NCBI GenBank assembly: GCA_021740625.1
Contig: JAIOZK010000002.1
Location: 62,001 to 126,000 of the forward strand
Length of the DNA stretch: 64,000 nucleotides
DNA from: Bacteroidales bacterium
GTDB lineage: Bacteria > Bacteroidota > Bacteroidia > Bacteroidales > JAIOZK01
Direction of reading: 5' to 3'
Made by a program: the position numbers and the translations under genes. Below, in pieces: positions 1 to 64,000 of the stretch; position 1 is the first letter of the stretch; the number at the start of each line of letters is the position of its first letter. The notes under the pieces were generated by a model, which did no database searches, was not told the DNA's origin, and saw only the letters and a list, made by a program, of their open reading frames with translations.

Positions 1-2493
1 TTCTTTTGCTTTTTGTATTGAGATCTCATTCCCTTGATAGTAAGCATTTGTAAAACAGTCTGTATAGCCAAGTTCAGCCAGCTTTTGCTTCAATTCAGAG
101 GCAGCTTTTAAGTTGTTGCGGCTTCCGATCTCATATTTATACATTCCATTGTCGCGGCTCACAAAAACATCGGTATCCGGTACATTGACCAGAATTTGCT
201 TGAACAATTGATGGCCGGGAATGGGCTGCCTGGTAGTCATAAGCTGTATTCTGTAGGTTAGCTGGTTTTTTTGCATGTTTTCATCTTTTATAATTTCATT
301 CGGGAGGGATTGATCAGCTTCCAGTACTATGAATGTCGTCCTCCGGTTTTGCTGATGTTCCTCCTCGCTGCCGGCGCCCGGGATCAAAGGCTTGCTCTCT
401 CCATAACCTCTTGCCTTTAGTCTTTTCGGGTTGATCCCTTTTTCTATCAATGCATTTACAACTGTTTGTGCCCGCTTCTCTGACAGCTTCTGATTATACC
501 ACTCCGCTCCCTGTGTGTCGGTATGCGAACTGATCTGTATGACCACATCAGGAGTTTCTCTCAGCATGGATGCCAGTTTGTTCAGTTCTGTAATGGATTC
601 CGGTCGCAGGCTCGCCTTGTCAAAATCATAATAGATATTGTTGAGGGCAATCTCTTTTTTCTTTTCAATTTTTGTCAAAAGAAAATCTGTATCATATCCA
701 TTGGCTTTCGACAGCGTATCGGGAGCATCAGCATCCGGCAATTGGATTTCCCTGGATTCGGAAAAGTACTCTTCCTTGCTTACTCTGATGTTGTATGTGT
801 TTTTTGGTTTCAGATTTTCAAAGATGTAATGACCGCCTTCATCTGTATAGCTTAAAGAATGAAAATCCTCCGCTCCGCTGATCTCAACCAGAATACCCCG
901 CATGGGCAATTCGTTGGATCTGTCGAGTACACGGCCTTTTATAGCCAGGGGGTATTCCAGCTTGCTCAGTTGAAAGTCCATGATGGTATTGTTTGACAGA
1001 TCGCCCTGGATTTTTTTGTTGATTTCAAGCTTTCTGCTTTCGGGATAGTAATTTTCTTTTTCTACGATTAATTCGTAAGATTCTTCAGGCATCAGGCCAA
1101 AATATTCATAATGCCCATTTTCGTCCGATTGTATTCGTATTTCTTCAACTCCTTGACGTATGATGATGTCAGCTTTGTTGATCTTTGTCTTGGTAATGGC
1201 ATCCCAGATCGTACCACTGACCATGTGTTTCAGAGGAGATTCTTCAAAAGAATAGATATCATCACTGGATTCATTGTTGCGGTTGCTGCAGATCAATCCG
1301 TTTTCTTCTCCCTTGCGGATGATCATTGCGTAGTCGTTGGCCGAAGTATTGAAAGGATGTCCCAGGTTAAAGGCCTCCTGAAATTCAAAATTTTTCTGGA
1401 CGGAATAATACAGGTCAAGCCCGCCCAGACCCTTGTGGCCATCGGAAGCAAATATCAATATGCTATCACCCATCAGGAATGGATATATCTCATCTGCGTT
1501 GCTGTTGATCTTTTTACCTGCATTGATGGGCAATCCCCATGATCCGTCCTTTTTTCTGTAAGCTTTCCAGATGTCATAGCCCCCAAATCCACCGCTCATG
1601 TCAGAGGCAAAATATAAGATTTGTCCATCATCCGAAAGTACAGGATAGCCAATCGAATAATTATCCGTATTGAAATTCAGCTTATGGTTACGTGTCCAAC
1701 CTTTTTTCTCTTCCTCATATCTTGAAAAAAGCAATATGTATTGTTGAGAATTTTTATCTCCCTTCATTGAGAAAGCCTCACCGGTAGCGGGTTCATAGGT
1801 AAAACAAATATTGTTGTACCAGGCAGTAAAAGGGCCTTGCATTTTTTCCGGCAATTCCCACTGTCCTGATTTTTCATCAAAACCGGCTACGTATAATTCT
1901 GCATATGGTTGCCCGGTGCTGCCGTCTATCCTTTCGTTCTTTTTGGCGATCCTGGTGGATGCAAAAACAAGTTTTCCATTGTACCAACCCGGGGCAAAAT
2001 CCCGGTAATTGCTGTTGAGAATTTCAACTCTTTGTATTTTGTAAGGATCCGGCTTACTCCTCAACTGCATGGCTTTTTCCAATGCTGAAATGCGCATTTG
2101 AAGTTGGTGATCAATTGTACTGATTTCCTTTCCTCTTTGATAGATATGCAGGGCTTTTTCGAGTTTTCCTGCCCTGGCCAGGGCATCACCATAGTGTTGA
2201 AAATACAATGGATTTTGCTGCTCATTTCCAACAGCATCTTCGAACCAGGGAAATGAGGCCTGGTATTGTTCCATTTTCAGGTAATCCATGGCAATCCTGT
2301 ACGAAATGTATTGTATTGTAGTATCTTCTGTATCTACAGCCAATGCATCTTTATAATATTGAATGGCTGACATAAGATCATTTTTTTGCTCGGCTTTTGC
2401 AGCCTTTTCAAGTTCTCTGGATTGACCCGGCGAAATAGCAGGGATCAGGAAAAGGATGAAAATATATGCAATCGGCTTTAATTTCAAACGCAT
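1..2493 (-). CDS. OmpA-family outer-membrane protein with TPR, PD40, CarboxypepD_reg and SPOR-like parts (3' end outside window)
   Basis: The minus-strand frame opens with ATG at 2493 and stays open to base 1, giving at least 831 residues; the C-terminus lies beyond the window. A signal peptide (MRLKLKPIAYIFILF...) is followed by TPR-like helices (about 25-130), a WD40/PD40 beta-propeller region (about 160-400, motifs such as YPVLSDDGQ and LYFASDMSGG), two carboxypeptidase-regulatory-like folds (about 430-600) and an OmpA C-terminal peptidoglycan-binding domain (INKRLKARGYGES-type region near 680-760). The last 70 residues resemble a SPOR repeat (YRIQLMTTRQPI, then AASELKQKLAELGYTDCF). This architecture is that of PorE/PD40-OmpA envelope proteins of Bacteroidota, which anchor to peptidoglycan and in some species belong to the type IX secretion apparatus. 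Role in secretion is inference; domain calls are from reading the translation. Confidence 0.85.
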   Translation of the reverse strand, partial: MRLKLKPIAYIFILFLIPAISPGQSRELEKAAKAEQKNDLMSAIQYYKDALAVDTEDTTIQYISYRIAMDYLKMEQYQASFPWFEDAVGNEQQNPLYFQHYGDALARAGKLEKALHIYQRGKEISTIDHQLQMRISALEKAMQLRSKPDPYKIQRVEILNSNYRDFAPGWYNGKLVFASTRIAKKNERIDGSTGQPYAELYVAGFDEKSGQWELPEKMQGPFTAWYNNICFTYEPATGEAFSMKGDKNSQQYILLFSRYEEEKKGWTRNHKLNFNTDNYSIGYPVLSDDGQILYFASDMSGGFGGYDIWKAYRKKDGSWGLPINAGKKINSNADEIYPFLMGDSILIFASDGHKGLGGLDLYYSVQKNFEFQEAFNLGHPFNTSANDYAMIIRKGEENGLICSNRNNESSDDIYSFEESPLKHMVSGTIWDAITKTKINKADIIIRQGVEEIRIQSDENGHYEYFGLMPEESYELIVEKENYYPESRKLEINKKIQGDLSNNTIMDFQLSKLEYPLAIKGRVLDRSNELPMRGILVEISGAEDFHSLSYTDEGGHYIFENLKPKNTYNIRVSKEEYFSESREIQLPDADAPDTLSKANGYDTDFLLTKIEKKKEIALNNIYYDFDKASLRPESITELNKLASMLRETPDVVIQISSHTDTQGAEWYNQKLSEKRAQTVVNALIEKGINPKRLKARGYGESKPLIPGAGSEEEHQQNRRTTFIVLEADQSLPNEIIKDENMQKNQLTYRIQLMTTRQPIPGHQLFKQILVNVPDTDVFVSRDNGMYKYEIGSRNNLKAASELKQKLAELGYTDCFTNAYYQGNEISIQKAKE

Positions 2494-2787
2494 GTTTAAT
2501 TGGTCTTTATCTTCTGTTGTTTTAATAAGACATCCTGCCTCAATGACTTTGAATACCTTCAGCAAAATTAGTTGATTTAAGGCCCTCAAGAATTTATTCA
2601 ATCTTATTTTGCAAACAAGATCATGTTAATAGCCTATTGGATTTGAAATAAGTTTGAAAGCAAATTAGATCCTGGATTATTTTCCTGCTATTCGTATAAA
2701 TATAATTATGCTGAAGCATGACTTAGGAATTAATCCTTAAATTTGCCATTGAAAATAAATTTTAATTGATCAACAAAACGTGAAATA
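2494..2787. other. Intergenic region between divergent genes
   Basis: About 290 AT-rich bases separate the divergent OmpA-family gene and the dihydroorotate-dehydrogenase-like gene. The only recognisable signal is a TAAATTTG at 2738-2745, matching the Bacteroidota -7 consensus TAnnTTTG, 43 bp before the ATG at 2788. I see no convincing -33 element, RNA gene or small ORF here. Confidence 0.5.
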
Positions 2788-3774
2788 ATGGTCGACATTT
2801 CAACATCTTATATGGGTTTAAAATTAAAAAGCCCTGTGATAGCCGGGAGTTCCGGAATGACAAATTCTGTTGAGCATATCAAAGAGCTCGCAGAAAAAGG
2901 CGTGGGTGCCGTTGTCTTGAAATCACTTTTTGAAGAGCAGATATTGCACCAGGCCGACAGGACATACAAGGAGGACGAAGTGAACAATGCTTACACGGAA
3001 GCCCAGGATTATATTATGAATTACACACGCGACCTGGATGTGGATCGTTATCTAAAATTGATCAAAGATGCCAAAGCAGCAGTGGATATTCCGGTGATCG
3101 CCAGTATCAATTGTGTCACTTCCTCCGAGTGGATAGATTTTGCCAAAAAGATCGAAGATGTTGGCGCTGATGGACTGGAGCTGAATGTGTTCATCCTTCC
3201 ATCTGACCCAAGAAGCGATGGAACTGAAAATGAAAAGATTTATTTCGACATCATTGAAAAAATTCAGAAAGTGGTCAAGATCCCCCTGGCCATCAAGATC
3301 AGTTATTATTTTTCGGGACTGGCCAAGATGGCATTGAAACTTTCCTGGACCGGGATTTCCGGAATGGTTCTGTTTAACCGTTTCTTTTCTCCCGATATCG
3401 ATATCTATAATTTTGAGGTAAAGCCTACCCATGTTTTCAGCACACCCGATGAAATATTTACTTCATTGCGCTGGGTGGCCATGCTGTCCGACAGGCTGCA
3501 TTGTGATATTGCCGCATCCACCGGTGTGCACGATGGGGATGGGGTCATCAAACAATTACTGGCCGGAGCAAAAGCTGTACAGATCAGCTCCACACTGTAT
3601 AAGAAGGGTTTCCATGAAGTCGAAATGATGAACGAGAGACTGAAGGAATGGATGACTGAGCAAAAATTTGAAAAGCTTGACGATTTTGTTGGAAAAGTGA
3701 ACATCAAGAAAGCCGATAATCCTGCCGCATTCGAAAGAGTGCAGTTTATGAAGTATTTCAGTGGGATAGAATAG
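2788..3774 (+). CDS. Dihydroorotate dehydrogenase-like flavoprotein
   Basis: 328-residue TIM-barrel protein of the dihydroorotate dehydrogenase / PreA superfamily, which binds FMN. Typical segments are the N-terminal YMGLKLKSPVIAGSSGMTNS, the central IPVIASINCVTSSEW, DGLELNVF, and the C-terminal phosphate-binding part DIAASTGVHDGDGVIKQLLAGA. Bacteroidota commonly carry this class annotated only as dihydroorotate dehydrogenase-like, alongside a separate true PyrD, so a role in pyrimidine synthesis should not be assumed. No pyrimidine gene or electron-transfer PyrK-type partner is next to it; it appears monocistronic, flanked downstream by a short repeat region. Start chosen at ATG 2788, which directly precedes the conserved barrel start. 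Confidence 0.85.
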   Translation: MVDISTSYMGLKLKSPVIAGSSGMTNSVEHIKELAEKGVGAVVLKSLFEEQILHQADRTYKEDEVNNAYTEAQDYIMNYTRDLDVDRYLKLIKDAKAAVDIPVIASINCVTSSEWIDFAKKIEDVGADGLELNVFILPSDPRSDGTENEKIYFDIIEKIQKVVKIPLAIKISYYFSGLAKMALKLSWTGISGMVLFNRFFSPDIDIYNFEVKPTHVFSTPDEIFTSLRWVAMLSDRLHCDIAASTGVHDGDGVIKQLLAGAKAVQISSTLYKKGFHEVEMMNERLKEWMTEQKFEKLDDFVGKVNIKKADNPAAFERVQFMKYFSGIE

Positions 3775-3941
3775 GCTGGATACTGGATACTTGATACTTG
3801 ATGCTGGTAGCGGAGCCCAATTCTTCGATCTTTAGTGGGTGTTTTAACTGGATATTAGGAAAAAGGAATAACTTACCCAATGTCCGGTGTGTCCAAACGT
3901 CCAATGTCCAATGTCTAATGTCGAAGTTAATGTCTTTTATC
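3775..3941. repeat. Degenerate 7-bp-periodic intergenic repeat
   Basis: Between convergent genes lies a run of near-copies of TGGATAC / TTGATAC (3777-3806) and a second run of near-copies of AATGTCC / AATGTCT in the opposite sense (3878-3925). The same style of seven-base wording recurs at 58354-58530. No gene is visible. The two arms are only partly complementary, so a hairpin is possible but weak. Confidence 0.55.
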
Positions 3942-5072
3942 TCATGTTTTACAACAATACCTAATATTCAGATTTTCGCCTTTATCTTTCTTCAGAAAAG
4001 GATAATCTGTATAACCTTTTTCGTTTCCACCATAAAAAGTGTTTTCGTCCCATTCATTCAGGGGAGCGTTTTTTTGTACTCTTTCCGGCAGATCAGGATT
4101 GGCAAGGAAAAGCCTGCCGAAAGCTATCAGGTCGGTAATCCCCTCTGCAATAGCTTTTTCTGCTGATTCAGGATCGTAATTCCCACAGGAGATCAGGGTT
4201 CCATGATAAAAAGGCCGAAAATATTTTGCAACTTCCGCTACGTAATTGGGCAACTCGCTCACATTGGTGAGTGGCTCCACAAGATGCAGGTAGGCCAGTT
4301 CATATTGATTCAGTGCCTTGATGGCGTGTGTAAACAATTCTCTGGGATTGGTATCCCGCATATCACCGTGTAAACTGCTGGGCGAAAGTCTTATGCCCAC
4401 ATGATTTGCATCCCAGGCGGAACAAACACCTTCAACCACTTCCCTCATAAATCTGCAGCGGTTCTTATAATCCCCCCCGTATTCATCTTGTCTTTTGTTG
4501 GTTCCGTTTTGCAAGAACTGATCGATGAGGTAACCATTGGCACCGTGTATTTCAACACCGTTGAAACCAGCTTCTTTGGCGTTGCGAGTAGCCTGATGAT
4601 AATCTTCAATAACCTGCCGGATCTCTTCTCTGCTCAAAGCATGAGGCACCACCGTATCAAGTTTTCCATCCGGTACGCGAATGTGTCCCTTCTCCTTGAT
4701 AGCAGAAGGTGCAACTGGAAATTGCCCGTCGTGCAGATAGTAAGGGTGGGTGTGCCTGCCTACATGCCAGAGCTGAAGGAAAATCCTGCCGTTTTCTCGA
4801 TGCACTGCCCGGGTGACTTTTTTCCAGCCTTTGATCTGTTCCTGGGTATGTATGCCCGGAGCATCATAATATCCGTATCCCTGCCGGGATATTTGTGAAC
4901 CTTCCGAAATGATCAGTCCGGCGGATGCCCTCTGTCGATAATACTCAACCATCATCTTATTGGGCACATTGCCTATGGATGCCCGCTGGCGGGTAAGGGG
5001 CGCCATCACCATTCGGTTGGATAATGTTAGCTTTCCCAACTGGAATTGTTCCAGAAGTCTTGAATTTCTCAT
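3942..5072 (-). CDS. Old Yellow Enzyme family alkene reductase (NADH:flavin oxidoreductase)
   Basis: 376-residue FMN TIM-barrel enzyme of the OYE/NemA family, which reduces activated C=C bonds of enones or nitro compounds with NAD(P)H. Visible signatures: LGKLTLSNRMVMAPLTRQRA near the N-terminus, LQLWHVGR, GVEIHGANGYLIDQFLQNGTN (with the substrate-binding His/Asn region), KRQDEYGGD, and the C-terminal phosphate-binding LIAFGRLFLANPDL. The open frame continues upstream to 5183, but those 37 residues have no family likeness and overlap the tiny lipoprotein gene; ATG 5072 gives the usual OYE start. It is the last gene of a minus-strand set starting at 6128, about 70 bp after the preceding gene. 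Physiological substrate unknown. Confidence 0.9.
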   Translation of the reverse strand: MRNSRLLEQFQLGKLTLSNRMVMAPLTRQRASIGNVPNKMMVEYYRQRASAGLIISEGSQISRQGYGYYDAPGIHTQEQIKGWKKVTRAVHRENGRIFLQLWHVGRHTHPYYLHDGQFPVAPSAIKEKGHIRVPDGKLDTVVPHALSREEIRQVIEDYHQATRNAKEAGFNGVEIHGANGYLIDQFLQNGTNKRQDEYGGDYKNRCRFMREVVEGVCSAWDANHVGIRLSPSSLHGDMRDTNPRELFTHAIKALNQYELAYLHLVEPLTNVSELPNYVAEVAKYFRPFYHGTLISCGNYDPESAEKAIAEGITDLIAFGRLFLANPDLPERVQKNAPLNEWDENTFYGGNEKGYTDYPFLKKDKGENLNIRYCCKT

Positions 5073-5142
5073 GCTAATAAATCGATTAACAGGCTTGAAT
5101 ATTGTGCAGGCTGAAACTGCACAGCATGCCAACGACCGTATT

Positions 5143-5376
5143 TTATTTGGTTGTTTCTCCTTTGTAAAGATCGGTAAAAACACTGTCGACAGGTTTCCAC
5201 AGTTCTATCTTATTCCCATCGGGATCCATGATATGTACGAATTTGCCGTACTCATATTCAGCAATACTGTCAATGATCACTACTCCCTCTTCTTTTATTT
5301 GTTCTTGTTTATTATTGCATGATGCAAATAAAAATAAGAAAACTGTACATGTAAAAATAACTCTCATCGAAATCAT
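5143..5376 (-). CDS. Small lipoprotein carrying only the C-terminal strand of a VOC/glyoxalase fold
   Basis: 77 residues. The N-terminus is an SPII signal (hydrophobic run ending LFASC, Cys near residue 20; an alternative start is the Met at residue 4). The C-terminal half reads EYGKFVHIMDPDGNKIELWKP, which is the classic closing segment of vicinal-oxygen-chelate proteins, including the metal-ligand Glu of xIELW. The rest of the VOC fold (about 90 residues) is missing. It lies 23 bp after the upstream secreted-protein gene and 70 bp before the OYE gene. Either it is an internally deleted VOC lipoprotein, i.e. a pseudogene remnant, or an unusually short protein still made; the sequence cannot decide. 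Confidence 0.5.
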   Translation of the reverse strand: MISMRVIFTCTVFLFLFASCNNKQEQIKEEGVVIIDSIAEYEYGKFVHIMDPDGNKIELWKPVDSVFTDLYKGETTK

Positions 5377-5399
5377 TTTTAAAAATTGTAAATCAAAAT

Positions 5400-6128
5400 T
5401 TAATCGGATTGGCTCAGTATTGTTTTTAGGATTTTTTCGATCTTGATGCTGATCATTTCCTTGATGTTGTCAATGGCAAAGGTCAGGTGAAAATCGGGTA
5501 GCTTTTTCCTTTCTTCCAGGCTCATTTTCTCATCCAGCCTGAAATCAAATATCTTTACATCTTTGATGTAATTTGTACGGTAATCGAAATCCAGCTCTGT
5601 TAAGGGATTGGTTTTGAAAAGGTAGAAATCTACCAGCGTGAAATAGGTAAGCAAAATGTTATAATTGATGTAAGAGGTCACACCGTAGTCATAAGCATTC
5701 AGGAAGGCATCCCTGGATTCAGGATTCAGTGACTGGCTGGTTAGCACCAGGACAAAATCCAGTTTTTCATTATCTGATAGTTCACTGATGAAATTTTTCA
5801 GCTTCTTTTTGGGTTTGCCCGAAAAATTAACCAGCCCTGTAGATGACTTTATATTTTCTGGCAATTGATATGATTTAATCTTGTATTGCAGACCGAACTT
5901 TAAAAAGATCGTATCGAATACTTTGCGGAACTCCTCCAGGATATAGTTGTTCAGATTAAATGTGTATGTTGTTGCAACGTTATCATAATCCGTGTCTCCC
6001 ACATACAAATGTGTAAGGCAGGTATCAGTATCACTGATAAACCCGATGCGGATAGCATGATCCTGGGAGTAAGCCAGGCTGACAGCACAGAATAAACCAC
6101 AAAAGATTATTGCTCTGAGAAATTGCAT
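5400..6128 (-). CDS. Secreted protein of unknown function
   Basis: 242 residues from ATG 6128, chosen because it opens a clean signal peptide (MQFLRAIIFCGLFCAVSLAYSQ); the frame extends upstream to 6227 but without plausible coding. The mature part starts HAIRIGFISDTDTCLTHLYVGDTDYDNVATTYTF-like and is acidic with a conserved-looking middle (KLDFVLVLTSQSLN) and amphipathic C-terminal helices (MISIKIEKILKTIL). I do not recognise a family. The VLVLTSQ segment, preceded by alternating strands, suggests an alpha/beta fold. It is first in a likely operon with the VOC-tail lipoprotein and the OYE gene, and divergent from the homogentisate dioxygenase operon. Confidence 0.6.
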   Translation of the reverse strand: MQFLRAIIFCGLFCAVSLAYSQDHAIRIGFISDTDTCLTHLYVGDTDYDNVATTYTFNLNNYILEEFRKVFDTIFLKFGLQYKIKSYQLPENIKSSTGLVNFSGKPKKKLKNFISELSDNEKLDFVLVLTSQSLNPESRDAFLNAYDYGVTSYINYNILLTYFTLVDFYLFKTNPLTELDFDYRTNYIKDVKIFDFRLDEKMSLEERKKLPDFHLTFAIDNIKEMISIKIEKILKTILSQSD

Positions 6129-6297
6129 GCCGGTACCATAGAATTCATGGATAAATATAATAAAACATATATCATTCCCGCCAAGGATTTGACAAAAAGC
6201 CGATTCGGGTTGACAAAAGCATTCCACTCAGCGCAATGTCTTCCATAATCAATCTGACCACTGAGGGCGATCTGGAGTTATCATGAGTTCTTAATAC

Positions 6298-6315
6298 TTT
6301 AGATTCAGTCTAAAT
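6298..6315. promoter_or_regulatory. 18-bp operator candidate upstream of hmgA
   Basis: TTTAGATTCAGTCTAAAT: half-sites TTTAGA and TCTAAA around a 5-bp spacer TTCAG. An identical 18-mer occurs only once more in the window, at 13108-13125, in front of the phenylalanine hydroxylase gene. Here it sits 15 bp upstream of the -7 element, so it would cover the -33 region. Confidence 0.7.
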
Positions 6316-6329
6316 AAACAAATTCTTTG

Positions 6330-6337
6330 TATATTTG
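6330..6337 (+). promoter_or_regulatory. -7 promoter element of the tyrosine-degradation operon
   Basis: TATATTTG fits the Bacteroidota -7 consensus TAnnTTTG. No TTG/TTTG -33 motif lies at the expected distance; that position is occupied by the 18-bp palindrome. Predicted leader to the ATG at 6402 is about 60 nt. Confidence 0.6.
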
Positions 6338-6401
6338 CACAAATGGAAGTTTGGGGTATCAAACTTCTGGTGTAAAATATCAAACAAATAAACATTATCG
6401 T

Positions 6402-7559
6402 ATGCCACATTATCATAAATTAGGCAAGGTGCCACCAAAAAGACATACCCAGTTTCGCAAGCCCGATGGTGGTTTGTATGCCGAACAACTGGTTTCAACC
6501 GAAGGTTTTTCCGATCTTTATTCTTTAACATATCATGTGCAACCACCCACAAAGGTCTTAAGCATTGAAGAAAGCTTTTCGATGGCGCCAGAAATTGCAT
6601 TGGAAAAGAATCTTCAACATCGCAGTTTTCAGGGATTTGATATTCAACCCCAAGAAGATTATGTGAAGAGTCGCATTCCCTTGCTGGTAAACAATGATCT
6701 TTACATCGAGCTGGCTGCGCCCAAAAAGTCAATGGATGATTATTTTTTTAAAAATTCACAGGCTACAGAAGTAATCTTTATCCATGAAGGCGAGGGAACG
6801 CTGAAAACCATGTACGGAAACATTGATTTTGCATATGGCGATCATCTCGTGATTCCACGCGGGATCATTTACAAGCTGGATTTTAAAACGGAAAAGAACA
6901 GGTTGTTGATCGTGGAATCCTTCAGTTATGTGAGATTTCCCAAACGTTATGTAAACCAGGCCGGACAATTGCTGGAGCATGCTCCTTTTTATGAAAGGGA
7001 TATCCGCAAACCAGAAAACCTGGAAACCCATGATGAGCAAGGAGACTTTAAAGTGATGATCAAACGTGATGATACAATCTGGCCTTATCACTACGAATCG
7101 CATCCTTTTGATTTGATCGGCTGGGATGGTTATCATTATCCTTTTGCATTTTCAATTCATGAGTTTGAGCCCATCACTGGCAGGATTCATCAGCCACCCC
7201 CGGTGCACCAAACCTTTGAAGGTCATAATTATGTGATGTGTGCATTCGTACCACGCCTGTATGATTATCATCCAAAAGCGATTCCGGCACCCTACAACCA
7301 CAGCAACGTGGATTCGGATGAGGTGCTTTATTATGTAGACGGGGATTTCATGAGCCGGAAAAACGTTACACGTGGTATGATCTCCCTGCACCCAACAGGC
7401 ATCCCGCATGGTCCACATCCCGGCACGGTAGAAAAAAGCATTGGCGCCAAAGAGACCAAAGAACTGGCCGTTATGATTGATACTTTCAAACCTCTGAGCC
7501 TGACGAAACAGGCATTGGCGATTGAGGATCCGGAGTATTATAAGAGCTGGGTGGAGTAA
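6402..7559 (+). CDS. hmgA: Homogentisate 1,2-dioxygenase
   Basis: 385 residues from ATG 6402; the frame runs upstream to 6327 but that stretch is the promoter. This is the Fe(II) cupin that opens the aromatic ring of homogentisate to maleylacetoacetate. Family marks: the N-terminal HKLGKVPPKRHTQFRKPDGG, cupin segment HEGEGTLKTMYGNIDFAYGDHLVIPRG, and the iron-binding C-terminal region NHSNVDSDEVLYYVDGDFMS followed by SLHPTGIPHGPHPG, holding the His/Glu/His ligands. First gene of the operon hmgA - small ORF - hpd - fahA - flavin reductase, which with the convergent phenylalanine hydroxylase makes a nearly complete Phe/Tyr to fumarate plus acetoacetate route; a maleylacetoacetate isomerase and the aminotransferase are not in the window. 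Confidence 0.93.
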   Translation: MPHYHKLGKVPPKRHTQFRKPDGGLYAEQLVSTEGFSDLYSLTYHVQPPTKVLSIEESFSMAPEIALEKNLQHRSFQGFDIQPQEDYVKSRIPLLVNNDLYIELAAPKKSMDDYFFKNSQATEVIFIHEGEGTLKTMYGNIDFAYGDHLVIPRGIIYKLDFKTEKNRLLIVESFSYVRFPKRYVNQAGQLLEHAPFYERDIRKPENLETHDEQGDFKVMIKRDDTIWPYHYESHPFDLIGWDGYHYPFAFSIHEFEPITGRIHQPPPVHQTFEGHNYVMCAFVPRLYDYHPKAIPAPYNHSNVDSDEVLYYVDGDFMSRKNVTRGMISLHPTGIPHGPHPGTVEKSIGAKETKELAVMIDTFKPLSLTKQALAIEDPEYYKSWVE

Positions 7560-7662
7560 GTGAAATTTGAAACCTGCTTGTGAAGTTGATTATTTTTAAT
7601 GGTTTCAGTGAACGAAGGCGGGAGGGGTTAAGGTTAATGAGATATGTTAATATAAATTGAGT

Positions 7663-7824
7663 ATGGAAGAAATTCAATATTCACAAGTTGAAGAACCATC
7701 TGAGTTCTATAGACCAGAGAAAGATTTTACTTATAATCATATATCTTTATACCCCTATAACTTTATGTATCTGAAAAAAGTATTTGAGCTAATCACAAAA
7801 ACGAATAATCTAAAAACCAGATAA
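7663..7824 (+). CDS. Possible 53-residue protein between hmgA and hpd
   Basis: An ATG-started frame ending in TAA just 3 bp before the hpd start; translation begins MEEIQYSQVEEPSEFYRPEK and ends in LKKVFELITKTNNLKTR. It has no signal peptide and no family I recognise. Base composition is more AT-rich than the neighbouring genes. The tight spacing to hpd would suit translational coupling, but a chance ORF or a decayed gene in a 268-bp gap is equally possible. Confidence 0.3.
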   Translation: MEEIQYSQVEEPSEFYRPEKDFTYNHISLYPYNFMYLKKVFELITKTNNLKTR

Positions 7825-7827
7825 AAC

Positions 7828-8928
7828 ATGAGCACAGATAAAGACTTCCTTCCCATCAACGGAACCGACTACGTAGAGTTCTATGTGGGAAATGCCAAAC
7901 AGGCAGCATATTATTACCAGACTGCTTTTGGTTTTCAGCCCCTGGCATACAGTGGTCTGGAGACCGGTGATAAAGAAAAAACATCCTATGCCCTGCGGCA
8001 GGATAAGATCACTTTTGTGTTCACAACACCACTGAAGCAGGGTACGGATATCGGGCGTCATATAGACTTGCACGGCGACGGTGTGAAATATATTGCCCTG
8101 TGGGTAGATGATGCAAAGTTTTCATTTGAGGAAACCACCAAACGAGGCGCAAAACCTTATATGGAACCACAGGTGAAAAAAGATGAGCATGGTGAAGTTG
8201 TGGTTTCCGGCATCCATACATATGGCGAAACCATTCACCTTTTTATTGAAAGAAAGAATTATAAGGGTGTTTTCCTGCCCGGATTCAAGGAGTGGAACCC
8301 TGATTACAAAACCCAGGAAGTGGGGCTGAAGTATGTCGACCACATGGTTGGCAATGTTGGCTGGGGTGAAATGAACAAATGGGTTGATTTTTACGCCAAA
8401 GTAATGGGTTTCAAACAGATCATTTCTTTTGATGATAAGGATATTTCGACAGAATATACCGCTTTGATGAGCAAGGTGATGTCGAATGGAAATGGCTATA
8501 TCAAGTTTCCCATCAATGAACCGGCCGAAGGGAAAAAGAAGTCCCAGATAGAAGAATATATCGACTTTTATAATGGTTCCGGCGTGCAACATGTGGCCAT
8601 GGCTACCGATAATATCATATATACCATCAATGAACTCAGAAAAAGAGGTGTGGAATTCCTGCATGTTCCGGATGAATATTACGAAACCGTTACCGATCGT
8701 GTAGGTGAGATCGATGAAGATCTGGAGGTTTTGAAAGACCTGCGTATCCTCATCGACCGGGATAATGAAGGTTATTTGTTACAGCTTTTTACCAAGCCGA
8801 TACAGGATCGCCCCACGGTTTTTTACGAGATCATCCAGCGCAAAGGAGCCAAATCCTTCGGCAAAGGAAACTTCAAAGCACTTTTTGAAGCAATTGAGTT
8901 GGAACAAGAGAATAGAGGAACGTTGTAA
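7828..8928 (+). CDS. hpd: 4-hydroxyphenylpyruvate dioxygenase
   Basis: 366 residues, full length for the family. It converts 4-hydroxyphenylpyruvate to homogentisate and feeds the upstream hmgA product. Two VOC modules are visible: N-terminal NGTDYVEFYVGNAKQAAYYYQTAFGF, and C-terminal catalytic YVDHMVGNV (first iron His), GVQHVAMATDN (second His) and YLLQLFTKPIQDRPTVFYEIIQRKGAKSFGKGNFKALFEAIE, with the iron Glu in the FYEIIQR motif. Start ATG 7828, 3 bp after a short upstream ORF. The 3' side runs directly into a GTTRCAR-type repeat hairpin (8929-8996). Confidence 0.96.
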   Translation: MSTDKDFLPINGTDYVEFYVGNAKQAAYYYQTAFGFQPLAYSGLETGDKEKTSYALRQDKITFVFTTPLKQGTDIGRHIDLHGDGVKYIALWVDDAKFSFEETTKRGAKPYMEPQVKKDEHGEVVVSGIHTYGETIHLFIERKNYKGVFLPGFKEWNPDYKTQEVGLKYVDHMVGNVGWGEMNKWVDFYAKVMGFKQIISFDDKDISTEYTALMSKVMSNGNGYIKFPINEPAEGKKKSQIEEYIDFYNGSGVQHVAMATDNIIYTINELRKRGVEFLHVPDEYYETVTDRVGEIDEDLEVLKDLRILIDRDNEGYLLQLFTKPIQDRPTVFYEIIQRKGAKSFGKGNFKALFEAIELEQENRGTL

Positions 8929-8996
8929 GTTGCAAGTTTCAAGTTACAGGTTGCAGGTTAACTTGTAACTTGCAACCTGCAACCTGCAACCTGTAA
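8929..8996. repeat. Inverted array of 7-bp repeats between hpd and fahA
   Basis: Four forward units (GTTGCAA, GTTTCAA, GTTACAG, GTTGCAG) are followed by five units in the opposite sense (CTTGTAA, CTTGCAA, CCTGCAA twice, CCTGTAA). The segment GTTACAGGTTGCAGGTT at 8943-8959 is exactly complementary to 8979-8995, so the transcript can form a 17-bp stem. It starts on the base after the hpd stop codon. Confidence 0.85.
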
Positions 8997-9023
8997 CGAT
9001 TTGAATAAAGAAAACATTGAATT

Positions 9024-10301
9024 ATGAACATAAAAGCGAATGACCCATCCCTCAAATCCTGGTTGGAAGTCCCTGAAAATAGCGACTTCCCGATCCAGAA
9101 TATTCCTTTTGGGATTTTTAAATATGAAGATGATGAACCCCGAACGGCAACGCGTATTGGCGATCATGTGATCGATCTTTCGGCATTGGCAGATTTTGGA
9201 TATTTTGATAAACTCGGGATTGAAGATTTGAGCGTGTTTTACCAGCCGGTGCTGAATGATATTTTTGCCTTCGGCAAACCCATGATGTGTAAGGTCAGAA
9301 ACAGGCTTTCAGATTTATTTGAAGCAGGCAATGAGGAATTGAAAAATGATCATGAAGCCCGGAACAATGCCATCTTCAAAATCGAAGAAGTTAAGATGAT
9401 GATGCCGGTCCAGGTAGGAGATTATACAGATTTTTATTCCAGTGAAGAACATGCCACCAACGTGGGAACCATGTTTCGCGATCCTGACAATGCACTTTTG
9501 CCCAACTGGAAACACATCCCGGTTGGATATCATGGCAGATCTTCTTCTATTGTGGTTTCGGAGACAAATATCCATCGCCCGAAAGGGCAGACTTTGCCCC
9601 CGGATACTGACAAACCCGTTTTTGGTCCCACCAAATTGATGGATTTTGAATTGGAAATGGCTTTTGTTACATGCAGGGAAACACCACTGGGTGAAAATAT
9701 TCCGGTTGATGAAGCAGAAGATGCCATCATCGGACTGGTCCTGTTCAACGATCTTTCGGCAAGGGATATTCAGAAATGGGAATATGTACCTCTCGGTCCC
9801 TTCCTCGCAAAGAATTTTGGATCTGTGATTTCCCCCTGGATCGTTACCCTGGATGCCTTTGAACCTTTCCGGGTGGAAGGACCAAAGCAGGATCCACCGG
9901 TTTTACCATATCTGAAGTTTGAAGGCAGGAAAAACTTTGATATTAACCTGGAAGTGTATCTTCAGGCAGAAAACCAGCCGGAACACCGCGTTTGCCTGAG
10001 CAATTTCAAATATATGTACTGGAACATGGCCCAGCAGCTGGCACACCAGTCTGTGAACGGATGCAACATCAGGGTGGGGGATATGTACGCTTCGGGAACC
10101 ATTAGCGGACCGACACCGGAATCCTATGGTAGTATGCTGGAGCTTTCCTGGAAAGGTACAAAACCCATTGTCATGCCCGATGGTTCCCAGCGCAAATTCA
10201 TCAACGACAACGATACCATCATCATGCGTGGCTTTGCAGAAAAGGATGGCGTGCGTGTTGGTTTCGGAGAATCAAAGACGAAGATTTTGCCGGCACTTTA
10301 A
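9024..10301 (+). CDS. fahA: Fumarylacetoacetase
   Basis: 425 residues, usual length for fumarylacetoacetate hydrolase, the last step of tyrosine degradation (fumarylacetoacetate to fumarate and acetoacetate). The N-terminal SH3-like part begins LKSWLEVPENSDFPIQNIPFGIF; the catalytic core shows DYTDFYSSEEHATNVGTMFR, YHGRSSSIVVS, RPKGQ, GPTKLMDFELEMAFV (metal-binding Asp/Glu cluster), LFNDLSARDIQKWEYVPLGPFLAKNF and GDMYASGTISGPTPESYGSMLELSW. Start ATG 9024. It lies between two GTTRCAR repeat arrays and is co-directional with hpd and the flavin reductase. Confidence 0.97.
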   Translation: MNIKANDPSLKSWLEVPENSDFPIQNIPFGIFKYEDDEPRTATRIGDHVIDLSALADFGYFDKLGIEDLSVFYQPVLNDIFAFGKPMMCKVRNRLSDLFEAGNEELKNDHEARNNAIFKIEEVKMMMPVQVGDYTDFYSSEEHATNVGTMFRDPDNALLPNWKHIPVGYHGRSSSIVVSETNIHRPKGQTLPPDTDKPVFGPTKLMDFELEMAFVTCRETPLGENIPVDEAEDAIIGLVLFNDLSARDIQKWEYVPLGPFLAKNFGSVISPWIVTLDAFEPFRVEGPKQDPPVLPYLKFEGRKNFDINLEVYLQAENQPEHRVCLSNFKYMYWNMAQQLAHQSVNGCNIRVGDMYASGTISGPTPESYGSMLELSWKGTKPIVMPDGSQRKFINDNDTIIMRGFAEKDGVRVGFGESKTKILPAL

Positions 10302-10303
10302 GA

Positions 10304-10366
10304 GTTGCAGGTTGCAGGTTGCAAGTTACAGGTTGCAAGTTACAGGTTGCAAGTTACAGGTTGCAA
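10304..10366. repeat. Nine tandem 7-bp units (GTTRCAR)
   Basis: Units GTTGCAG, GTTGCAG, GTTGCAA, GTTACAG, GTTGCAA, GTTACAG, GTTGCAA, GTTACAG, GTTGCAA run without interruption from 10304 to 10366, 2 bp after the fahA stop and 25 bp before the next gene. Same unit as the array at 8929-8996, but here all in one direction. Confidence 0.92.
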
Positions 10367-10391
10367 GGATGTAATCAAACCAGATTTAAAT

Positions 10392-11282
10392 ATGACGAAA
10401 AAGACACAAACAATCAATCCATTAGAGATTCCTGTTCCGCGGTTTCATAAATTGTTGTTGGGCTCCATCGCCCCACGACCCATTGCTTTTGCAAGCACGG
10501 TAGATCAGGATGGCAATCCCAATCTTTCACCATTCAGTTTTTTCAATGCTTTTGGTGTGAATCCTTCCACCATTATCTTCTCACCCTCCAGGAGAGGCCG
10601 TGATAATACTACCAAAAATACCTTTGAAAACCTGAAGGAAGTTGCCGAAGTAGTTATCAATGTGGTAACATACGGTATGGTGGAGCAGGCAAACCTGGCC
10701 AGTTCCGATTACCCGAGAGGAACAAATGAGTTTGTCAAAGCCGGATTCACTCCAATTGAATCAGAAAAGGTAAGACCTTTCAGGGTAAATGAGTCGCCCG
10801 TTCAATTTGAATGCAAGGTCAGGCAGATCATCGAAACAGGTGACCAGGGCGGGGCTGCAAACCTCATCATTTGCGAGGTTTTGTTGATGCATGTAGATGA
10901 AAATGTACTGGATGAAAACGGAATGATCGATCCTGATAAGATCGACCTGGTCGGCAGGATGGGTGGTCCCTGGTATTGCCGCACAACAGGCGATTCCAAA
11001 TTCAAAATTGCCAAACCGGGTGAAAAACTGGGCATTGGCATAGATGCATTGCCTGAACAGGTCAGGCACAGTTCTATTTTAACAGGAAACGAATTGGCCA
11101 AACTGGGTGGTTTGCAAAGCCTGCCTGCAGAAAATGAGGTAGATTCCATCAGGAACTCAGAAGAAGTAAAGATGGTTTTCGATGAATCGGAGGACATTTT
11201 AACAGGAATTCATTCCTACGCAAAAAAACTCATCGAAAGAGGTGAGGTGTATGAGGCGATGAAGGTTCTGTTGACGTATTAG
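10392..11282 (+). CDS. Flavin reductase family protein (FMN-binding split barrel)
   Basis: 296 residues from ATG 10392; the longer frame from 10305 translates the tandem repeat and is rejected. N-terminal two thirds are a flavin-reductase-like split barrel of the DIM6/NTAB group: LLGSIAPRPIAFASTVDQDGNPNLSPFSFFNAFGVNPSTIIFSPSRRGRDNTTKNTF-type region, with the Arg-Pro and Ser residues typical of flavin phosphate binding. It ends in a helical tail. Last gene of the hmgA operon; this arrangement suggests it serves aromatic amino-acid catabolism, though the reaction is not established from sequence. Convergent with the phenylalanine hydroxylase gene, 13 bp apart. Confidence 0.88.
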   Translation: MTKKTQTINPLEIPVPRFHKLLLGSIAPRPIAFASTVDQDGNPNLSPFSFFNAFGVNPSTIIFSPSRRGRDNTTKNTFENLKEVAEVVINVVTYGMVEQANLASSDYPRGTNEFVKAGFTPIESEKVRPFRVNESPVQFECKVRQIIETGDQGGAANLIICEVLLMHVDENVLDENGMIDPDKIDLVGRMGGPWYCRTTGDSKFKIAKPGEKLGIGIDALPEQVRHSSILTGNELAKLGGLQSLPAENEVDSIRNSEEVKMVFDESEDILTGIHSYAKKLIERGEVYEAMKVLLTY

Positions 11283-11295
11283 GTTTGAAATGGTT

Positions 11296-13095
11296 TTAAC
11301 CATTCTCCAAAACCCCCGCCAGGATCAAACCATTTGTAATCACTTTTTCCAGTTCGGGATTGTTGCTTTTTATATCGTTCAGGTAAGTATATATCTCCTC
11401 GAAAGTAGGTGATTTTTGCTGGCCATTGTTCATCAATTCGATGATTTCCATCGGAAGCAGCCAATCTCCCGGATAATCACTTTTAATCTTTTCCCAGATT
11501 GAGGCCAATTGGTCCTGCTCGTCTTTTTTAACCTTTCTATTAACATCTTTGATCACCTTATTTTCCTGTCCTTCCATTTTCTTTTCCCTGATCTCCCTTA
11601 CCTCCTTATACATGGAGTGAAGTTTCCTGGCGCTTTCGGTATGTTCGATCTTATGGGTTTTTTCCTTGGGTACCGGGAATTTAAGCTTAAAAGCATTGGC
11701 ATCGGCAGGTCCGTTATAGGCAGCGTTTATTTCGTCTCCCACTGCCATATCATAATTTCCCCAGGAAGGCTCAAACAGTTTTTTTTCATTGTACTGTACA
11801 CAACAATCGTCAAAGGTGACCAGGATAATTTTGCCTTCTTTTCGCAGAATTCTTACCGGAATACCTTCCACTACAATACCTGATTCAAATTTTAAGATGG
11901 AAGGTTTGTTCAGAATGATCTTCTGATCCTGTAAATCTCCGTCCGACAGAAACCGCAATGGTGTATTGATGCCTTTCAGTTTGCCAACGGGCGAGCCAAA
12001 TCCATCTTTGTGATATTCTTTTCCATGACCCGTCAGTTCCTTGTTTTTATAAGATAATTGTGTAGGTCCACTTGTTTTCAAATAAACAGGCTGTTCTCCA
12101 CCCGTAATGACATCGGTAAAAGTTCCTGAAACCTGCAATCCCGAGCTCCATTTGCAGGTGGCGGTATGACCCGATTCAATCGCTTTGTTGATGCCATCCA
12201 GGCCACCATTGCTCATGGCCATGTGACTGACAAATTCATCCAGCACCCTTTTCAGATGTCTGAAATCGGGAGTAACAAAAAGTTGGGGCTGTTGTGTTGT
12301 GATGTCAAATGAATAATCCTTGGCGTCCAGGGTATAGGGTATCTTTTTTACTCCGGCCTGCAATGAATTATAACTTTCCCCAATGGAGGAAAGCAAACCT
12401 GCACCGTATATCTTGGGTTTGTCCAGCTCACCGATTAGTCCGTACTCGACGGTCCACCAATGCAGGTTCCGGATGAGTGACATTTCGGAAGGCATGCCCA
12501 TGTTTTGCTCGATTTCTTCCAGTTCACGGGTGGCATGTTCAATATCTTCTTTTGTTGTATAGGGATCTGCCTTTAAAATGGAAAGATGCCGGATGGCTTC
12601 ATATTGCTGGTAATCTTTTGATGATGAAAATGCTTTTGCTCCAATTCTTCCGAAATATTTCAGGTATGCGGCATATTCGGGATCGGCAATGATCGGTGCA
12701 TGACCGGCAGCTTCGTGTATAATATCCGGAGCAGGGGTGTACTCAATCTGGTCGATGGGACGAATATCTGCTGCAATCACAAGTACATTATATGCCTGGA
12801 ATTCCATGAAGGCTGCCGGTGGAATAAAACCGTCCACCGCAACAGCCGCCCATCCAATCTCTTTTAAGATCCTGTTCATTCCGTACATGTGCGGAATACT
12901 TTCAATAGAAATGCCGGTCTGACGCAGGCCGTCAACATACGATTCATGTGCCACATGCCGCAAATAATCTACATTGCGTCGCATCACGTAACGCCATACC
13001 GCGTGATCCTGCGTTGTATATTCATTATAAGGCTGATCGATCACAAGATCCATCAGGTGCCTGGGGAGGCGGTCCAGAACTTCATTCATTTCCAT
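11296..13095 (-). CDS. phhA: Aromatic amino acid (phenylalanine) hydroxylase, long form
   Basis: 599 residues. The N-terminal 330 residues are the biopterin-dependent hydroxylase core: PPAAFMEFQAY, the iron motif HEAAGH with His127 and His132, and the Glu ligand at 217 in HWWTVEYGL. It turns phenylalanine into tyrosine, feeding the convergent hmgA-hpd-fahA operon. The family's bacterial PhhA is about 260-300 residues; here a further 270-residue C-terminal region (LSYKNKELTGHGKEYHKDG onward) of unknown function is attached, as in the long hydroxylases of other Bacteroidota and some Bacillus. Start ATG 13095 (a second ATG is at 13089), only 12 bp downstream of the shared 18-bp operator. No pterin-carbinolamine dehydratase in the window. 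Confidence 0.93.
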   Translation of the reverse strand: MEMNEVLDRLPRHLMDLVIDQPYNEYTTQDHAVWRYVMRRNVDYLRHVAHESYVDGLRQTGISIESIPHMYGMNRILKEIGWAAVAVDGFIPPAAFMEFQAYNVLVIAADIRPIDQIEYTPAPDIIHEAAGHAPIIADPEYAAYLKYFGRIGAKAFSSSKDYQQYEAIRHLSILKADPYTTKEDIEHATRELEEIEQNMGMPSEMSLIRNLHWWTVEYGLIGELDKPKIYGAGLLSSIGESYNSLQAGVKKIPYTLDAKDYSFDITTQQPQLFVTPDFRHLKRVLDEFVSHMAMSNGGLDGINKAIESGHTATCKWSSGLQVSGTFTDVITGGEQPVYLKTSGPTQLSYKNKELTGHGKEYHKDGFGSPVGKLKGINTPLRFLSDGDLQDQKIILNKPSILKFESGIVVEGIPVRILRKEGKIILVTFDDCCVQYNEKKLFEPSWGNYDMAVGDEINAAYNGPADANAFKLKFPVPKEKTHKIEHTESARKLHSMYKEVREIREKKMEGQENKVIKDVNRKVKKDEQDQLASIWEKIKSDYPGDWLLPMEIIELMNNGQQKSPTFEEIYTYLNDIKSNNPELEKVITNGLILAGVLENG

Positions 13096-13107
13096 ACTTG
13101 AAAGATA

Positions 13108-13125
13108 TTTAGATTCAGTCTAAAT
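13108..13125. promoter_or_regulatory. 18-bp operator candidate in front of phhA
   Basis: Exactly the same 18-mer as at 6298-6315 (TTTAGATTCAGTCTAAAT read on the plus strand). Relative to phhA it begins 5 bp downstream of the -7 element, covering the predicted transcription start. Confidence 0.7.
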
Positions 13126-13130
13126 TACTT

Positions 13131-13161
13131 CAAATATATAATTTATTATATAATTTACAAA
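13131..13161 (-). promoter_or_regulatory. phhA promoter (-33 and -7)
   Basis: On the minus strand TTTG (13161-13158), 19 bp, then TATATTTG (13138-13131). This matches the Bacteroidota consensus TTG-N17-23-TAnnTTTG very well. Predicted start of transcription falls within the 18-bp palindrome, arguing for repression. Confidence 0.75.
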
Positions 13162-13239
13162 TTCTAAGTAGACAATAATCAATAAATTAAGAATTAATTA
13201 ACAATTTTGTAAGCTCATTAAAAAGCGTCTAACAGGCAG

Positions 13240-14439
13240 GTGAAAATTTTTCTGGCATTACCGGTGATGAATGAATCCTCAAATCTTCCCGATTTGATTG
13301 GCTGTTTGGAGGATCAGAAATTTGCGGATTCTAAATTATTCGTGTGCGTTAATCAACCGGAGGCCTGGTGGAATGATCAGGAGCGAAAACACATTTGCGA
13401 GGACAATCAAAAGTCATTGAGGTTGTTGAATAAGCATCATGCTATTCCCCTTGAAGTGCTCGACCGTTCTTCCATGGGAAAAGGATGGAGAGGAAAGCAC
13501 CATGGAGTAGGGTGGGCCAGAAAAATTGCCATGGATGCCATCAACAAAGTTGCTGAACCGGAGGATTTGATTGTTAGTATTGATGCAGACACATTTTACC
13601 CGCCGGAATATCTGGAATCATTGAGAAAACTTTTTGTCGACAAACCTGCAAAAATTGCTGTTTCCAATCCATATTATCATAAGTTGTCAGGGGATGAAGA
13701 TCAGGACAGGGCAATGTTAAGATACGAGTTCTACATGCGTAACTATGCAATCAATATGATGCTGATCGATAGTCCTTATTGTTTCACAGCACTGGGATCA
13801 GCCATGACTATTCCAGTATGGGCATACCGGAAAGTGGGAGGCATTACTCCGCATAAAAGCGGGGAGGATTTTTATTTTCTTCAAAAGCTAAGGAAATCTG
13901 GCGAGCTGATGCTGTATAATGGGGTGAAGGTATATCCATCGGGCAGAAAATCAGACCGGGTATTTTTTGGGACAGGTCCTGCCATTATCAAAGGTCTGCA
14001 AGGCGAATGGGATTCTTATCCCATATATCATCATAAGTTGTTTGAGGATGTCGGGATAACTTATGCAAGTTTTGAAAGATTGTTCACCAAAGATATTCCA
14101 ACTCCCATGACCGGATTTCTGCAGGCAACTTTCAGAAAAAACGCTGTTTGGGATGATTTACGAATGAACGTATCCAGTGCAGATAAGTTCGTACGGGCCT
14201 GCATCACAAAAGTGGATGCCCTGAGGATTTTACAATATTTAAAAATGGAGCAAAGCCAGCTTAAAAGATCTGATGAAGATTGTCTGACCGAAAACCTGAA
14301 GTATTTCAGTAAAAGAACAGGTTTTGATATTATATTGCCTTCGGGAATTTCTTTTCAAAAGGCAGAAATCCAAATGCTGGATGAACTCAGGAATGATCTG
14401 ATGTATCTGGAATCCTTGCTGCAGCAAAGACTTGCCTAA
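13240..14439 (+). CDS. Family 2 glycosyltransferase
   Basis: 399 residues with a GTG start at 13240 (no nearby ATG before the conserved start). The GT-A fold begins at once with KIFLALPVMNESSNLPDLIGCL, a nucleotide-sugar binding Rossmann start, and holds the metal-binding DADTFYPPEYL (DxD) and a GEDFYFLQKLRKSGELMLY acceptor-side motif (ED-x3-QxLRxxG-like). The C-terminal 120 residues are helical and unfamiliar. No membrane segment seen, so probably cytoplasmic. Its stop overlaps the convergent trehalose-6-phosphate synthase/phosphatase gene by 4 bp. Donor and acceptor unknown; position suggests, but does not show, a link to the trehalose block. Confidence 0.8.
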   Translation: MKIFLALPVMNESSNLPDLIGCLEDQKFADSKLFVCVNQPEAWWNDQERKHICEDNQKSLRLLNKHHAIPLEVLDRSSMGKGWRGKHHGVGWARKIAMDAINKVAEPEDLIVSIDADTFYPPEYLESLRKLFVDKPAKIAVSNPYYHKLSGDEDQDRAMLRYEFYMRNYAINMMLIDSPYCFTALGSAMTIPVWAYRKVGGITPHKSGEDFYFLQKLRKSGELMLYNGVKVYPSGRKSDRVFFGTGPAIIKGLQGEWDSYPIYHHKLFEDVGITYASFERLFTKDIPTPMTGFLQATFRKNAVWDDLRMNVSSADKFVRACITKVDALRILQYLKMEQSQLKRSDEDCLTENLKYFSKRTGFDIILPSGISFQKAEIQMLDELRNDLMYLESLLQQRLA

Positions 14440-16652
14440 TTAATATTTGCCAGTTTCTTCAGGATGTTCCTGGTCGACTTTACATTGTTGATGCAGTATT
14501 TTGCCTGTGTGGTTCTGAATCCAACATTAATGGTGTAAGCAGAATCAGGCAATACTTCATATAAAAACTCATCCGACCAGTCATCTCCAATGGCCATGAT
14601 AAAATCCAGTGATTCGTCGGGCAATTTACTCCTGACAGCCCTGCCCTTGTTTACTCCTATACTTTTTATCTCAATCACTTTATTGCCTTCCAGTATTTCC
14701 ACATTCAGGTTGGCTAGGAGTGTTGTCAATTCATCTTTCATTTCCCTGGCACGGATGAGTCCCATGCCCTGGTCTGCTTTTCGGTAATGCCAGACCAGGG
14801 AGTAATTCTTTTCTTCAATCGCCGAACCGGGTGTCCTGTCGACAAATCTCTCCAGTACAGTCCTGATTTCGTCTTTCCAGGCATTGCTCAGGGGTTCTAT
14901 CATTTCCCATTTCCCTGTTTTATCTTTGATCCAGACACCGTGTTCCGCAATTTTACAAAGGGGTAATTTCCCAAACCAATCCTCCAGGGTGTCTTTATCC
15001 CGTCCGCTGATCACAACGGTGCATGTTTTTTCATCCTTTGAAAGATTTTCAAGGATATTCATGATCTCTTTATCGGGTTTGGATTTATAATACTCTCTGT
15101 TGAAGGGAATCATGGTTCCATCATAATCCAGTAATATCAATCGGTTTTTTGCCTTCTTATAGGCATTGGCCATCTCCTCAATGATATTATCATTCATTTT
15201 CTTCGACAACATCTTTTGTTGCAGCTCCTTGGTTTCTGTGAGTGTTTTCATGAATTCATTCGCCCAGCGGGTCACATCATATCTCCGGAGCCTTTTCCGC
15301 ATGATCTCATTTCCTTTGATTTGCCGCTCTTTACTGATCCTCAGTGCCTCTTCGATCGATTCGGCCATGTTGTTAATGTCATTGGGATTTACGATAATAG
15401 CCTCTCCCAGCTCTTTCACGGAGCCTGCCATCTCACTCAGGATCAGAACTCCCTGACTGTCTGTTTTGGAAACCAGGAATTCTTTAGCGATCAAATTCAT
15501 ACCGTCTCTGAGGGGTGTAACAAGGGCAATATCGGAATGCACATACAATTCAACGATCTGATCAAAAGGCAATGATCTGTAGAAATAACGGATGGGCATC
15601 CAGTCGATGGTTCCGAAATTCCCATTGATGCGGCCGACCATTTCATCCACCGTGCTTTTTAGTTCACGGTATTGATCAACATTCGTCCTGGAAGGTACTG
15701 CCAGCAAGAACATGCTTACTTTTTCGTGATATCGTTTATTTCTTTCCAGGAAACGTTCAAATGCCTGCAAACGGGCGGGGATTCCTTTTGAATAATCAAG
15801 GCGATCCATCGAAAGGATCAGTTTCCTTTCTGATTGCTTTCCGGTGGCGTCCATTACCGTTTTTTTGATGCGAGATCTTCTCTTTTCCGAATTTTTCGAT
15901 ACCTGCATTGCCATGTCGTGAAACCTGTCGTAGTCTATGCCCATGGGGAAAGCATCGATTTTAACATCCCGGTGTTCCACCGATATCTGGTTCAGATGTG
16001 CATCATACCCCAACAATCTCCGCGTGGCGGAAAGAAAGTGTCGCTGATAATCGTAGGTATGAAATCCGATCAGGTCGGCACCCAGGATTCCTTCCAGTAT
16101 TTGAATCCTCCAGGGAAGTAATCGGAATACCTCATAAGAAGGAAATGGTATGTGCAGGAAAAAGCCGATAGAAATTTGCGGAAACTTTTCCCGGATCAGT
16201 TGGGGCAGCAAAAAGAGATGATAATCATGAATCCAGACGATATCATCTTCCCGGATTTCTTTCAACAATGCTTTTGCAAAGATTTTGTTCACCTTTTCAT
16301 AGGATTGCCACATATCCTCCCTGTATTCTGTATACTGGGGAAAATAGTGGAAAAGCGGCCAGAGAGTTTTGTTGCTGAACCCATAGTAATACTGGTTCAG
16401 GTCATGTTTCGTGAGATATACGGGTTTGCATTTTTCATAGAGCAATTTTTCTTCAACAACAGCTTTATCTTTAACACTGATCTGATTTTGGTTGATGCCA
16501 GGCCAGCCAAACCACAGGCTGTCGTGGGTTTTATAAAAGGTTTTCATGCCTGTGGCAAGCCCCCCCACACTGGGATTTACTTTGATTTCACCTCTTTTTT
16601 TTACAATACTTACCGGTAACCTGTTTGAAACAATAATTAATCTTCTCATCAA
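14436..16652 (-). CDS. Bifunctional trehalose-6-phosphate synthase / trehalose-6-phosphate phosphatase
   Basis: 738 residues, an OtsA-OtsB fusion. Residues 1 to about 470 are a GT20 synthase (RLIIVSNRLPVSI, GGLATGMK, WHxH-type IHDYHLFLLPQLIREKFP, FFLHIPFPSYEVFRLLPWR, LSMDRLDYSKGIPARLQAFE, VTPLRDGMNLIAKEF), which makes trehalose-6-phosphate from UDP-glucose and glucose-6-phosphate. Residues about 500-738 are a HAD phosphatase with motif DYDGT at 509-513, VISGRD and GDDWSDEFLY, which removes the phosphate. Two ATG codons (16652, 16649) start it. It is divergent from the HAD/GH65/TreT-like genes, about 110 bp apart, so the intergenic stretch probably holds back-to-back promoters. Confidence 0.95.
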   Translation of the reverse strand: MMRRLIIVSNRLPVSIVKKRGEIKVNPSVGGLATGMKTFYKTHDSLWFGWPGINQNQISVKDKAVVEEKLLYEKCKPVYLTKHDLNQYYYGFSNKTLWPLFHYFPQYTEYREDMWQSYEKVNKIFAKALLKEIREDDIVWIHDYHLFLLPQLIREKFPQISIGFFLHIPFPSYEVFRLLPWRIQILEGILGADLIGFHTYDYQRHFLSATRRLLGYDAHLNQISVEHRDVKIDAFPMGIDYDRFHDMAMQVSKNSEKRRSRIKKTVMDATGKQSERKLILSMDRLDYSKGIPARLQAFERFLERNKRYHEKVSMFLLAVPSRTNVDQYRELKSTVDEMVGRINGNFGTIDWMPIRYFYRSLPFDQIVELYVHSDIALVTPLRDGMNLIAKEFLVSKTDSQGVLILSEMAGSVKELGEAIIVNPNDINNMAESIEEALRISKERQIKGNEIMRKRLRRYDVTRWANEFMKTLTETKELQQKMLSKKMNDNIIEEMANAYKKAKNRLILLDYDGTMIPFNREYYKSKPDKEIMNILENLSKDEKTCTVVISGRDKDTLEDWFGKLPLCKIAEHGVWIKDKTGKWEMIEPLSNAWKDEIRTVLERFVDRTPGSAIEEKNYSLVWHYRKADQGMGLIRAREMKDELTTLLANLNVEILEGNKVIEIKSIGVNKGRAVRSKLPDESLDFIMAIGDDWSDEFLYEVLPDSAYTINVGFRTTQAKYCINNVKSTRNILKKLANIN

Positions 16653-16762
16653 TGATTTTCCTTTTTGACAAAATACAAATTTTATTTTTTATTATCTTGA
16701 GCAACCTTTAATCGCATTGATTTTACAATCTGGAAAAGTATTTGCACAAAATCAGGAAAATT

Positions 16763-17953
16763 ATGAAAATTACCAGCTTGCAAAATTTCATCGATCAAAT
16801 GCTCAAGACTGTTGAAAACAGAAGGCAACTCAGCAGCAAATATTTAGTGAACAAGGAGGTTGACTTCGATGCCCTTCAACAATTAATAGCTGTTTACCAC
16901 GGCATCGAGCAAATTCCAAACCAGAACGGGTGGAAGCTATTAACATTGAGTGAAGGCGAAAGTTCCAGGGTAAACGTGGATTACGAAACAGAAGAACTGA
17001 AAAAGGATATCTGGTTTTTTGAAAAAGGCGAGAATCAGTTCATAAAGCACCTTTCCGAATTACATTCCGCATATTGGCAAGAGGTCAATGATGGCATTGA
17101 ATTTTTGGATTCAATTAAATTCAGGAACTTCATTACCGACCGGGATGGAACCATCAATAATTATTGTGGAAGGTATTCCACATCTGTGCAATCGGCCTAC
17201 AATGCCATTTTTGTTAGTCGGTTTACGACACTGATTAAAAACAAACCCATTATACTTACATCAGCTCCCTTGCAAAATTCCGGCATTATTGACATTAGTG
17301 TGAACCCTCAGGATTTATTTATTTATGCCGGCTCCAAAGGGAGAGAGTTTAGGGCAGCGGATGGTGCCATCATCTCTTATCCCATTGAAAAAGAAAAACA
17401 AGAAATGCTTGATACACTGAATGCCCGTTTATCTGAACTTACGAAACAAAAAGAATATAAGGACTTTAAAAGAATTGGGTCCGGATTACAATTTAAATTC
17501 GGACAAACTACTATGGCCAGGCAAGATATCCAGCAAAGTATTGAATCGGAACGATCTGAATCTTTTTTACAAGAAGTTGAATCGCTTGTTCAGAAGATCG
17601 ACCCCGATGGGCGATATTTCAGAATTGAGGATACAGGCCTGGACATTGAAATCATCCTGACCATTGACAGAAATGGTTCTGCAAAAGATTTTGACAAGGG
17701 AGACGGTATCCTTTTTATCAATGAGCAACAGAATCTGGGAATTGAAAAGGGCCCCAACCTCATTTGCGGTGATACCGCATCGGATATTGCCATGGTAAAA
17801 GCTTCGGTGCAACAATCAAAGGAAACATATACCATCTTCGTTACAAAAGACGAGGAACTGAAACGGCAGGTCAGACAGGCATGCTCGAATACTTTTTTCG
17901 TTTCAGAACCCGATATCCTGTTAAGTATATTGAATAAAAAGACATTGAGTTAA
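16763..17953 (+). CDS. HAD-superfamily hydrolase in the trehalose cluster, substrate unknown
   Basis: 396 residues from ATG 16763 (a TTG seven codons earlier is less likely). HAD motif I reads TDRDGTINN with the two Asp at residues 126 and 128, motif II may be ILTSAPLQ (Ser), and motif IV is CGDTASDIAMV near the C-terminus; a large cap-like region lies between. The first 120 residues are a helical extension. General shape recalls trehalose-6-phosphate phosphatases, but it is long and its core is diverged. It ends 1 bp before the phosphoglucomutase/GH65 fusion gene, so they are surely co-transcribed. A sugar phosphatase acting on a disaccharide phosphate is the best inference. Confidence 0.75.
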   Translation: MKITSLQNFIDQMLKTVENRRQLSSKYLVNKEVDFDALQQLIAVYHGIEQIPNQNGWKLLTLSEGESSRVNVDYETEELKKDIWFFEKGENQFIKHLSELHSAYWQEVNDGIEFLDSIKFRNFITDRDGTINNYCGRYSTSVQSAYNAIFVSRFTTLIKNKPIILTSAPLQNSGIIDISVNPQDLFIYAGSKGREFRAADGAIISYPIEKEKQEMLDTLNARLSELTKQKEYKDFKRIGSGLQFKFGQTTMARQDIQQSIESERSESFLQEVESLVQKIDPDGRYFRIEDTGLDIEIILTIDRNGSAKDFDKGDGILFINEQQNLGIEKGPNLICGDTASDIAMVKASVQQSKETYTIFVTKDEELKRQVRQACSNTFFVSEPDILLSILNKKTLS

Positions 17954-17954
17954 T

Positions 17955-20900
17955 ATGAGTTTAAAAAAATTCAAAGGCGCTATTTTTGATCTTGACGGCG
18001 TTATCACGCAAACGGCAGCAATACATTTCAAGGCATGGAAGGAAACTTTCGACAATTTCCTGGAGAAACATATTTACGAAGATGATACTGCGGTATATGA
18101 TCTGGGCGAATTCACCAAAGAGGATTATCTTACCTATGTAGATGGGAAGCCCCGTTATCAGGGAGTTATGTCATTTCTGGATTCCAGGGGGATCGAACTT
18201 GATTATGGTGATGCTTCAGACGATCCCGGAGAGGGAACGGTTTGTGCCCTGGGAAACAAGAAAAATGAAAGATTTCGTGAATTGGTTGAGCAGGATGGTG
18301 TATCCATTTACGATTCCTCTATGGAATTCATTCAAATGCTCAAAGATCATGATATCAAAGTTGGGGTGGCTTCATCGAGCAAGAATAGCCGCTTTATCCT
18401 GGAAAAAATTGGCCTTTTTGAAGATTTCGAAATCCTGATTGGCGGTATCAAAGCAGAGGAAAGAGAACTGAAAGGGAAGCCTGAACCCGATATTTTTGTT
18501 GAAGCTGCCCGGGAAATGGGTCTTAGACCCTCCGAATGCCTCATGGTGGAGGATGCCATTGTCGGTGTAAGGGCCGGTCGCAAAGGAAACTTTTCCTGCG
18601 TGATCGGGGTGGCGCGGGAAGATAATAAAGATGAACTCAGAAGGTATGGTGGTGATTTTACAGTGGAAGATCTCAGCGAACTGAACTGGGAAACACTGGT
18701 GAACTGGTTTGAAAAAGGAATGTATGATGATGCCTGGCATCTGGCCTATTTCGGCTTTGACCAGATGGAAGAAAAACTGCGCGAAACCCTGACAACGGTT
18801 GGCAACGGGTACTTTGCTTCGCGGGGTTGTTTTGTTGGTGAGAAAGCCACGAAAGATATACACTATCCCGGTACCTATATTGCAGGTTTATACAACAAAG
18901 TGCCTACGGTAATTCACGATAAAAAGATCTACAACAATGATCTGGTAAATTGTCCAAACTGGTTGCTTATCGATTTCAAGATCGGGGATGAGAAATACCT
19001 GGATGTTCTCAAAACCAGGATTTTATTCTACCAGCATAAAATGAATCTGAAGACCGGTAAGACATGGCGCAAGATCAAATTCCAGGATGCAAAGGGCAGG
19101 ATCACCACATTGGAAGTAGAGCGCTTTGCCAGCATGGAAAATCCCCACCTGGCAGCTATCAGATATAACATAAAGGCAAATAACTATTTCGAACCCATTA
19201 CCATCCGTTCCACCCTGGATGGTACCATCACCAATTACGGTGTTCCCAGGTACCGATCGCTCAGCGGAAATCACCTGAATGCTGAATATCAGGAAAAACG
19301 TAACGGAAACCTTTTTTTGCACGTAAAGACAAATCAATCGGATGTTGATATTTATATGCAGGCCCGTCATAAACTTTATAAAGACGGCAAAGAACAGGAT
19401 ATCCAGGGTGAGGTTAAACGCAATATACAGACCATCAACGAAAGCTTTACTTTCGATTGCAGGCAAAACAAATCTTATACACTGGAGAAGATCGTATCGA
19501 TTTTTACTTCCAAAGACTGCGATAGTGAGAATCCTGAGAAAGATGGATTTGAATTGCTGAAACACAACTACACTTTTGATGAGCTATATAAAAAGAGTTC
19601 GGAGGCATGGGAGAAAATCTGGGAAAAGGCGGATTTTTTGATTGATGGTGACCGCCTCTCCCAGAAAGCGATCAGGTTGCACATTTATCATTTGTTGGTA
19701 ACGGCTTCTCCACACAATAAAAATATCGATACAGGTATTCCGGCAAGAGGTTTGCACGGGGAAGCTTACCGCGGGCACATCTTCTGGGATGAACTGTTTA
19801 TACTACCCTATTTTAACCTGCATTTTCCGGAAATTGCCAGGGCAGACCTGATGTACCGGTACAGAAGACTGGATGCTGCAAGGGAATATGCGCACGAGAA
19901 CGGATACGAGGGTGCCATGTATCCCTGGCAGTCTGCCAACGACGGATCTGAAGAAACCCAGAAGATACATTACAATCCCGTATCAGGTAAATGGGATCCT
20001 GACCTGAGCCGGCTCCAGCGGCATGTTTCCATTGCAATTGCCAACAATGTACTGGAATATTGCAGGAATACAGGTGACAGGGATTTTATGCGTGACCATG
20101 GTGCTGAAATGATGTTTGAGATAGCCCGCTTTTGGGCGAGTATCGCCGAATTTGATGAGAAGGATAAGAAATATCATATCAAATATGTGATGGGTCCGGA
20201 TGAGTTTCAGGAAAAATACCCCGCTGCTGAAAAAGGGGGAATCCATGACAATGCCTATACCAATATCCTGGTAAGCTGGCTGCTTAACAAAGTTTGTGGG
20301 TTTTATGAAAACTTCAACAGAGAGGATATCTCAAAGGTGGAAGAAAAGATTAAGCTACAGCAAGATGAGGTGTATCACTGGAAAGAAATCCGGGACAAGC
20401 TTTATGTCGAGATTAATGAAAATGACATCATCGCGCAATTCAAAGGATATTTCGATCTGAAAGAAATCAACTGGGATTATTTCAAGGAGAAATATGGCGA
20501 TGTGAGGCGAATGGATCGTATCCTGAAAGCGGAGAATGACAGTCCCGACAAGTATAAAGTAGCCAAACAGGCCGATGTGTTGATGACCTTTTTCGTGTTG
20601 TCGCCCAAACAGGTTAAAGATACCCTGAACAGGATGGGATACAAAATAAAAGATGGACTTGAATTGCTGAAAAAGAATTATCAGTATTACCTGAAGCGAA
20701 CCAGCCACGGCTCAACCCTGAGTTACGTTGTGCATTCAGCCCTGCTGAAATACCTGAAGCTGGATAGTATTGACCGCTGGGAATGGTTCATGAATGCATT
20801 GAAAAGTGACTTGTACGATACCCAGGGAGGTACCACCGAAGAAGGTATTCATGCGGGTGTAATGGCCGGAACAATCGATATTGTGTTGCAAAGTTTTGCA

Positions 20901-21128
20901 GGGATTGAAATATTCAGAAATTGCTTTGAACTCAATCCTGCTTTGCCCGATCACTGGGATGAGCTCAGTTTTAAAATTTATCATCTGAACCGGGTCTTTC
21001 ATTTTCGCCTGAATCATCAACAATACATTATTCAATCATTGGGTGAGCATCCCGACAACTTTTGTTTCAGGTATAAAGACAAGGATTATAGTTTTGAAGG
21101 CAAAGACATGATAAAAATTTCCCTGTAA
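17955..21128 (+). CDS. Beta-phosphoglucomutase fused to GH65 glycoside phosphorylase
   Basis: 1057 residues. Residues 1 to about 245 are a HAD beta-phosphoglucomutase (GAIFDLDGVI with Asp12 and Asp14, SMEFIQMLK, GVASSSKNSRFIL, GKPEPDIFVEAARE, CLMVEDAIVGV). From about 255 on it is a GH65 phosphorylase: AYFGFDQMEEKLRETL, GNGYFASRG, then the (alpha/alpha)6 barrel with GLHGEAYRGHIFWDELFI, MYPWQSANDGSEET, and the general acid Glu750 in KYVMGPDEF. GH65 enzymes phosphorolyse trehalose, maltose or kojibiose to beta-glucose-1-phosphate, and the fused mutase would turn this into glucose-6-phosphate. Neighbours make trehalose the most likely substrate (inference). Sits 1 bp after the HAD gene. Confidence 0.93.
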   Translation: MSLKKFKGAIFDLDGVITQTAAIHFKAWKETFDNFLEKHIYEDDTAVYDLGEFTKEDYLTYVDGKPRYQGVMSFLDSRGIELDYGDASDDPGEGTVCALGNKKNERFRELVEQDGVSIYDSSMEFIQMLKDHDIKVGVASSSKNSRFILEKIGLFEDFEILIGGIKAEERELKGKPEPDIFVEAAREMGLRPSECLMVEDAIVGVRAGRKGNFSCVIGVAREDNKDELRRYGGDFTVEDLSELNWETLVNWFEKGMYDDAWHLAYFGFDQMEEKLRETLTTVGNGYFASRGCFVGEKATKDIHYPGTYIAGLYNKVPTVIHDKKIYNNDLVNCPNWLLIDFKIGDEKYLDVLKTRILFYQHKMNLKTGKTWRKIKFQDAKGRITTLEVERFASMENPHLAAIRYNIKANNYFEPITIRSTLDGTITNYGVPRYRSLSGNHLNAEYQEKRNGNLFLHVKTNQSDVDIYMQARHKLYKDGKEQDIQGEVKRNIQTINESFTFDCRQNKSYTLEKIVSIFTSKDCDSENPEKDGFELLKHNYTFDELYKKSSEAWEKIWEKADFLIDGDRLSQKAIRLHIYHLLVTASPHNKNIDTGIPARGLHGEAYRGHIFWDELFILPYFNLHFPEIARADLMYRYRRLDAAREYAHENGYEGAMYPWQSANDGSEETQKIHYNPVSGKWDPDLSRLQRHVSIAIANNVLEYCRNTGDRDFMRDHGAEMMFEIARFWASIAEFDEKDKKYHIKYVMGPDEFQEKYPAAEKGGIHDNAYTNILVSWLLNKVCGFYENFNREDISKVEEKIKLQQDEVYHWKEIRDKLYVEINENDIIAQFKGYFDLKEINWDYFKEKYGDVRRMDRILKAENDSPDKYKVAKQADVLMTFFVLSPKQVKDTLNRMGYKIKDGLELLKKNYQYYLKRTSHGSTLSYVVHSALLKYLKLDSIDRWEWFMNALKSDLYDTQGGTTEEGIHAGVMAGTIDIVLQSFAGIEIFRNCFELNPALPDHWDELSFKIYHLNRVFHFRLNHQQYIIQSLGEHPDNFCFRYKDKDYSFEGKDMIKISL

Positions 21129-21172
21129 ATATTTTGTTCGAAAAATTTCTCACTTCACTTAAATCATAATAT

Positions 21173-21180
21173 TATTTTTG
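21173..21180 (+). promoter_or_regulatory. -7 element of the TreT-like gene
   Basis: TATTTTTG fits TAnnTTTG, about 50 bp before the ATG at 21231. No clear -33 motif. It suggests the gene can be transcribed apart from the GH65 fusion gene upstream. Confidence 0.4.
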
Positions 21181-21230
21181 TGGCGTTAATCATCGATAAT
21201 TAAAACATTCACTTAGTAGAATAACTGAAT

Positions 21231-22550
21231 ATGTATCACGACCTGGAAGAAAAATATGCGATCAAGCATCCCCCTCTAAAAGGGATAGACCTGCATGTGT
21301 ATGATAATTTTTCAGATAAGCGGCTTTTATCCGAGATCAGGAAACTTGCTGAGAATGTACAGGGAAGGGAATGGGCACACATCAACTCCACTTTTGAAGG
21401 TGGTGGCGTTGCCGAAATGCTGAGAAGTGTTATTCCATTGGTCAGGGGACTGGGAATTCATTCCAGTTGGTATTGTATAGAAGGTGGAGAAGATTTCTTT
21501 GTACTCACCAAGAAATTCCACAACCTCATTCAAGGTGTGGTTCAGGAATATGATGCAAGGGATATTTTTCAAACTTACATTGAAACACTCAAAAATAATT
21601 TTGATGGCAAACCGGTAACCGCTGATATGACAATTGTACATGATCCCCAGCCAATCGCTTCCATTGTTCATGGTGAATACCTGGGAAAGACACTATGGCG
21701 TTGCCACATCGATACTTCTGAAGCCGATCAGATGATCTGGAATTTCCTCCTTCCATACATCAATCATTTTGATGGGGCAATTTTTACACAGAAAAGTTTC
21801 GTAAAGCCCGGTGTTAAAGTCCCGGCTTATGGTATCAGTCCCTGCATCGATCCCATCAGTGTAAAGAATAACCAGTACACGAAAGAAACAGCATTGCAGG
21901 TTCTGGAACCTTTGTTGCAAAAATACAATATCGATCCTGAAAGGCCCATGGTACTGGCAGTTTCAAGGTATGATGTCCATAAGAACCAGCCTACAATCAT
22001 TCAGGCATTTAAGGAACTCAAAAGGCAAAAAGATATCAAAAAGCTCAATCCAATGCTGGTAATGGTCGGTAATTCAGCTTCGGATGATCCTGAAGGTCAG
22101 GCCATGTATGAGATGATTCAGAAAGAGATCGGCGAGGACCCCGATATATATGCTTTGCTCAACATTCCGAACAATGATGTCAACATTGGGGCGCTGATGA
22201 GGCTGGCCAATCATTTCGTGCATGTTTCTACAAAAGAAGGTTTCGGGCTGGTCGTTACTGAAGCCATGTGGCAGGGGTGTCCTGTAATCGGCAGCAAGGT
22301 GGGCGGAATTGTCCAGCAGGTAATTGATCACCAGACAGGATTCCTGGTGGAACCCCTTGCTGTGAATGAAGTCAGCAGGTATATGCGGTACTTCCTGCTG
22401 AACCCCGATGAACGGGATGTAATGAGCAAAAATGCTGTTGAACATATCCGGCAAAATTTCCTGTTGCCCAACCTGGTGCAAAAATACCTGGTCCTGATGA
22501 ACCATTTGCTGGGCTTTGAAAAAAAAATACCCTATTTCAGGATACAGTAA
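21231..22550 (+). CDS. treT: GT4 glycosyltransferase, TreT-like trehalose synthase
   Basis: 439 residues. The N-terminal Rossmann domain has INSTFEGGGVAEMLRSVIPLVRGLGIHSSWYCIEG, which closely follows the glycine-rich donor/acceptor loop of TreT trehalose glycosyl-transferring synthases; the C-terminal domain has AVSRYDVHKNQPTIIQAF (GT4 donor start), VHVSTKEGFGLVVTEAMWQGCPVIGSKVGGIVQQV with the E-x7-E donor motif. TreT makes trehalose reversibly from NDP-glucose and free glucose. Related GT4 enzymes include trehalose phosphorylase-type synthases, so substrate detail is inferred. It is 102 bp downstream of the GH65 fusion gene and is followed 24 bp after its stop by an intrinsic terminator. Confidence 0.8.
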   Translation: MYHDLEEKYAIKHPPLKGIDLHVYDNFSDKRLLSEIRKLAENVQGREWAHINSTFEGGGVAEMLRSVIPLVRGLGIHSSWYCIEGGEDFFVLTKKFHNLIQGVVQEYDARDIFQTYIETLKNNFDGKPVTADMTIVHDPQPIASIVHGEYLGKTLWRCHIDTSEADQMIWNFLLPYINHFDGAIFTQKSFVKPGVKVPAYGISPCIDPISVKNNQYTKETALQVLEPLLQKYNIDPERPMVLAVSRYDVHKNQPTIIQAFKELKRQKDIKKLNPMLVMVGNSASDDPEGQAMYEMIQKEIGEDPDIYALLNIPNNDVNIGALMRLANHFVHVSTKEGFGLVVTEAMWQGCPVIGSKVGGIVQQVIDHQTGFLVEPLAVNEVSRYMRYFLLNPDERDVMSKNAVEHIRQNFLLPNLVQKYLVLMNHLLGFEKKIPYFRIQ

Positions 22551-22574
22551 AGAAGTGAAAGATTTTATATTTTT

Positions 22575-22600
22575 AACCGGAGACAAACTCCGGTTTTTTT
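22575..22600 (+). terminator. Intrinsic terminator touching the miaA start codon
   Basis: AACCGGAG - ACAAA - CTCCGGTT stem-loop followed by a run of T that ends at 22600; the ATG of miaA is 22601-22603. It would end transcription of the trehalose block. Confidence 0.85.
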
Positions 22601-23512
22601 ATGATCACAATCTTAGGCCCTACAGCAACAGGAAAAACCAGTATCGCAGCCCGACTTGCCAGTCAGCTTGATGGTGAAGTGATCAGTGCAGATTCAAGGC
22701 AGGTATACAAGAACATGGACATCGGGACAGGTAAAGATCTGAATGAATATGTTGTGAATGGAAAGGCAATCCCATACCATCTTATCGATATTGTTGAACC
22801 CGGCTACGAATACAATGTGTATGAATTCCAGCGGGATTTCAGGAAAGCATATCATAACATACTTAAAAGAGGGAAAACTCCCATCCTTTGCGGAGGGACC
22901 GGCTTGTACATTGAGTCTGTTTTGCTGGGATATGACCTTGTGAAGGTTCCTGAAAACATAACTCTGAGAGATTCACTCCGGAATAACACGCATGAAGAAC
23001 TTGTTGAGTTGCTGAAAAGCAAAGCAAAGTTGCACAATACAAGTGACATTCAGGACAGGAAGCGCCTCATCAGGGCCATTGAGATCAACCAGTATTACAA
23101 AGATCATCCAAATAAAGTTAAAAATTATTTTGAAGCGATACCTTCCCTTGTGTATGGAATACAATTCGATAGGAGTGTAATCAGAAAAAGGATTACAAAA
23201 AGACTTACACAAAGACTTGATAACGGAATGCTTGACGAGGTTCGGCAATTGCTTGAGCAGGGACTGAAACCTGAACAGCTTACTTTTTACGGCCTGGAAT
23301 ATAAATACCTGACATTGCATATAACGGGTGAGCTTTCATATGATCAAATGTTTGAAGGGCTTAATACAGCCATCCATCAGTTTGCCAAGCGGCAGATGAC
23401 CTGGTTCAGAAGGATGGAAAAAAGAGGGATCAGAATTCACTGGATCACCGGAAGTTTACCACTGGATCATAAGATCAATCTGATCATGAAAACGAATAAG
23501 AATAATTTGTAA
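22601..23512 (+). CDS. miaA: tRNA dimethylallyltransferase
   Basis: 303 residues, standard length. It adds dimethylallyl to A37 of tRNAs reading codons that start with U. P-loop GPTATGKTS at residues 6-14, DSRQVYKNMDIGTGK, the LIDIVEPGYEYNVYEFQRD substrate-channel segment, GGTGLYIESVL and the late KRQMTWFRR motif are all present. No other in-frame start exists: the codons upstream of ATG 22601 run through the terminator hairpin to a stop at 22574. The message must therefore be read through the hairpin or have almost no leader. Confidence 0.95.
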   Translation: MITILGPTATGKTSIAARLASQLDGEVISADSRQVYKNMDIGTGKDLNEYVVNGKAIPYHLIDIVEPGYEYNVYEFQRDFRKAYHNILKRGKTPILCGGTGLYIESVLLGYDLVKVPENITLRDSLRNNTHEELVELLKSKAKLHNTSDIQDRKRLIRAIEINQYYKDHPNKVKNYFEAIPSLVYGIQFDRSVIRKRITKRLTQRLDNGMLDEVRQLLEQGLKPEQLTFYGLEYKYLTLHITGELSYDQMFEGLNTAIHQFAKRQMTWFRRMEKRGIRIHWITGSLPLDHKINLIMKTNKNNL

Positions 23513-23539
23513 CTTTATTCAATAAATCTTGCTTGATTG

Positions 23540-26500
23540 ATGAAGCTGGTCAAGGCATCTATACTCCTGATACTATTCAATTGCTCAATGCAGACAGTTG
23601 CGCAGCCGCTTATACAAGAAGAGGTTCACAATCCCATGCTGGAATTCAGACATTTTACGATAAAAGATGGATTGAGCAAAAACAATATTTCCTCGCTTTA
23701 CCAGGATGTTTACGGTTATCTTTGGATTGGAACATCAGATGGACTGAACCGTTACGACGGGAAAAGTTTCAGGAAATACTTCCACGATCCTGCCGACAGT
23801 ACCGGCATCATTTCCAATACCATCATGTGTTTTGCCGAAGATAGCAGGAATAACCTCTGGATCGGCACAGATAAGGGACTGATGAAATACATCAGGGCAA
23901 AAGACCAGTTTGAAGCTTTCCTGGAAAATAGAATGGATTCCATTTTCCCCGGAACATATGTACGGGGTATCTTTTTCGACAACGACAGTATTATGTACTT
24001 TGGCCTCACAGAAGGTTATTTTGCCAGATATAATTTTAATACAGGAAGGGCCACCTGGCACAGGCATTTCGAGGATGATCAGCCCTATTATTTTTATTAT
24101 ACTATTTACGAGGATAGTCAAAATGACCTTTACGTTGGTGGCAGGGGAACAGGTTTATACCGTTACATAAAAGACAGTGATTCTATGATTCGTATCAAAA
24201 CCAGGGAATATGATTCATCCAGCCGGAAAAGAGAGTATGATGCTTCCTGTTATCTGGAGGATTCTCATGGTAATTTCTGGGTGAGCGGATTGGACGGAAT
24301 CTATCTTTATGACAGGAAGCAGGACGAATTTACTCCCTTTTATTCAACATCAACCTGGGATATTGAGGAGGATGAAGATGGGTTGTTGTGGTTTGCTACA
24401 GGTCATGGTATCAGGATGTATGATCCACGAAGCGCTCGTATGGTAAAGCATTGGTATAACCCCGACAATCCTGTTTCCATTTCAAACAACAATGTTAGAA
24501 AGGTACTGATCGACCACCAGGGGAACCTCTGGTTTGCCACCCTCGACGGCCTGAATCTCCTGATCCGTCCAGAATATCCCTTTGAGGTTTTTAGGCATGT
24601 CATCAACCTCGAAAGCACACTTTCTTCCAATAAGGTGACAAAGATACTTGAGGATAGCAGGGGCCGAATCTGGATTGGTACCCAGGGAGAAGGCTTGAAT
24701 GTGTTTGATGAAGAAAAGGAGATTTTTAAAACCTACAAACATGATCCTGCCAATGGCTCTTCCATTGCATCCAACAATATATCCGCATTATTCGAGGATA
24801 GCAGGGGAGATATTTGGGTAGGCCTTTGGTCCGGGATAGGATTTGATAAATACGATCCGCAAACAGATGGGTTTTTGCATTATACATACAATGAGAATTC
24901 ATTGTCGCAGGACTGGTACAATGACTTTGCCGAGGATGAATATGGTAATTTTTATCTTGGTTTCTGGGGAGGCCCCGGTTTAACCTTGTTTGACAGGGAA
25001 AAAGAACAGTTTGCAGAGGAGCTGCGAGATTATTTCGCGGCACCATACGAATCAAGGCTCATCAATGATATGCTTATCGACAGCAAAGGTAATTTATGGA
25101 TTGCAAGCTCCTCGAATGGTGTGAGTATCTTTGAACCATTCACAAGAAATACCACTACCTTTTTGCCTGAGTATAGCAATGAAAATTCAATTCCTGTAGT
25201 AAACATCAATTGTTTGTTTGAAGATCAACAGGGGAATATCTGGATTGGCAGCAAGGGTTTGAGCAGGTACAATTGGAATACGGGAGATTTTACAAATTAC
25301 TCAGTGCAGGACGGCTTGAGCAACGACAATGTGAACAGCATACTGGAAGATGATGATGGCAGATTGTGGATTGGGACGGAATATGGTTTGTCAAGGTTTG
25401 ATCCCCAGAAGGAAGTGTTTAAAAGTTTTTATGAATATGATGGCATTGCAGGAAATTGGTTTGGAACCGGAGCCTGTCGCCTGCAAAACGGTAAAATGAT
25501 ATTTGGCGGGAATAAAGGCATTACTGTTTTTCATCCTGACAGCATTGTCGATAAAATGACTTTACCTCCATTGTATTTCAAACAGTTGAAAATTTTTGAC
25601 AAAGACAGCCTTTACGATCTGTCGGAAATAGACCGGATTGACCTGGGATATGATCAGAATTTTATTTCCTTCGAGCTGGGAGCCATTGATTTCATCAATC
25701 CGCAAAGATTAGAAATTCAATATAAACTGCAGGGTTTTGACAAGGACTGGAATGACCTGGATCAGAACAGCCGGGAGGTCAGGTTCACCAATATTCCGCC
25801 GGGTGAATATGTTCTGATGCTCCGTGTATCAAAGGCAGACTTCCCTCATTATCGCAGCAAAAGCATGTTCATCAATCTGGAACCTCCCTTCTGGCAGAAG
25901 TGGTGGTTTTATATCATTGAGGTCATTGTGGTCCTTGCAGTGTTGTATGTGTTATTTAAGTTGAGGATCAGGCAGCTACTGGCTAAAAAGCATACGGCAG
26001 AGTTGAAGCAAAAACTTCTGCGTTCGCAGATGAATCCCCATTTCATATTCAATTCCCTGACAGCCATTCAAAACTTTATTTACGAAAAAAAACCGGCTGA
26101 AGCCGGTAAATACCTCTCGGATTTTGCACGCTTGATGCGGCAGATCCTGGATAATTCAAGGGAGGAATATATCAGCCTCGAAAATGAGATCAATTATCTT
26201 TCGCTTTACATGGAACTGCAAAAAGTCCGTTTTGAGAATAAGTTTACTTATGATATCAAAACAGATACTGAACTGGAAGCTGAATTTACAGCCATTCCAC
26301 CCATGCTGGCCCAGCCTTTCATTGAAAATGCCCTGGAACACGGGATAAAAAATTCCGGAACGCGGGGTGAGATCAATATAAAATTTGAGAAACAAAATGG
26401 GGGATTGGTTTTTGAGGTTACCGACAATGGAATCGGTATTGACCGGTCAACAAAAGTAAGCACTGATGCAAAACATAAATCCCTGGCGATTGAAATAAGC

Positions 26501-26632
26501 AGGGAGCGCCTTGAAAACATCAACCGTGGGGAAAAAAATAAGATACGATTATCGATAGAGGATATTGCTAGCCTTGAACCAGGGAAAACCGGAACCCGGG
26601 TAAGATTTTCTATTCCCTTGCGGGACTTTTGA
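23540..26632 (+). CDS. LytS-type sensor histidine kinase with reg_prop/Y_Y_Y periplasmic sensor
   Basis: 1030 residues from ATG 23540. After a signal peptide come about 14 reg_prop repeats (consensus like ISSLYQDVYGYLWIGTSDGLNRYD, FEDSRGDIWVGLWSG) that form two beta-propellers, then a Y_Y_Y domain (IQYKLQGFDKDWNDLDQNSREVRFTNIPPGEYVLMLRVS), one membrane segment (about 786-806), and a His_kinase domain with His834 in QMNPHFIFNSL and the N box FIENALEHGIKN. This is the PF06580-type kinase of the LytS/YehU class, without HisKA. It is followed 181 bp later by its likely partner, a LytTR regulator. Signal unknown; such sensors often detect glycans, but no polysaccharide locus adjoins it. Confidence 0.93.
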   Translation: MKLVKASILLILFNCSMQTVAQPLIQEEVHNPMLEFRHFTIKDGLSKNNISSLYQDVYGYLWIGTSDGLNRYDGKSFRKYFHDPADSTGIISNTIMCFAEDSRNNLWIGTDKGLMKYIRAKDQFEAFLENRMDSIFPGTYVRGIFFDNDSIMYFGLTEGYFARYNFNTGRATWHRHFEDDQPYYFYYTIYEDSQNDLYVGGRGTGLYRYIKDSDSMIRIKTREYDSSSRKREYDASCYLEDSHGNFWVSGLDGIYLYDRKQDEFTPFYSTSTWDIEEDEDGLLWFATGHGIRMYDPRSARMVKHWYNPDNPVSISNNNVRKVLIDHQGNLWFATLDGLNLLIRPEYPFEVFRHVINLESTLSSNKVTKILEDSRGRIWIGTQGEGLNVFDEEKEIFKTYKHDPANGSSIASNNISALFEDSRGDIWVGLWSGIGFDKYDPQTDGFLHYTYNENSLSQDWYNDFAEDEYGNFYLGFWGGPGLTLFDREKEQFAEELRDYFAAPYESRLINDMLIDSKGNLWIASSSNGVSIFEPFTRNTTTFLPEYSNENSIPVVNINCLFEDQQGNIWIGSKGLSRYNWNTGDFTNYSVQDGLSNDNVNSILEDDDGRLWIGTEYGLSRFDPQKEVFKSFYEYDGIAGNWFGTGACRLQNGKMIFGGNKGITVFHPDSIVDKMTLPPLYFKQLKIFDKDSLYDLSEIDRIDLGYDQNFISFELGAIDFINPQRLEIQYKLQGFDKDWNDLDQNSREVRFTNIPPGEYVLMLRVSKADFPHYRSKSMFINLEPPFWQKWWFYIIEVIVVLAVLYVLFKLRIRQLLAKKHTAELKQKLLRSQMNPHFIFNSLTAIQNFIYEKKPAEAGKYLSDFARLMRQILDNSREEYISLENEINYLSLYMELQKVRFENKFTYDIKTDTELEAEFTAIPPMLAQPFIENALEHGIKNSGTRGEINIKFEKQNGGLVFEVTDNGIGIDRSTKVSTDAKHKSLAIEISRERLENINRGEKNKIRLSIEDIASLEPGKTGTRVRFSIPLRDF

Positions 26633-26785
26633 GAACCTCATACCATTACAGCAGTTTTTGATGTTGTTTGCTACGCGGTGAATAAGCGTGCGAAGTGCGG
26701 GGTGTAAGAAACGTGGAGAATCCCACAACCACGAAGTGCTTGAATTTATTACAGCAAAGGGATGCGTGAAATCAAAATTATTCCC

Positions 26786-26793
26786 TAATTTTG
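26786..26793 (+). promoter_or_regulatory. -7 element in front of the LytTR regulator
   Basis: TAATTTTG fits TAnnTTTG and lies 20 bp upstream of the ATG at 26814, in the 181-bp gap after the kinase gene. It may give the regulator its own promoter. No clear -33 motif was found. Confidence 0.4.
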
Positions 26794-26813
26794 AAGCAGT
26801 TAATCTGCTAAAT

Positions 26814-27566
26814 ATGCTACGTACACTGATTGTTGATGATGAGGCAAAACCCAGGAAAGCAATAGCAAATCTTATCGACTATTATTGCAAAGATGTTTTG
26901 ATCGTAGGTGAAGCCTATGATGTGTCTTCCGGCAAAATGGCCATCGAAAAGTTTGAGCCCGATCTTGTATTGCTGGATATTGAAATGCCAGACGGGACCG
27001 GATTTGATCTGCTAAAGGCTGTCGATGAAATTGATTTTAAGATCATTTTTATTACCGCTCATGAACAATATGCCCTGAAAGCCATAAAATTCAGTGCGCT
27101 TGATTATCTGCTGAAACCCGTCAATCCTGATGAGTTGAAGGAAGCTATTAAAAAGGCAGAGCGATCAAAAAAGGAAGAATTAAATATCAAACTGAATGCT
27201 TTTGATGAGAATTACCGGCGCCGGGAGAACCCCAACAAATTGGTGTTGAATACTTCCAGCAGTATTTATGTGGTGTCCACAGAGGATATTATCCGCTGCG
27301 AATCTGATCAGAATTATACCCGGATATTTTTTGTTAACCGTGATACAATCATTGTTTCCAGGACCCTGAAGGAGTTTGACGAAATCCTGACGGAACAGGG
27401 ATTTTTTCGGGTGCATCAGTCACACCTGATCAACCTGGCATACATTGATCATTACGAAAAGGGACTGGGTGGTATCCTGGTGTTGAAAAACAAAGTAAGG
27501 ATTCCGGTTTCCTCCCGGCGCAAGGAGCGATTCCTGAGATTATTCGATGCCTACAGGATGAAATGA
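26814..27566 (+). CDS. LytTR family response regulator
   Basis: 250 residues from ATG 26814; the 42 extra codons of the longer frame lie over intergenic sequence. Receiver domain (RTLIVDDEAKPRKAI, phospho-acceptor Asp55 in LVLLDIEMPDGTG, ITAHEQYALKAIKFSALDYLLKPV) is joined by a helical linker to a LytTR DNA-binding domain (LVLNTSSSIYVVSTEDIIRCESDQNYTRIFF, FFRVHQSHLINLAYI, VRIPVSSRRKERFL). It should take phosphate from the upstream LytS-type kinase and bind direct-repeat promoters. Targets unknown. Confidence 0.95.
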   Translation: MLRTLIVDDEAKPRKAIANLIDYYCKDVLIVGEAYDVSSGKMAIEKFEPDLVLLDIEMPDGTGFDLLKAVDEIDFKIIFITAHEQYALKAIKFSALDYLLKPVNPDELKEAIKKAERSKKEELNIKLNAFDENYRRRENPNKLVLNTSSSIYVVSTEDIIRCESDQNYTRIFFVNRDTIIVSRTLKEFDEILTEQGFFRVHQSHLINLAYIDHYEKGLGGILVLKNKVRIPVSSRRKERFLRLFDAYRMK

Positions 27567-27747
27567 TATCCATTCACAAATAGACATCCTTCATTACTTC
27601 TTGCCGAATAATAAATTCAGTTATACAAATAATAACTCTCTTCAGACACTTTTAAAACTTGTATAGCGAAGAAGCCCTGTCCGGAATATCTTTGGTTTGT
27701 GATGTGGGTATAAGCCTCATACTAAGTTTAATTAAATACCAAAGATT

Positions 27748-28164
27748 ATGAAAAAAAGCAAAAAAATTTTAGCACTTCTGTTAATCGCGCTGGTTTCAAC
27801 TGCCATGGTTTTTAACGGATGTAAGAAAAAGGATGACCCGGCTCCAACGCCGACACCTACACCAACGACTGGCGTGCTTACTGTAATTGTAAAAGCAGCT
27901 TCTGGATGGGGTATTGATGTCAATAATACAGCGGTTGGTATTTATAAGGATACTTCCTGGGACAATCCGATCGAGGAAGGTACGGCTACCGGAAGTAGCA
28001 CACAGGCCCAGGCTACCTTTGCAAACCTGAATCCGGATACCTATTATGTAGCCTGTATCAAAGTAATTCCCGACGGGACCATTTATTACGGCTGGGATAA
28101 TACCGGTACTACCGTAACGGCTGGTGGAACGGCAACTTCAACCATTACCATTCCATCCAAGTAA
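27748..28164 (+). CDS. Small lipoprotein with Pro/Thr linker and one beta-sandwich domain
   Basis: 138 residues. SPII-type signal peptide ending in FNGCKKKDD, so probably a lipid-anchored cell-surface protein; the acidic residues after Cys resemble the Bacteroidota lipoprotein export signal. A PTPTPTP linker follows, then an 85-residue domain (TVIVKAASGWGIDVNNTAVGIYKDTSW... ATFANLNPDTYYVACIKV) that looks like a carboxypeptidase-regulatory or fibronectin-like beta sandwich. Single gene with a terminator right after it. Function unknown; it may answer to the adjacent LytTR regulator, which is a guess from position. Confidence 0.7.
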   Translation: MKKSKKILALLLIALVSTAMVFNGCKKKDDPAPTPTPTPTTGVLTVIVKAASGWGIDVNNTAVGIYKDTSWDNPIEEGTATGSSTQAQATFANLNPDTYYVACIKVIPDGTIYYGWDNTGTTVTAGGTATSTITIPSK

Positions 28165-28183
28165 AAAATACAGCACAAAGAAA

Positions 28184-28210
28184 GGTCTGCTGATGGCAGG
28201 CTTTTTTTTG
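28184..28210 (+). terminator. Intrinsic terminator after the 138-residue lipoprotein
   Basis: GTCTGC - TGATG - GCAGGC stem (one G-T pair) followed by eight T. Confidence 0.65.
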
Positions 28211-28254
28211 TAATTTTTTGGTGCCTTATCCGAAATGTTACATTCGACTAAGGT

Positions 28255-28287
28255 GAAGGGTCGCAGCAATGCGGCCCTTCCATTTTT
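28255..28287. terminator. Second hairpin, possible terminator between convergent genes
   Basis: GAAGGG...CCCTTC (28255-28260 with 28275-28280) enclosing an inner CGCA/TGCG pair, followed by a T-rich stretch. It may serve the plus-strand side or both sides of the convergent gap. Confidence 0.55.
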
Positions 28288-28332
28288 ATAGATATGAATA
28301 ATAAATTTTGAAGTTCTGGAACAACTCTTTTA

Positions 28333-29082
28333 TCAATCTCCAGCTATCCTGGAAAAAAATTTCTCATCCAGCTCGGGTGCTATACTTTTATAAAAACTGA
28401 TGACCAGCATTGCTTTTTCTTTCAACAGCGGGTATTGTTCCAGCCTTTCCCAGAATTCCTTGTCTCGGGCCCAGAGATGCTGTGCAAAGGAATTGAAATC
28501 TTCTTCGAAATGATAAACTGCGTATTTGTTCAGAAATCCCAGTGCATTGAGGCTATCGTTGTAATTCAAATCCGCATCCGGGGTCATCAGGGCATCAATG
28601 CCCCTGGATTTATACTGGAAATTGCCAGGTAAACAATCTTTCCATGATCGCCGATCAAACTTCTTCCGGTATCTTTTCAGGAGAATGCTTGAGAATTCAT
28701 GATGGATCATGCGAATTATATCCATTTTACTGAATCCTCTGTCGGTATAATAGATAATGTGTTTGTAATAGGTGCCTCCGAAATTCTTTCCATAGAATCT
28801 CAGGCTGTCGAAAACAAAAACCCGTTTGATTTTCCTCAGGAGTTTGGGTGGATATTTTTGAAGTTCTTCCCGCAAAATTTCCAGGTTCTTATCATGCAGG
28901 CTATCCGGCAATTCAGTGCAGAAAGCATTCACAGGTGGATCAAGCCAGTACCCTGGGAAAGGATCTTTACTCTCATTATTGAAATAAACCCGGATGCGAT
29001 GACAGCCATTTTTGATGACCTCCTGAGAGAAGGAAGGGGTATTCAGGATGAGAATCAGCAGTATAATGAAGAAATTTTTCAT
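28333..29082 (-). CDS. Secreted protein with degenerate zincin-like helix
   Basis: 249 residues with a signal peptide (MKNFFIILLILILNTPSFSQ). The middle contains MDIIRMIHHEFSSILLKRYRKKF: a His-Glu helix placed like the HExxH of zinc metallopeptidases, but the second His is replaced, and a third ligand is uncertain (the later EDFNSFAQHLW resembles the Glu-containing helix of collagen-like zincins). So it may be an inactive or altered peptidase; this is inference. It is 184 bp downstream of a lipoprotein gene on the same strand, with a 155-bp dispersed repeat between them. Confidence 0.6.
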   Translation of the reverse strand: MKNFFIILLILILNTPSFSQEVIKNGCHRIRVYFNNESKDPFPGYWLDPPVNAFCTELPDSLHDKNLEILREELQKYPPKLLRKIKRVFVFDSLRFYGKNFGGTYYKHIIYYTDRGFSKMDIIRMIHHEFSSILLKRYRKKFDRRSWKDCLPGNFQYKSRGIDALMTPDADLNYNDSLNALGFLNKYAVYHFEEDFNSFAQHLWARDKEFWERLEQYPLLKEKAMLVISFYKSIAPELDEKFFSRIAGD

Positions 29083-29086
29083 AAAA

Positions 29087-29241
29087 AAAGAGACTGTCCA
29101 AAAAGTACGATATTTCGTCAGGCTGAGCGCCTTACCTGCCGGCTAGGCAGGGAGTCGAAGCCTAAAGATCGTTGATTATCAGTGCATCTCGACTGCGATG
29201 TGACTCAAATTACTATTGGGCACTTTTTGGACAGCCTCTTT
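29087..29241. repeat. MITE-like dispersed element with 20-bp terminal inverted repeats
   Basis: Left end 29087-29106 reads AAAGAGACTGTCCAAAAAGT; right end 29222-29241 is its reverse complement with one mismatch. The 155-bp element has no ORF. Its interior (TTTCGTCAGGCTGAG, GGAGTCGAAG, CGACTGCGATGTGAC) recurs in a diverged copy at 49397-49548. An 18-bp GC-rich palindrome (CCTGCCGGCTAGGCAGG) inside suggests a second small element within it. Confidence 0.8.
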
Positions 29242-29265
29242 AAAGTTAAACAATATCATAGTTAC

Positions 29266-30165
29266 TTATGGCACTTGCACGATAACATCTATTTTAATCC
29301 TGTCTCCTCTCGAGAAAGTATCAACAACTTTTATATAACCGAGTCTTCCATCCTGAAGTTTGAAAAGAACAACATCATCGACAGAAAGATTGTTGATATT
29401 AGAATTTCCACTGGTCCATGCTTCAAACTCAATGATGTCTCCATCACTGATGGCATCAAATTCTGAGGCTGTTGTGCTTGCCATAGCAAAACGTGTTTCA
29501 TTTCTGACGGTCCAGTCTTCATGGGTAAGAATTGCAAATACTGTTTTTGCAGTGGCGTCGTCTGTTGCTGCAAAAGTTTCACCATTTGCTGCACCTTTAA
29601 AATAACACCAATCAACTTTACCCTGGTTATTTAATGCTTCATCATCAAGATATACCAGGTCTGCTACAGTTGAATAGAAACTTCCGATTTCTGTGTCATT
29701 CCATGAACCCATGGTGATATCCGTGAATTTATAAATAGCCGTTCCTGTTTTCTCAACGGTTATCTTGATGGTTTTCTCCTGTGTTTCCCCAGCCTTATCA
29801 GTGAGCTTAAATATTAGGTTGAATTCGGTTTCTGCATCGGGTGCGGTAAAAATCCAGTCCATCTGGAAAACATCGGAACTAAATGTCGAATCATAAATAA
29901 CAGTAGGGTTGTTGTTTTGCACCTGTGTTACTTTAAAATTCTCAAGTTTCTTATTTGAGTTGGAATTTGGAAAGGCAGATACACCGATCTTAAATTGTTG
30001 ATTTGCTTCCACGGTAGCATCCGCAGAGATGTATTCCTGTCCACCCGTAAAATTGAATGTCGGCGACAAGTCCTGGGGTTCATCATCATCGTCCTTGTTA
30101 CAGGATGCCAGTGTGAAAATACTTCCAATTAATGCGATAAGCAATAGATAATTCAGTTTTTTCAT
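29266..30165 (-). CDS. Cell-surface lipoprotein, function unknown
   Basis: 299 residues. SPII signal with lipobox LASC and then NKDDDDEPQD, an acidic stretch fitting the Bacteroidota surface lipoprotein export signal. An Ig-like N-terminal part (TFNFTGGQEYISADATVEANQQFKIGV, FNLIFKLTDKAGETQEKTIKITVEK) is followed by a second domain with FTDITMGSWNDTEIGSFYSTVADLVY and the closing YIKVVDTFSRGDRIKIDVIVQVP. Similar two-domain lipoproteins are common hypotheticals in the phylum. No partner genes indicate a role. Confidence 0.8.
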   Translation of the reverse strand: MKKLNYLLLIALIGSIFTLASCNKDDDDEPQDLSPTFNFTGGQEYISADATVEANQQFKIGVSAFPNSNSNKKLENFKVTQVQNNNPTVIYDSTFSSDVFQMDWIFTAPDAETEFNLIFKLTDKAGETQEKTIKITVEKTGTAIYKFTDITMGSWNDTEIGSFYSTVADLVYLDDEALNNQGKVDWCYFKGAANGETFAATDDATAKTVFAILTHEDWTVRNETRFAMASTTASEFDAISDGDIIEFEAWTSGNSNINNLSVDDVVLFKLQDGRLGYIKVVDTFSRGDRIKIDVIVQVP

Positions 30166-30268
30166 TTTTTAAGGTTTTTAAAGTTTCGATTCGATCTCAC
30201 AATTTCTATGCAAATTTAATCTTAATAATAATAAATATTACGATCAAAACATAATTTAATTGTTCAGC

Positions 30269-30916
30269 TTATTCATCAGCAGTATTTCCAAGCAGGGGAA
30301 CAAATCTGAAATAGCCGTGATCTTCTTCTGTGATTTTCCCGTCTTCTGTCTTCATGATTTTTTTCATATTTTGCGTGCCCTGTCCGCCAACCGGTACAAC
30401 CATAATTCCGCCGGGCCTGAGTTGTTCCAGCAATTGATGTGGTATTTCTTCAGCACCCGCTGTAACCAGGATCCTGTCGAAGGGTGCAAAGGCTGGTAAA
30501 CCTTTGTATCCGTCGCCGTAAAAAACTTTTACATTATACCCGATGGAAGGCAGGAATTTCTGTACTTTTTGATACAACTTTTTTTGCCGCTCGATCGAAT
30601 ATACTGTTGCCCGCAATTCCATCAGTACACAGGCCTGGTAGCCCGACCCGGTCCCCACTTCCAGGACCTTGTTTCCTTTTTCAACCTCCAGCAGTTCAGT
30701 CTGGAAAGCGACTGTATATGGTTGTGAAATGGTTTGCCCGCTGCCGATAGGAAAGGGTTTGTCCTGGTAGGCAAATTCCAGGAAACCGGAATCCATGAAC
30801 AGATGTCGTGGAATTTTCCGGATGGCTTCAAGAATCCTTTTGTCCTTAATTCCTTTGCTTTCTACTTCTCTGGCCAGCTTTGTCCTTAATCCACGGTGTT
30901 TGTATGTATCAGTCAT
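30269..30916 (-). CDS. pcm: Protein-L-isoaspartate O-methyltransferase
   Basis: 215 residues, usual length. It methylates isoaspartyl residues in aged proteins, starting their repair. Seen: RHLFMDSGFLEFAYQDKPFPIGSGQTISQPYTVAFQTELL (substrate-binding block), SAM motif I VLEVGTGSGYQACVL, the acidic SIERQ, FDRILVTAGAEEIPHQLLEQLRPGG and the C-terminal FRFVPLLGN. Start ATG 30916. It appears as a single gene, divergent from the Gfo/Idh/MocA gene. Confidence 0.96.
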   Translation of the reverse strand: MTDTYKHRGLRTKLAREVESKGIKDKRILEAIRKIPRHLFMDSGFLEFAYQDKPFPIGSGQTISQPYTVAFQTELLEVEKGNKVLEVGTGSGYQACVLMELRATVYSIERQKKLYQKVQKFLPSIGYNVKVFYGDGYKGLPAFAPFDRILVTAGAEEIPHQLLEQLRPGGIMVVPVGGQGTQNMKKIMKTEDGKITEEDHGYFRFVPLLGNTADE

Positions 30917-30985
30917 CAGATGAAATTTCCTTTTCTAAAACCGTGCTAAATTATGAAATCATCCTTACAATATGCCGTAAAAACA

Positions 30986-30993
30986 TACCTTTG
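30986..30993 (+). promoter_or_regulatory. -7 element of the Gfo/Idh/MocA gene
   Basis: TACCTTTG, followed by GCAC, fits the Bacteroidota -7 consensus; the ATG chosen at 31010 is 17 bp further on. Its position also argues against the longer frame starting at 30953. Confidence 0.55.
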
Positions 30994-31009
30994 CACAAAA
31001 ATTTATCAT

Positions 31010-31996
31010 ATGCTGAAGATCGGAGTATTGGGTGCCGGGCACCTCGGGAAAATTCACATCAAGTGTATCAAAGCAATTGCTGATTATGAATTGTCAGGAT
31101 TTTATGATTCCGATGAGGAAAATGCCCGGAAAGTGGAAGAAGAATTTGGGATCAAACGTTTTAAAAGCCTGGAAGACCTTATCGATACTGTTGATGTGGT
31201 GGACATAGTAACACCCACCATCAGTCATTTTGACTGTGCATCCAGGGCACTGAAAAAATTCAAAAATGTGTTTATTGAAAAGCCCATCGTCACGACCCCA
31301 GCCGAAGCCCGTGAATTGATCGAGATAGCCAATGAGGCCAATGTAAAAGTCCAGGTTGGACATGTTGAGCGCTTCAACCCTGCCTTTATGCATGCCCGTG
31401 AAAGCATCAGCAATCCCCTGTTTATTGAAACACATCGCCTTGCCATGTTCAACCCGCGAGGAACCGACGTACCTGTGATCCTGGACCTGATGATCCATGA
31501 CATCGATATAGTGTTGAGTGTCGTAAATTCCAATATTAAAAAGATCAGCGCAAGCGGAGTATCTGTTGTTAGTGAAACCCCCGATATTTCAAATGCCAGG
31601 ATTGAGTTTGACAACGGATGTGTGGCCAATCTTACCGCCAGCCGTATCTCCCTGAAGAATATGCGAAAATCCAGGTTTTTCCAAAGGGATGCATATATCT
31701 CAGTCGATTTCCTGGAAAAGTCAGTTGAGGTAGTCAGGATGCAGGATATTGACAGGGAACCCGAGGATCCCATGGCTATGGTGCTCGACCTGGGAGAAGG
31801 AAAAAGCAAAAAACTCATCTCCATTGATAAACCAGAGGTGAATCAGATCAATGCCATACAGACTGAGCTCAAAAGCTTCTACGAGTCTATTGTGAACAAT
31901 ACCACCCCTCCGGTTACCATCAATGACGGATACAATGCACTCGATGTTGCTTACAAGATCATCGACAAGATCAATGCCTCCAGGGGACTGGTTTAG
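31010..31996 (+). CDS. Gfo/Idh/MocA family oxidoreductase
   Basis: 328 residues from ATG 31010. The N-terminal Rossmann fold MLKIGVLGAGHLGKIHIKCI binds NAD(P); the EKPIVTTPAEARELIEIA motif with its catalytic-site Lys is typical, as is VGHVERFNPAF in the C-terminal domain. Bacterial relatives act on sugars or nucleotide sugars, often in cell-surface glycan synthesis; the following lipoprotein and sugar transferase genes would suit this. Substrate not determinable. Downstream gene follows after 86 bp. Confidence 0.92.
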   Translation: MLKIGVLGAGHLGKIHIKCIKAIADYELSGFYDSDEENARKVEEEFGIKRFKSLEDLIDTVDVVDIVTPTISHFDCASRALKKFKNVFIEKPIVTTPAEARELIEIANEANVKVQVGHVERFNPAFMHARESISNPLFIETHRLAMFNPRGTDVPVILDLMIHDIDIVLSVVNSNIKKISASGVSVVSETPDISNARIEFDNGCVANLTASRISLKNMRKSRFFQRDAYISVDFLEKSVEVVRMQDIDREPEDPMAMVLDLGEGKSKKLISIDKPEVNQINAIQTELKSFYESIVNNTTPPVTINDGYNALDVAYKIIDKINASRGLV

Positions 31997-32082
31997 GTGT
32001 TAAGTTTTTGTTAATAATTGTAAGTTCAGAAAGCAATAACTCAAAACAAGCTCCGTTGATAAGTATCGAGCAAAGCAGGCAA

Positions 32083-32994
32083 ATGGAATATTTCTACAAA
32101 CGAACCAAGAAGCGCTTATTTTTTGTTTCCGGTGTATTGTTTTACTTCCTTTTCTTCATTTCCTGCGATAAGTTTGAAGGCGATCAGCAGGTTCCTGCTT
32201 TCATTAAAATTGATTCCATTTCTGTAAGAACAGATTTTAATACCCAGGGTACCGCTTCCCATAATATCAAGGATGCCTGGATATACGTGGATGGGGACCT
32301 GATCGGACCTTTTGAACTTCCTTGTATAGCTCCGGTGCTGGCAGAAGGCAAACACAGGATTACCATACGGCCAGGCATAGAAGTGAATGGAATATCCACA
32401 CTCCATTCCCCTTATCCCTTTTACGAACGTCTGGAATATGAAAATTTTACCCTGAGATCCGACAGCATACTCGATTTCAAGGATACCCTGAAAACTACCT
32501 ATACAGAGGAAACCATCTTTGCATGGATGGAGGATTTCCAGGCAGGAATATCTATTGTGGATGCATCAAAGAGCGATACCACGATCGTCCAAATTTCCAA
32601 TCCCGATATGGTATTCCATGATCCGGGTGTGTTGCACACCAACCGTTCGGGAATGATTGCCTTAACAAGTGAAAAGAATCTTTATGAAGGTTCGGGGCCG
32701 GAGGGAATTGCCATACCCACCGACAACTCGGTGGTAATGATGGAGATCAATTTTAAAACCGAAAATGTGATTACTACAGGTCTATGGGTCGACACCTATT
32801 CGAATATTTTTCAGGAAGCTGTGTTGAACCTGAATACCACAACGAAGTGGAAAAAGATCTATGTGAACCTGACGCCTGCCGTGCAAAGAAATACGGATGC
32901 ATACAGTTTTAAAGCTTTTATTGGCTCTTTGCTATCGGATGGGAATGATGATGCCATTATTTTGATTGATAATATAAAACTCTTATACAGATAA
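32083..32994 (+). CDS. Lipoprotein of unknown function
   Basis: 303 residues from ATG 32083, chosen because it opens a clear SPII signal (KKRLFFVSGVLFYFLFFISC, then DKFEGDQ); the frame from 32008 adds 25 residues without likeness to coding. The mature protein has PEGA-like beta-sandwich (HNIKDAWIYVDGDLIGPFELPCIAPVLAEGKHRITIRPGIEVNGI) and a jelly-roll-like C-terminal half (VVMMEINFKTENVITTGLWV ... IILIDNIKLLYR). It stops 4 bp before the sugar transferase, so they are almost certainly co-transcribed. Role unknown, perhaps in surface glycan assembly. Confidence 0.75.
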   Translation: MEYFYKRTKKRLFFVSGVLFYFLFFISCDKFEGDQQVPAFIKIDSISVRTDFNTQGTASHNIKDAWIYVDGDLIGPFELPCIAPVLAEGKHRITIRPGIEVNGISTLHSPYPFYERLEYENFTLRSDSILDFKDTLKTTYTEETIFAWMEDFQAGISIVDASKSDTTIVQISNPDMVFHDPGVLHTNRSGMIALTSEKNLYEGSGPEGIAIPTDNSVVMMEINFKTENVITTGLWVDTYSNIFQEAVLNLNTTTKWKKIYVNLTPAVQRNTDAYSFKAFIGSLLSDGNDDAIILIDNIKLLYR

Positions 32995-32998
32995 AGAT

Positions 32999-34414
32999 AT
33001 GAACAAGAACCGGCAGGTATTCAAATATGTGATCGCTGATTATTTCACCGCCGCCCTGGCCTGGGGCTTGTTTTTTATTTATCGTAAGTACAACATCGAT
33101 CCACAGATCATCTCCAACCTGAACGAGATCTTCGAAGATCCAAATTTCTGGTATGGCATCGGGCTGATACCTTTTTTCTGGTTGTTTCTTTATGTTGGGA
33201 TTGGTACTTACAGGAAAATCTACCGCAAATCCAGGTTGAAGGAACTTGGTCAAACCCTGATGATCTCCTTTATCGGAGTCCTGATTATTTTCTTTGCCCT
33301 TATTCTTGACGATATTATTATTTCCTACAAGGCTTATTATCAGTCGTTTCTGGTGTTATTCGGCTTTCATTTCCTGCTTACATATTCCCTTCGCCTGATC
33401 CTGACTTCGATTACGGTATATAAGATTCACAGGAAGGTCATTGGGTTTCCTACGATCATTGTGGGTAGCAATGGAAATGCCATACAAATCTATAATGATA
33501 TCGAAAGCCAGGAAGAATCTTCCGGGAACAAGTTCATAGGATTTGTAAGCGCATATGAATACAAAGAATACAAGCTGTCGCGTTATTTGCCTCATCTGGG
33601 GCATTCGTCCGACCTGGCACGCATCATCAATGAAAACAAAGTGGAAGAAGTGATCGTTGCCATTGAAAGAAGCGAGCACAAAACATTCGAAGAGATCATT
33701 GCCCAACTGGAAGAAACAAACGTAGTGATCAAGATCATACCGCAAATGCAGGATTACCTGATGGGTACGGTAAAGATGAGTTCCATCTTCCATGCTCCGC
33801 TGATAGAGATTTCCCCCGACCTGATGCCGGCCTGGCAGCAATTCATCAAAAGGGGTATCGACATAGTGGCTTCCATCATTGCAATCATCATCCTCTCGCC
33901 ATTGTTTCTATTCACTGCCCTGGGTGTTAAGTTTTCTTCAAGAGGTCCCATCATATACAGCCAGGAAAGAGTTGGGATCCACGGGCGCCCTTTCAGGATG
34001 CATAAGTTCAGGTCGATGTACGATGATGCTGAAGATAACGGTCCCCAGCTTTCTTCTGAAAATGACAGCCGGATCACCCCATTTGGCAGATTTATCAGGA
34101 AAGTCCGCCTGGATGAAATACCCCAGTTTTATACGGTGCTCAAAGGCGATATGTCGCTGGTAGGGCCGCGCCCAGAGCGGCAGTATTATATTGATCAGAT
34201 CGTGAAACGTACCCCCCATTACCGCTTATTGCACAAGGTGAAGCCTGGCATAACTTCCTGGGGGCAGGTAAAATTCGGGTATGCTTCGAATGTAGATGAG
34301 ATGATCGAACGTCTGAAATACGATATTCTTTACATAGAAAATATGTCGCTGGCCATGGATTTCAAAATACTGATTTATACCATACTTATCGTCATACAGG
34401 GCAGAGGGAAATAA
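32999..34414 (+). CDS. Polyprenyl-phosphate sugar-1-phosphate transferase
   Basis: 471 residues, full length for the WbaP/WcaJ-type family. Four or five N-terminal membrane segments (about 10-115), a CoA-binding-like Rossmann domain (about 140-245: IVGSNGNAIQIYNDIE), a fifth long helix (about 285-310) and the C-terminal bacterial sugar transferase domain with KRGIDIVASIIAI, GPIIYSQERVGIHGRPFRMHKFRSM, VRLDEIPQF and MSLVGPRPERQYY. The enzyme loads the first sugar phosphate onto undecaprenyl phosphate in the inner membrane, starting exopolysaccharide or O-antigen units. Wzx/Wzy-type genes do not adjoin it. Confidence 0.95.
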   Translation: MNKNRQVFKYVIADYFTAALAWGLFFIYRKYNIDPQIISNLNEIFEDPNFWYGIGLIPFFWLFLYVGIGTYRKIYRKSRLKELGQTLMISFIGVLIIFFALILDDIIISYKAYYQSFLVLFGFHFLLTYSLRLILTSITVYKIHRKVIGFPTIIVGSNGNAIQIYNDIESQEESSGNKFIGFVSAYEYKEYKLSRYLPHLGHSSDLARIINENKVEEVIVAIERSEHKTFEEIIAQLEETNVVIKIIPQMQDYLMGTVKMSSIFHAPLIEISPDLMPAWQQFIKRGIDIVASIIAIIILSPLFLFTALGVKFSSRGPIIYSQERVGIHGRPFRMHKFRSMYDDAEDNGPQLSSENDSRITPFGRFIRKVRLDEIPQFYTVLKGDMSLVGPRPERQYYIDQIVKRTPHYRLLHKVKPGITSWGQVKFGYASNVDEMIERLKYDILYIENMSLAMDFKILIYTILIVIQGRGK

Positions 34415-34417
34415 TTT

Positions 34418-35002
34418 TCAGAGTTTCCCGCTTTCAATCAGTCTTACGATGAGCTCAATTTTTTTGTCTTCTCCCTGGGGGTCATATTTTATCTTCAGGT
34501 TATATCCGAACAATCTGGCAAATGCCTGGTAAAAGAAGGCTGAAAATTTACCACGCAGATCCTGAACGAGTTTATAGCTTGAATTCCCGGTTTCGCGGTC
34601 GATTAGCTTGATAAGGATCTTGCCCTGGCTAAATGTAAGTTTCCTGAGGTCATCACCAAATTCCTCTTCGATCTCATTTTCCACCTGTTTCATCAACTTT
34701 CTTCTTTTCCGGCCTTGTTCAATTTCAGCAAGTTGTTTGGAGTATTCCTCCAGCTTGATACCGGCAAGCTTTGCATATGGATACACTTTTTTAACATGCC
34801 TGATCAGCCGGTTCATTCTGCGGGCATCTCTTTTTGTCTTTACAAAGGTAAAACCGACAACATTTACTTCATCAAGCTGAATTACCGGAATGGTGTCGTG
34901 CTCGTAAATGGTTGCGAATAAAACAAGGCTGTCCTGCAATTGCTGTGCATGCAGCGATAGGCCAAAAGTCACCGATAAAAATATGAGCAATAACTTCTTC
35001 AT
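34418..35002 (-). CDS. DUF4294 protein, secreted
   Basis: 194 residues from ATG 35002 (signal peptide KKLLLIFLSVTFGLSLHAQ). The conserved core IPVIQLDEVNVVG, RRMNRLIRHVKKVYPYAKLAG, LRKLTFSQGKILIKLIDRETGNSSYKLVQDLRG, FFYQAFARLFGYNLKIKYDP matches the DUF4294 family, found throughout Bacteroidota. Function unknown. On the same strand as clpX, 51 bp downstream of it, so it may be cotranscribed; convergent with the sugar transferase, only 3 bp away. Confidence 0.88.
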   Translation of the reverse strand: MKKLLLIFLSVTFGLSLHAQQLQDSLVLFATIYEHDTIPVIQLDEVNVVGFTFVKTKRDARRMNRLIRHVKKVYPYAKLAGIKLEEYSKQLAEIEQGRKRRKLMKQVENEIEEEFGDDLRKLTFSQGKILIKLIDRETGNSSYKLVQDLRGKFSAFFYQAFARLFGYNLKIKYDPQGEDKKIELIVRLIESGKL

Positions 35003-35053
35003 CAGGAGGCCACAAAATTTCAATAATTATGCCAACAAAAAACAAAAAAAATA

Positions 35054-36289
35054 TCAGGCTACTTTCAGGTTTGAAATATTCGATTTGTCGAATTTTTTCT
35101 TTGCGTAATCCAATGTAATTTTCAGATTTTTGGTTCCTTTTCCTGCCGGGAGTTCGAACATATCATCGGTAAGGATGGCTTCCATGATAGACCTGAGACC
35201 TCGTGCTCCAAGTTTAAACTCAATTGATTTTTCGACGATGAATTCCAGTACTTCAGCTTCGAAGCTCAACTTGATATTATCGATCTCAAAAAGTTTCCTG
35301 AATTGCTTGGTCAGGGCATTTTTGGGCTCTGTTAGTATCCTGATCAGGGTTTCTTTGCTTAGCTGGTGCAGGAAGGATACAACAGGCAAGCGACCAACGA
35401 TTTCGGGTATCAGTCCGTATTCCTTCAGGTCGCTGGGTGAAATGTATTGCAGGATATTTTCCTTGTCGATGATATCTTTCCTGGAAGCATTGGCATAACC
35501 GATCACATTGGTTTGCATTCTGCGGGCAATGATTTTTTCTATTCCGTGGAAAGCTCCGCCGGCAACAAATAAAATATTCTGTGTGTTGATCTGGATCATT
35601 TTTTGTTCCGGGTGTTTCCGGCCGCCTTGTGGAGGTACGCTTACCACCGAGCCTTCCAGCAATTTGAGCAATGCCTGTTGCACACCTTCCCCGGATACAT
35701 CGCGGGTAATGGAGGGATTGTCACTTTTCCTGGAGATCTTATCGATCTCATCAATAAATACAATGCCCTTTTCAGCGGCAGCAACATTGTAGTCTGCGGC
35801 CTGCAAAAGTCGAGAAAGTATGCTTTCAACATCTTCACCAACGTATCCGGCTTCTGTAAGTACTGTGGCATCTGCAATGCAGAAGGGAACCCGAAGCATT
35901 TTTGCAATGGTCCGGGCCATCAGCGTTTTTCCCGTACCTGTTTCTCCCACGATGACGATGTTCGACTTTTCGATCTCAATTTCATCATCATCTTTTGAAG
36001 GTGGTTGGGTAATGCGTTTATAGTGATTGTAAACGGCTACGGCGAGCACCCGCTTGGCCTCTTCCTGGCCGATCACGTACTGGTCAAGGTATTCTTTAAT
36101 TTCAATGGGTTTGAGTAATTTCAGGTCGTCATACTCTCCGCTTTCTTGCGTTTTACTTTCTTCCTGCAGGATCAGGTGGGCCTGTTCAATGCAGTGATTG
36201 CAAATGTGAGCATCCATGCCTGATATCAATAGACTGGTATCGGCTTTGTCCCTTCCGCAAAACGAGCAGGTATTGCCATTGTTTTTCAT
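35054..36289 (-). CDS. clpX: ATP-dependent Clp protease ATPase ClpX
   Basis: 411 residues, standard length. Zinc-binding domain with Cys8, Cys11, Cys30 and Cys33, Walker A GETGTGKT at 115-122, Walker [11 protein letters not shown], the pore loop GYVGEDVE and the [27 protein letters not shown] sensor region are all readable. ClpX unfolds tagged substrates and feeds them to ClpP. Third gene of tig-clpP-clpX, 10 bp after clpP. smpB, which tags substrates through tmRNA, lies at 58.7 kb. Confidence 0.98.
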
Positions 36290-36299
36290 TGCGAACTCC

Positions 36300-36971
36300 T
36301 TACTTCTTGGTTTTAATCAAAACTTCATCGATCATACCGTATTCTTTGGCTTCTGTTGCGGTCATCCAGTAATCCCGGTCGGCATCCTTATAGATTTTTT
36401 TGCTTGTCTGGCCGCTGTGCTTGGCAATGATCTCATAAAGTTCATCTTTCAGTTTTACGATTTCCCTGGCAGTAATCTCGATATCGGATGCCTGTCCTTC
36501 GGCTCCACCCATGGGTTGATGGATCAGGATGCGAGAGTGTGGCAGGGCTGTTCTTTTGCCCTTTTCACCGGCACACAGCAACACAGCACCCATGGAAGCT
36601 GCAACGCCTGTGCAGATCGTGGATACATCGGGTGTGATATACTGCATGGTATCGTATATTCCCAGCCCTGCATATACCGACCCTCCTGGTGTGTTCAGGT
36701 AGATCTGTATATCTTTTTTGGCATCTACCGATTCAAGGAAAAGCAACTGGGCCTGTATAATGTTGGCAACATAATCATTGATGGGTACCCCCAGGAAAAT
36801 GATCCTGTCCATCATGAGTCTTGAAAAGACATCCATTTGGGCTACATTCAGTTGCCTTTCTTCAATAATGGTGGGAGAAATATAATTATTGCTGATAGAA
36901 GTGTATTGATCCAGCAATGTGCTGTTGATTCCGAGATGCTTGTTTGCGTATTTCTTGAATTCGTTCTTCAT
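36300..36971 (-). CDS. clpP: ATP-dependent Clp protease proteolytic subunit
   Basis: 223 residues. Catalytic triad Ser126 (GVAASMGAV), His151 (ILIHQPMGG) and Asp200 (DRDYWM), with the exact E. coli-like spacings of 25 and 49 residues; [23 protein letters not shown] and [17 protein letters not shown] are the usual core. The N-terminus is somewhat longer than in E. coli and includes the propeptide. It forms the barrel degraded-protein chamber used with ClpX. Two bp separate it from tig. Confidence 0.98.
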
Positions 36972-36973
36972 TT

Positions 36974-38335
36974 TTATTTATTTGTTTTTGAAACCTTTTC
37001 TATATAATCTTCATATGATATGCTTTTTTCATTGAGCTTTAAGTTTTCTTTCAGCACATCATTCAATTTCTGATCGTACAACTGATCGTTTATTTTCTGT
37101 ATTTCTTCCTTGTTCTGCATCAGTGATTCTACGATCGAATCCATGCGTTTATTGTATTCCTCATCATCTGCCTGACCCGGCATCTGGGTTTGCAGGTATT
37201 TACGGATATAATCTTTGATCTCCTCTTCTTCAACTTTTACGTTAAAATCCTGAATAAGTTTGTTTTGTATCAATTGCCATTTGAGGGATTTCTCATAAGA
37301 ATCGAATTGTTCTTCAATCTGCTCCGGGGTGATTTTTCCCTGGTTGTGATCGATCAGCCATCTTTTCAGGAATTCCCTGGGAAGTTCCAGCTTGGCTTTT
37401 TCCATCAGCTTGTCCATTGCCAGGCTCATGAAATAACGATCGCTTTCGCTCACATATGATTTCTCCATCTCCTGGGCCAGGCGCTTTTTAAACTCCTCCC
37501 TGGTTTTGATCTCATCAGCGGGAAATACCTTCTTGTATAATTCTTCATTGAGTTCGGCAGGCTTTACCCTGGTGATTTCTTCGATCGTAAACCTGAAATC
37601 ACCATCTCCCTTTTGAACCTCTTCCTTTTTGATTCCAAGCATGGAGGAAACTTCAGTCTCATTTTCCATGGCTTTCAGAGGATTGAATGCCACGGATCCT
37701 CCTTTTTTCAAACCGATGAATTTTTTCCTGTCGCTTTTCTTTTTCACGTAGCTGACATAGATGGAAGTTTCGTTCGATATTCCATCTTCTAATGGATTCC
37801 CGTCCTGGTCGAGTTGTTCAATTTTGCCTTTGACCACATCATCTTCCTCCACTTCTTCAGGATGAATATGATCGCCAAATCTTTTTCTGATATCTTCAAG
37901 TTGTTTTTCTAATGACTTATCGTCGGCTTTGATCTTGAAATAATCTACCTTGGTCTTTTCCAGATTTTCAAGATTTACTGCCGGCGCCAGCCCGATATCA
38001 AAATAGAAATCAAAGTCTTTTTCGTGTTCGAAATCAATGGTAGGTGTTTTCTCAGTATTGGCCAGGGGATGGCCCAGCAATTCTATTTTGTTTTCTTTGA
38101 TGTATTGATCGATCTTTTCCGATAGCAGCTTGTTCACCTCATCTGCAATCACTGATTTTCCATACATTTTCTTTACAATTCCCATGGGGACCTTGCCTGG
38201 TCTGAAACCTGGCATATTGGCTTTTTTCTGATAGTCTTTCAGAACCTTGCTAACGGCTTCCCGATAGTCTTCCTGTTTTACTTCTACCTTGAGGGTTGAT
38301 GTCAAATCTCCAGTATCTTCTCTCGTAATGTTCAT
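36974..38335 (-). CDS. tig: Trigger factor
   Basis: 453 residues. Ribosome-binding N-terminal domain with the GFRPGKVP signature at 43-50, followed by the peptidyl-prolyl isomerase FKBP-like domain (about 155-245; VKGKIEQLDQDGNPLE) and the helical C-terminal chaperone arms rich in Glu/Lys. It binds nascent chains at the ribosome exit. First gene of tig-clpP-clpX, with a -7 promoter element on the minus strand at 38372-38365. The PPIase domain is rather diverged, as is common in this phylum. Confidence 0.95.
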   Translation of the reverse strand: MNITREDTGDLTSTLKVEVKQEDYREAVSKVLKDYQKKANMPGFRPGKVPMGIVKKMYGKSVIADEVNKLLSEKIDQYIKENKIELLGHPLANTEKTPTIDFEHEKDFDFYFDIGLAPAVNLENLEKTKVDYFKIKADDKSLEKQLEDIRKRFGDHIHPEEVEEDDVVKGKIEQLDQDGNPLEDGISNETSIYVSYVKKKSDRKKFIGLKKGGSVAFNPLKAMENETEVSSMLGIKKEEVQKGDGDFRFTIEEITRVKPAELNEELYKKVFPADEIKTREEFKKRLAQEMEKSYVSESDRYFMSLAMDKLMEKAKLELPREFLKRWLIDHNQGKITPEQIEEQFDSYEKSLKWQLIQNKLIQDFNVKVEEEEIKDYIRKYLQTQMPGQADDEEYNKRMDSIVESLMQNKEEIQKINDQLYDQKLNDVLKENLKLNEKSISYEDYIEKVSKTNK

Positions 38336-38364
38336 TGAAAATTTACTTTTTTAAATTGGGGTGC

Positions 38365-38372
38365 AAATATAC
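38365..38372 (-). promoter_or_regulatory. -7 element of the tig-clpP-clpX operon
   Basis: Minus-strand TATATTTG followed by GCAC, 29 bp upstream of the tig ATG. Same -7 octamer as in front of hmgA and phhA. Confidence 0.55.
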
Positions 38373-38435
38373 GCATTATAATTCAGCCGATTGGCGTCCC
38401 GTTAACAAAAATAATGCCTGTTGGGTAGGCGTACA

Positions 38436-41201
38436 TCAATATCTGTTCAGTACCATGGAGACAACCGAAATCAATTTTTTGGAGCTTACCGGTTTGAACA
38501 GGTAGTCGGAAAAAAGTTCCTGAATGCTTTCATCCTTGTTGCGAAGATGAACATATGCTGTCAGTGCCAGAATTTCAATATTACTATCTTTCTTTTTTAT
38601 TTCCCTGGCTGCATCAATTCCATTCATTTCTGGCATTTGCAGGTCCATGATGATAAGATCAACGTGGTTGTTTTCGAAAATTTCCAGGCATTCGATACCA
38701 TTTTGTGCATGATGTAATTTGCATCCGGTCTTCTGCAGCACTGCCGAAATAAAGCGGTAATTATCCTGGTTGTCTTCTGCGATTAACAGGGTTTTGTCGC
38801 TAAGATCAGGATAATTTACTTTTTCATGATAAAAGGAGAAATTACTGTTTCCTGTATCTGTTTCAGGCCTGGCATAATAAGGGATGGTAAACCTGAATTC
38901 GGTTCCGGATCCTGTTTTTGATTCTACTACCAGGTCACCACCCAGCAAGTGTGCAAGTTGTTTGGAAATTGTCAACCCCAGACCTGTGCCACCGTGTTTT
39001 CTTGTATGATGATCTTCAAGTTGCCTGAAGCGGTCGAAAATCTTACTCATGTGTTCGTTTGAAATTCCAATGCCTGTATCTTTTACATAAAACTCATACT
39101 CATCGTTTAGGACATTCATTCCCAGCTCTACTTTCCCCTGCTCTGTAAACTTAAAAGCATTCGAAAGCAAATTATTCAGGACTTGTTCCACCCGGTAGGG
39201 ATCCGTGTAGGCTTTTACCATTGCATTTGACTCGGGCAGGTGCAACTGGAAATCGATATACTCCTTTTCGGTTTTCTTCTGCAACTCTTTATTCAAAACA
39301 TATACCTCTTCCAGCAATTTATTCAGGTTTACAGATCTTTTCTGGATCTTCAACTGGTTGGTTTCAATAAGGGATATATCGAGAATATCATTCAGGATTT
39401 GTATGAGCTGCCTGCTATTTTCAGAAATAATGTTTATATAATAATCCCTTTCCGACTTAGTTGTATCTTCGCTTGTCAGCAGCTCGGCGAAACCAAGTAT
39501 ACCATTCATGGGTGTGCGGATCTCATGCGACATGTTTGCCAAAAAGGAAGTTTTCAGTCTGTCGGATTCCTCAGCTTTTTCTTTTGCCTGTATCAACTCA
39601 AGGCGGTTTTCTTCGAGCTTATATTTCTGTTCCTGCAAAAGTTTATTGGCTGCCGTCTTGTGGCGGTATTGCCTGATCAGCAAAATCGTAATGATGATGA
39701 TAAGCAGCAAACCCGAAAAACTGATGATAGCAGCAATGGTGAAGAGTCTTGTCCTTCTTTTCTGCTGTTCCAGTGCCAATTCTTTCATATCATTCTCCTT
39801 GTTCAGGAGTTTGATTTCACTTTCTCTTTGCTCCAGTTCAAAATCATATTGCAGTGCAGAAAGTTTTTGCCGCATCTGCTCACTGAAAATGGAATCATTC
39901 AAATGCTGGTATTTTTTCAGGTAATGGAAAGCTTTTTCATAGTTGCCGATTTGATTGTACAAGTCGGAGATTTTCTTGTAATTTTCTTTCTGGGATTCCG
40001 GTATTTTCAGTTCCTGCAGGATTGCAATACTTCTGTTAAAATAATCAATGGCCTTTTGGTATTTACGTGTTGCAGTAAAAAGGATGCCATATTGGCTGTA
40101 GGTACTGCCAATACCTGCCTTGTTGTCGATCTTGGTATAGATCTCCAGTGCCCGGTCCAGATAGGATTTCGCACTGTCATATTTTTTCCGTTCTATGAGA
40201 AATTCACCTATGTTGCCCGATGTGATTGCTTCCCCGAGTGGATTATTGTTTTGATGCTGAATCCTCAGCGCTTTTTTATAGAGTCGCAATGCAGTATCGT
40301 AATTCTTTTTTACGTCGTATATGATCGCCATGTTGTTCAGGGATGAGGCCTTGCCGTCGGGATTGTTTTGTTTGAGTTCAAGATCATAACCCTTTTGATA
40401 ATATTCAAGGGCTTTATCGTACTGCTTCCAGTCGTGATAAACAATCCCAATGTTGTTATACACATTTGCAAGCCCCGGAAGATTGTCCAGTTTTATTTCA
40501 ATTTTCAGCGCCTTGAGGTAATAATCAAGTGCTTTCTCATAATTCCCGTAAACAGAATGAACATTGCCGAGGTTGTTGTATTCATTGGAAATGCTCATGC
40601 TGTCGTTTAAAAGAAGGAACAGGTTCAGAGCTCTTTTATATTCTCTGATGGCCAGATTATACTGGTTTAGGTTTTCCCTGCACATGCCCAGTAAATCAAA
40701 GTTGTTCGCAATACTGAGGCTATCTTTTCTGAGCGTATCAATCGCCAGGCATTTTTGGAGCCACTCGATTGCCTCCCTAAACTCTGCCAGTTCTAGTCTG
40801 GCATGTGCAATATAATTGCAAAGAGTTGATATATAGCTGCTGTCTGCCTGCTCCTTTGCCTGTCTTAAAGCCAATTGATAATAGTGGGTAGCACTGTCGT
40901 ATTCTGTATTGTAGTAATGATATTCTCCTTTGCAGGTATAAGCCTCGGTCAAGAGCTTTTGCTCGTTGAGTTTTCGGGCAAGCCCGATTGCAAGCTGACT
41001 GTATTTATTTAGTACTGGCAAGGAATCATCAATCCCGGCATAACAGATTTTAAGGTAATGTTGCAGGAGATTTGAATCATTTTTGATCAGGGGAATGCTG
41101 TCGATTTTTCTCTCCAGCTTAGTGTTTAATGCCTGAGAAAAAGTACTGGAGGATATGACCAACATTAAAAGCGCTATTATTTGTAAGTATCCCTTCATCA
41201 A
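38436..41201 (-). CDS. TPR-containing hybrid sensor histidine kinase / response regulator
   Basis: 921 residues. Signal peptide, then about eight TPR repeats (about 80-430; units such as YEKALDYYLKALKIEIKL and YDTALRLYKKALRIQ) in the periplasm, a coiled-coil, one membrane segment near 485-505, a HisKA domain with His559 in NMSHEIRTPMNG, HATPase (LSNAFKFTEQGKVEL, VKDTGIGIS, GGTGLGLTISKQL) and a C-terminal receiver with Asp853 in LIIMDLQMPEMNG. It would autophosphorylate and pass phosphate internally; no HPt or output regulator is adjacent, so phosphorelay partners are elsewhere. Many such kinases occur in Bacteroidota; the signal is unknown. Confidence 0.93.
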   Translation of the reverse strand: MMKGYLQIIALLMLVISSSTFSQALNTKLERKIDSIPLIKNDSNLLQHYLKICYAGIDDSLPVLNKYSQLAIGLARKLNEQKLLTEAYTCKGEYHYYNTEYDSATHYYQLALRQAKEQADSSYISTLCNYIAHARLELAEFREAIEWLQKCLAIDTLRKDSLSIANNFDLLGMCRENLNQYNLAIREYKRALNLFLLLNDSMSISNEYNNLGNVHSVYGNYEKALDYYLKALKIEIKLDNLPGLANVYNNIGIVYHDWKQYDKALEYYQKGYDLELKQNNPDGKASSLNNMAIIYDVKKNYDTALRLYKKALRIQHQNNNPLGEAITSGNIGEFLIERKKYDSAKSYLDRALEIYTKIDNKAGIGSTYSQYGILFTATRKYQKAIDYFNRSIAILQELKIPESQKENYKKISDLYNQIGNYEKAFHYLKKYQHLNDSIFSEQMRQKLSALQYDFELEQRESEIKLLNKENDMKELALEQQKRRTRLFTIAAIISFSGLLLIIIITILLIRQYRHKTAANKLLQEQKYKLEENRLELIQAKEKAEESDRLKTSFLANMSHEIRTPMNGILGFAELLTSEDTTKSERDYYINIISENSRQLIQILNDILDISLIETNQLKIQKRSVNLNKLLEEVYVLNKELQKKTEKEYIDFQLHLPESNAMVKAYTDPYRVEQVLNNLLSNAFKFTEQGKVELGMNVLNDEYEFYVKDTGIGISNEHMSKIFDRFRQLEDHHTRKHGGTGLGLTISKQLAHLLGGDLVVESKTGSGTEFRFTIPYYARPETDTGNSNFSFYHEKVNYPDLSDKTLLIAEDNQDNYRFISAVLQKTGCKLHHAQNGIECLEIFENNHVDLIIMDLQMPEMNGIDAAREIKKKDSNIEILALTAYVHLRNKDESIQELFSDYLFKPVSSKKLISVVSMVLNRY

Positions 41202-41296
41202 GATAGCCTATGAAAACGCAAATATTCTTAAAAGGTTACGAATTTGCGTCATGTTTCATTATAGTTAAAAAGTGTTCCCAGTGATTGATGAAACAG

Positions 41297-41378
41297 TGCG
41301 GATGAAGGGAGTCGAACCCCCACGCCCGAAGGCACTAGATCCTAAGTCTAGCGCGTCTACCAGTTCCGCCACATCCGC
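41297..41378 (-). tRNA. tRNA-Leu (UAG)
   Basis: Minus-strand cloverleaf: acceptor GCGGATG pairs with CATCCGC, anticodon stem GCTAGA/TCTAGT around loop CTTAGGA (anticodon TAG, reads CUA-family Leu codons), a long variable arm (GTGCCTTCGGGCGT) as expected for leucine, and T arm GGGGGTTCGACTCCCTT. Discriminator A at 41297. The CCA is not encoded. Confidence 0.95.
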
Positions 41379-41392
41379 ATTAAAATCAGATG

Positions 41393-41400
41393 CAAAAGTA
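41393..41400 (-). promoter_or_regulatory. -7 element of tRNA-Leu
   Basis: Minus-strand TACTTTTG followed by CA, 14 bp upstream of the tRNA 5' end. The same octamer precedes tRNA-Ser at 45572-45579. Confidence 0.6.
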
Positions 41401-41694
41401 CAATATTTTTCAGTATGTTCGCTATTTCATGGCCATCGCCGGCATGATCCGGGGCAATATTATTGAAAGAAATATTATTGCTCTGAACACGTTCTATAAA
41501 AGTCTTCAGCGGAAGAAACGCAGGTGCAAACTTTGCTTTGGCCTGTTGTGCAATGAAAAGCGAGGCATTACACTGAATATTGCATGTTGTTTTGTTTCCG
41601 ATAAGTTCAGCAATTTGAGAATTAACAGTGTTTTGTCGGGAAAGGCTAGTTGATTAAGAAGGCATTGATGCAGGCAGAATAAGGAAATAGAATT
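41401..41694. other. Intergenic region without a recognised gene
   Basis: About 300 bases between tRNA-Leu and the DUF5723 gene. The only structure noticed is a direct repeat of AATATTATTG (41456-41465 and 41471-41480). Open frames here are short, lack family likeness and are not supported. Confidence 0.5.
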
Positions 41695-43179
41695 TTGACC
41701 AAAAGAAAACAAGTAGTGTTTAGGATATTATATTTTTTATTGATCATATTTTTTGTTGTTGTTTCTAAATTGAATACCGCCCAGGAAATGTGGGGCGTGA
41801 CAGGCAGCAATTTTGCCGGTTCCAACAGTACACTGATCAATCCTTCTCTTATGAGTGCTTCAAAAGTTTATCTGGATATTAATCTGGTAACAGCCGATTT
41901 TTTTGCCCAGAATAATTTTGCTTACATCCCTGCCGATGATTTCAAACCTACCCGCTTCCTTAGGGAAGGATACAAGTTCCCAACCTACGGACCCGATGAA
42001 CAGGCTTTTATGCGATACGACAACCGGGATTTGAAAAGAATATTCTCAAGCATACGGGTGAAAGGACCTTCAGCGATGCTTGTATACAACGACCATGCTT
42101 TTGCAATACACACTGCGGCAAGAAGTGTTGTTTCAGGCAACAGGATTCCCTATGAGATTGCAAATTTTGCTTATGAAGGATTGAATTTCAGGCCACAATG
42201 GAATATCAATTACAGGGATTATGATTTCAACTTCGGAGCCATGGCCTGGGGTGAGATCGGGGCTTCCTGGTCATACACATATTATAAGTATGCTTTCAGC
42301 CGCTGGAGTGCAGGGATCACGCTGAAGTATCTCATGGGCTACAGCGGTGCCTATTTGAATACCGAAAATATCGATTATATTGTCCTGAACGATTCCACCA
42401 TCGATATCCGCAACATGAACGTAGAAGCGGGTTTCTCATTGCCTGTGGATTATAACAACAATGATTTTCCTGCCGGCAACACTTTCAAAGGCAGTGGCCT
42501 TGGGGCCGACCTTGGCATCACCTATACCCGGACACGTAAAGGGCATTCCAACCAGAAATACAGGAACCTGTGCGAACAGCCTTTCGAGGAATATATTTAC
42601 AGGGTGGGCATTTCGATCCTCGATTTGGGTGCCATTACTTTCAAGGATAACGCACAAAAGCATGCATTCAAGGATGTGGGATACTACTGGGAAAGGATAG
42701 ATACCCTGGATTATACAAACATACAGAACCTGGTCAACGAATTCAGCAATAATTTTTATGGTAATCCGGTGGCATCTCTGGTGGATAACAGCTTCTCGAT
42801 GATGTTGCCCACGGCAGTCAGCCTGCAAGCGGATTATCATTATTACAAGGAATGGTATTTGGGTGGATATTTTGTGTATCCCATCATGTTTGAAAATTCA
42901 CATTTGCGCCGTCCGGCGCAGCTTGCTTTGGTGCCCAGGTACGAAAGCAATGAACTGGAAATAGCAATGCCTGTTTCATTATACGATTTGCAAAAACCCA
43001 GGGTCGGCCTTTCCGCACGGATTTATTTCCTGACCATCGGGACCGATAAGCTGGGCAGTTTTTTTGGTATGAGTGATTTTACCGGTGCAGATTTCTATTT
43101 TTCCATTAAATTGAATTTCAGAAAAGGATATTGCCGTGACAAGCGGAGTGAGTATTGTACAAACGGTGAGTACCAGTAA
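41695..43179 (+). CDS. DUF5723 family outer-membrane protein
   Basis: 494 residues with a TTG start at 41695 (no ATG occurs before the signal peptide RILYFLLIIFFVVVSKLNTAQ). The mature N-terminus MWGVTGSNFAGSNSTLINPSLM and the alternating aromatic beta strands (NFGAMAWGEIGASWSYTYYKYAFSRWSAGITLKYLMGYSGAYL) are characteristic of DUF5723/PorP-like beta-barrels; the C-terminus ends in a run of short strands (RVGLSARIYFLTIGTDKLGSFFGMSDFTGADFYFSIKLNF). Likely an outer-membrane channel or structural barrel; function not known. Convergent with the permease gene. Confidence 0.82.
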   Translation: MTKRKQVVFRILYFLLIIFFVVVSKLNTAQEMWGVTGSNFAGSNSTLINPSLMSASKVYLDINLVTADFFAQNNFAYIPADDFKPTRFLREGYKFPTYGPDEQAFMRYDNRDLKRIFSSIRVKGPSAMLVYNDHAFAIHTAARSVVSGNRIPYEIANFAYEGLNFRPQWNINYRDYDFNFGAMAWGEIGASWSYTYYKYAFSRWSAGITLKYLMGYSGAYLNTENIDYIVLNDSTIDIRNMNVEAGFSLPVDYNNNDFPAGNTFKGSGLGADLGITYTRTRKGHSNQKYRNLCEQPFEEYIYRVGISILDLGAITFKDNAQKHAFKDVGYYWERIDTLDYTNIQNLVNEFSNNFYGNPVASLVDNSFSMMLPTAVSLQADYHYYKEWYLGGYFVYPIMFENSHLRRPAQLALVPRYESNELEIAMPVSLYDLQKPRVGLSARIYFLTIGTDKLGSFFGMSDFTGADFYFSIKLNFRKGYCRDKRSEYCTNGEYQ

Positions 43180-44430
43180 TCAATAGGATTTTACATCCAG
43201 GGCTTCGCGCAGGGCATTGCCGATTAGCATAAATGCCAGTACCATCAAAACGATTGCCAGACCGGGTAAAACGGCCAGGTAAGCCGAATCCAACACGAGA
43301 TAGCCATAGTGTTCTTTGATCATGGTTCCCCAGGAAGGCATGGGGGGTTGCACCCCGAGTCCCAGGAAGCTGAGTCCGGCTTCGATGAGGATGGCAGCAG
43401 CAAAGTTGGCTGCAGAAATAACTATAACCGGTGCCATGACATTGGGGAGAATATGCCGTACGATGATTCGATAGTTGCTGAATCCGAGTGCGCGTCCGGC
43501 TTCCACAAATTCTTTTTCCCGGATACTGATGATCTGGCCGCGCACCACGCGGGCCACTTCCACCCACATGGTAAGGCCCACGGCAATGAATACCTGCCAG
43601 AAGCCTTTGCCAAGGGCAAAAGTAATGGCAATGACCAGCAGCAGGGTGGGGATGGACCAAACTACATTGATGAACCAGACGATGAGATCGTCGATGCGTC
43701 CGCGGAAAAACCCGGCGATAGATCCCAGTGTGATACCCACTATAAGGGAGATCAATACAGAAATAAAACCTACTGACAGACTCACCCGGGTTCCGATCAG
43801 CAAACGGCTCAGCAAGTCTCGCCCGAACCTGTCGGTGCCCAGCAGGAAGTTCTTTGTCCTGATATTATCCTGTTTTACTTTTTTTCGCAATTCACCAATG
43901 CCGGCTGTTTTCTCCTGCCCATTGAGCAGGGTATAATGTATGGTGTTGTTCTTTTCATAAGGCTTGTGATCCGGATTCAGGGAAAATAGAACATCCGCAA
44001 TATTGTAGGTGTATGCGTTACGTTTATGATTGGATGTCTCGCCATATTCCTGCAGCACGATCCCGTCCTTCTGAAAAGTATAGCTGCTGAAGGGTTTCTG
44101 AATGTGCCGGCTTTTTTCACCTGAGGTCATTTTTTTTAAAAGACTGGTATTTTCTTCAGGAACATTCTTTCGAATGTAAAGCACGTCAACTTTCGATCCG
44201 GGTGGCAGAGTGATCAGTTCCAGGTTCTGGTTGTTGGCATAGGGTGTGGAATCAGGTGTAATGAGGTAACCGGCAATGGAAACCAGGAGGGAAGCTCCTA
44301 CAAAAAGCAGGGCGCCCATGGCAACCTTGTTCTTCCTGAATTTATACCAGGCCAACCGGGAAAGGGAAGCCGAGGGCTGGTATTGTTTCTTCTTTCCTGA
44401 AAACAAATATTTTAGCAGATCCCTGATCAT
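43180..44430 (-). CDS. ABC transporter permease, OppC/DppC type
   Basis: 416 residues from ATG 44430. It has an N-terminal OppC-like segment with the first membrane helix (KVAMGALLFVGASLLVSIAGYL), an unusually large extracytoplasmic insertion (about 75-185), then the conserved LGTDRFGRDLLSRLLIGTRVSLSVGFISVLISLIVG and the EAA loop VEAGRALGFSNYRIIVRHILPNVMAPVIV, ending in helices. This is the second permease of peptide/nickel importers. The usual partner permease (OppB) and ATPases are not beside it. The stop sits just 1 bp after the convergent DUF5723 gene. Confidence 0.9.
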   Translation of the reverse strand: MIRDLLKYLFSGKKKQYQPSASLSRLAWYKFRKNKVAMGALLFVGASLLVSIAGYLITPDSTPYANNQNLELITLPPGSKVDVLYIRKNVPEENTSLLKKMTSGEKSRHIQKPFSSYTFQKDGIVLQEYGETSNHKRNAYTYNIADVLFSLNPDHKPYEKNNTIHYTLLNGQEKTAGIGELRKKVKQDNIRTKNFLLGTDRFGRDLLSRLLIGTRVSLSVGFISVLISLIVGITLGSIAGFFRGRIDDLIVWFINVVWSIPTLLLVIAITFALGKGFWQVFIAVGLTMWVEVARVVRGQIISIREKEFVEAGRALGFSNYRIIVRHILPNVMAPVIVISAANFAAAILIEAGLSFLGLGVQPPMPSWGTMIKEHYGYLVLDSAYLAVLPGLAIVLMVLAFMLIGNALREALDVKSY

Positions 44431-44515
44431 TTTGCTATGCAAAAGTAATAGAAATCGCAAATGCAAATTGGAAAAGGATTTGCTGATTAATTTTCTGTCA
44501 GAATAAAAAATTTTG

Positions 44516-44523
44516 TAATTTTG
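44516..44523 (+). promoter_or_regulatory. -7 element of tRNA-His
   Basis: TAATTTTG followed by CAC, 14 bp upstream of the tRNA. The -33 part is only T-rich. Confidence 0.5.
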
Positions 44524-44537
44524 CACTCCTTTAAATG

Positions 44538-44611
44538 GTGCATGTAGCTCAGTTGGTCAGAGCACTGGATTGTGGTTCCAGGGGTCGTGGGTTCAAGTCC
44601 CATCTTGCACC
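44538..44611 (+). tRNA. tRNA-His (GUG)
   Basis: Cloverleaf with acceptor GTGCATG/CTTGCAC (one T-T mismatch), D arm AGCTCAGTTGGTCAGAGC, anticodon stem CTGGA/TCCAG with loop TTGTGGT (anticodon GTG), T arm GTGGGTTCAAGTCCCAT. The extra G at 44537 and C at 44611 fit the G-1:C73 pair of tRNA-His. CCA is only partly encoded. Confidence 0.95.
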
Positions 44612-44616
44612 CAAAA

Positions 44617-44643
44617 GCCGTTCCATCCGGGAACGGCTTTTTT
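44617..44643 (+). terminator. Intrinsic terminator of tRNA-His
   Basis: GCCGTTCC - ATCCG - GGAACGGC perfect 8-bp stem followed by six T, starting 6 bp after the tRNA. Confidence 0.9.
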
Positions 44644-44836
44644 ACTTCCATATTTAAAATTCGATATTCGATATTGGTAATTCCATTGATGACCGAAATA
44701 AGTCTCAAATAACAAATATCGATTTCGAATTATCAGCAAACAAACATCAATATTCATATATGATCTTATCTGCCTTATATGGTTTAAAGGTTTACGCAAA
44801 CGGATCAATGTTTAGGATTTTAGACCTGCCTGTTTT

Positions 44837-45187
44837 TTACTGGCTATTACAACCATAAGGACAATCCGCATCAACTCTTTCAGGCTTTTCTGGATGTTTA
44901 TCGTTGTCGAGCTGACGTTGGAAGTTATGATAATTGGAACATTCCCTGATGAATGCTTTTATTGGTGAGCCGGCATATTTGAATTTAAAATAGGTATATT
45001 GCAGGCCGATGTATTTCTTCAGGCATAGTTGCAGGTCTTTATCGGAACGACCTACATACTTGGGTACGAATTTACTGTCCTTTAAAGTGCCCAGTGCAAA
45101 ATTACCGACCTTCTTTGGTTTTACGTATTTTTCTATATTATCGTAAGTCAACCGTATGGTTTTCTTTGAAAGATTTAATGCTGGCAT
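44837..45187 (-). CDS. Small GIY-YIG-like domain protein
   Basis: 116 residues from ATG 45187; the frame opens at 45232 but the first 15 residues add no likeness. The stretch VGNFALGTL ... VPKYVGRSDKDLQLCLKKYI ... YFKFKYAGSPIKAFIRECSNYHNF has the spacing of a GIY-YIG nuclease core (the strand-loop-strand, then RSD..L..RL, then a Glu-containing helix IRECSNYHNF), and the C-terminal HPEKPERVDADCPYGC resembles the Cys-ending tails seen in some such small proteins. Activity uncertain; GIY residues are altered. No neighbours hint at a role. Confidence 0.5.
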   Translation of the reverse strand: MPALNLSKKTIRLTYDNIEKYVKPKKVGNFALGTLKDSKFVPKYVGRSDKDLQLCLKKYIGLQYTYFKFKYAGSPIKAFIRECSNYHNFQRQLDNDKHPEKPERVDADCPYGCNSQ

Positions 45188-45446
45188 GAATTCAAAATTA
45201 ACCCCCTTGGACAACAAATATATGAATTCCATGTATGTATGTCAATGAGTTTTGAAGAAATGTCGGTTAATTTATTTTTAGTTCATAGAGTAAGGATAAA
45301 AATAAGTTCATGTCTTAAAGGGTGATCTTTGTCGGCTCTGATCACAAAGCCGGTTTCCTGATAAAGAAACATTCTGAAACGAATAGGGGTTTCATTAATT
45401 TTATTGTAATTCTTGTAAGTCTCATTTGGTTTGCAAGAACAAGAAA

Positions 45447-45478
45447 AAAGGAAAATCCCATCCATGGGATTTTCCTTT
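45447..45478 (-). terminator. Strong palindrome terminating tRNA-Ser
   Basis: Perfect 15-bp inverted repeat (AAAGGAAAATCCCAT with ATGGGATTTTCCTTT) directly after the tRNA 3' end on the minus strand, followed by a T run on that strand. Confidence 0.85.
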
Positions 45479-45480
45479 GG

Positions 45481-45567
45481 CGGAGAAAGAGGGATTCGAA
45501 CCCCCGGACCCCGCGAAGGGTCAACGGTTTTCAAGACCGCCGCATTCGACCGCTCTGCCATTTCTCC
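45481..45567 (-). tRNA. tRNA-Ser (UGA)
   Basis: Minus-strand cloverleaf: acceptor GGAGAAA/TTTCTCC, anticodon stem GGCGGT/ACCGTT with loop CTTGAAA (anticodon TGA), a long variable arm (TGACCCTTCGCGGGGTCC) as expected for serine, T arm GGGGGTTCGAATCCCTC, discriminator G. A CCA follows at 45480-45478, shared with the terminator stem. Confidence 0.95.
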
Positions 45568-45571
45568 ACTG

Positions 45572-45579
45572 CAAAAGTA
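45572..45579 (-). promoter_or_regulatory. -7 element of tRNA-Ser
   Basis: Minus-strand TACTTTTG followed by CA, with a TTG 19 bp upstream: a near-ideal Bacteroidota promoter. Identical octamer to that of tRNA-Leu. Confidence 0.7.
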
Positions 45580-45726
45580 CAAAAATTTTGTTTTTTGTCA
45601 ATTTCAAACTGTATTTTTCAGCCCAAACCAATAACTGACTACCCTTTACCGTTAACTGATTCAGACTTGACTAAGACATGGCGAACGCATAAATTTGAAG
45701 CCTGTAAACTGCAAATCGAATCAAAA

Positions 45727-47187
45727 ATGAAAAAGCTAGCACTGATTTTTACACTTGTATGCATTGGATACTGGGCACCTGCAAAGTCGTTAAATGCCCT
45801 GTTTTCATATACCACCTTCGATTCTCCAGAAAACAAACCATACATAGAAACCTACCTGAGCGTAAAGGGCAGCAGCCTGAATTACCTCAAAATAGATGAG
45901 AACAAATTCCAGGGAGCCATTGAGGTGATCATCCTGTTCAAGCAAAATGAGGAAATCATCAGTTATGATAAATATGAAGTGAAGAGTCCTGTAGTGACCG
46001 ATACTGGCCAGATCAACTACAACATCCTCGATCAGCAACGCTATGCTCTCAGGAACGGTAGTTACAATTTTGAGATTTGGCTTTCAGACCAGAACAGCAG
46101 CAAAAAGCCTTTTGTGCATACCGAAGTGGTCAACATCAGTTATCCTGAAGATGAAGTTTCCGTTTCAGGTATTGAGCTGCTGGCTTCCTACAAAAAGTCT
46201 GATGAGCAGAATATGTATACAAAGAATGGTTTTGAGCTGATGCCGCTTGTTAGCAACTATTACCCAAAAACCAGCAATGAACTGATCTTTTATACCGAGG
46301 TATATAATACTGATCAGGTTTTTGGTGAAAATGGCAAATTTCTCATCGACTATTACATCGAATCGTTTGAAACTGCCAAAAAGATTACGGATTACCAGGT
46401 CATCAGAAGACAGGATGCCGGAATGGTTGTCCCGCTGATTGGGAAATTCGATATTGAGTTCCTGCCATCGGGCAATTATAAACTGGTCGTTGAAGCAAGG
46501 AACAGGGAAAACGAGCTGGTGGCCATCAACAAAGTCTTTTTCCAGCGCAGCAATCCTGATGTACAATTTGATGTTTCTGATCTGGCCGCCATCAACATTC
46601 AAAATACTTTCGTGGAAAAGATCTCCAGCAAAGACACCCTGAGTGAATACATCAAATGTCTTGCACCCATCTCCTCTGAGATTGAGCGGCAGTTTGCCAA
46701 CAAGCAACTCTTCGAATCCGACCTGGCCACCATGCAGCAGTTCTTCCTGAACTTCTGGTTGACACGTGATAACCTCGATCCTTATTCAGCCTGGCTGGAT
46801 TATTACACCGAAGTGCGGAAAGTAGATAATGCATACGCCACCCAGGTGAAGGAAGGCTATGAAACCGACCGGGGCAGGGTTTACCTGAAATATGGTCCAC
46901 CCAATATCGTGAGCGAAAGCTATAATGAACCCAGCGCTTACCCTTACGAGATTTGGCATTATTATGTGCTTGGCAACCAACGAAACAAAAAGTTCGTATT
47001 CATGTCGCAGGACATCGTTACCAATGATTTCGAATTAATACATTCGGATGCCATTGGTGAGTTATCAAACTACCGTTGGCAGGTCTTGCTGCACAGAAGG
47101 GATTTCGACCCCACAAATGTTGACATCACAGCACCACCGGATGCATGGGGGAACCAGGCTGAGAAGTACTATACGGAGCCGTTTTAA
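45727..47187 (+). CDS. GWxTD domain protein, secreted
   Basis: 486 residues from ATG 45727; the longer frame from 45322 would run through tRNA-Ser and is rejected. Signal peptide MKKLALIFTLVCIGYWAPAKS. The N-terminal two thirds are beta-rich strands; the C-terminal 130 residues form a GWxTD domain (MQQFFLNFWLTRDNLDPYSAWLDYYTEVRKVDNAYATQVKEGYETDRGRVYLKYGPPNIV), with GYETD in place of GWxTD. Family function is unknown; it is widespread in Bacteroidota and Acidobacteria. Ends 3 bp before a dispersed repeat, followed by a terminator. Confidence 0.88.
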   Translation: MKKLALIFTLVCIGYWAPAKSLNALFSYTTFDSPENKPYIETYLSVKGSSLNYLKIDENKFQGAIEVIILFKQNEEIISYDKYEVKSPVVTDTGQINYNILDQQRYALRNGSYNFEIWLSDQNSSKKPFVHTEVVNISYPEDEVSVSGIELLASYKKSDEQNMYTKNGFELMPLVSNYYPKTSNELIFYTEVYNTDQVFGENGKFLIDYYIESFETAKKITDYQVIRRQDAGMVVPLIGKFDIEFLPSGNYKLVVEARNRENELVAINKVFFQRSNPDVQFDVSDLAAINIQNTFVEKISSKDTLSEYIKCLAPISSEIERQFANKQLFESDLATMQQFFLNFWLTRDNLDPYSAWLDYYTEVRKVDNAYATQVKEGYETDRGRVYLKYGPPNIVSESYNEPSAYPYEIWHYYVLGNQRNKKFVFMSQDIVTNDFELIHSDAIGELSNYRWQVLLHRRDFDPTNVDITAPPDAWGNQAEKYYTEPF

Positions 47188-47189
47188 TT

Positions 47190-47328
47190 CACTGAGACTG
47201 TTTTTCTCAGGAGCGAAATAAACTGAAAAAACAAATTCGAAGTCCTTGCCGGCGAGGCAGGGATTCCGAGCTTCTGCAAGCGCTGAAGCTACTCAGCGGA
47301 GGCGCTGTCGAGGAATCTCAAGGTATTC
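47190..47328 (+). repeat. Dispersed repeat, copy 1, right after a stop codon
   Basis: Begins CACTGAGACTGTT 2 bp after the GWxTD stop and contains AACTGAAAAAACAAA, CCTTGCC...GGCGAGGCAGGGAT, AGCGCTGAAGCT, CTCAGCGGAGGCGCTGTCGAGG. A matching copy runs on the opposite strand at 53532-53675. No ORF; several internal hairpins (AGCTTC/GAAGCT, AGCGCT/AGCGCC type). Confidence 0.8.
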
Positions 47329-47383
47329 AGATAGGCTCACACATTCAGGCTATTGCCAGTCATTTCATCATAAAATATTGTCC

Positions 47384-47420
47384 AATCCCATTATTTATTC
47401 AGATAATGGGATTATTTTTG
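47384..47420 (+). terminator. Terminator whose T-run is also a -7 promoter element
   Basis: AATCCCATTAT (47384-47394) pairs fully with ATAATGGGATT (47403-47413), then a T run. TATTTTTG at 47413-47420 fits the -7 consensus and lies 24 bp before the acyltransferase ATG at 47444. Confidence 0.7.
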
Positions 47421-47443
47421 TTCCCTAAAGCTCATATTGATTC

Positions 47444-48325
47444 ATGCGGATCGTATATTTTATTTTCAATATCGTTGCCTGGTTTATCTCAATCTTGCCT
47501 TTCGGGATACTGTACCTTCTGTCAGATTTTTTGTACTTTGTTATTTATTATCTTATCCAATACAGGAGGAAAACGGTTTATACCAATCTGAAACGGGCTT
47601 TTCCCGGAAAATCCAAAAAAGAGATTAAAAGCATTGTAAAGCAATATTACCGGAATTTATCGGATATTATCCTGGAAACACTCAAAATCCGCAATTTCAG
47701 CGAAAAGGAGTTGGACCGGCGCATCATATTCAATAATTATGAGATCCTTGAAAAATATTTCAAAGAAGGAAGAAGCGTATTTGTTGCTGCCGGTCATTGC
47801 GGAAACTGGGAATGGCTGGGCATTGCCCTCGCAAGGATCACCAACTTTCATCCTTACGCCATTTATAAGCAGTTGAATGATCCCTATTTTGAAAAATACA
47901 TGAGCATGTTGCGGACCAAATCAGGATACAACAACCTGATCCGTTTCAAACAAACCTTCCGCACCCTGGCCCGATTGCGGGATAAGCAAAACATTGTGAT
48001 CATTGTAGGGGATCAAACTCCAACAAAAGTGGAGATCAATTACTGGACGAAGTTTTTCGGAAGGGAAACGGGTTTTTTCCTCGGCCTGGAAAAGATGTCA
48101 AAAGCCCTGGATTATGTGGTGGTGTTTTTTGATATGCACCGGGTGAAAAGAGGCTATTATGAGATCGATATTTTGTTGCTGGAAGATGATCCCAAACGTA
48201 CGGAAGAATACGAGATCACTGAAAAATACGTTCGATACCTGGAAGCGATCATTCGTAAGAATCCCGATAACTGGTTGTGGTCGCACCGCAGGTGGAAACA
48301 CCAAAAACCCAAAACCGAATCATGA
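47444..48325 (+). CDS. Lysophospholipid / lipid A acyltransferase (LpxL/HtrB family)
   Basis: 293 residues. Membrane-anchored N-terminus (FIFNIVAWFISILPFGILYLLSDFLYFVIYYLI), acyltransferase catalytic HCGNWEWLG (HxxxxE-type, His then Glu), FKQTFRTLARLR, VGDQTPTKVE and GLEKMSKALDYVVVFFDM. Such enzymes add late acyl chains to lipid A or ornithine lipids at the inner membrane. The stop overlaps the ATGATG start of the next glycosyltransferase, so the two are coupled in translation, suggesting envelope glycolipid synthesis. Confidence 0.93.
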   Translation: MRIVYFIFNIVAWFISILPFGILYLLSDFLYFVIYYLIQYRRKTVYTNLKRAFPGKSKKEIKSIVKQYYRNLSDIILETLKIRNFSEKELDRRIIFNNYEILEKYFKEGRSVFVAAGHCGNWEWLGIALARITNFHPYAIYKQLNDPYFEKYMSMLRTKSGYNNLIRFKQTFRTLARLRDKQNIVIIVGDQTPTKVEINYWTKFFGRETGFFLGLEKMSKALDYVVVFFDMHRVKRGYYEIDILLLEDDPKRTEEYEITEKYVRYLEAIIRKNPDNWLWSHRRWKHQKPKTES

Positions 48326-49344
48326 TGCCCCGTGTTGCAGTCGTCATATTAAACTGGAATGGCAGGAAATTCCTGGAAAAATTCCTACCCCTGGTCATCG
48401 AAAGAAGCAAGGATGAAGCTGAGGTTATCATTGCTGATAATGCTTCTGTGGATGATTCGGTTGCATTCCTGGAAAAGAACTATCCCGAGATTAGGATCAT
48501 ACAGAACGAAACTAACGGTGGCTTTTCCAAAGGATACAATGATGCGCTGGCAAAGGTGGATGCCGATTATTATGTGCTGCTGAATTCGGATATTGAAGTT
48601 GGCGAGCAATGGATCGAACCCATCATCGACCTGATGGAACAAGATCATACAATAGCTGCCTGCCAGCCGAAAATACTTGCCTACCAGGAGCCTGCAAGAT
48701 TTGAATATGCAGGTGCGGCCGGCGGTTATATTGACAAATACGGTTACCCTTTTTGCCGTGGTCGTCTGTTTCAAAACCTGGAAGAAGATAAGGGGCAGTA
48801 TGATGATGTCAAAGAGATATTCTGGGCCACCGGGGCCTGCATGTTCGTGAGGGCAGAGTTATACCATAAGCTGGATGGGCTGGATGAGGATTTCTTCGCC
48901 CATATGGAGGAGATCGATTTTTGCTGGCGCTTGAAAAATAAAGGCTTTAAAATTATGTATTGCCCCGATTCTGTAATCTATCATGTAGGAGGCGGTACGC
49001 TGCCCAAAAACTCCAGCCGCAAGACCTATCTCAATTTCCGCAACAATACTTTCCTGATGTATAAGAACTTGCCTGATAGATTGTTGTTTAGGGTTTTTGT
49101 GGCCCGCTATTTCCTGGATGCCATTGCCGCACTGAAATTCCTGGCCGAAGGTGGATTCAGTGATTTTGTTGCTGTCCTGAAAGCCCATGTGCATTTTTGG
49201 AAAAATCATGCAAGATTTAAAAAGAAAAGGCATAAACATCATCATGATCCCGTATCCATGGTATATAAGGGAAATATCGTTTTTGATTATTTCCTGAAAG
49301 GAAAGAAGCGTTTCTCTGATTTGGATGAAGAGAATTTTAGTTAA
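48322..49344 (+). CDS. Family 2 glycosyltransferase
   Basis: 340 residues from ATG 48322, which overlaps the acyltransferase stop by 4 bp (ATGATG over TGA). Typical GT2 start RVAVVILNWNGRKFLEKFLP, VIIADNASVDDSVAFL, NGGFSKGYNDAL, then LLNSDIEVGEQW in the DxD position, and FWATGACMFVRAELYHKLDGLDEDFFAHMEEIDFCWRLKNKGFKIMYCPDSVIYHVGG with the catalytic acidic cluster. The C-terminus has a run of basic residues (FKKKRHKHHH) and hydrophobic helices that may rest on the membrane. Probably extends a glycan on a lipid, rhamnosyl-transferase-like. Confidence 0.93.
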   Translation: MMPRVAVVILNWNGRKFLEKFLPLVIERSKDEAEVIIADNASVDDSVAFLEKNYPEIRIIQNETNGGFSKGYNDALAKVDADYYVLLNSDIEVGEQWIEPIIDLMEQDHTIAACQPKILAYQEPARFEYAGAAGGYIDKYGYPFCRGRLFQNLEEDKGQYDDVKEIFWATGACMFVRAELYHKLDGLDEDFFAHMEEIDFCWRLKNKGFKIMYCPDSVIYHVGGGTLPKNSSRKTYLNFRNNTFLMYKNLPDRLLFRVFVARYFLDAIAALKFLAEGGFSDFVAVLKAHVHFWKNHARFKKKRHKHHHDPVSMVYKGNIVFDYFLKGKKRFSDLDEENFS

Positions 49345-49396
49345 GTTTCAAATATTGTGATCGGTAAAAATTGGTTTTACCTTATTTTCATGAGAT

Positions 49397-49548
49397 TAGG
49401 AGGCTTTCCAAGAAGCGCGTTATTTCGTCAGGCTGAGTGCCTTACCCGTCTGGGGAGTCGAAGTCTGAGTCCTTTGTTTATCAATGCATCAAGACTGCAC
49501 CCGATGTGACCCAGTAAACTGAAGGACATTTTTTGGGCAGCTTTTGAA
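49397..49548. repeat. Diverged copy of the 155-bp dispersed element
   Basis: Shares with 29087-29241 the core TATTTCGTCAGGCTGAG, CCTTACC, GGAGTCGAAG, TCAATGCATC and the run to GATGTGAC, and weak end complementarity (AGGAGGCTTTCCAAG with its counterpart near 49535). Located between convergent genes. Confidence 0.65.
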
Positions 49549-49576
49549 ATTCATATCAACACCCGCGAGTAATCCG

Positions 49577-50002
49577 CTAAAGTCTACCCCCCAGAAATGC
49601 TTCTACTGCCAAACGATAGGAATCCAGTCCGAAACCACTGATCACGCCTTTGGTTCCTCCCGAAATCATGGATTTATGCCGGTATTCTTCACGGGCGAAG
49701 ATGTTGGAAATGTGCACTTCGATCACTTTCGTCTCAATGGCTTTTACAGCATCCCCGATGGAGACGCTGGTATGTGTATATCCGGCTGCATTCAAAATGA
49801 TGCCATTATAAAGGAAACCCGCTTTTTGCAGGGCATCGATGATCTCCCCTTCTATATTGCTCTGGAAATAATCCAACTGTATATCGGGAAAATTACTCCG
49901 TAGCTTCTTCAGATAGGATTCGAAATTCTGTGTACCGTAAAGACCGGGCTCCCGCTTTCCGAGCAGGTTCAGATTGGGCCCGTTGATGATCATGATCTTC
50001 AT
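49577..50002 (-). CDS. aroQ: Type II 3-dehydroquinate dehydratase
   Basis: 141 residues, normal length. Third step of the shikimate path. Seen: MIINGPNLNLLGKREPGLYG (with the catalytic Tyr in GLYG and Arg), QSNIEGEIIDALQKAG, LNAAGYTHTSVSIGDAV, EVHISNIFAREEYRHKSMIS with the catalytic His and Arg, and GFGLDSYRLAVEAF. Start ATG 50002 (a second ATG at 49993). Not next to other aro genes; divergent from the DUF434 gene 49 bp away. Confidence 0.97.
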   Translation of the reverse strand: MKIMIINGPNLNLLGKREPGLYGTQNFESYLKKLRSNFPDIQLDYFQSNIEGEIIDALQKAGFLYNGIILNAAGYTHTSVSIGDAVKAIETKVIEVHISNIFAREEYRHKSMISGGTKGVISGFGLDSYRLAVEAFLGGRL

Positions 50003-50051
50003 GTATTGAAAATCCTTTATAACTTTACAAATATAATGATTTCAATACAGC

Positions 50052-50726
50052 ATGTTATTGATGGACGAATTTAAAAAACCCCTGCGTGATTATTTATACC
50101 TGATTTCCCGCGATTATTCTTCAGCAGGAGCCAGGGATTTTGTGGGCAATCGTTACCATCTCAGCAGGGAAGAACGCAGCATACTGTACCGCGGTGTCTT
50201 TAAAACTGAAGAAAGCCAACGAAGGATGGAGCGATTGATTCCGGAGGAACAACTGAAGAATAAGATCCTGCATATAGATACATTCAATGTTTTGTACACC
50301 CTGGTTGCATATTATAATGGATTTCCATTGTTCATTGCTACGGATGGCGTCCTCCGCGACGCTGCGGAAATCCATACCAGAGAACCAAATATGAAAATAT
50401 TCAATCTTTCCCTGGACCGTTTGTTCTCATGTCTTGAGAAGAGTAAGGTTTCAGGAATCAGCCTGTACATTGATCACGCTGTGCCTGTAAGTCATGATCT
50501 GGTAGAATATTTCAGGAGAATCAAAGCATCATTTCGCGTCCCAGTTGAATATGCAAAATTTCATGATCCGGATGAGATTATGGGAAAAATGAGAACAGGT
50601 GTTTTATGTACTTCTGATTCTGAATTGATCCAGGCTTCTTCCATCCCTGTATTCGACCTGCCCCGCCATATTTTGCAAGCCAATTTTAATCCTGATTTTT
50701 TGGATTTAACGTATTTAAATGCTTAA
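50052..50726 (+). CDS. DUF434 domain protein
   Basis: 224 residues; ATG 50052 or 50061 (MDEFKKPLRDYLYL). The family signature YLISRDYSSAGARDFVGNRYHLSREERSILYRGVF and IDTFNVLYTLVAYYNGFPLFIATDGVLRDAA, then VSGISLYIDHAVPVSHDLVEYFR and VLCTSDSELI, are clear. Structure suggests a nucleotide- or tRNA-related function but this is not established. The stop is 16 bp before the TPP riboswitch, so it is unlikely to be regulated by it. Confidence 0.85.
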   Translation: MLLMDEFKKPLRDYLYLISRDYSSAGARDFVGNRYHLSREERSILYRGVFKTEESQRRMERLIPEEQLKNKILHIDTFNVLYTLVAYYNGFPLFIATDGVLRDAAEIHTREPNMKIFNLSLDRLFSCLEKSKVSGISLYIDHAVPVSHDLVEYFRRIKASFRVPVEYAKFHDPDEIMGKMRTGVLCTSDSELIQASSIPVFDLPRHILQANFNPDFLDLTYLNA

Positions 50727-50741
50727 TTTTGTAGATTGATT

Positions 50742-50905
50742 CCAATAGGGGTGCCTGAACGGATGAATCCGTTGCAACGGGCTGAGATCATACCCTTCGA
50801 ACCTGATCCGGGTAATACCGGCGGAGGGAGGAGAGAAAATCTCAAGTTCTTACAACATTTCCTCTATTGGTCTTTTTTGCATGTTTCATTTAAACTAAAA
50901 AGACC
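50742..50905 (+). promoter_or_regulatory. TPP riboswitch (THI element) with expression platform
   Basis: The aptamer (about 50748-50832) has the conserved blocks GGGGTGCC, GCTGAGA (50781-50787), ACCCTT, GAACCTGATCCGG and TAATACCGGCG-AGGGA. Upstream bases 50742-50751 (CCAATAGGGG) can pair along 10 bp with 50861-50870 (CCTCTATTGG), a stem followed by a T run (terminator-like). The T run and its flank 50869-50877 (GGTCTTTTT) can instead pair exactly with 50897-50905 (AAAAAGACC), the bases directly in front of the ATG at 50906. The overlap makes the two stems exclusive. Thiamin pyrophosphate should lower expression of the downstream receptor. Confidence 0.93.
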
Positions 50906-53368
50906 ATGAAGAAGTATTTAAAATCCTTAACAACATTAATCGCAATTCTCCCGCTTGCTGTCTATTCGCAGTATACACTCAAAGGGAAGGTGTTTGATGC
51001 ACAAAGCGGAAAGCCGCTACCCGGAGCACATGTGATCATAAAAAACACATTTAAAACTGCGGTGAGCGATAGAGAAGGTACTTATCAGTTTACCAGGCTG
51101 GATGCAGGCAAGTACAGCATCAAAGTTACCTATATTTCATATCAGCAGGCTGAAAAAAGCATACAACTTGAATCGGACCGGACATTGGATTTCAGTTTAG
51201 AACCCAAAACGATCATGACCGAAGAGGTGATCATCCGGGCCAGCAGGGTAGGGGAGAAATCACCTGCTACTTATGAAAATGTTACGAAAGATGAGATTGA
51301 AGAAGTCAACTTCGGGCAGGATATGCCTTATCTGATCGAAACAACCCCTTCTACCGTAGTTTCATCCGATGCGGGGACGGGTGTGGGTTATACCAACTTG
51401 CGCATCCGGGGCACGGACATCACACGCATCAATGTTACCATCAATGGTATACCACTGAATGACCCGGAGAGCCAGGGGGTATTCTGGGTGAACATGCCTG
51501 ATTTTGCTACTTCAGTTGATAATATTCAAATTCAACGTGGTGTGGGGAGTTCGGTGAACGGGGCTGCTGCTTTCGGGGCCAGCATCAACATACAAACCCT
51601 GGATCTGAAAAGCGATCCTTATGCCGAAGTGAGCAGCTTGACAGGTTCTTTCAATTCCTTTAAGAATAGTGTTTCTTTCGGTACAGGTCTGATCGGGGGG
51701 CACTGGAGTTTCGACGGACGCTTGTCGAAGATTACATCTGATGGATATATCGACCGGGCATTCTCCGACCTGAAATCATTTTATTTTTCAGGGGGGTATC
51801 ATGGTGAAAAAACAATGGTAAAGGCAGTTGTCTTCTCAGGAAAGGAAAAGACCTACCAGAGCTGGTGGGGCGTTCCGAAAGTGCGGCTGGAAAATGATTC
51901 TGAAGGTATGAAACGTTATTATGATCATTGGCTTTATACCGAAGAACAATATGAGCATATGCTGAATTCCGACAATCGAACATACAACTATTATACTTAC
52001 GAAAACGAAACCGATAATTACCAGCAAGACCATTATCAATTGCATGTTTCACATCAGTTCAGCAAAAAATGGCACCTGAATGCATCGGGGTTTTATGTTT
52101 ACGGCCGGGGTTATTATGAGCAATACAGGAATGAGGATCCATTTAGCGACTATGAATTACCAAATTTGATCATTGGTGATACAGTTATTGAAAATACTGA
52201 TCTGGCCCGGCAAAAATGGCTCGACAATGATTTTTATGGATCTAATTTTTCATTGCACTACAATGCAGGCAGAACTTCCGTGATCCTGGGTGGAGGTTAT
52301 AATCATTATACCGGCAGGCATTTCGGAAATATTATTTGGGCCGAATATGCTGCAAACATGAAAAAAGATTATGAATGGTACCGGAATACAGGTTTCAAAA
52401 AGACCTGGAATTTATTTGGCAAGATCAACACCGCACTTACGGAAAAACTGAATGCATACCTCGATTTGCAATACCGGGGCGTTAAGTATGATATTGATGG
52501 GATCCATGATGATTTGCGTAACATCACGCAGGAACATGAATTTAATTTTTTCAATCCCAAGGCCGGTTTATATTATGATCTCAATGAAAGCAACAGTATA
52601 TATCTTTCCTTCGGTATTGCAAACCGGGAACCCAATCGCAGCAATTACCGCGATGCCGATTCGAACGATGTTTTCAAAAGTGAGCGCCTGTATGATTTTG
52701 AATTGGGTTATGGTTTAAAAAAACAGGATTACGGACTGGAAGCAAATCTTTTTTACATGGATTACACGGATCAACTGGTCCTGACCGGAGAGATCAACGA
52801 TGTGGGTGCGGCCATCATGACCAATGTGCCGGAAAGTTATCGTGCCGGTGTGGAAGTTGTCGGCGGATTGAAGATCTTCGAAAACCTTAACTGGAAATTT
52901 AATGCCACATATAGCATGAACAAAATTATGGATTTTACTGAGTATGTTGACAATTGGGATGATACAACTGGCCTCGCTCCGCAGGTTTCAAAAAAACTGG
53001 GGCAAACCGACCTGGCCTTCTCCCCTGATTTTATTGCGGGCAGCCAGTTAAGCTGGAAACCACTGGCAGGTTTAAAGATAAATTTTATTTCCAAATATGT
53101 TGGCAGGCAATACATCGATAATACATCGAGCCTGAGCCGCAGCCTGGATCCCTACTTCGTAAATGACCTGGTGATCAATTATACTTTTAAGACCGAATTC
53201 ATTGAAGAGATCGGTTTGCACCTGATGGTCAATAATATCTTTGATGAAAAGTATGAAACCTATGCCTGGGTGTATCGCTATAAGTTAAAAAATAAGTTCT
53301 GGGAAATGGATGGATACTTTCCGCAAGCAGGTGCCAATGTGATGGGAGGTGTGACTCTGAAGTTTTAA
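50906..53368 (+). CDS. TonB-dependent outer-membrane receptor, probably for thiamin
   Basis: 820 residues. Signal peptide, CarboxypepD_reg-like domain (about 24-105: LKGKVFDAQSGKPLPGAHVIIKNT), plug (about 120-230; FGQDMPYLIETTPSTVVSSDAGTGVGYTNLRIRGTD) and a 22-strand beta-barrel to the C-terminal aromatic end (VMGGVTLKF). No SusD-type partner follows, so it is a nutrient receptor rather than a polysaccharide system. The TPP riboswitch in its leader indicates thiamin or a precursor as substrate, matching known riboswitch-controlled receptors of Bacteroidota; those are usually followed by pnuT and a kinase, which are absent here. Energy would come from TonB/ExbBD encoded elsewhere. Confidence 0.9.
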   Translation: MKKYLKSLTTLIAILPLAVYSQYTLKGKVFDAQSGKPLPGAHVIIKNTFKTAVSDREGTYQFTRLDAGKYSIKVTYISYQQAEKSIQLESDRTLDFSLEPKTIMTEEVIIRASRVGEKSPATYENVTKDEIEEVNFGQDMPYLIETTPSTVVSSDAGTGVGYTNLRIRGTDITRINVTINGIPLNDPESQGVFWVNMPDFATSVDNIQIQRGVGSSVNGAAAFGASINIQTLDLKSDPYAEVSSLTGSFNSFKNSVSFGTGLIGGHWSFDGRLSKITSDGYIDRAFSDLKSFYFSGGYHGEKTMVKAVVFSGKEKTYQSWWGVPKVRLENDSEGMKRYYDHWLYTEEQYEHMLNSDNRTYNYYTYENETDNYQQDHYQLHVSHQFSKKWHLNASGFYVYGRGYYEQYRNEDPFSDYELPNLIIGDTVIENTDLARQKWLDNDFYGSNFSLHYNAGRTSVILGGGYNHYTGRHFGNIIWAEYAANMKKDYEWYRNTGFKKTWNLFGKINTALTEKLNAYLDLQYRGVKYDIDGIHDDLRNITQEHEFNFFNPKAGLYYDLNESNSIYLSFGIANREPNRSNYRDADSNDVFKSERLYDFELGYGLKKQDYGLEANLFYMDYTDQLVLTGEINDVGAAIMTNVPESYRAGVEVVGGLKIFENLNWKFNATYSMNKIMDFTEYVDNWDDTTGLAPQVSKKLGQTDLAFSPDFIAGSQLSWKPLAGLKINFISKYVGRQYIDNTSSLSRSLDPYFVNDLVINYTFKTEFIEEIGLHLMVNNIFDEKYETYAWVYRYKLKNKFWEMDGYFPQAGANVMGGVTLKF

Positions 53369-53381
53369 AATATTTATTTAA

Positions 53382-53431
53382 CGCAGAGCTGCAAAGCAAT
53401 AATTCCTGTATTAATTGCGGCTTTGCGTGTA
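53382..53431 (+). terminator. Imperfect hairpin after the thiamin receptor gene
   Basis: ACGCAGAGCTGCAAAGCAATAAT faces ATTAATTGCGGCTTTGCGT with several mismatches, 13 bp after the stop. No strong T run; a terminator or processing site is possible. Confidence 0.4.
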
Positions 53432-53531
53432 CAAATGAACTATACCCGAGGCAATCCTGCGTGGTATTGAGGGGAAATATTCGTTTGATTCGCCCCAAGG
53501 GGCGGAGAACCTAAAGACCGTCAGGCAAGTT
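53432..53531. other. Rest of the gap before the repeat
   Basis: A perfect CGCCCC-AA-GGGGCG palindrome lies at 53491-53504. I see no gene or other signal in the remaining bases up to the dispersed repeat. Confidence 0.45.
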
Positions 53532-53675
53532 ATACCCTAGAGATCCCTCGACAGCGCCTCCGCTGAGCAGCTTCAGCGCTCGTGGAAGCTTGGGATCCCT
53601 GCCTCGCCGTCAGGCAAGGAGTTCGACTTTGTTTTTTCAGTTCGTTCACACTCCTGAAAATAACAGTCTCACTGA
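53532..53675 (-). repeat. Dispersed repeat, copy 2, inverted relative to copy 1
   Basis: Reads on the minus strand TCAGTGAGACTGTT, AACTGAAAAAACAAA, TCCTTGCCTGACGGCGAGGCAGGGAT, AGCGCTGAAGCT, CTCAGCGGAGGCGCTGTCGAGGGATCTC. It begins 1-2 bp after the stop of the C1 protease gene, just as copy 1 begins after the GWxTD gene. Confidence 0.8.
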
Positions 53676-53676
53676 T

Positions 53677-55314
53677 TTATTGAATGATCAGTTTTTTGCT
53701 GTATTGATGATTTCCGGTCTGCAGTCGGAGGATATAGATTCCTTTGCCCAGTTCATTGCCTGATGCATCGGTACCATCATAGGTATATGATTTCTCTCCG
53801 GCTTGTTCCATACCTTCAGAAAGTGTCTTAACCTTTTTCCCGTTCAGGTCGTAAATTTCAAGAATCACATACATCTCTCCTGGGAGGATGTAGCGGATCT
53901 TTGTATAATCCCTGAATGGATTAGGAGCACCCCCCCCAAGTACAGCACTTCCAAATGGATTGGTAGCCTCTCCGATACCGGTAGAACTATCCAGAATACT
54001 CAGGCCTTTGATACAAAAGTTACCTGTATTCTGATATCCTGAAGGATCGTCATAATCGTAAAAATCCATCCATCCATCTCCATCCATATAATAACTTTGC
54101 CCGGGTTCGGCGCTTGATTCTACGGTCGTTCTGCCTGAGGCCCCCAGCAATACAGGAACATCCGAAGTGCGGTCGTAAGGTTGTCCGCCTTTTTCCAGAT
54201 ACAAGTAAATGTAAAAATCATCCCCTTCATCAAGATGGACATCCTGATCAAGATTTATCGTGGTAAAACCATGATATTCCAACCATCCGGAGTGCGTATA
54301 TAATTCATCACTGAGTTGCCCGCCTTCAAATGTATCGTATATGGTAAAGGTAAAATCGGTAGAGTCTCCGGCATAAAAAAAGTTAACTGCTTTCAGGATC
54401 TGGTCGCTGCTGGCTGTAAAAGCATTGAATACTTCCTGGCAGTCTTCCTTGGTGTCGCGCCATCCGTGGTAATCATGATAATAAGTGACATCATATTCCA
54501 GGCGGTCTACTTCCTGGAATGAAACAGCACCCATCTCGGGCTCCCGGCATGCCCATTTGTCGTAATAGGAAATAAAGAAATAACCATCGTATCCCCAACT
54601 TGATCCCCAGCTATTCTTTACGATCCAGGCACCTGGTTCCGGGGCCTGGGTGTCTTTGGTATCGTCCCAGCCAACAATGGCAATCGCATGATTGGGCAGG
54701 TCGCTGGTTGAAGGCGGCTGGTAATGGGTATAAGACCAGTTGATATAACTTCCACTGTAACACATACAGGTACCGAGGACGCCATGGTCCATGATGGCCT
54801 GTTTGATGATATCTATGCCATTTAGTTGTTCGTCCATGGTATACCAATGAACCTTGCGTGGGAAGTAATAATGAAAACTTGTGTCTTCCATGGGGGGTGC
54901 TGTTTCATAGGATTGTCCGTCGATATCCCTGACAGCCCCTGTGTTTCTTGAAAGATAAGCAGTCGTAACCATGTAATCGCCCCCCATGTGCACTTCCAAC
55001 CCATTGCCGGTTGGGGGGTCAATATCCGCATTATAATGTTCGTTGAAACCATTCCACCAGTCGAGGTGGTATTCGGCCAGGGCTGGTTCACCATTTTCTC
55101 CATTGTCGGCCCAGACGCCTGTCATCAGGAGGTTGCCCTCCATGGCAGCCATGGCACCATGAGTCCAGCAGGTGCCTCCTTGCTGGTTTTTTACGGATGT
55201 TACATAATTCTCACCGTCATAGTCGCGGAGATCGAATTGCTCCGGTAAATCTCTTTGTGCAAACAGGAGGTTTGAAATGATCAGTCCTCCAACTAAGAAT
55301 GTAATAAATTTCAT
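53677..55314 (-). CDS. Secreted papain-like (C1A) cysteine protease with type IX sorting signal
   Basis: 545 residues. Signal peptide to about 20, no visible propeptide, and directly the protease domain [12 protein letters not shown]. Catalytic residues: Gln in KNQQGGTCW with Cys49, His209 ([12 protein letters not shown]) and Asn234 ([12 protein letters not shown]). A beta-sandwich, lectin-like region follows (about 265-420; [23 protein letters not shown]), then a type A T9SS C-terminal domain (about 465-545: [39 protein letters not shown], ending [21 protein letters not shown]). So it is exported through the type IX system to the cell surface or medium and degrades proteins. Lack of a propeptide is noteworthy for this family. 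Confidence 0.95.
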
Positions 55315-55506
55315 CTAAACTGGTTTTTGTGTGTATGCAACAAAATTAATCAAAATATACATCAGTTCTTAAATTGTCATTTTAATATTTATCAGTAGAT
55401 GAGTGTATTTGGGGAAAATTATGGGATCCGACATTGAAAAAGACTGATTGATGAGGTATCATGGTGAAAAGCTCAAAATTGATTAGGCACTGAAGCTTTT
55501 ATTTTT

Positions 55507-55514
55507 TAAATTTG
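55507..55514 (+). promoter_or_regulatory. -7 element of the SPFH operon
   Basis: TAAATTTG fits TAnnTTTG, 23 bp before the prohibitin ATG at 55538. No clear -33. Confidence 0.5.
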
Positions 55515-55537
55515 TTCTAAATAAAAAAACAAAAAAA

Positions 55538-56377
55538 ATGGCACAACAAGACCCTGAAATTAACTGGAAAAAGGTATTACCCATTGGAATCATTATTGTT
55601 GCAGTGATCCTATTGATTATCTTCTGGAGCAGCATGACCATTACCATCAAAGCGGGACGCGGCGGCGTTTTATTCAAAACCTTCGGAGGAGGTGTTGATA
55701 CAACCAGAACCTATGGTGAAGGTTTTCACTTCATTGCCCCCTGGAACAATATGTTTGTTTATAAAGTTCGGCAACAGGAAGTCTCTGAAGAAATGAATGT
55801 ATTGTCTTCAAACGGGCTGGAAATAAATGTTGATGTTACCACCTGGTATCAGCCCAAATGGACGGAACTGGGTATTTTACATCAGCGCATCGGAGAAAAC
55901 TATCTTCATGAGTTGGTAATCCCGGCCTTGCGTTCTTCGACAAGGACCGTGATCGGACGCTACACCCCCGATCAGTTGTATGCAGCAAAAAGAGATATAA
56001 TACAGGATGAGATCTACTCGGAAACAAAAGAGATCCTGGATAAGAAATATGTGCAATTGAATGAAATACTTATCCGTTCAATTGTTTTGCCACCGACGAT
56101 CCGTACCGCCATTGAAAGCAAGCTCAAACAGGAACAGGAAGCACTCGAATACGAATTCAAACTGGAAAAAGCAAAGCAGGAAGCTGAGCGCCAGCGCATC
56201 GATGCCGAAGGTAAAGCTAAAGCCAACCGCATCCTGAGTGCCAGTTTGACCGATAAGATCCTGAAAGAAAAAGGCATTGAAGCTACCCTGAAACTTGCAC
56301 AATCTTCCAATGCGAAGATTGTAATCGTTGGTGGAGGGAAGGATGGACTGCCCATAATACTGGGAGATACGAAATAG
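55538..56377 (+). CDS. Prohibitin / SPFH (band 7) membrane protein
   Basis: 279 residues. One N-terminal membrane helix (about 12-33: VLPIGIIIVAVILLIIFWSS), then an SPFH domain (IKAGRGGVLFKTFGGGVDTTRTYGEGFHFIAPWNNMFVYKVRQQEVSEE ... LRSSTRTVIGRYTPDQLYAAKRDIIQDEI) and a coiled-coil rich in Glu/Lys/Ala (EQEALEYEFKLEKAKQEAERQRIDAEGKAKANRIL). Such proteins form ring-like scaffolds in the membrane and often work with FtsH proteases. It is 10 bp upstream of the HMG-CoA-lyase-like gene. Confidence 0.93.
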   Translation: MAQQDPEINWKKVLPIGIIIVAVILLIIFWSSMTITIKAGRGGVLFKTFGGGVDTTRTYGEGFHFIAPWNNMFVYKVRQQEVSEEMNVLSSNGLEINVDVTTWYQPKWTELGILHQRIGENYLHELVIPALRSSTRTVIGRYTPDQLYAAKRDIIQDEIYSETKEILDKKYVQLNEILIRSIVLPPTIRTAIESKLKQEQEALEYEFKLEKAKQEAERQRIDAEGKAKANRILSASLTDKILKEKGIEATLKLAQSSNAKIVIVGGGKDGLPIILGDTK

Positions 56378-56387
56378 ACCGTAGCAA

Positions 56388-57281
56388 ATGCCCGACAGGA
56401 TAAAAATACTGGAAACCCCGCGTGATGCCATGCAGGGCATTAAGCCTTTTATCCCTACCCAGACAAAGGCGGATTATATCAACAGCCTTTTGAAAGTTGG
56501 ATATGATATCGTTGATTTTGGAAGTTTTGTTTCTCCCAAAGCAATTCCCCAGCTAAGGGATACCGCTGATGTGCTGAGATTGCTGGATCTTTCTCAAACG
56601 GATTCGGACTTGATGACCATTGTGGGAAACCTGAGGGGGGCAAAAAATGCAGCTAAATATGACGAAATCAAATACCTGGGTTATCCCCATTCGGTATCGG
56701 ATAAATTCCTGATGCTGAACATCAATTCTTCCCTGAAAAAGTCAAGGAAAGTATGCACGGATATTCTAAATGTATGCACCAGGTCAGATAAAGAACTGGT
56801 GGTATATCTTTCCATGGCTTTTGGCAATTCTTACGATGAGGAATGGAGCGTGGAGATTCTGGAGGCGGAATGCGACAAGCTTCATGAAATGGGCATAAAA
56901 CACATTGCTTTGAGTGATACCATCGGGAGTTCATACCCGGCAAGCATTGCTGCTGTTTTCATGGCACTGGTTCCGCGTTTTCCCGGGATTGATTTCTCCC
57001 TGCACCTGCATACCACCCTGCACCAGGTTTACGAGAAACTCGATGCCGCTTACCAGCACGGATGCAAAGGATTTGACGGGGTGCTCAACGGACTGGGAGG
57101 CTGTCCCATGGCCGATCATGAACTGGTGGGCAATGTACGTACTGGGATGATTCTCGAATACATGGAAAAGAAAGGGCTTGAGACAAAAATCGACAAAGAA
57201 GCTTTCGAGAATGCCATTACAAAATCCATTACTACCTTTGCCCTGATAGATCTGAAAAACAAAGATCACTTTTTATTATAA
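56388..57281 (+). CDS. HMG-CoA lyase-like TIM-barrel enzyme
   Basis: 297 residues of the HMGL/DRE-TIM metallolyase superfamily. Seen: LETPRDAMQGIKPFIPTQTKADYINSLL, YDIVDFGSFVSPKAIPQ, MAFGNSYDEEW, ALSDTIGSSYP, SLHLHTT (metal His-x-His) and GVLNGLGGCPMADHELVGNV (the GLGGCP signature). HMG-CoA lyase splits hydroxymethylglutaryl-CoA into acetyl-CoA and acetoacetate in leucine breakdown. The N-terminal signature differs from the usual E-V-G-P-R-D-G-L-Q, with Thr-Pro-Arg-Asp-Ala-Met, so the substrate may differ. Sits 10 bp after the SPFH gene; no leucine-degradation genes adjoin it. Confidence 0.85.
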   Translation: MPDRIKILETPRDAMQGIKPFIPTQTKADYINSLLKVGYDIVDFGSFVSPKAIPQLRDTADVLRLLDLSQTDSDLMTIVGNLRGAKNAAKYDEIKYLGYPHSVSDKFLMLNINSSLKKSRKVCTDILNVCTRSDKELVVYLSMAFGNSYDEEWSVEILEAECDKLHEMGIKHIALSDTIGSSYPASIAAVFMALVPRFPGIDFSLHLHTTLHQVYEKLDAAYQHGCKGFDGVLNGLGGCPMADHELVGNVRTGMILEYMEKKGLETKIDKEAFENAITKSITTFALIDLKNKDHFLL

Positions 57282-57300
57282 TGATCAAGGATTTGAATTG

Positions 57301-58353
57301 ATGGTATTGTTGTTGTCATATCTTTTACTGGCCATAGTTATTTCATTCCTGTGTTCGGTGCTGGAGGCCGTGATTTTAAGTGTTACACCTTCATATATTT
57401 CGATCAGGCTGCAGGCCGGTAAAAATTATGCCAGAGAACTGAAGCGATTCAAGGATAATATCGACAAACCTCTTGCAGGGATACTCACCCTAAATACCTT
57501 TGCTCATACCATTGGTGCTGCCGGAGTGGGAGCCCAGGCCCAGGTAATCTGGGGAAATGAATACCTTTCGCTCACTTCAGCAATATTGACTCTGATCATC
57601 TTGATCTTCTCGGAGATCATACCCAAAACCATCGGGGCCACCCACTGGAAAAGCCTGGTTCCATTTTCCGTTTATGCCATCAAAACTATATTGCTCATAC
57701 TTTACCCTTTTGTGGTCCTGAGCCAGTATATTACCCGCTTTTTCAAAAAAGATGGAGAAAGAAGTGTGCTCAGCCGCTACGAAGTCTCGGCCATGGCTGA
57801 GATGGGCGCCAAACAGGGAGTTTTTAAATCGGGTGAATCCCGCATTATTCAGAATATTGCTAAGTTCGATAAGCTGGAAACCCGGGATATTATGACACCC
57901 CGTACGGTGATCTTTGCAGCTTCTGAAACAGAAAAGACCGGGAAGTTTTACAAAGAACACCCCAATATCCGTTTTTCAAGGATTCCCCTGTATAAAGAAT
58001 CCATTGATGACCTTTCTTCTTACATTTTAAAAGATGAACTGCTGATTGAGATCATCAACAAAAACCAGCACAAACCCCTGTCAAACATCAAGCGCGAATT
58101 GCCGGTGGTATACGAGGGCATGCCAATTCCTGAGCTATTCAATGTGCTCATGGGCAAGAACGAGCATATCGCTGCTGTAGTAGATGAATACGGTGTTACT
58201 GCAGGAATTGTCACCATGGAAGATGTGATCGAAACCATCCTGGGCATGGAGATCCTCGATGAACTCGACAACATCGCTGATCTGCAGAAAGCCGCCCGCA
58301 TGCGCTGGATGCAAAGAGCCAGAAGGATGGGAATTGAGCTGGAAGAAGAGTGA
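57301..58353 (+). CDS. CNNM/CBS hemolysin-family membrane protein
   Basis: 350 residues from ATG 57301 (a TTG one codon earlier is less likely). CNNM domain with four membrane segments (about 1-155: LLAIVISFLCSVLEAVILSVTPSYI, AHTIGAAGVGAQAQ, LTLIILIFSEIIPKTIGATHW, LLILYPFVVLSQYI), followed by two CBS domains (about 195-320; RDIMTPRTVIFAAS, EHIAAVVDEYGVTAGIVTMEDVIETILGMEI). The C-terminal CorC_HlyC domain that usually ends such proteins is absent. Family members are thought to move magnesium or cobalt, with CBS domains as nucleotide sensors. Starts 19 bp after the HMGL gene. Confidence 0.93.
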   Translation: MVLLLSYLLLAIVISFLCSVLEAVILSVTPSYISIRLQAGKNYARELKRFKDNIDKPLAGILTLNTFAHTIGAAGVGAQAQVIWGNEYLSLTSAILTLIILIFSEIIPKTIGATHWKSLVPFSVYAIKTILLILYPFVVLSQYITRFFKKDGERSVLSRYEVSAMAEMGAKQGVFKSGESRIIQNIAKFDKLETRDIMTPRTVIFAASETEKTGKFYKEHPNIRFSRIPLYKESIDDLSSYILKDELLIEIINKNQHKPLSNIKRELPVVYEGMPIPELFNVLMGKNEHIAAVVDEYGVTAGIVTMEDVIETILGMEILDELDNIADLQKAARMRWMQRARRMGIELEEE

Positions 58354-58662
58354 TGTTGGATACTGGATATTGGAAGTTGGAAATTGGAAGTTAGAAGCTG
58401 GAAATTGGATGTTGGATGTTTTGAGGTTGGAAATTTGAAAATTGAAATTGGGAATCGAGGGGTTAAAATTGTAAATTGTCGAATATCGAACATCCAATGT
58501 CGAATTTCGAAGTTGGGGGTTGCATCCTGTTCGACATTCTCCCGATAGAAATTATCGGGATCATTATTCGACATTCGACATTTTTGAAGGGAGGTGCTTA
58601 AGATTTTACCGGTTTACCTTCTTATTTTCACAGCCCATCCCAAATGTGTATTTTTGCAGCCT
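58354..58662. repeat. Intergenic 7-bp-periodic repeats and a hairpin
   Basis: Degenerate runs (TTGGATA, TTGGAAG, TTGGAAA, TTAGAAG) span 58356-58450; an opposite-sense set (CGAACATCC, AATGTCG, CGACATT) follows to 58580. A perfect hairpin TCCCGATA-GAAAT-TATCGGGA lies at 58540-58560. No gene is seen. Confidence 0.6.
58649..58656 (+). promoter_or_regulatory. -7 element abutting the smpB start
   Basis: TATTTTTG fits TAnnTTTG; with a start site 5-7 bp further on, transcription would begin at or within about 2 nt of the ATG at 58663, so the message may be leaderless. Confidence 0.55.
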
Positions 58663-59112
58663 ATGTCAAACAACAAGATCAATATAAAAAATAAAAAGGC
58701 TTCTTATCAGTATTTCCTGATGGATAAATATGTTGCCGGCATCCAACTGACAGGTACGGAGATCAAATCCATACGGGATGGTAAGGTGAGCCTGGCCGAA
58801 TCTTTTTGTGTTTTTATTGGTGACGAGCTTTTTGTGCGCGATATGCATATCGCCGAGTACTCTCTGGGTACCCATTATAACCACGAACCCAAACGCGACC
58901 GTAAATTATTGCTCACCCGCCGGGAGCTTAAGAAACTGCAGACCAAGGTACAGGAAAAGGGATTCACCATTATTCCCACACATATGTTCATCAACGATCG
59001 TGGTCTGGCCAAGATTGAAATAGCCGTTGCCAAAGGGAAACACCTATATGACAAGCGGGAAGACATAAAGAAAAAAGATATCAAGAGAGATATTGAGCGT
59101 GCAGGTTATTGA
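58663..59112 (+). CDS. smpB: SsrA-binding protein SmpB
   Basis: 149 residues from ATG 58663, which gives the family's usual length; the longer frame from 58594 lies over promoter sequence. Signatures IKNKKASYQYFLMDKYVAGIQLTGTEIKSIRDGKVSLAESF, HYNHEPKRDRKLLLTRRELKKL and IEIAVAKGKHLYDKREDIKKKDIKRDIERA are diagnostic. SmpB brings tmRNA to stalled ribosomes; tagged products are degraded by ClpXP, whose genes are at 35-37 kb. The tmRNA gene itself was not found. Confidence 0.98.
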   Translation: MSNNKINIKNKKASYQYFLMDKYVAGIQLTGTEIKSIRDGKVSLAESFCVFIGDELFVRDMHIAEYSLGTHYNHEPKRDRKLLLTRRELKKLQTKVQEKGFTIIPTHMFINDRGLAKIEIAVAKGKHLYDKREDIKKKDIKRDIERAGY

Positions 59113-59180
59113 TATATGCAATAATTTAAATTTATGCAGGTTATTTCTGAAAGAATGTTTATTTTCGAAAAAAATCTGCG

Positions 59181-59717
59181 ATGAAATTCAAATACACACT
59201 TCTGATTCTCGTTTTACTGGCAGGCAATGTTTTTGCCCAGAAAGATAAAATTAAATGGTATGGTTTCGAAGAAGCCATAGCCCTGAGCAAGGAAAACCCC
59301 AAAAAAATATTTGTTGATGTTTACACCGACTGGTGTGGTTGGTGCAAGAAAATGGATAAATCCACCTTTGTGCATCCGGTGATCGTTGAACACATGAATG
59401 AAAACTACTACCCGGTAAAATTTGATGCTGAAAGCAGTGATACCATACGTTTTAAGGAATATACTTTTGTGAACCCCAAACCGGATGCCAGGAGAAGTTC
59501 CCACCAACTGGCCCAGGCATTGTTAAGGGGTAAAATGTCTTATCCTTCTTATACTTTTTTAACCGAGAAGGGAGAATTGATCATGGTTGTACCTGGATAC
59601 CGCAAGGCCCCTGAGTTTGAAAAAATTCTGCAATATTTTACCAGCGACGCATACAAATCCAAAGAATGGAATGCTTTTGCTTCCGAATTCGAAGGATCAA
59701 TCAAATCTGCCGAATAG
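59181..59717 (+). CDS. Secreted thioredoxin-fold protein
   Basis: 178 residues with a signal peptide (FKYTLLILVLLAGNVFAQ). The active-site motif WCGWCKK in VDVYTDWCGWCKKMDKSTFVHPVIVEHMNENYYPVKFDAE belongs to the thioredoxin_7 / DUF255-like class; YPSYTFLTEKGELIMVVPGYRKAPEFEKILQYF follows with the cis-Pro region (SYPSYTF). Likely a periplasmic reductase or isomerase for disulfides. A single gene between smpB and the gld operon. Confidence 0.9.
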   Translation: MKFKYTLLILVLLAGNVFAQKDKIKWYGFEEAIALSKENPKKIFVDVYTDWCGWCKKMDKSTFVHPVIVEHMNENYYPVKFDAESSDTIRFKEYTFVNPKPDARRSSHQLAQALLRGKMSYPSYTFLTEKGELIMVVPGYRKAPEFEKILQYFTSDAYKSKEWNAFASEFEGSIKSAE

Positions 59718-59843
59718 TAAAGCCATTCTTCCTTGTTTATTCCTTTTATATACTCATGCGGCTTTGTTAAATATTGTTAAATGCGCTTGCATACATTTTT
59801 CTTTTTTTTGCTTTTTTTATTTTTTTGCAGAAAAAAATAACGC

Positions 59844-60773
59844 ATGGACATAATTGTTGAGAATTTTACCAAGAAGTATGGTGCACAAAGAGCCGTCGAC
59901 AACATTTCATTCAAAGTGAAGACGGGTGAAGTTCTTGGATTTCTCGGGCCCAACGGAGCCGGGAAAACCACAACGATGAAAGCAATTACAACTTTTCTCA
60001 CACCCACCTCGGGGAAAATCTCCCTGGGTAACTTCTCGGTACTTGATGATCCTGAAGAAGTAAAAAAGCATATTGGGTATCTCCCCGAGAACAATCCCCT
60101 GTATCATGATATGGCCCTGATCGATTACCTGAAGTTTGTCGCTGAAATTCAGGGTATCGAAAAGTCACGTATCAAGGAACGTATTCTTGACATGATACAT
60201 GTGTGCGGCCTGCAGGCCGAAAAGCACAAAAAGATCGGGGAGCTTTCGAAAGGTTACCAGCAAAGGGCCGGCCTTGCACAGGCCCTGATACACGATCCCG
60301 ATGTGCTCATCCTCGATGAGCCCACATCCGGTCTTGATCCCAATCAGATCGTGGAGATCCGGGAACTGATCAAGAAGATCGGACGCGAGAAGACTGTGAT
60401 CCTCAGCTCACACATCCTGGCCGAAGTGGAGGCAACCTGCGATCGAATCATGATCATCAACAACGGAAAAATCGTGGCCGACGGCTCCAGCGAACAACTG
60501 AGGAAGCGTGCACAGGGAAAAGAAATCGTAAAAGTAGCCATCGAAGAGGGCAAAGCCGACGATATCTTTGCCGCCCTGCAAAAGCTTGAAACGGTTGAAA
60601 CAGTTGATTTTATTGATAAACAAAAGAATATTTTTGAAGTACAGAGCAAACCGGAACAAAATTCACGGAAGGCCATCTTTAAATTATGCGTTGATAAAAA
60701 ATGGGCACTTACAGAGCTCACACCCATTGAAACCAAGCTCGAAGACATTTTCCGTGAACTGACCATGAATTAA
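59844..60773 (+). CDS. gldA: GldA-type ABC transporter ATP-binding protein
   Basis: 309 residues. Walker A FLGPNGAGKTTTMKAI, Q-loop (YLPENNPLYHDM), signature motif LSKGYQQRAGLAQAL, Walker B VLILDEPTSGLD and H-loop (VILSSHILAEVE) are clear, with an extra C-terminal domain. GldA/GldF/GldG form an ABC complex needed for gliding in Flavobacterium, but homologues occur in non-gliding Bacteroidota, so motility is not shown. Followed 23 bp later by gldF; the operon goes on past the window. Confidence 0.92.
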   Translation: MDIIVENFTKKYGAQRAVDNISFKVKTGEVLGFLGPNGAGKTTTMKAITTFLTPTSGKISLGNFSVLDDPEEVKKHIGYLPENNPLYHDMALIDYLKFVAEIQGIEKSRIKERILDMIHVCGLQAEKHKKIGELSKGYQQRAGLAQALIHDPDVLILDEPTSGLDPNQIVEIRELIKKIGREKTVILSSHILAEVEATCDRIMIINNGKIVADGSSEQLRKRAQGKEIVKVAIEEGKADDIFAALQKLETVETVDFIDKQKNIFEVQSKPEQNSRKAIFKLCVDKKWALTELTPIETKLEDIFRELTMN

Positions 60774-60796
60774 GAAAACTGAAAAAACAACGTATT

Positions 60797-61522
60797 ATGA
60801 AACAAATATGGATCGTGGCAAAACGTGAACTCAGGTCGTTTTTCGACTCACTAATGGCCTACATCATGTTGATTGCCTTTCTGGGTTTTAGCGGATTTTT
60901 TACCTGGCTTTACGGGCAGGGTGATATCTTCTTTATCAAACAGGCCAGTCTGCAGGCTTTCTTCGGCATCGCCTACTGGACTTTGTTTTTCTTTATTCCT
61001 GCCCTTACCATGCGGCTTTTTGCAGAAGAAAATCGTTCGGGTACGATTGAACTCCTGCTCACCAAACCCCTCAACGATTGGCAGGTGGTTTGGGGCAAGT
61101 TCCTGGCAACCCTGATGCTTATCCTGGTGGCGCTCTTGCTTACAATTCCTTATTACATTACGGTAGCAAGCCTGGGGCCCATCGACCATGGTGCAGTCTG
61201 GAGCGGATACTTTGGCTTGATCCTGATGAGTGCCGCATACATCAGCATTGGCATTTTTACCAGTGCCATTTCAACCAACCAGATCGTATCTTATTTGCTG
61301 GCCCTGTTTATCGGGATTTTCTTCCAAATATTGTTTGGCATGTTGTCGGGCGCATTTAGCGGTTTGCTCAGTCAGGTGCTGAATTATCTGAGCCTGAATA
61401 CACACTTTGAAACCATATCCAGGGGAGTGATCGACTCCAAAGACCTGATATACTTCTTATCCGTGATATTTTTTGGATTGATCTTAACGGAAGCTGTTCT
61501 TGAAAAAAGAAAATTGGCTTAA
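60797..61522 (+). CDS. gldF: GldF-type ABC transporter permease
   Basis: 241 residues with six membrane helices (first MKQIWIVAKRELRSFFDSLMAYIMLIAFLGFSGFF; last LIYFLSVIFFGLILTEAVL). The AEENRSGTIELLLTKPLNDWQVVWGKFLATLMLILVALLLT coupling segment is the ABC-2 type. Middle gene of gldA-gldF-gldG, 17 bp before gldG. Confidence 0.92.
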   Translation: MKQIWIVAKRELRSFFDSLMAYIMLIAFLGFSGFFTWLYGQGDIFFIKQASLQAFFGIAYWTLFFFIPALTMRLFAEENRSGTIELLLTKPLNDWQVVWGKFLATLMLILVALLLTIPYYITVASLGPIDHGAVWSGYFGLILMSAAYISIGIFTSAISTNQIVSYLLALFIGIFFQILFGMLSGAFSGLLSQVLNYLSLNTHFETISRGVIDSKDLIYFLSVIFFGLILTEAVLEKRKLA

Positions 61523-61539
61523 CAGAAAAAGAATTTAAC

Positions 61540-63060
61540 ATGAAGAATACGAAATCAATAACAAGCAGGATAATTTTGATATTTGCTGTGATTGTAGTGG
61601 TCAATGTGGTCTCAGACAGGTTCTTTTTTCGCATCGACCTGACTGCTGACCAACGATACACCCTGAGCAATGCAACGGAAAATATTCTTGAAAACCTGGA
61701 TGAACCTGTTACAGTTACAGCTTATTTTACCGAGGATCTGCCGGCCAATCTTATCAAAACCAGGCGCGATTTCAAAGATCTGCTGGTGGAATACAATAAT
61801 GCCTCGGGTGGTAAAGTGGTATATGAATTTATTGATCCGGCAGAAGATCAGCAGCTTGAACAAAAAGCCATGCAAAGCGGTGTGCAACCAATTCTTGTGA
61901 GTGCACGTGAAAAAGACCAGGTAAAACAACAAAAAGCCTATCTTGGGGCTGTACTTCAAAAAGGCGATCAGGCTGATGCCATCCCCGTGATACAGCCAGG
62001 AGCTGCCATGGAATATGCCTTGTCTTCTGCCATAAAAAAAATGTCGGTAAGTGTAAAACCCAGGGTGGGCTTTGTTACAGGCCATGGGGAACCTTCACTG
62101 GCTGCATACAGGCAAGCCTATGAACCCCTGAATGTATTGTATCAGGTCGAAGAGCTTGACCTCGACAGGGCCGGAAACATCAATGATTTTGAAACCCTCG
62201 TGATCAACGGGCCTACAGATACAATCCCGGAAGAACATTTTCGCATACTGGATGAATTTCTGGCCGGTGGTGGAAAGCTTTACATAGGATACAACAAAGT
62301 GGAAGGAAATATGAACCAGGCCCGGGGTAGCAGCATCAACAGCAATTTTGAAGACTGGCTCAGCGAAAAAGGGATCACGATCGACAATGCTTTCATCGTG
62401 GATGCCAATTGTATTACCGTGGGCGTAAGGCAACAGCAGGGCAATATGAATTTTACAACGCCCATGCAGTTTCCTTATATCCCCAAAACAAGCAATTTTG
62501 TCGAACATCCCATTACACGTGGACTGGAGGAGGTGATGCTGCCCTTCGTAAGTCCGGTCAATTTTACAGGAGATACGGCAGGCATTAAGTTCAAGCCGAT
62601 ACTGCTGTCCTCAGAAAATTCAGGTACACTCACTCCTCCGCTCATGTTCAGCGTTGACAAGCGATGGACAAAAAGTGATTTTCCCCTTGACAACCTGATC
62701 ATGGGTGCCGTTGTTGAAGGAGATGTTGTTGGAGGCGGCAATTTCAGCAAAATGGTGGTCATGGGCGATGCTGATTTTGCCGTGAGCGGAGAAGGTCAGC
62801 AGGCACAACGCCTCGGTGAAGACAATGTAAACCTGATGGTGAATGCAATCGACTGGCTGAGTGACGACACGGGTTTGATAGAATTGCGGACCAAAGGGGT
62901 TACCTCCAGGCCGTTGGATCAAATCGACGATGCAGAAAAAGCTCTCTTAAAATGGATGAATTTTTTGTTGCCCATAATTCTGATCATCATATATGGCATC
63001 ATCAGGATGCAGCGTAATCGTAATCTCAGAACCAAACGAATGGAGGAAGATTATGTTTAA
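61540..63060 (+). CDS. gldG: GldG-type ABC transporter auxiliary protein
   Basis: 506 residues. One membrane helix at the N-terminus (ITSRIILIFAVIVVVNVVS), an extracytoplasmic substrate-binding-like body (YTLSNATENILENLDEPVTVTAYFTEDLP, FVTGHGEPSL, GGKLYIGYNKVEG, VVMGDADFAVSGEGQQAQRLGEDNVNLMVNAIDWLSDD) and a C-terminal helix (FLLPIILIIIYGIIRMQR). It is the usual third subunit of the Gld ABC complex. The stop overlaps the ATG of the DUF4340 gene. Confidence 0.92.
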   Translation: MKNTKSITSRIILIFAVIVVVNVVSDRFFFRIDLTADQRYTLSNATENILENLDEPVTVTAYFTEDLPANLIKTRRDFKDLLVEYNNASGGKVVYEFIDPAEDQQLEQKAMQSGVQPILVSAREKDQVKQQKAYLGAVLQKGDQADAIPVIQPGAAMEYALSSAIKKMSVSVKPRVGFVTGHGEPSLAAYRQAYEPLNVLYQVEELDLDRAGNINDFETLVINGPTDTIPEEHFRILDEFLAGGGKLYIGYNKVEGNMNQARGSSINSNFEDWLSEKGITIDNAFIVDANCITVGVRQQQGNMNFTTPMQFPYIPKTSNFVEHPITRGLEEVMLPFVSPVNFTGDTAGIKFKPILLSSENSGTLTPPLMFSVDKRWTKSDFPLDNLIMGAVVEGDVVGGGNFSKMVVMGDADFAVSGEGQQAQRLGEDNVNLMVNAIDWLSDDTGLIELRTKGVTSRPLDQIDDAEKALLKWMNFLLPIILIIIYGIIRMQRNRNLRTKRMEEDYV

Positions 63061-64000
63061 GAAATTGAATTACAAAGTACTATTAATAATCCTGGTTGTT
63101 TTAATCGGAATTTATCTGATCAGCGAATACAGCGGTTCGGGCGAAAGAACATTCAAAAGCGAAGTGGTAGGTATTGATACCGCCAGGATCACCAGGATCA
63201 CCATTGAAAATCCGGGCAATCCCAAAATGGTTTTCAGCAAAACTGGACCAGGGTGGCAGATGGAAGCGGCTGGGGAAAAATATCCGGTGCAATCCTCTGT
63301 AATACGCGGGCTGCTCTTACCACTGGCAGGAATGAAATCCGACGGAGTAGCTGCAATTGGCGAGGAAAAACATGGTGAATTGCAGGTAAATGATTCTGCC
63401 GCTGTACATGTTGTTGCTGAGGATGATGGTAAAAAGCTGGCTGATCTATATATTGGACGCCTGAGCTACCAGCAGCCCTCAGCAGCGGTGGCCCCAAAAG
63501 CACAGTCGATGCAGCAATACCAGCAACAGGGTAAAATGATCACCTACGTCAGGGAAGCCGGCGATGAAACCGTTTATGGTGTGGAGGGTTTTCTGCGCTC
63601 CACATTTGGCCGGAAGCCGGACGATTTCCGTGACAAAACATTGGTGAAATTGAATCAGGAGGATATTACCAAAGTTGAATTTGATTATACTGATAAAGAA
63701 TCGTTTATACTGCAAAAGCAGGAAAACGACTGGTATGTAAACGGACAAAAGGCCGATTCGGCCAGCACTGTAAAATACCTAAGAAAACTACGCAGTCAGC
63801 GGGGCAGGGAGTTTGCCGATGATTACAATACAGCCGGTTCAATACCCATATCAACACTCAGTATCGAGGGCAATAACTTTATGCCGGTTGTAGTAAAAGC
63901 CTATCCGGCGGATACGATACGTGAGTATATCATAACCTCAACCCTGAATCCTGATGCCAAATTCGCAGGAGCAAAAGGGGTGTATACGAGGTTGTTTGAG
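63053..64000 (+). CDS. DUF4340 domain protein, partial (3' end outside window)
   Basis: 316 codons visible to the window edge. Starts ATG 63053 overlapping the gldG stop (ATGTTTAA). N-terminal membrane helix (KVLLIILVVLIGIYLISEYS) and repeats of the DUF4340 type (ITRITIENPGNPKMVFSKTGPGWQME ... YPVQSSVIRGLLLPLAGMKSDG; VEFDYTDKESFILQKQENDWYVNG ... VKYLRKLRSQRG). The coupled start suggests it belongs to the GldAFG complex as a periplasmic, membrane-anchored partner. In other bacteria DUF4340 often sits next to such transporters. Confidence 0.88.
   Translation, partial: MFKKLNYKVLLIILVVLIGIYLISEYSGSGERTFKSEVVGIDTARITRITIENPGNPKMVFSKTGPGWQMEAAGEKYPVQSSVIRGLLLPLAGMKSDGVAAIGEEKHGELQVNDSAAVHVVAEDDGKKLADLYIGRLSYQQPSAAVAPKAQSMQQYQQQGKMITYVREAGDETVYGVEGFLRSTFGRKPDDFRDKTLVKLNQEDITKVEFDYTDKESFILQKQENDWYVNGQKADSASTVKYLRKLRSQRGREFADDYNTAGSIPISTLSIEGNNFMPVVVKAYPADTIREYIITSTLNPDAKFAGAKGVYTRLFE

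Follow-up and report, generated by a model that had tools for sequence, protein, structure and literature searches.

Introduction

The TPP riboswitch of E. coli thiM acts through a translational platform built from a sequestor and an antisequestor. The sequestor/antisequestor scheme has been described for the TPP riboswitch (THI element, RF00059; PMC2258182): ligand breaks the antisequestor and a sequestor of the initiation region forms. For Bacteroidetes a 2017 study called the action of TPP riboswitches uncertain (PMC5613172). The OMthi/pnuT/thi TPP riboswitches of Bacteroides lie before a TonB-dependent outer-membrane thiamin transporter, and in B. thetaiotaomicron thiamin leaves the mRNA of OMthi (BT_2390) unchanged, as a translational switch would predict, whereas the mRNA of the biosynthesis operon changes (PMC5613172). 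The title of a 2019 preprint by Costliow, Degnan and Vanderpool (bioRxiv 867226; cited in PMC7366714) claims transcriptional or translational control by TPP in Bacteroides, and an RNA-seq survey that included Bacteroides reported termination in only 6 of 57 TPP riboswitches, none of the six from Bacteroides (PMC12121620). Translation in Bacteroidota is initiated without a Shine-Dalgarno sequence and is tuned by structure and by adenines near the start (PMC6847099).

Here we analyze the leader of a TonB-dependent receptor gene in a Bacteroidales genome, located in a stretch of 64,000 nucleotides that we refer to as the window. It is mostly an ordinary riboswitch of a known kind, a TPP aptamer with sequestor/antisequestor control; what may be new is the evidence, drawn from across Bacteroidota, for a single covarying platform of three segments at the start codon.

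Results and Discussion

Aptamer, Promoter and Receptor Gene

The leader (50732-50905, plus strand) is flanked upstream by a DUF434/DUF5616 gene with its stop at 50724-50726 and downstream by the receptor gene (50906-53368, plus strand). A preliminary description of this DNA had placed a TPP riboswitch before the receptor and this is borne out: RF00059 matches over its full length (model positions 1-105) at 50737-50846 on the plus strand with 67.8 bits (E 3.4e-11), compared with a gathering score of 54.3, and with 150 of 273 first-look candidates scored it is the sole TPP match in the genome. The P1 helix of the aptamer is weak, 3 of its 5 model pairs being non-standard. Directly downstream of the riboswitch, the ATG at 50906 opens a reading frame of 820 amino acids in which the TonB plug (PF07715), the β-barrel (PF00593) and PF13715 are all over cut-off, and we regard the gene as a probable outer-membrane thiamin receptor. 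Searches of this genome for ThiC and for thiamin pyrophosphokinase (PF04263) returned no match, and its one PnuC-family transporter is without a TPP riboswitch of its own; with an assembly that is 95% complete, the organism is a possible thiamin auxotroph. Convergent with the receptor gene is a gene on the minus strand (53680-55314) for a papain-family cysteine protease with a lectin-like domain and a type IX secretion sorting tail.

A likely promoter of the Bacteroidota type (50699-50731, plus strand) consists of TTTG at 50699-50702, a 21-nt spacer and the −7 box TAATTTTG at 50724-50731, overlapping the TAA stop of the upstream reading frame and following the TAnnTTTG consensus (PMC9723704). 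The pattern is weak on its own, since it occurs 6 times in the window against 3.85 expected; in 148 of 159 leaders, TAnn(n)TTTG precedes the GGGG of the aptamer by about 23 nt (interquartile range 22-25). The position of the −7 box likely puts the transcript start a few bases 5' of the aptamer.

Comparison began with the 80 receptor genes closest to this one in a set of bacterial genomes. In all 79 leaders of sufficient length the receptor is preceded by the aptamer core CTGAGA (L045, cut at a contig end, was left out), and addition of further orthologues from the same order gave 170 leaders, of which 166 could be parsed; within this order, relatives of the receptor were compared down to 34% identity. 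The 45 more distant genomes of the order mostly have the riboswitch directly before the receptor, and receptor orthologues across Bacteroidota carry it in the same place. A script assigned the starts and aptamer ends and dereplicated the set, so that single leaders can be misassigned.

Two Mutually Exclusive Stems

Three segments of the leader, which we denote X, Y and Z, can form two stems that exclude each other, one on an aptamer strand and the other over the initiation region. Segment X (50742-50751, CCAATAGGGG) is the 5' strand of the aptamer, comprising the P1 side and the GGGG of P2, and forms 10 pairs, one of them G-U, with the anti-sequestor element Y (50861-50870, CCTCTATTGG), exactly as the preliminary description had noted. 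The second stem joins 50869-50877 (GGTCTTTTT) to 50897-50905 (AAAAAGACC) in nine Watson-Crick pairs just before the ATG. It had been given as ending there; the nine pairs stand, but the stem is really one of 10 pairs, as U50868 forms a pair with the A of the ATG, A50906, and the sequestor thus has its 5' arm at 50868-50877 and its 3' arm, segment Z, at 50897-50906, all on the plus strand. Because of this additional pair the two stems overlap in three bases (U50868, G50869, G50870) rather than the two originally counted, and they remain mutually exclusive. Five bases of the T run at 50873-50878, counted from its 5' end, belong to the 5' arm, and in this leader the run serves to pair with the A-rich Z.

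The part of the leader downstream of the aptamer was subjected to dinucleotide shuffling, which gave a run of at least 10 pairs with X in 23 of 3000 cases, an exact stem of at least 9 pairs abutting the ATG in 3 of 3000, and both together in none of 3000. Among dereplicated orthologue leaders Y lies a median of 45 nt (interquartile range 38-54) 5' of the ATG. The X/Y/Z device is not universal, since L035, L063, L073 and L192 have an ATG almost directly 3' of the aptamer and are without a platform of this kind.

Covariation of the Two Stems

Because every leader has GGGG and C runs, the right null for covariation is one in which partners are swapped between leaders. With this null, X pairs with its own leader at a mean of −12.16 kcal/mol as compared with −10.52 kcal/mol for permuted partners (z −8.4, 85 dereplicated leaders), and none of 2000 permutations was as low as the own pairs. 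When Y is anchored on the C run alone, at least 5 of 6 flanking positions pair in 20 of 67 leaders, against 3.7 expected. A matched one-base deletion provides a direct example, X changing from CCAATAGGGG to CCAATGGGG (in longer form, from CAATAGGGG to CAATGGGG) alongside a change of Y from CCTCTATTG to CCTCATTG. The evidence for X:Y covariation rests on this wider comparison, as X is nearly invariant in the 13 nearest leaders, which are uninformative in this respect. Three other measures were set aside. Shuffling within each leader is a weak test (47 of 161 at p ≤ 0.05), since GGGG also pairs with the C runs retained in the shuffles, and was replaced by the swap tests; ungapped run length beyond GGGG is noisy, U runs pairing with anything; and placement of the C-rich element in a hairpin loop in distant leaders (22 of 67, 15.9 expected) was dropped.

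The pairing of Y with its own start region is likewise specific, with a swap z of −7.4 by energy (71 leaders) and of 9.4 by helix score (72 leaders), and a helix score of at least 20 is reached in 13 leaders where 0.9 are expected and swaps give 5 at most. In the 13 near leaders both sides change at 11 of 13 Y:Z pairs, with 25 both-side-changed cells against 8.4 in shuffles (0 of 500), in an alignment that leans towards structure, each leader having been placed by its best helix; sliding the partners abolishes the signal. The swap test is the fairer figure, because there the same selection is applied to the wrong partners. Comparison of related leaders had been proposed at the outset as a check on the two stems, and both covary (z −8.4 for X, n = 85; helix-score z 9.4 for Y:Z, n = 72), which supports the proposal of the preliminary description that the switch acts on access to the start codon.

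The range of natural variants is considerable. The Y:Z arms are UGGUCUUUUU/AAAAAGACCA in the window, AUUGAUUUUUAA/UUAAAAAUCAAU in L096 and L113, AUCGGUUUUAA/UUAAAACCGAU in L176 and, with the AUG included, UGUUGUAAGUUAU/AUAACUUAUGAUG in L141 and CGUUUCAUUUU/AAAAUGAAACG in L112; the AUG itself is inside the stem in L112, L104, L123, L125, L141 and L036. Two stems with so many variants amount to a supply of exact, testable mutants.

A natural insertion is seen in L007, from the same genus, which has the same X and the same Y and keeps both arms, GGTCTTTT and AAAAGACC, the latter directly before the ATG, with an insert of roughly 100-120 bases between them. The inserted sequence is present in at least 41 copies in its own genome, and therefore a dispersed repeat has entered the sequestor loop with both arms kept. 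The repeat (G001:C81:100334-100455) is about 100 bases long with internal inverted repeats, has one partial copy in the genome of the window and looks like an element of the MITE or REP type.

A Probable Translational OFF Switch

The best explanation of these results, and one that we hold with good confidence, is a translational OFF switch; that the aptamer binds TPP, which way it switches and that translation responds are what we infer. The transcript would start a few bases 5' of the aptamer. With TPP absent, X, the 5' strand of P1/P2, would pair with Y, so that Y:Z is barred and the region before the start is freer. Since X lies within P1/P2, TPP can bind only in competition with X:Y; bound TPP would let the aptamer take X and release Y, which together with the U run would pair with Z up to and including the first base of the AUG and block access of the 30S subunit. 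Less receptor would then be made when the vitamin is plentiful, an OFF logic of the sort expected for a vitamin receptor.

Aptamer and OFF logic are those of the thiM-type platform. Unlike in that platform, no Shine-Dalgarno sequence is sequestered here, the paired segment before the ATG (AAAAAGACC) containing no purine stretch of this type; the stem instead covers an A-rich region up to the AUG, and the antisequestor has the 5' strand of P1/P2 as its partner. The working principle would thus be the same without the classical feature, because it is the neighbourhood of the start codon that is covered. Given that Bacteroidota lack Shine-Dalgarno sequences and tune initiation by structure and adenines, a stem over an A-rich segment and the AUG is a plausible block, and the two stems suggest how a riboswitch can control translation without a Shine-Dalgarno sequence, by pairing the start-codon neighbourhood itself.

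Folding calculations are in part consistent with this scheme. The Y:Z hairpin has an energy of −8.9 kcal/mol, as compared with −3.6 kcal/mol for the best local fold with Y removed, and over all leaders the start region becomes more open when Y is blocked than when other segments are (Wilcoxon p 0.004). Only 20 of 71 leaders show an effect above 0.1, and distant leaders may therefore use other structures. Even with X:Y enforced the AUG is not free in the model, the weaker hairpin (−3.6) forming over it. The two enforced states, at −50.4 and −48.9 kcal/mol, are separated by 1.5 kcal/mol, less than the method's error, and the minimum obtained without constraints corresponds to neither.

That a different hairpin covers the AUG once Y is blocked is what might be expected if, in a translational OFF switch with a real X:Y stem, it were mainly other pairings that hide and expose the start, Y:Z being one of several structures. 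Many distant leaders from which Y:Z is absent from view, some of them seemingly with their first codons as Z, point the same way. We nevertheless consider such an arrangement unlikely, in light of the strong Y:Z covariation in near leaders and of the retention of both arms around the repeat inserted in L007.

Transcription End

The preliminary description had further suggested that the switch acts on transcription end. Attenuation, alone or together with translational control, would require that the U run at 50873-50878 follow the stem of an intrinsic terminator, be it X:Y or a different one, and the 10-pair stem does end directly 5' of GGTCTTTTTT; moreover, CCCC followed by a U run occurs in the distant leaders L183, L187, L208, L209 and L213. 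However, a terminator-like hairpin was sought in the leader of the window and none was found, and the stretch from aptamer to gene contains no GC-rich hairpin that leads into a U tract. Such a hairpin is seen in just 4 of the 85 dereplicated leaders of orthologues, a T5 run 3' of Y is present in 14 of 71, and in the near relatives L141, L176, L104 and L015 the Y:Z stem lacks a U run. In addition, the loop enclosed by X:Y exceeds 100 nt, and this stem would be the one present without TPP; a stop there would therefore shut the receptor off when the vitamin is scarce, the wrong logic. The unchanged OMthi mRNA of B. thetaiotaomicron (PMC5613172) argues against attenuation as well. With no terminator in the leader and a T run that is not conserved, this part of the proposal is unsupported, and we judge it quite improbable.

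Some of these genomes do have true terminators in a different TPP leader. L204-L206, Bacteroidales leaders before a probable thiM, have the same aptamer and order as the receptor leaders and carry a GC-rich hairpin and U tract, a classical terminator, which is absent from receptor leaders, including those of the genomes from which L204-L206 derive. We put forward only tentatively, as somewhat short of an even chance, that the translational platform is phylum-wide and independent of Shine-Dalgarno sequences, the receptor TPP leaders of Bacteroidota sharing a device of aptamer 5' strand, Y and start, with Y about 45 nt before the AUG, and other thi leaders in some of these genomes using terminators.

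Finally, a largely A-U Y:Z stem and modest single-leader p values (23/3000 for X:Y; 0.020) might indicate that the complementarities arose by chance from the A/T-rich composition of the leader; this reading is contradicted by the swap tests and the counts of pairs changed on both sides and is exceedingly improbable.

Other Leader Architectures

Two groups of leaders differ in the region around the start. In Dyadobacter and relatives (L022, L024, L027, L028 and L067) GATAGGT and TTCGTAAC, upstream of the start, seem able to pair with GTTACGACCTATC in the first codons, which suggests a sequestor reaching into the coding region. Pedobacter leaders (L046, L047, L066, L071, L080 and others) have a short conserved reading frame (ATGGAGTTTAACTGGGCTGTAAGTACCCCT...) between the aptamer and the receptor start that overlaps the C-rich Y element and could be a leader peptide or merely a conserved hairpin.
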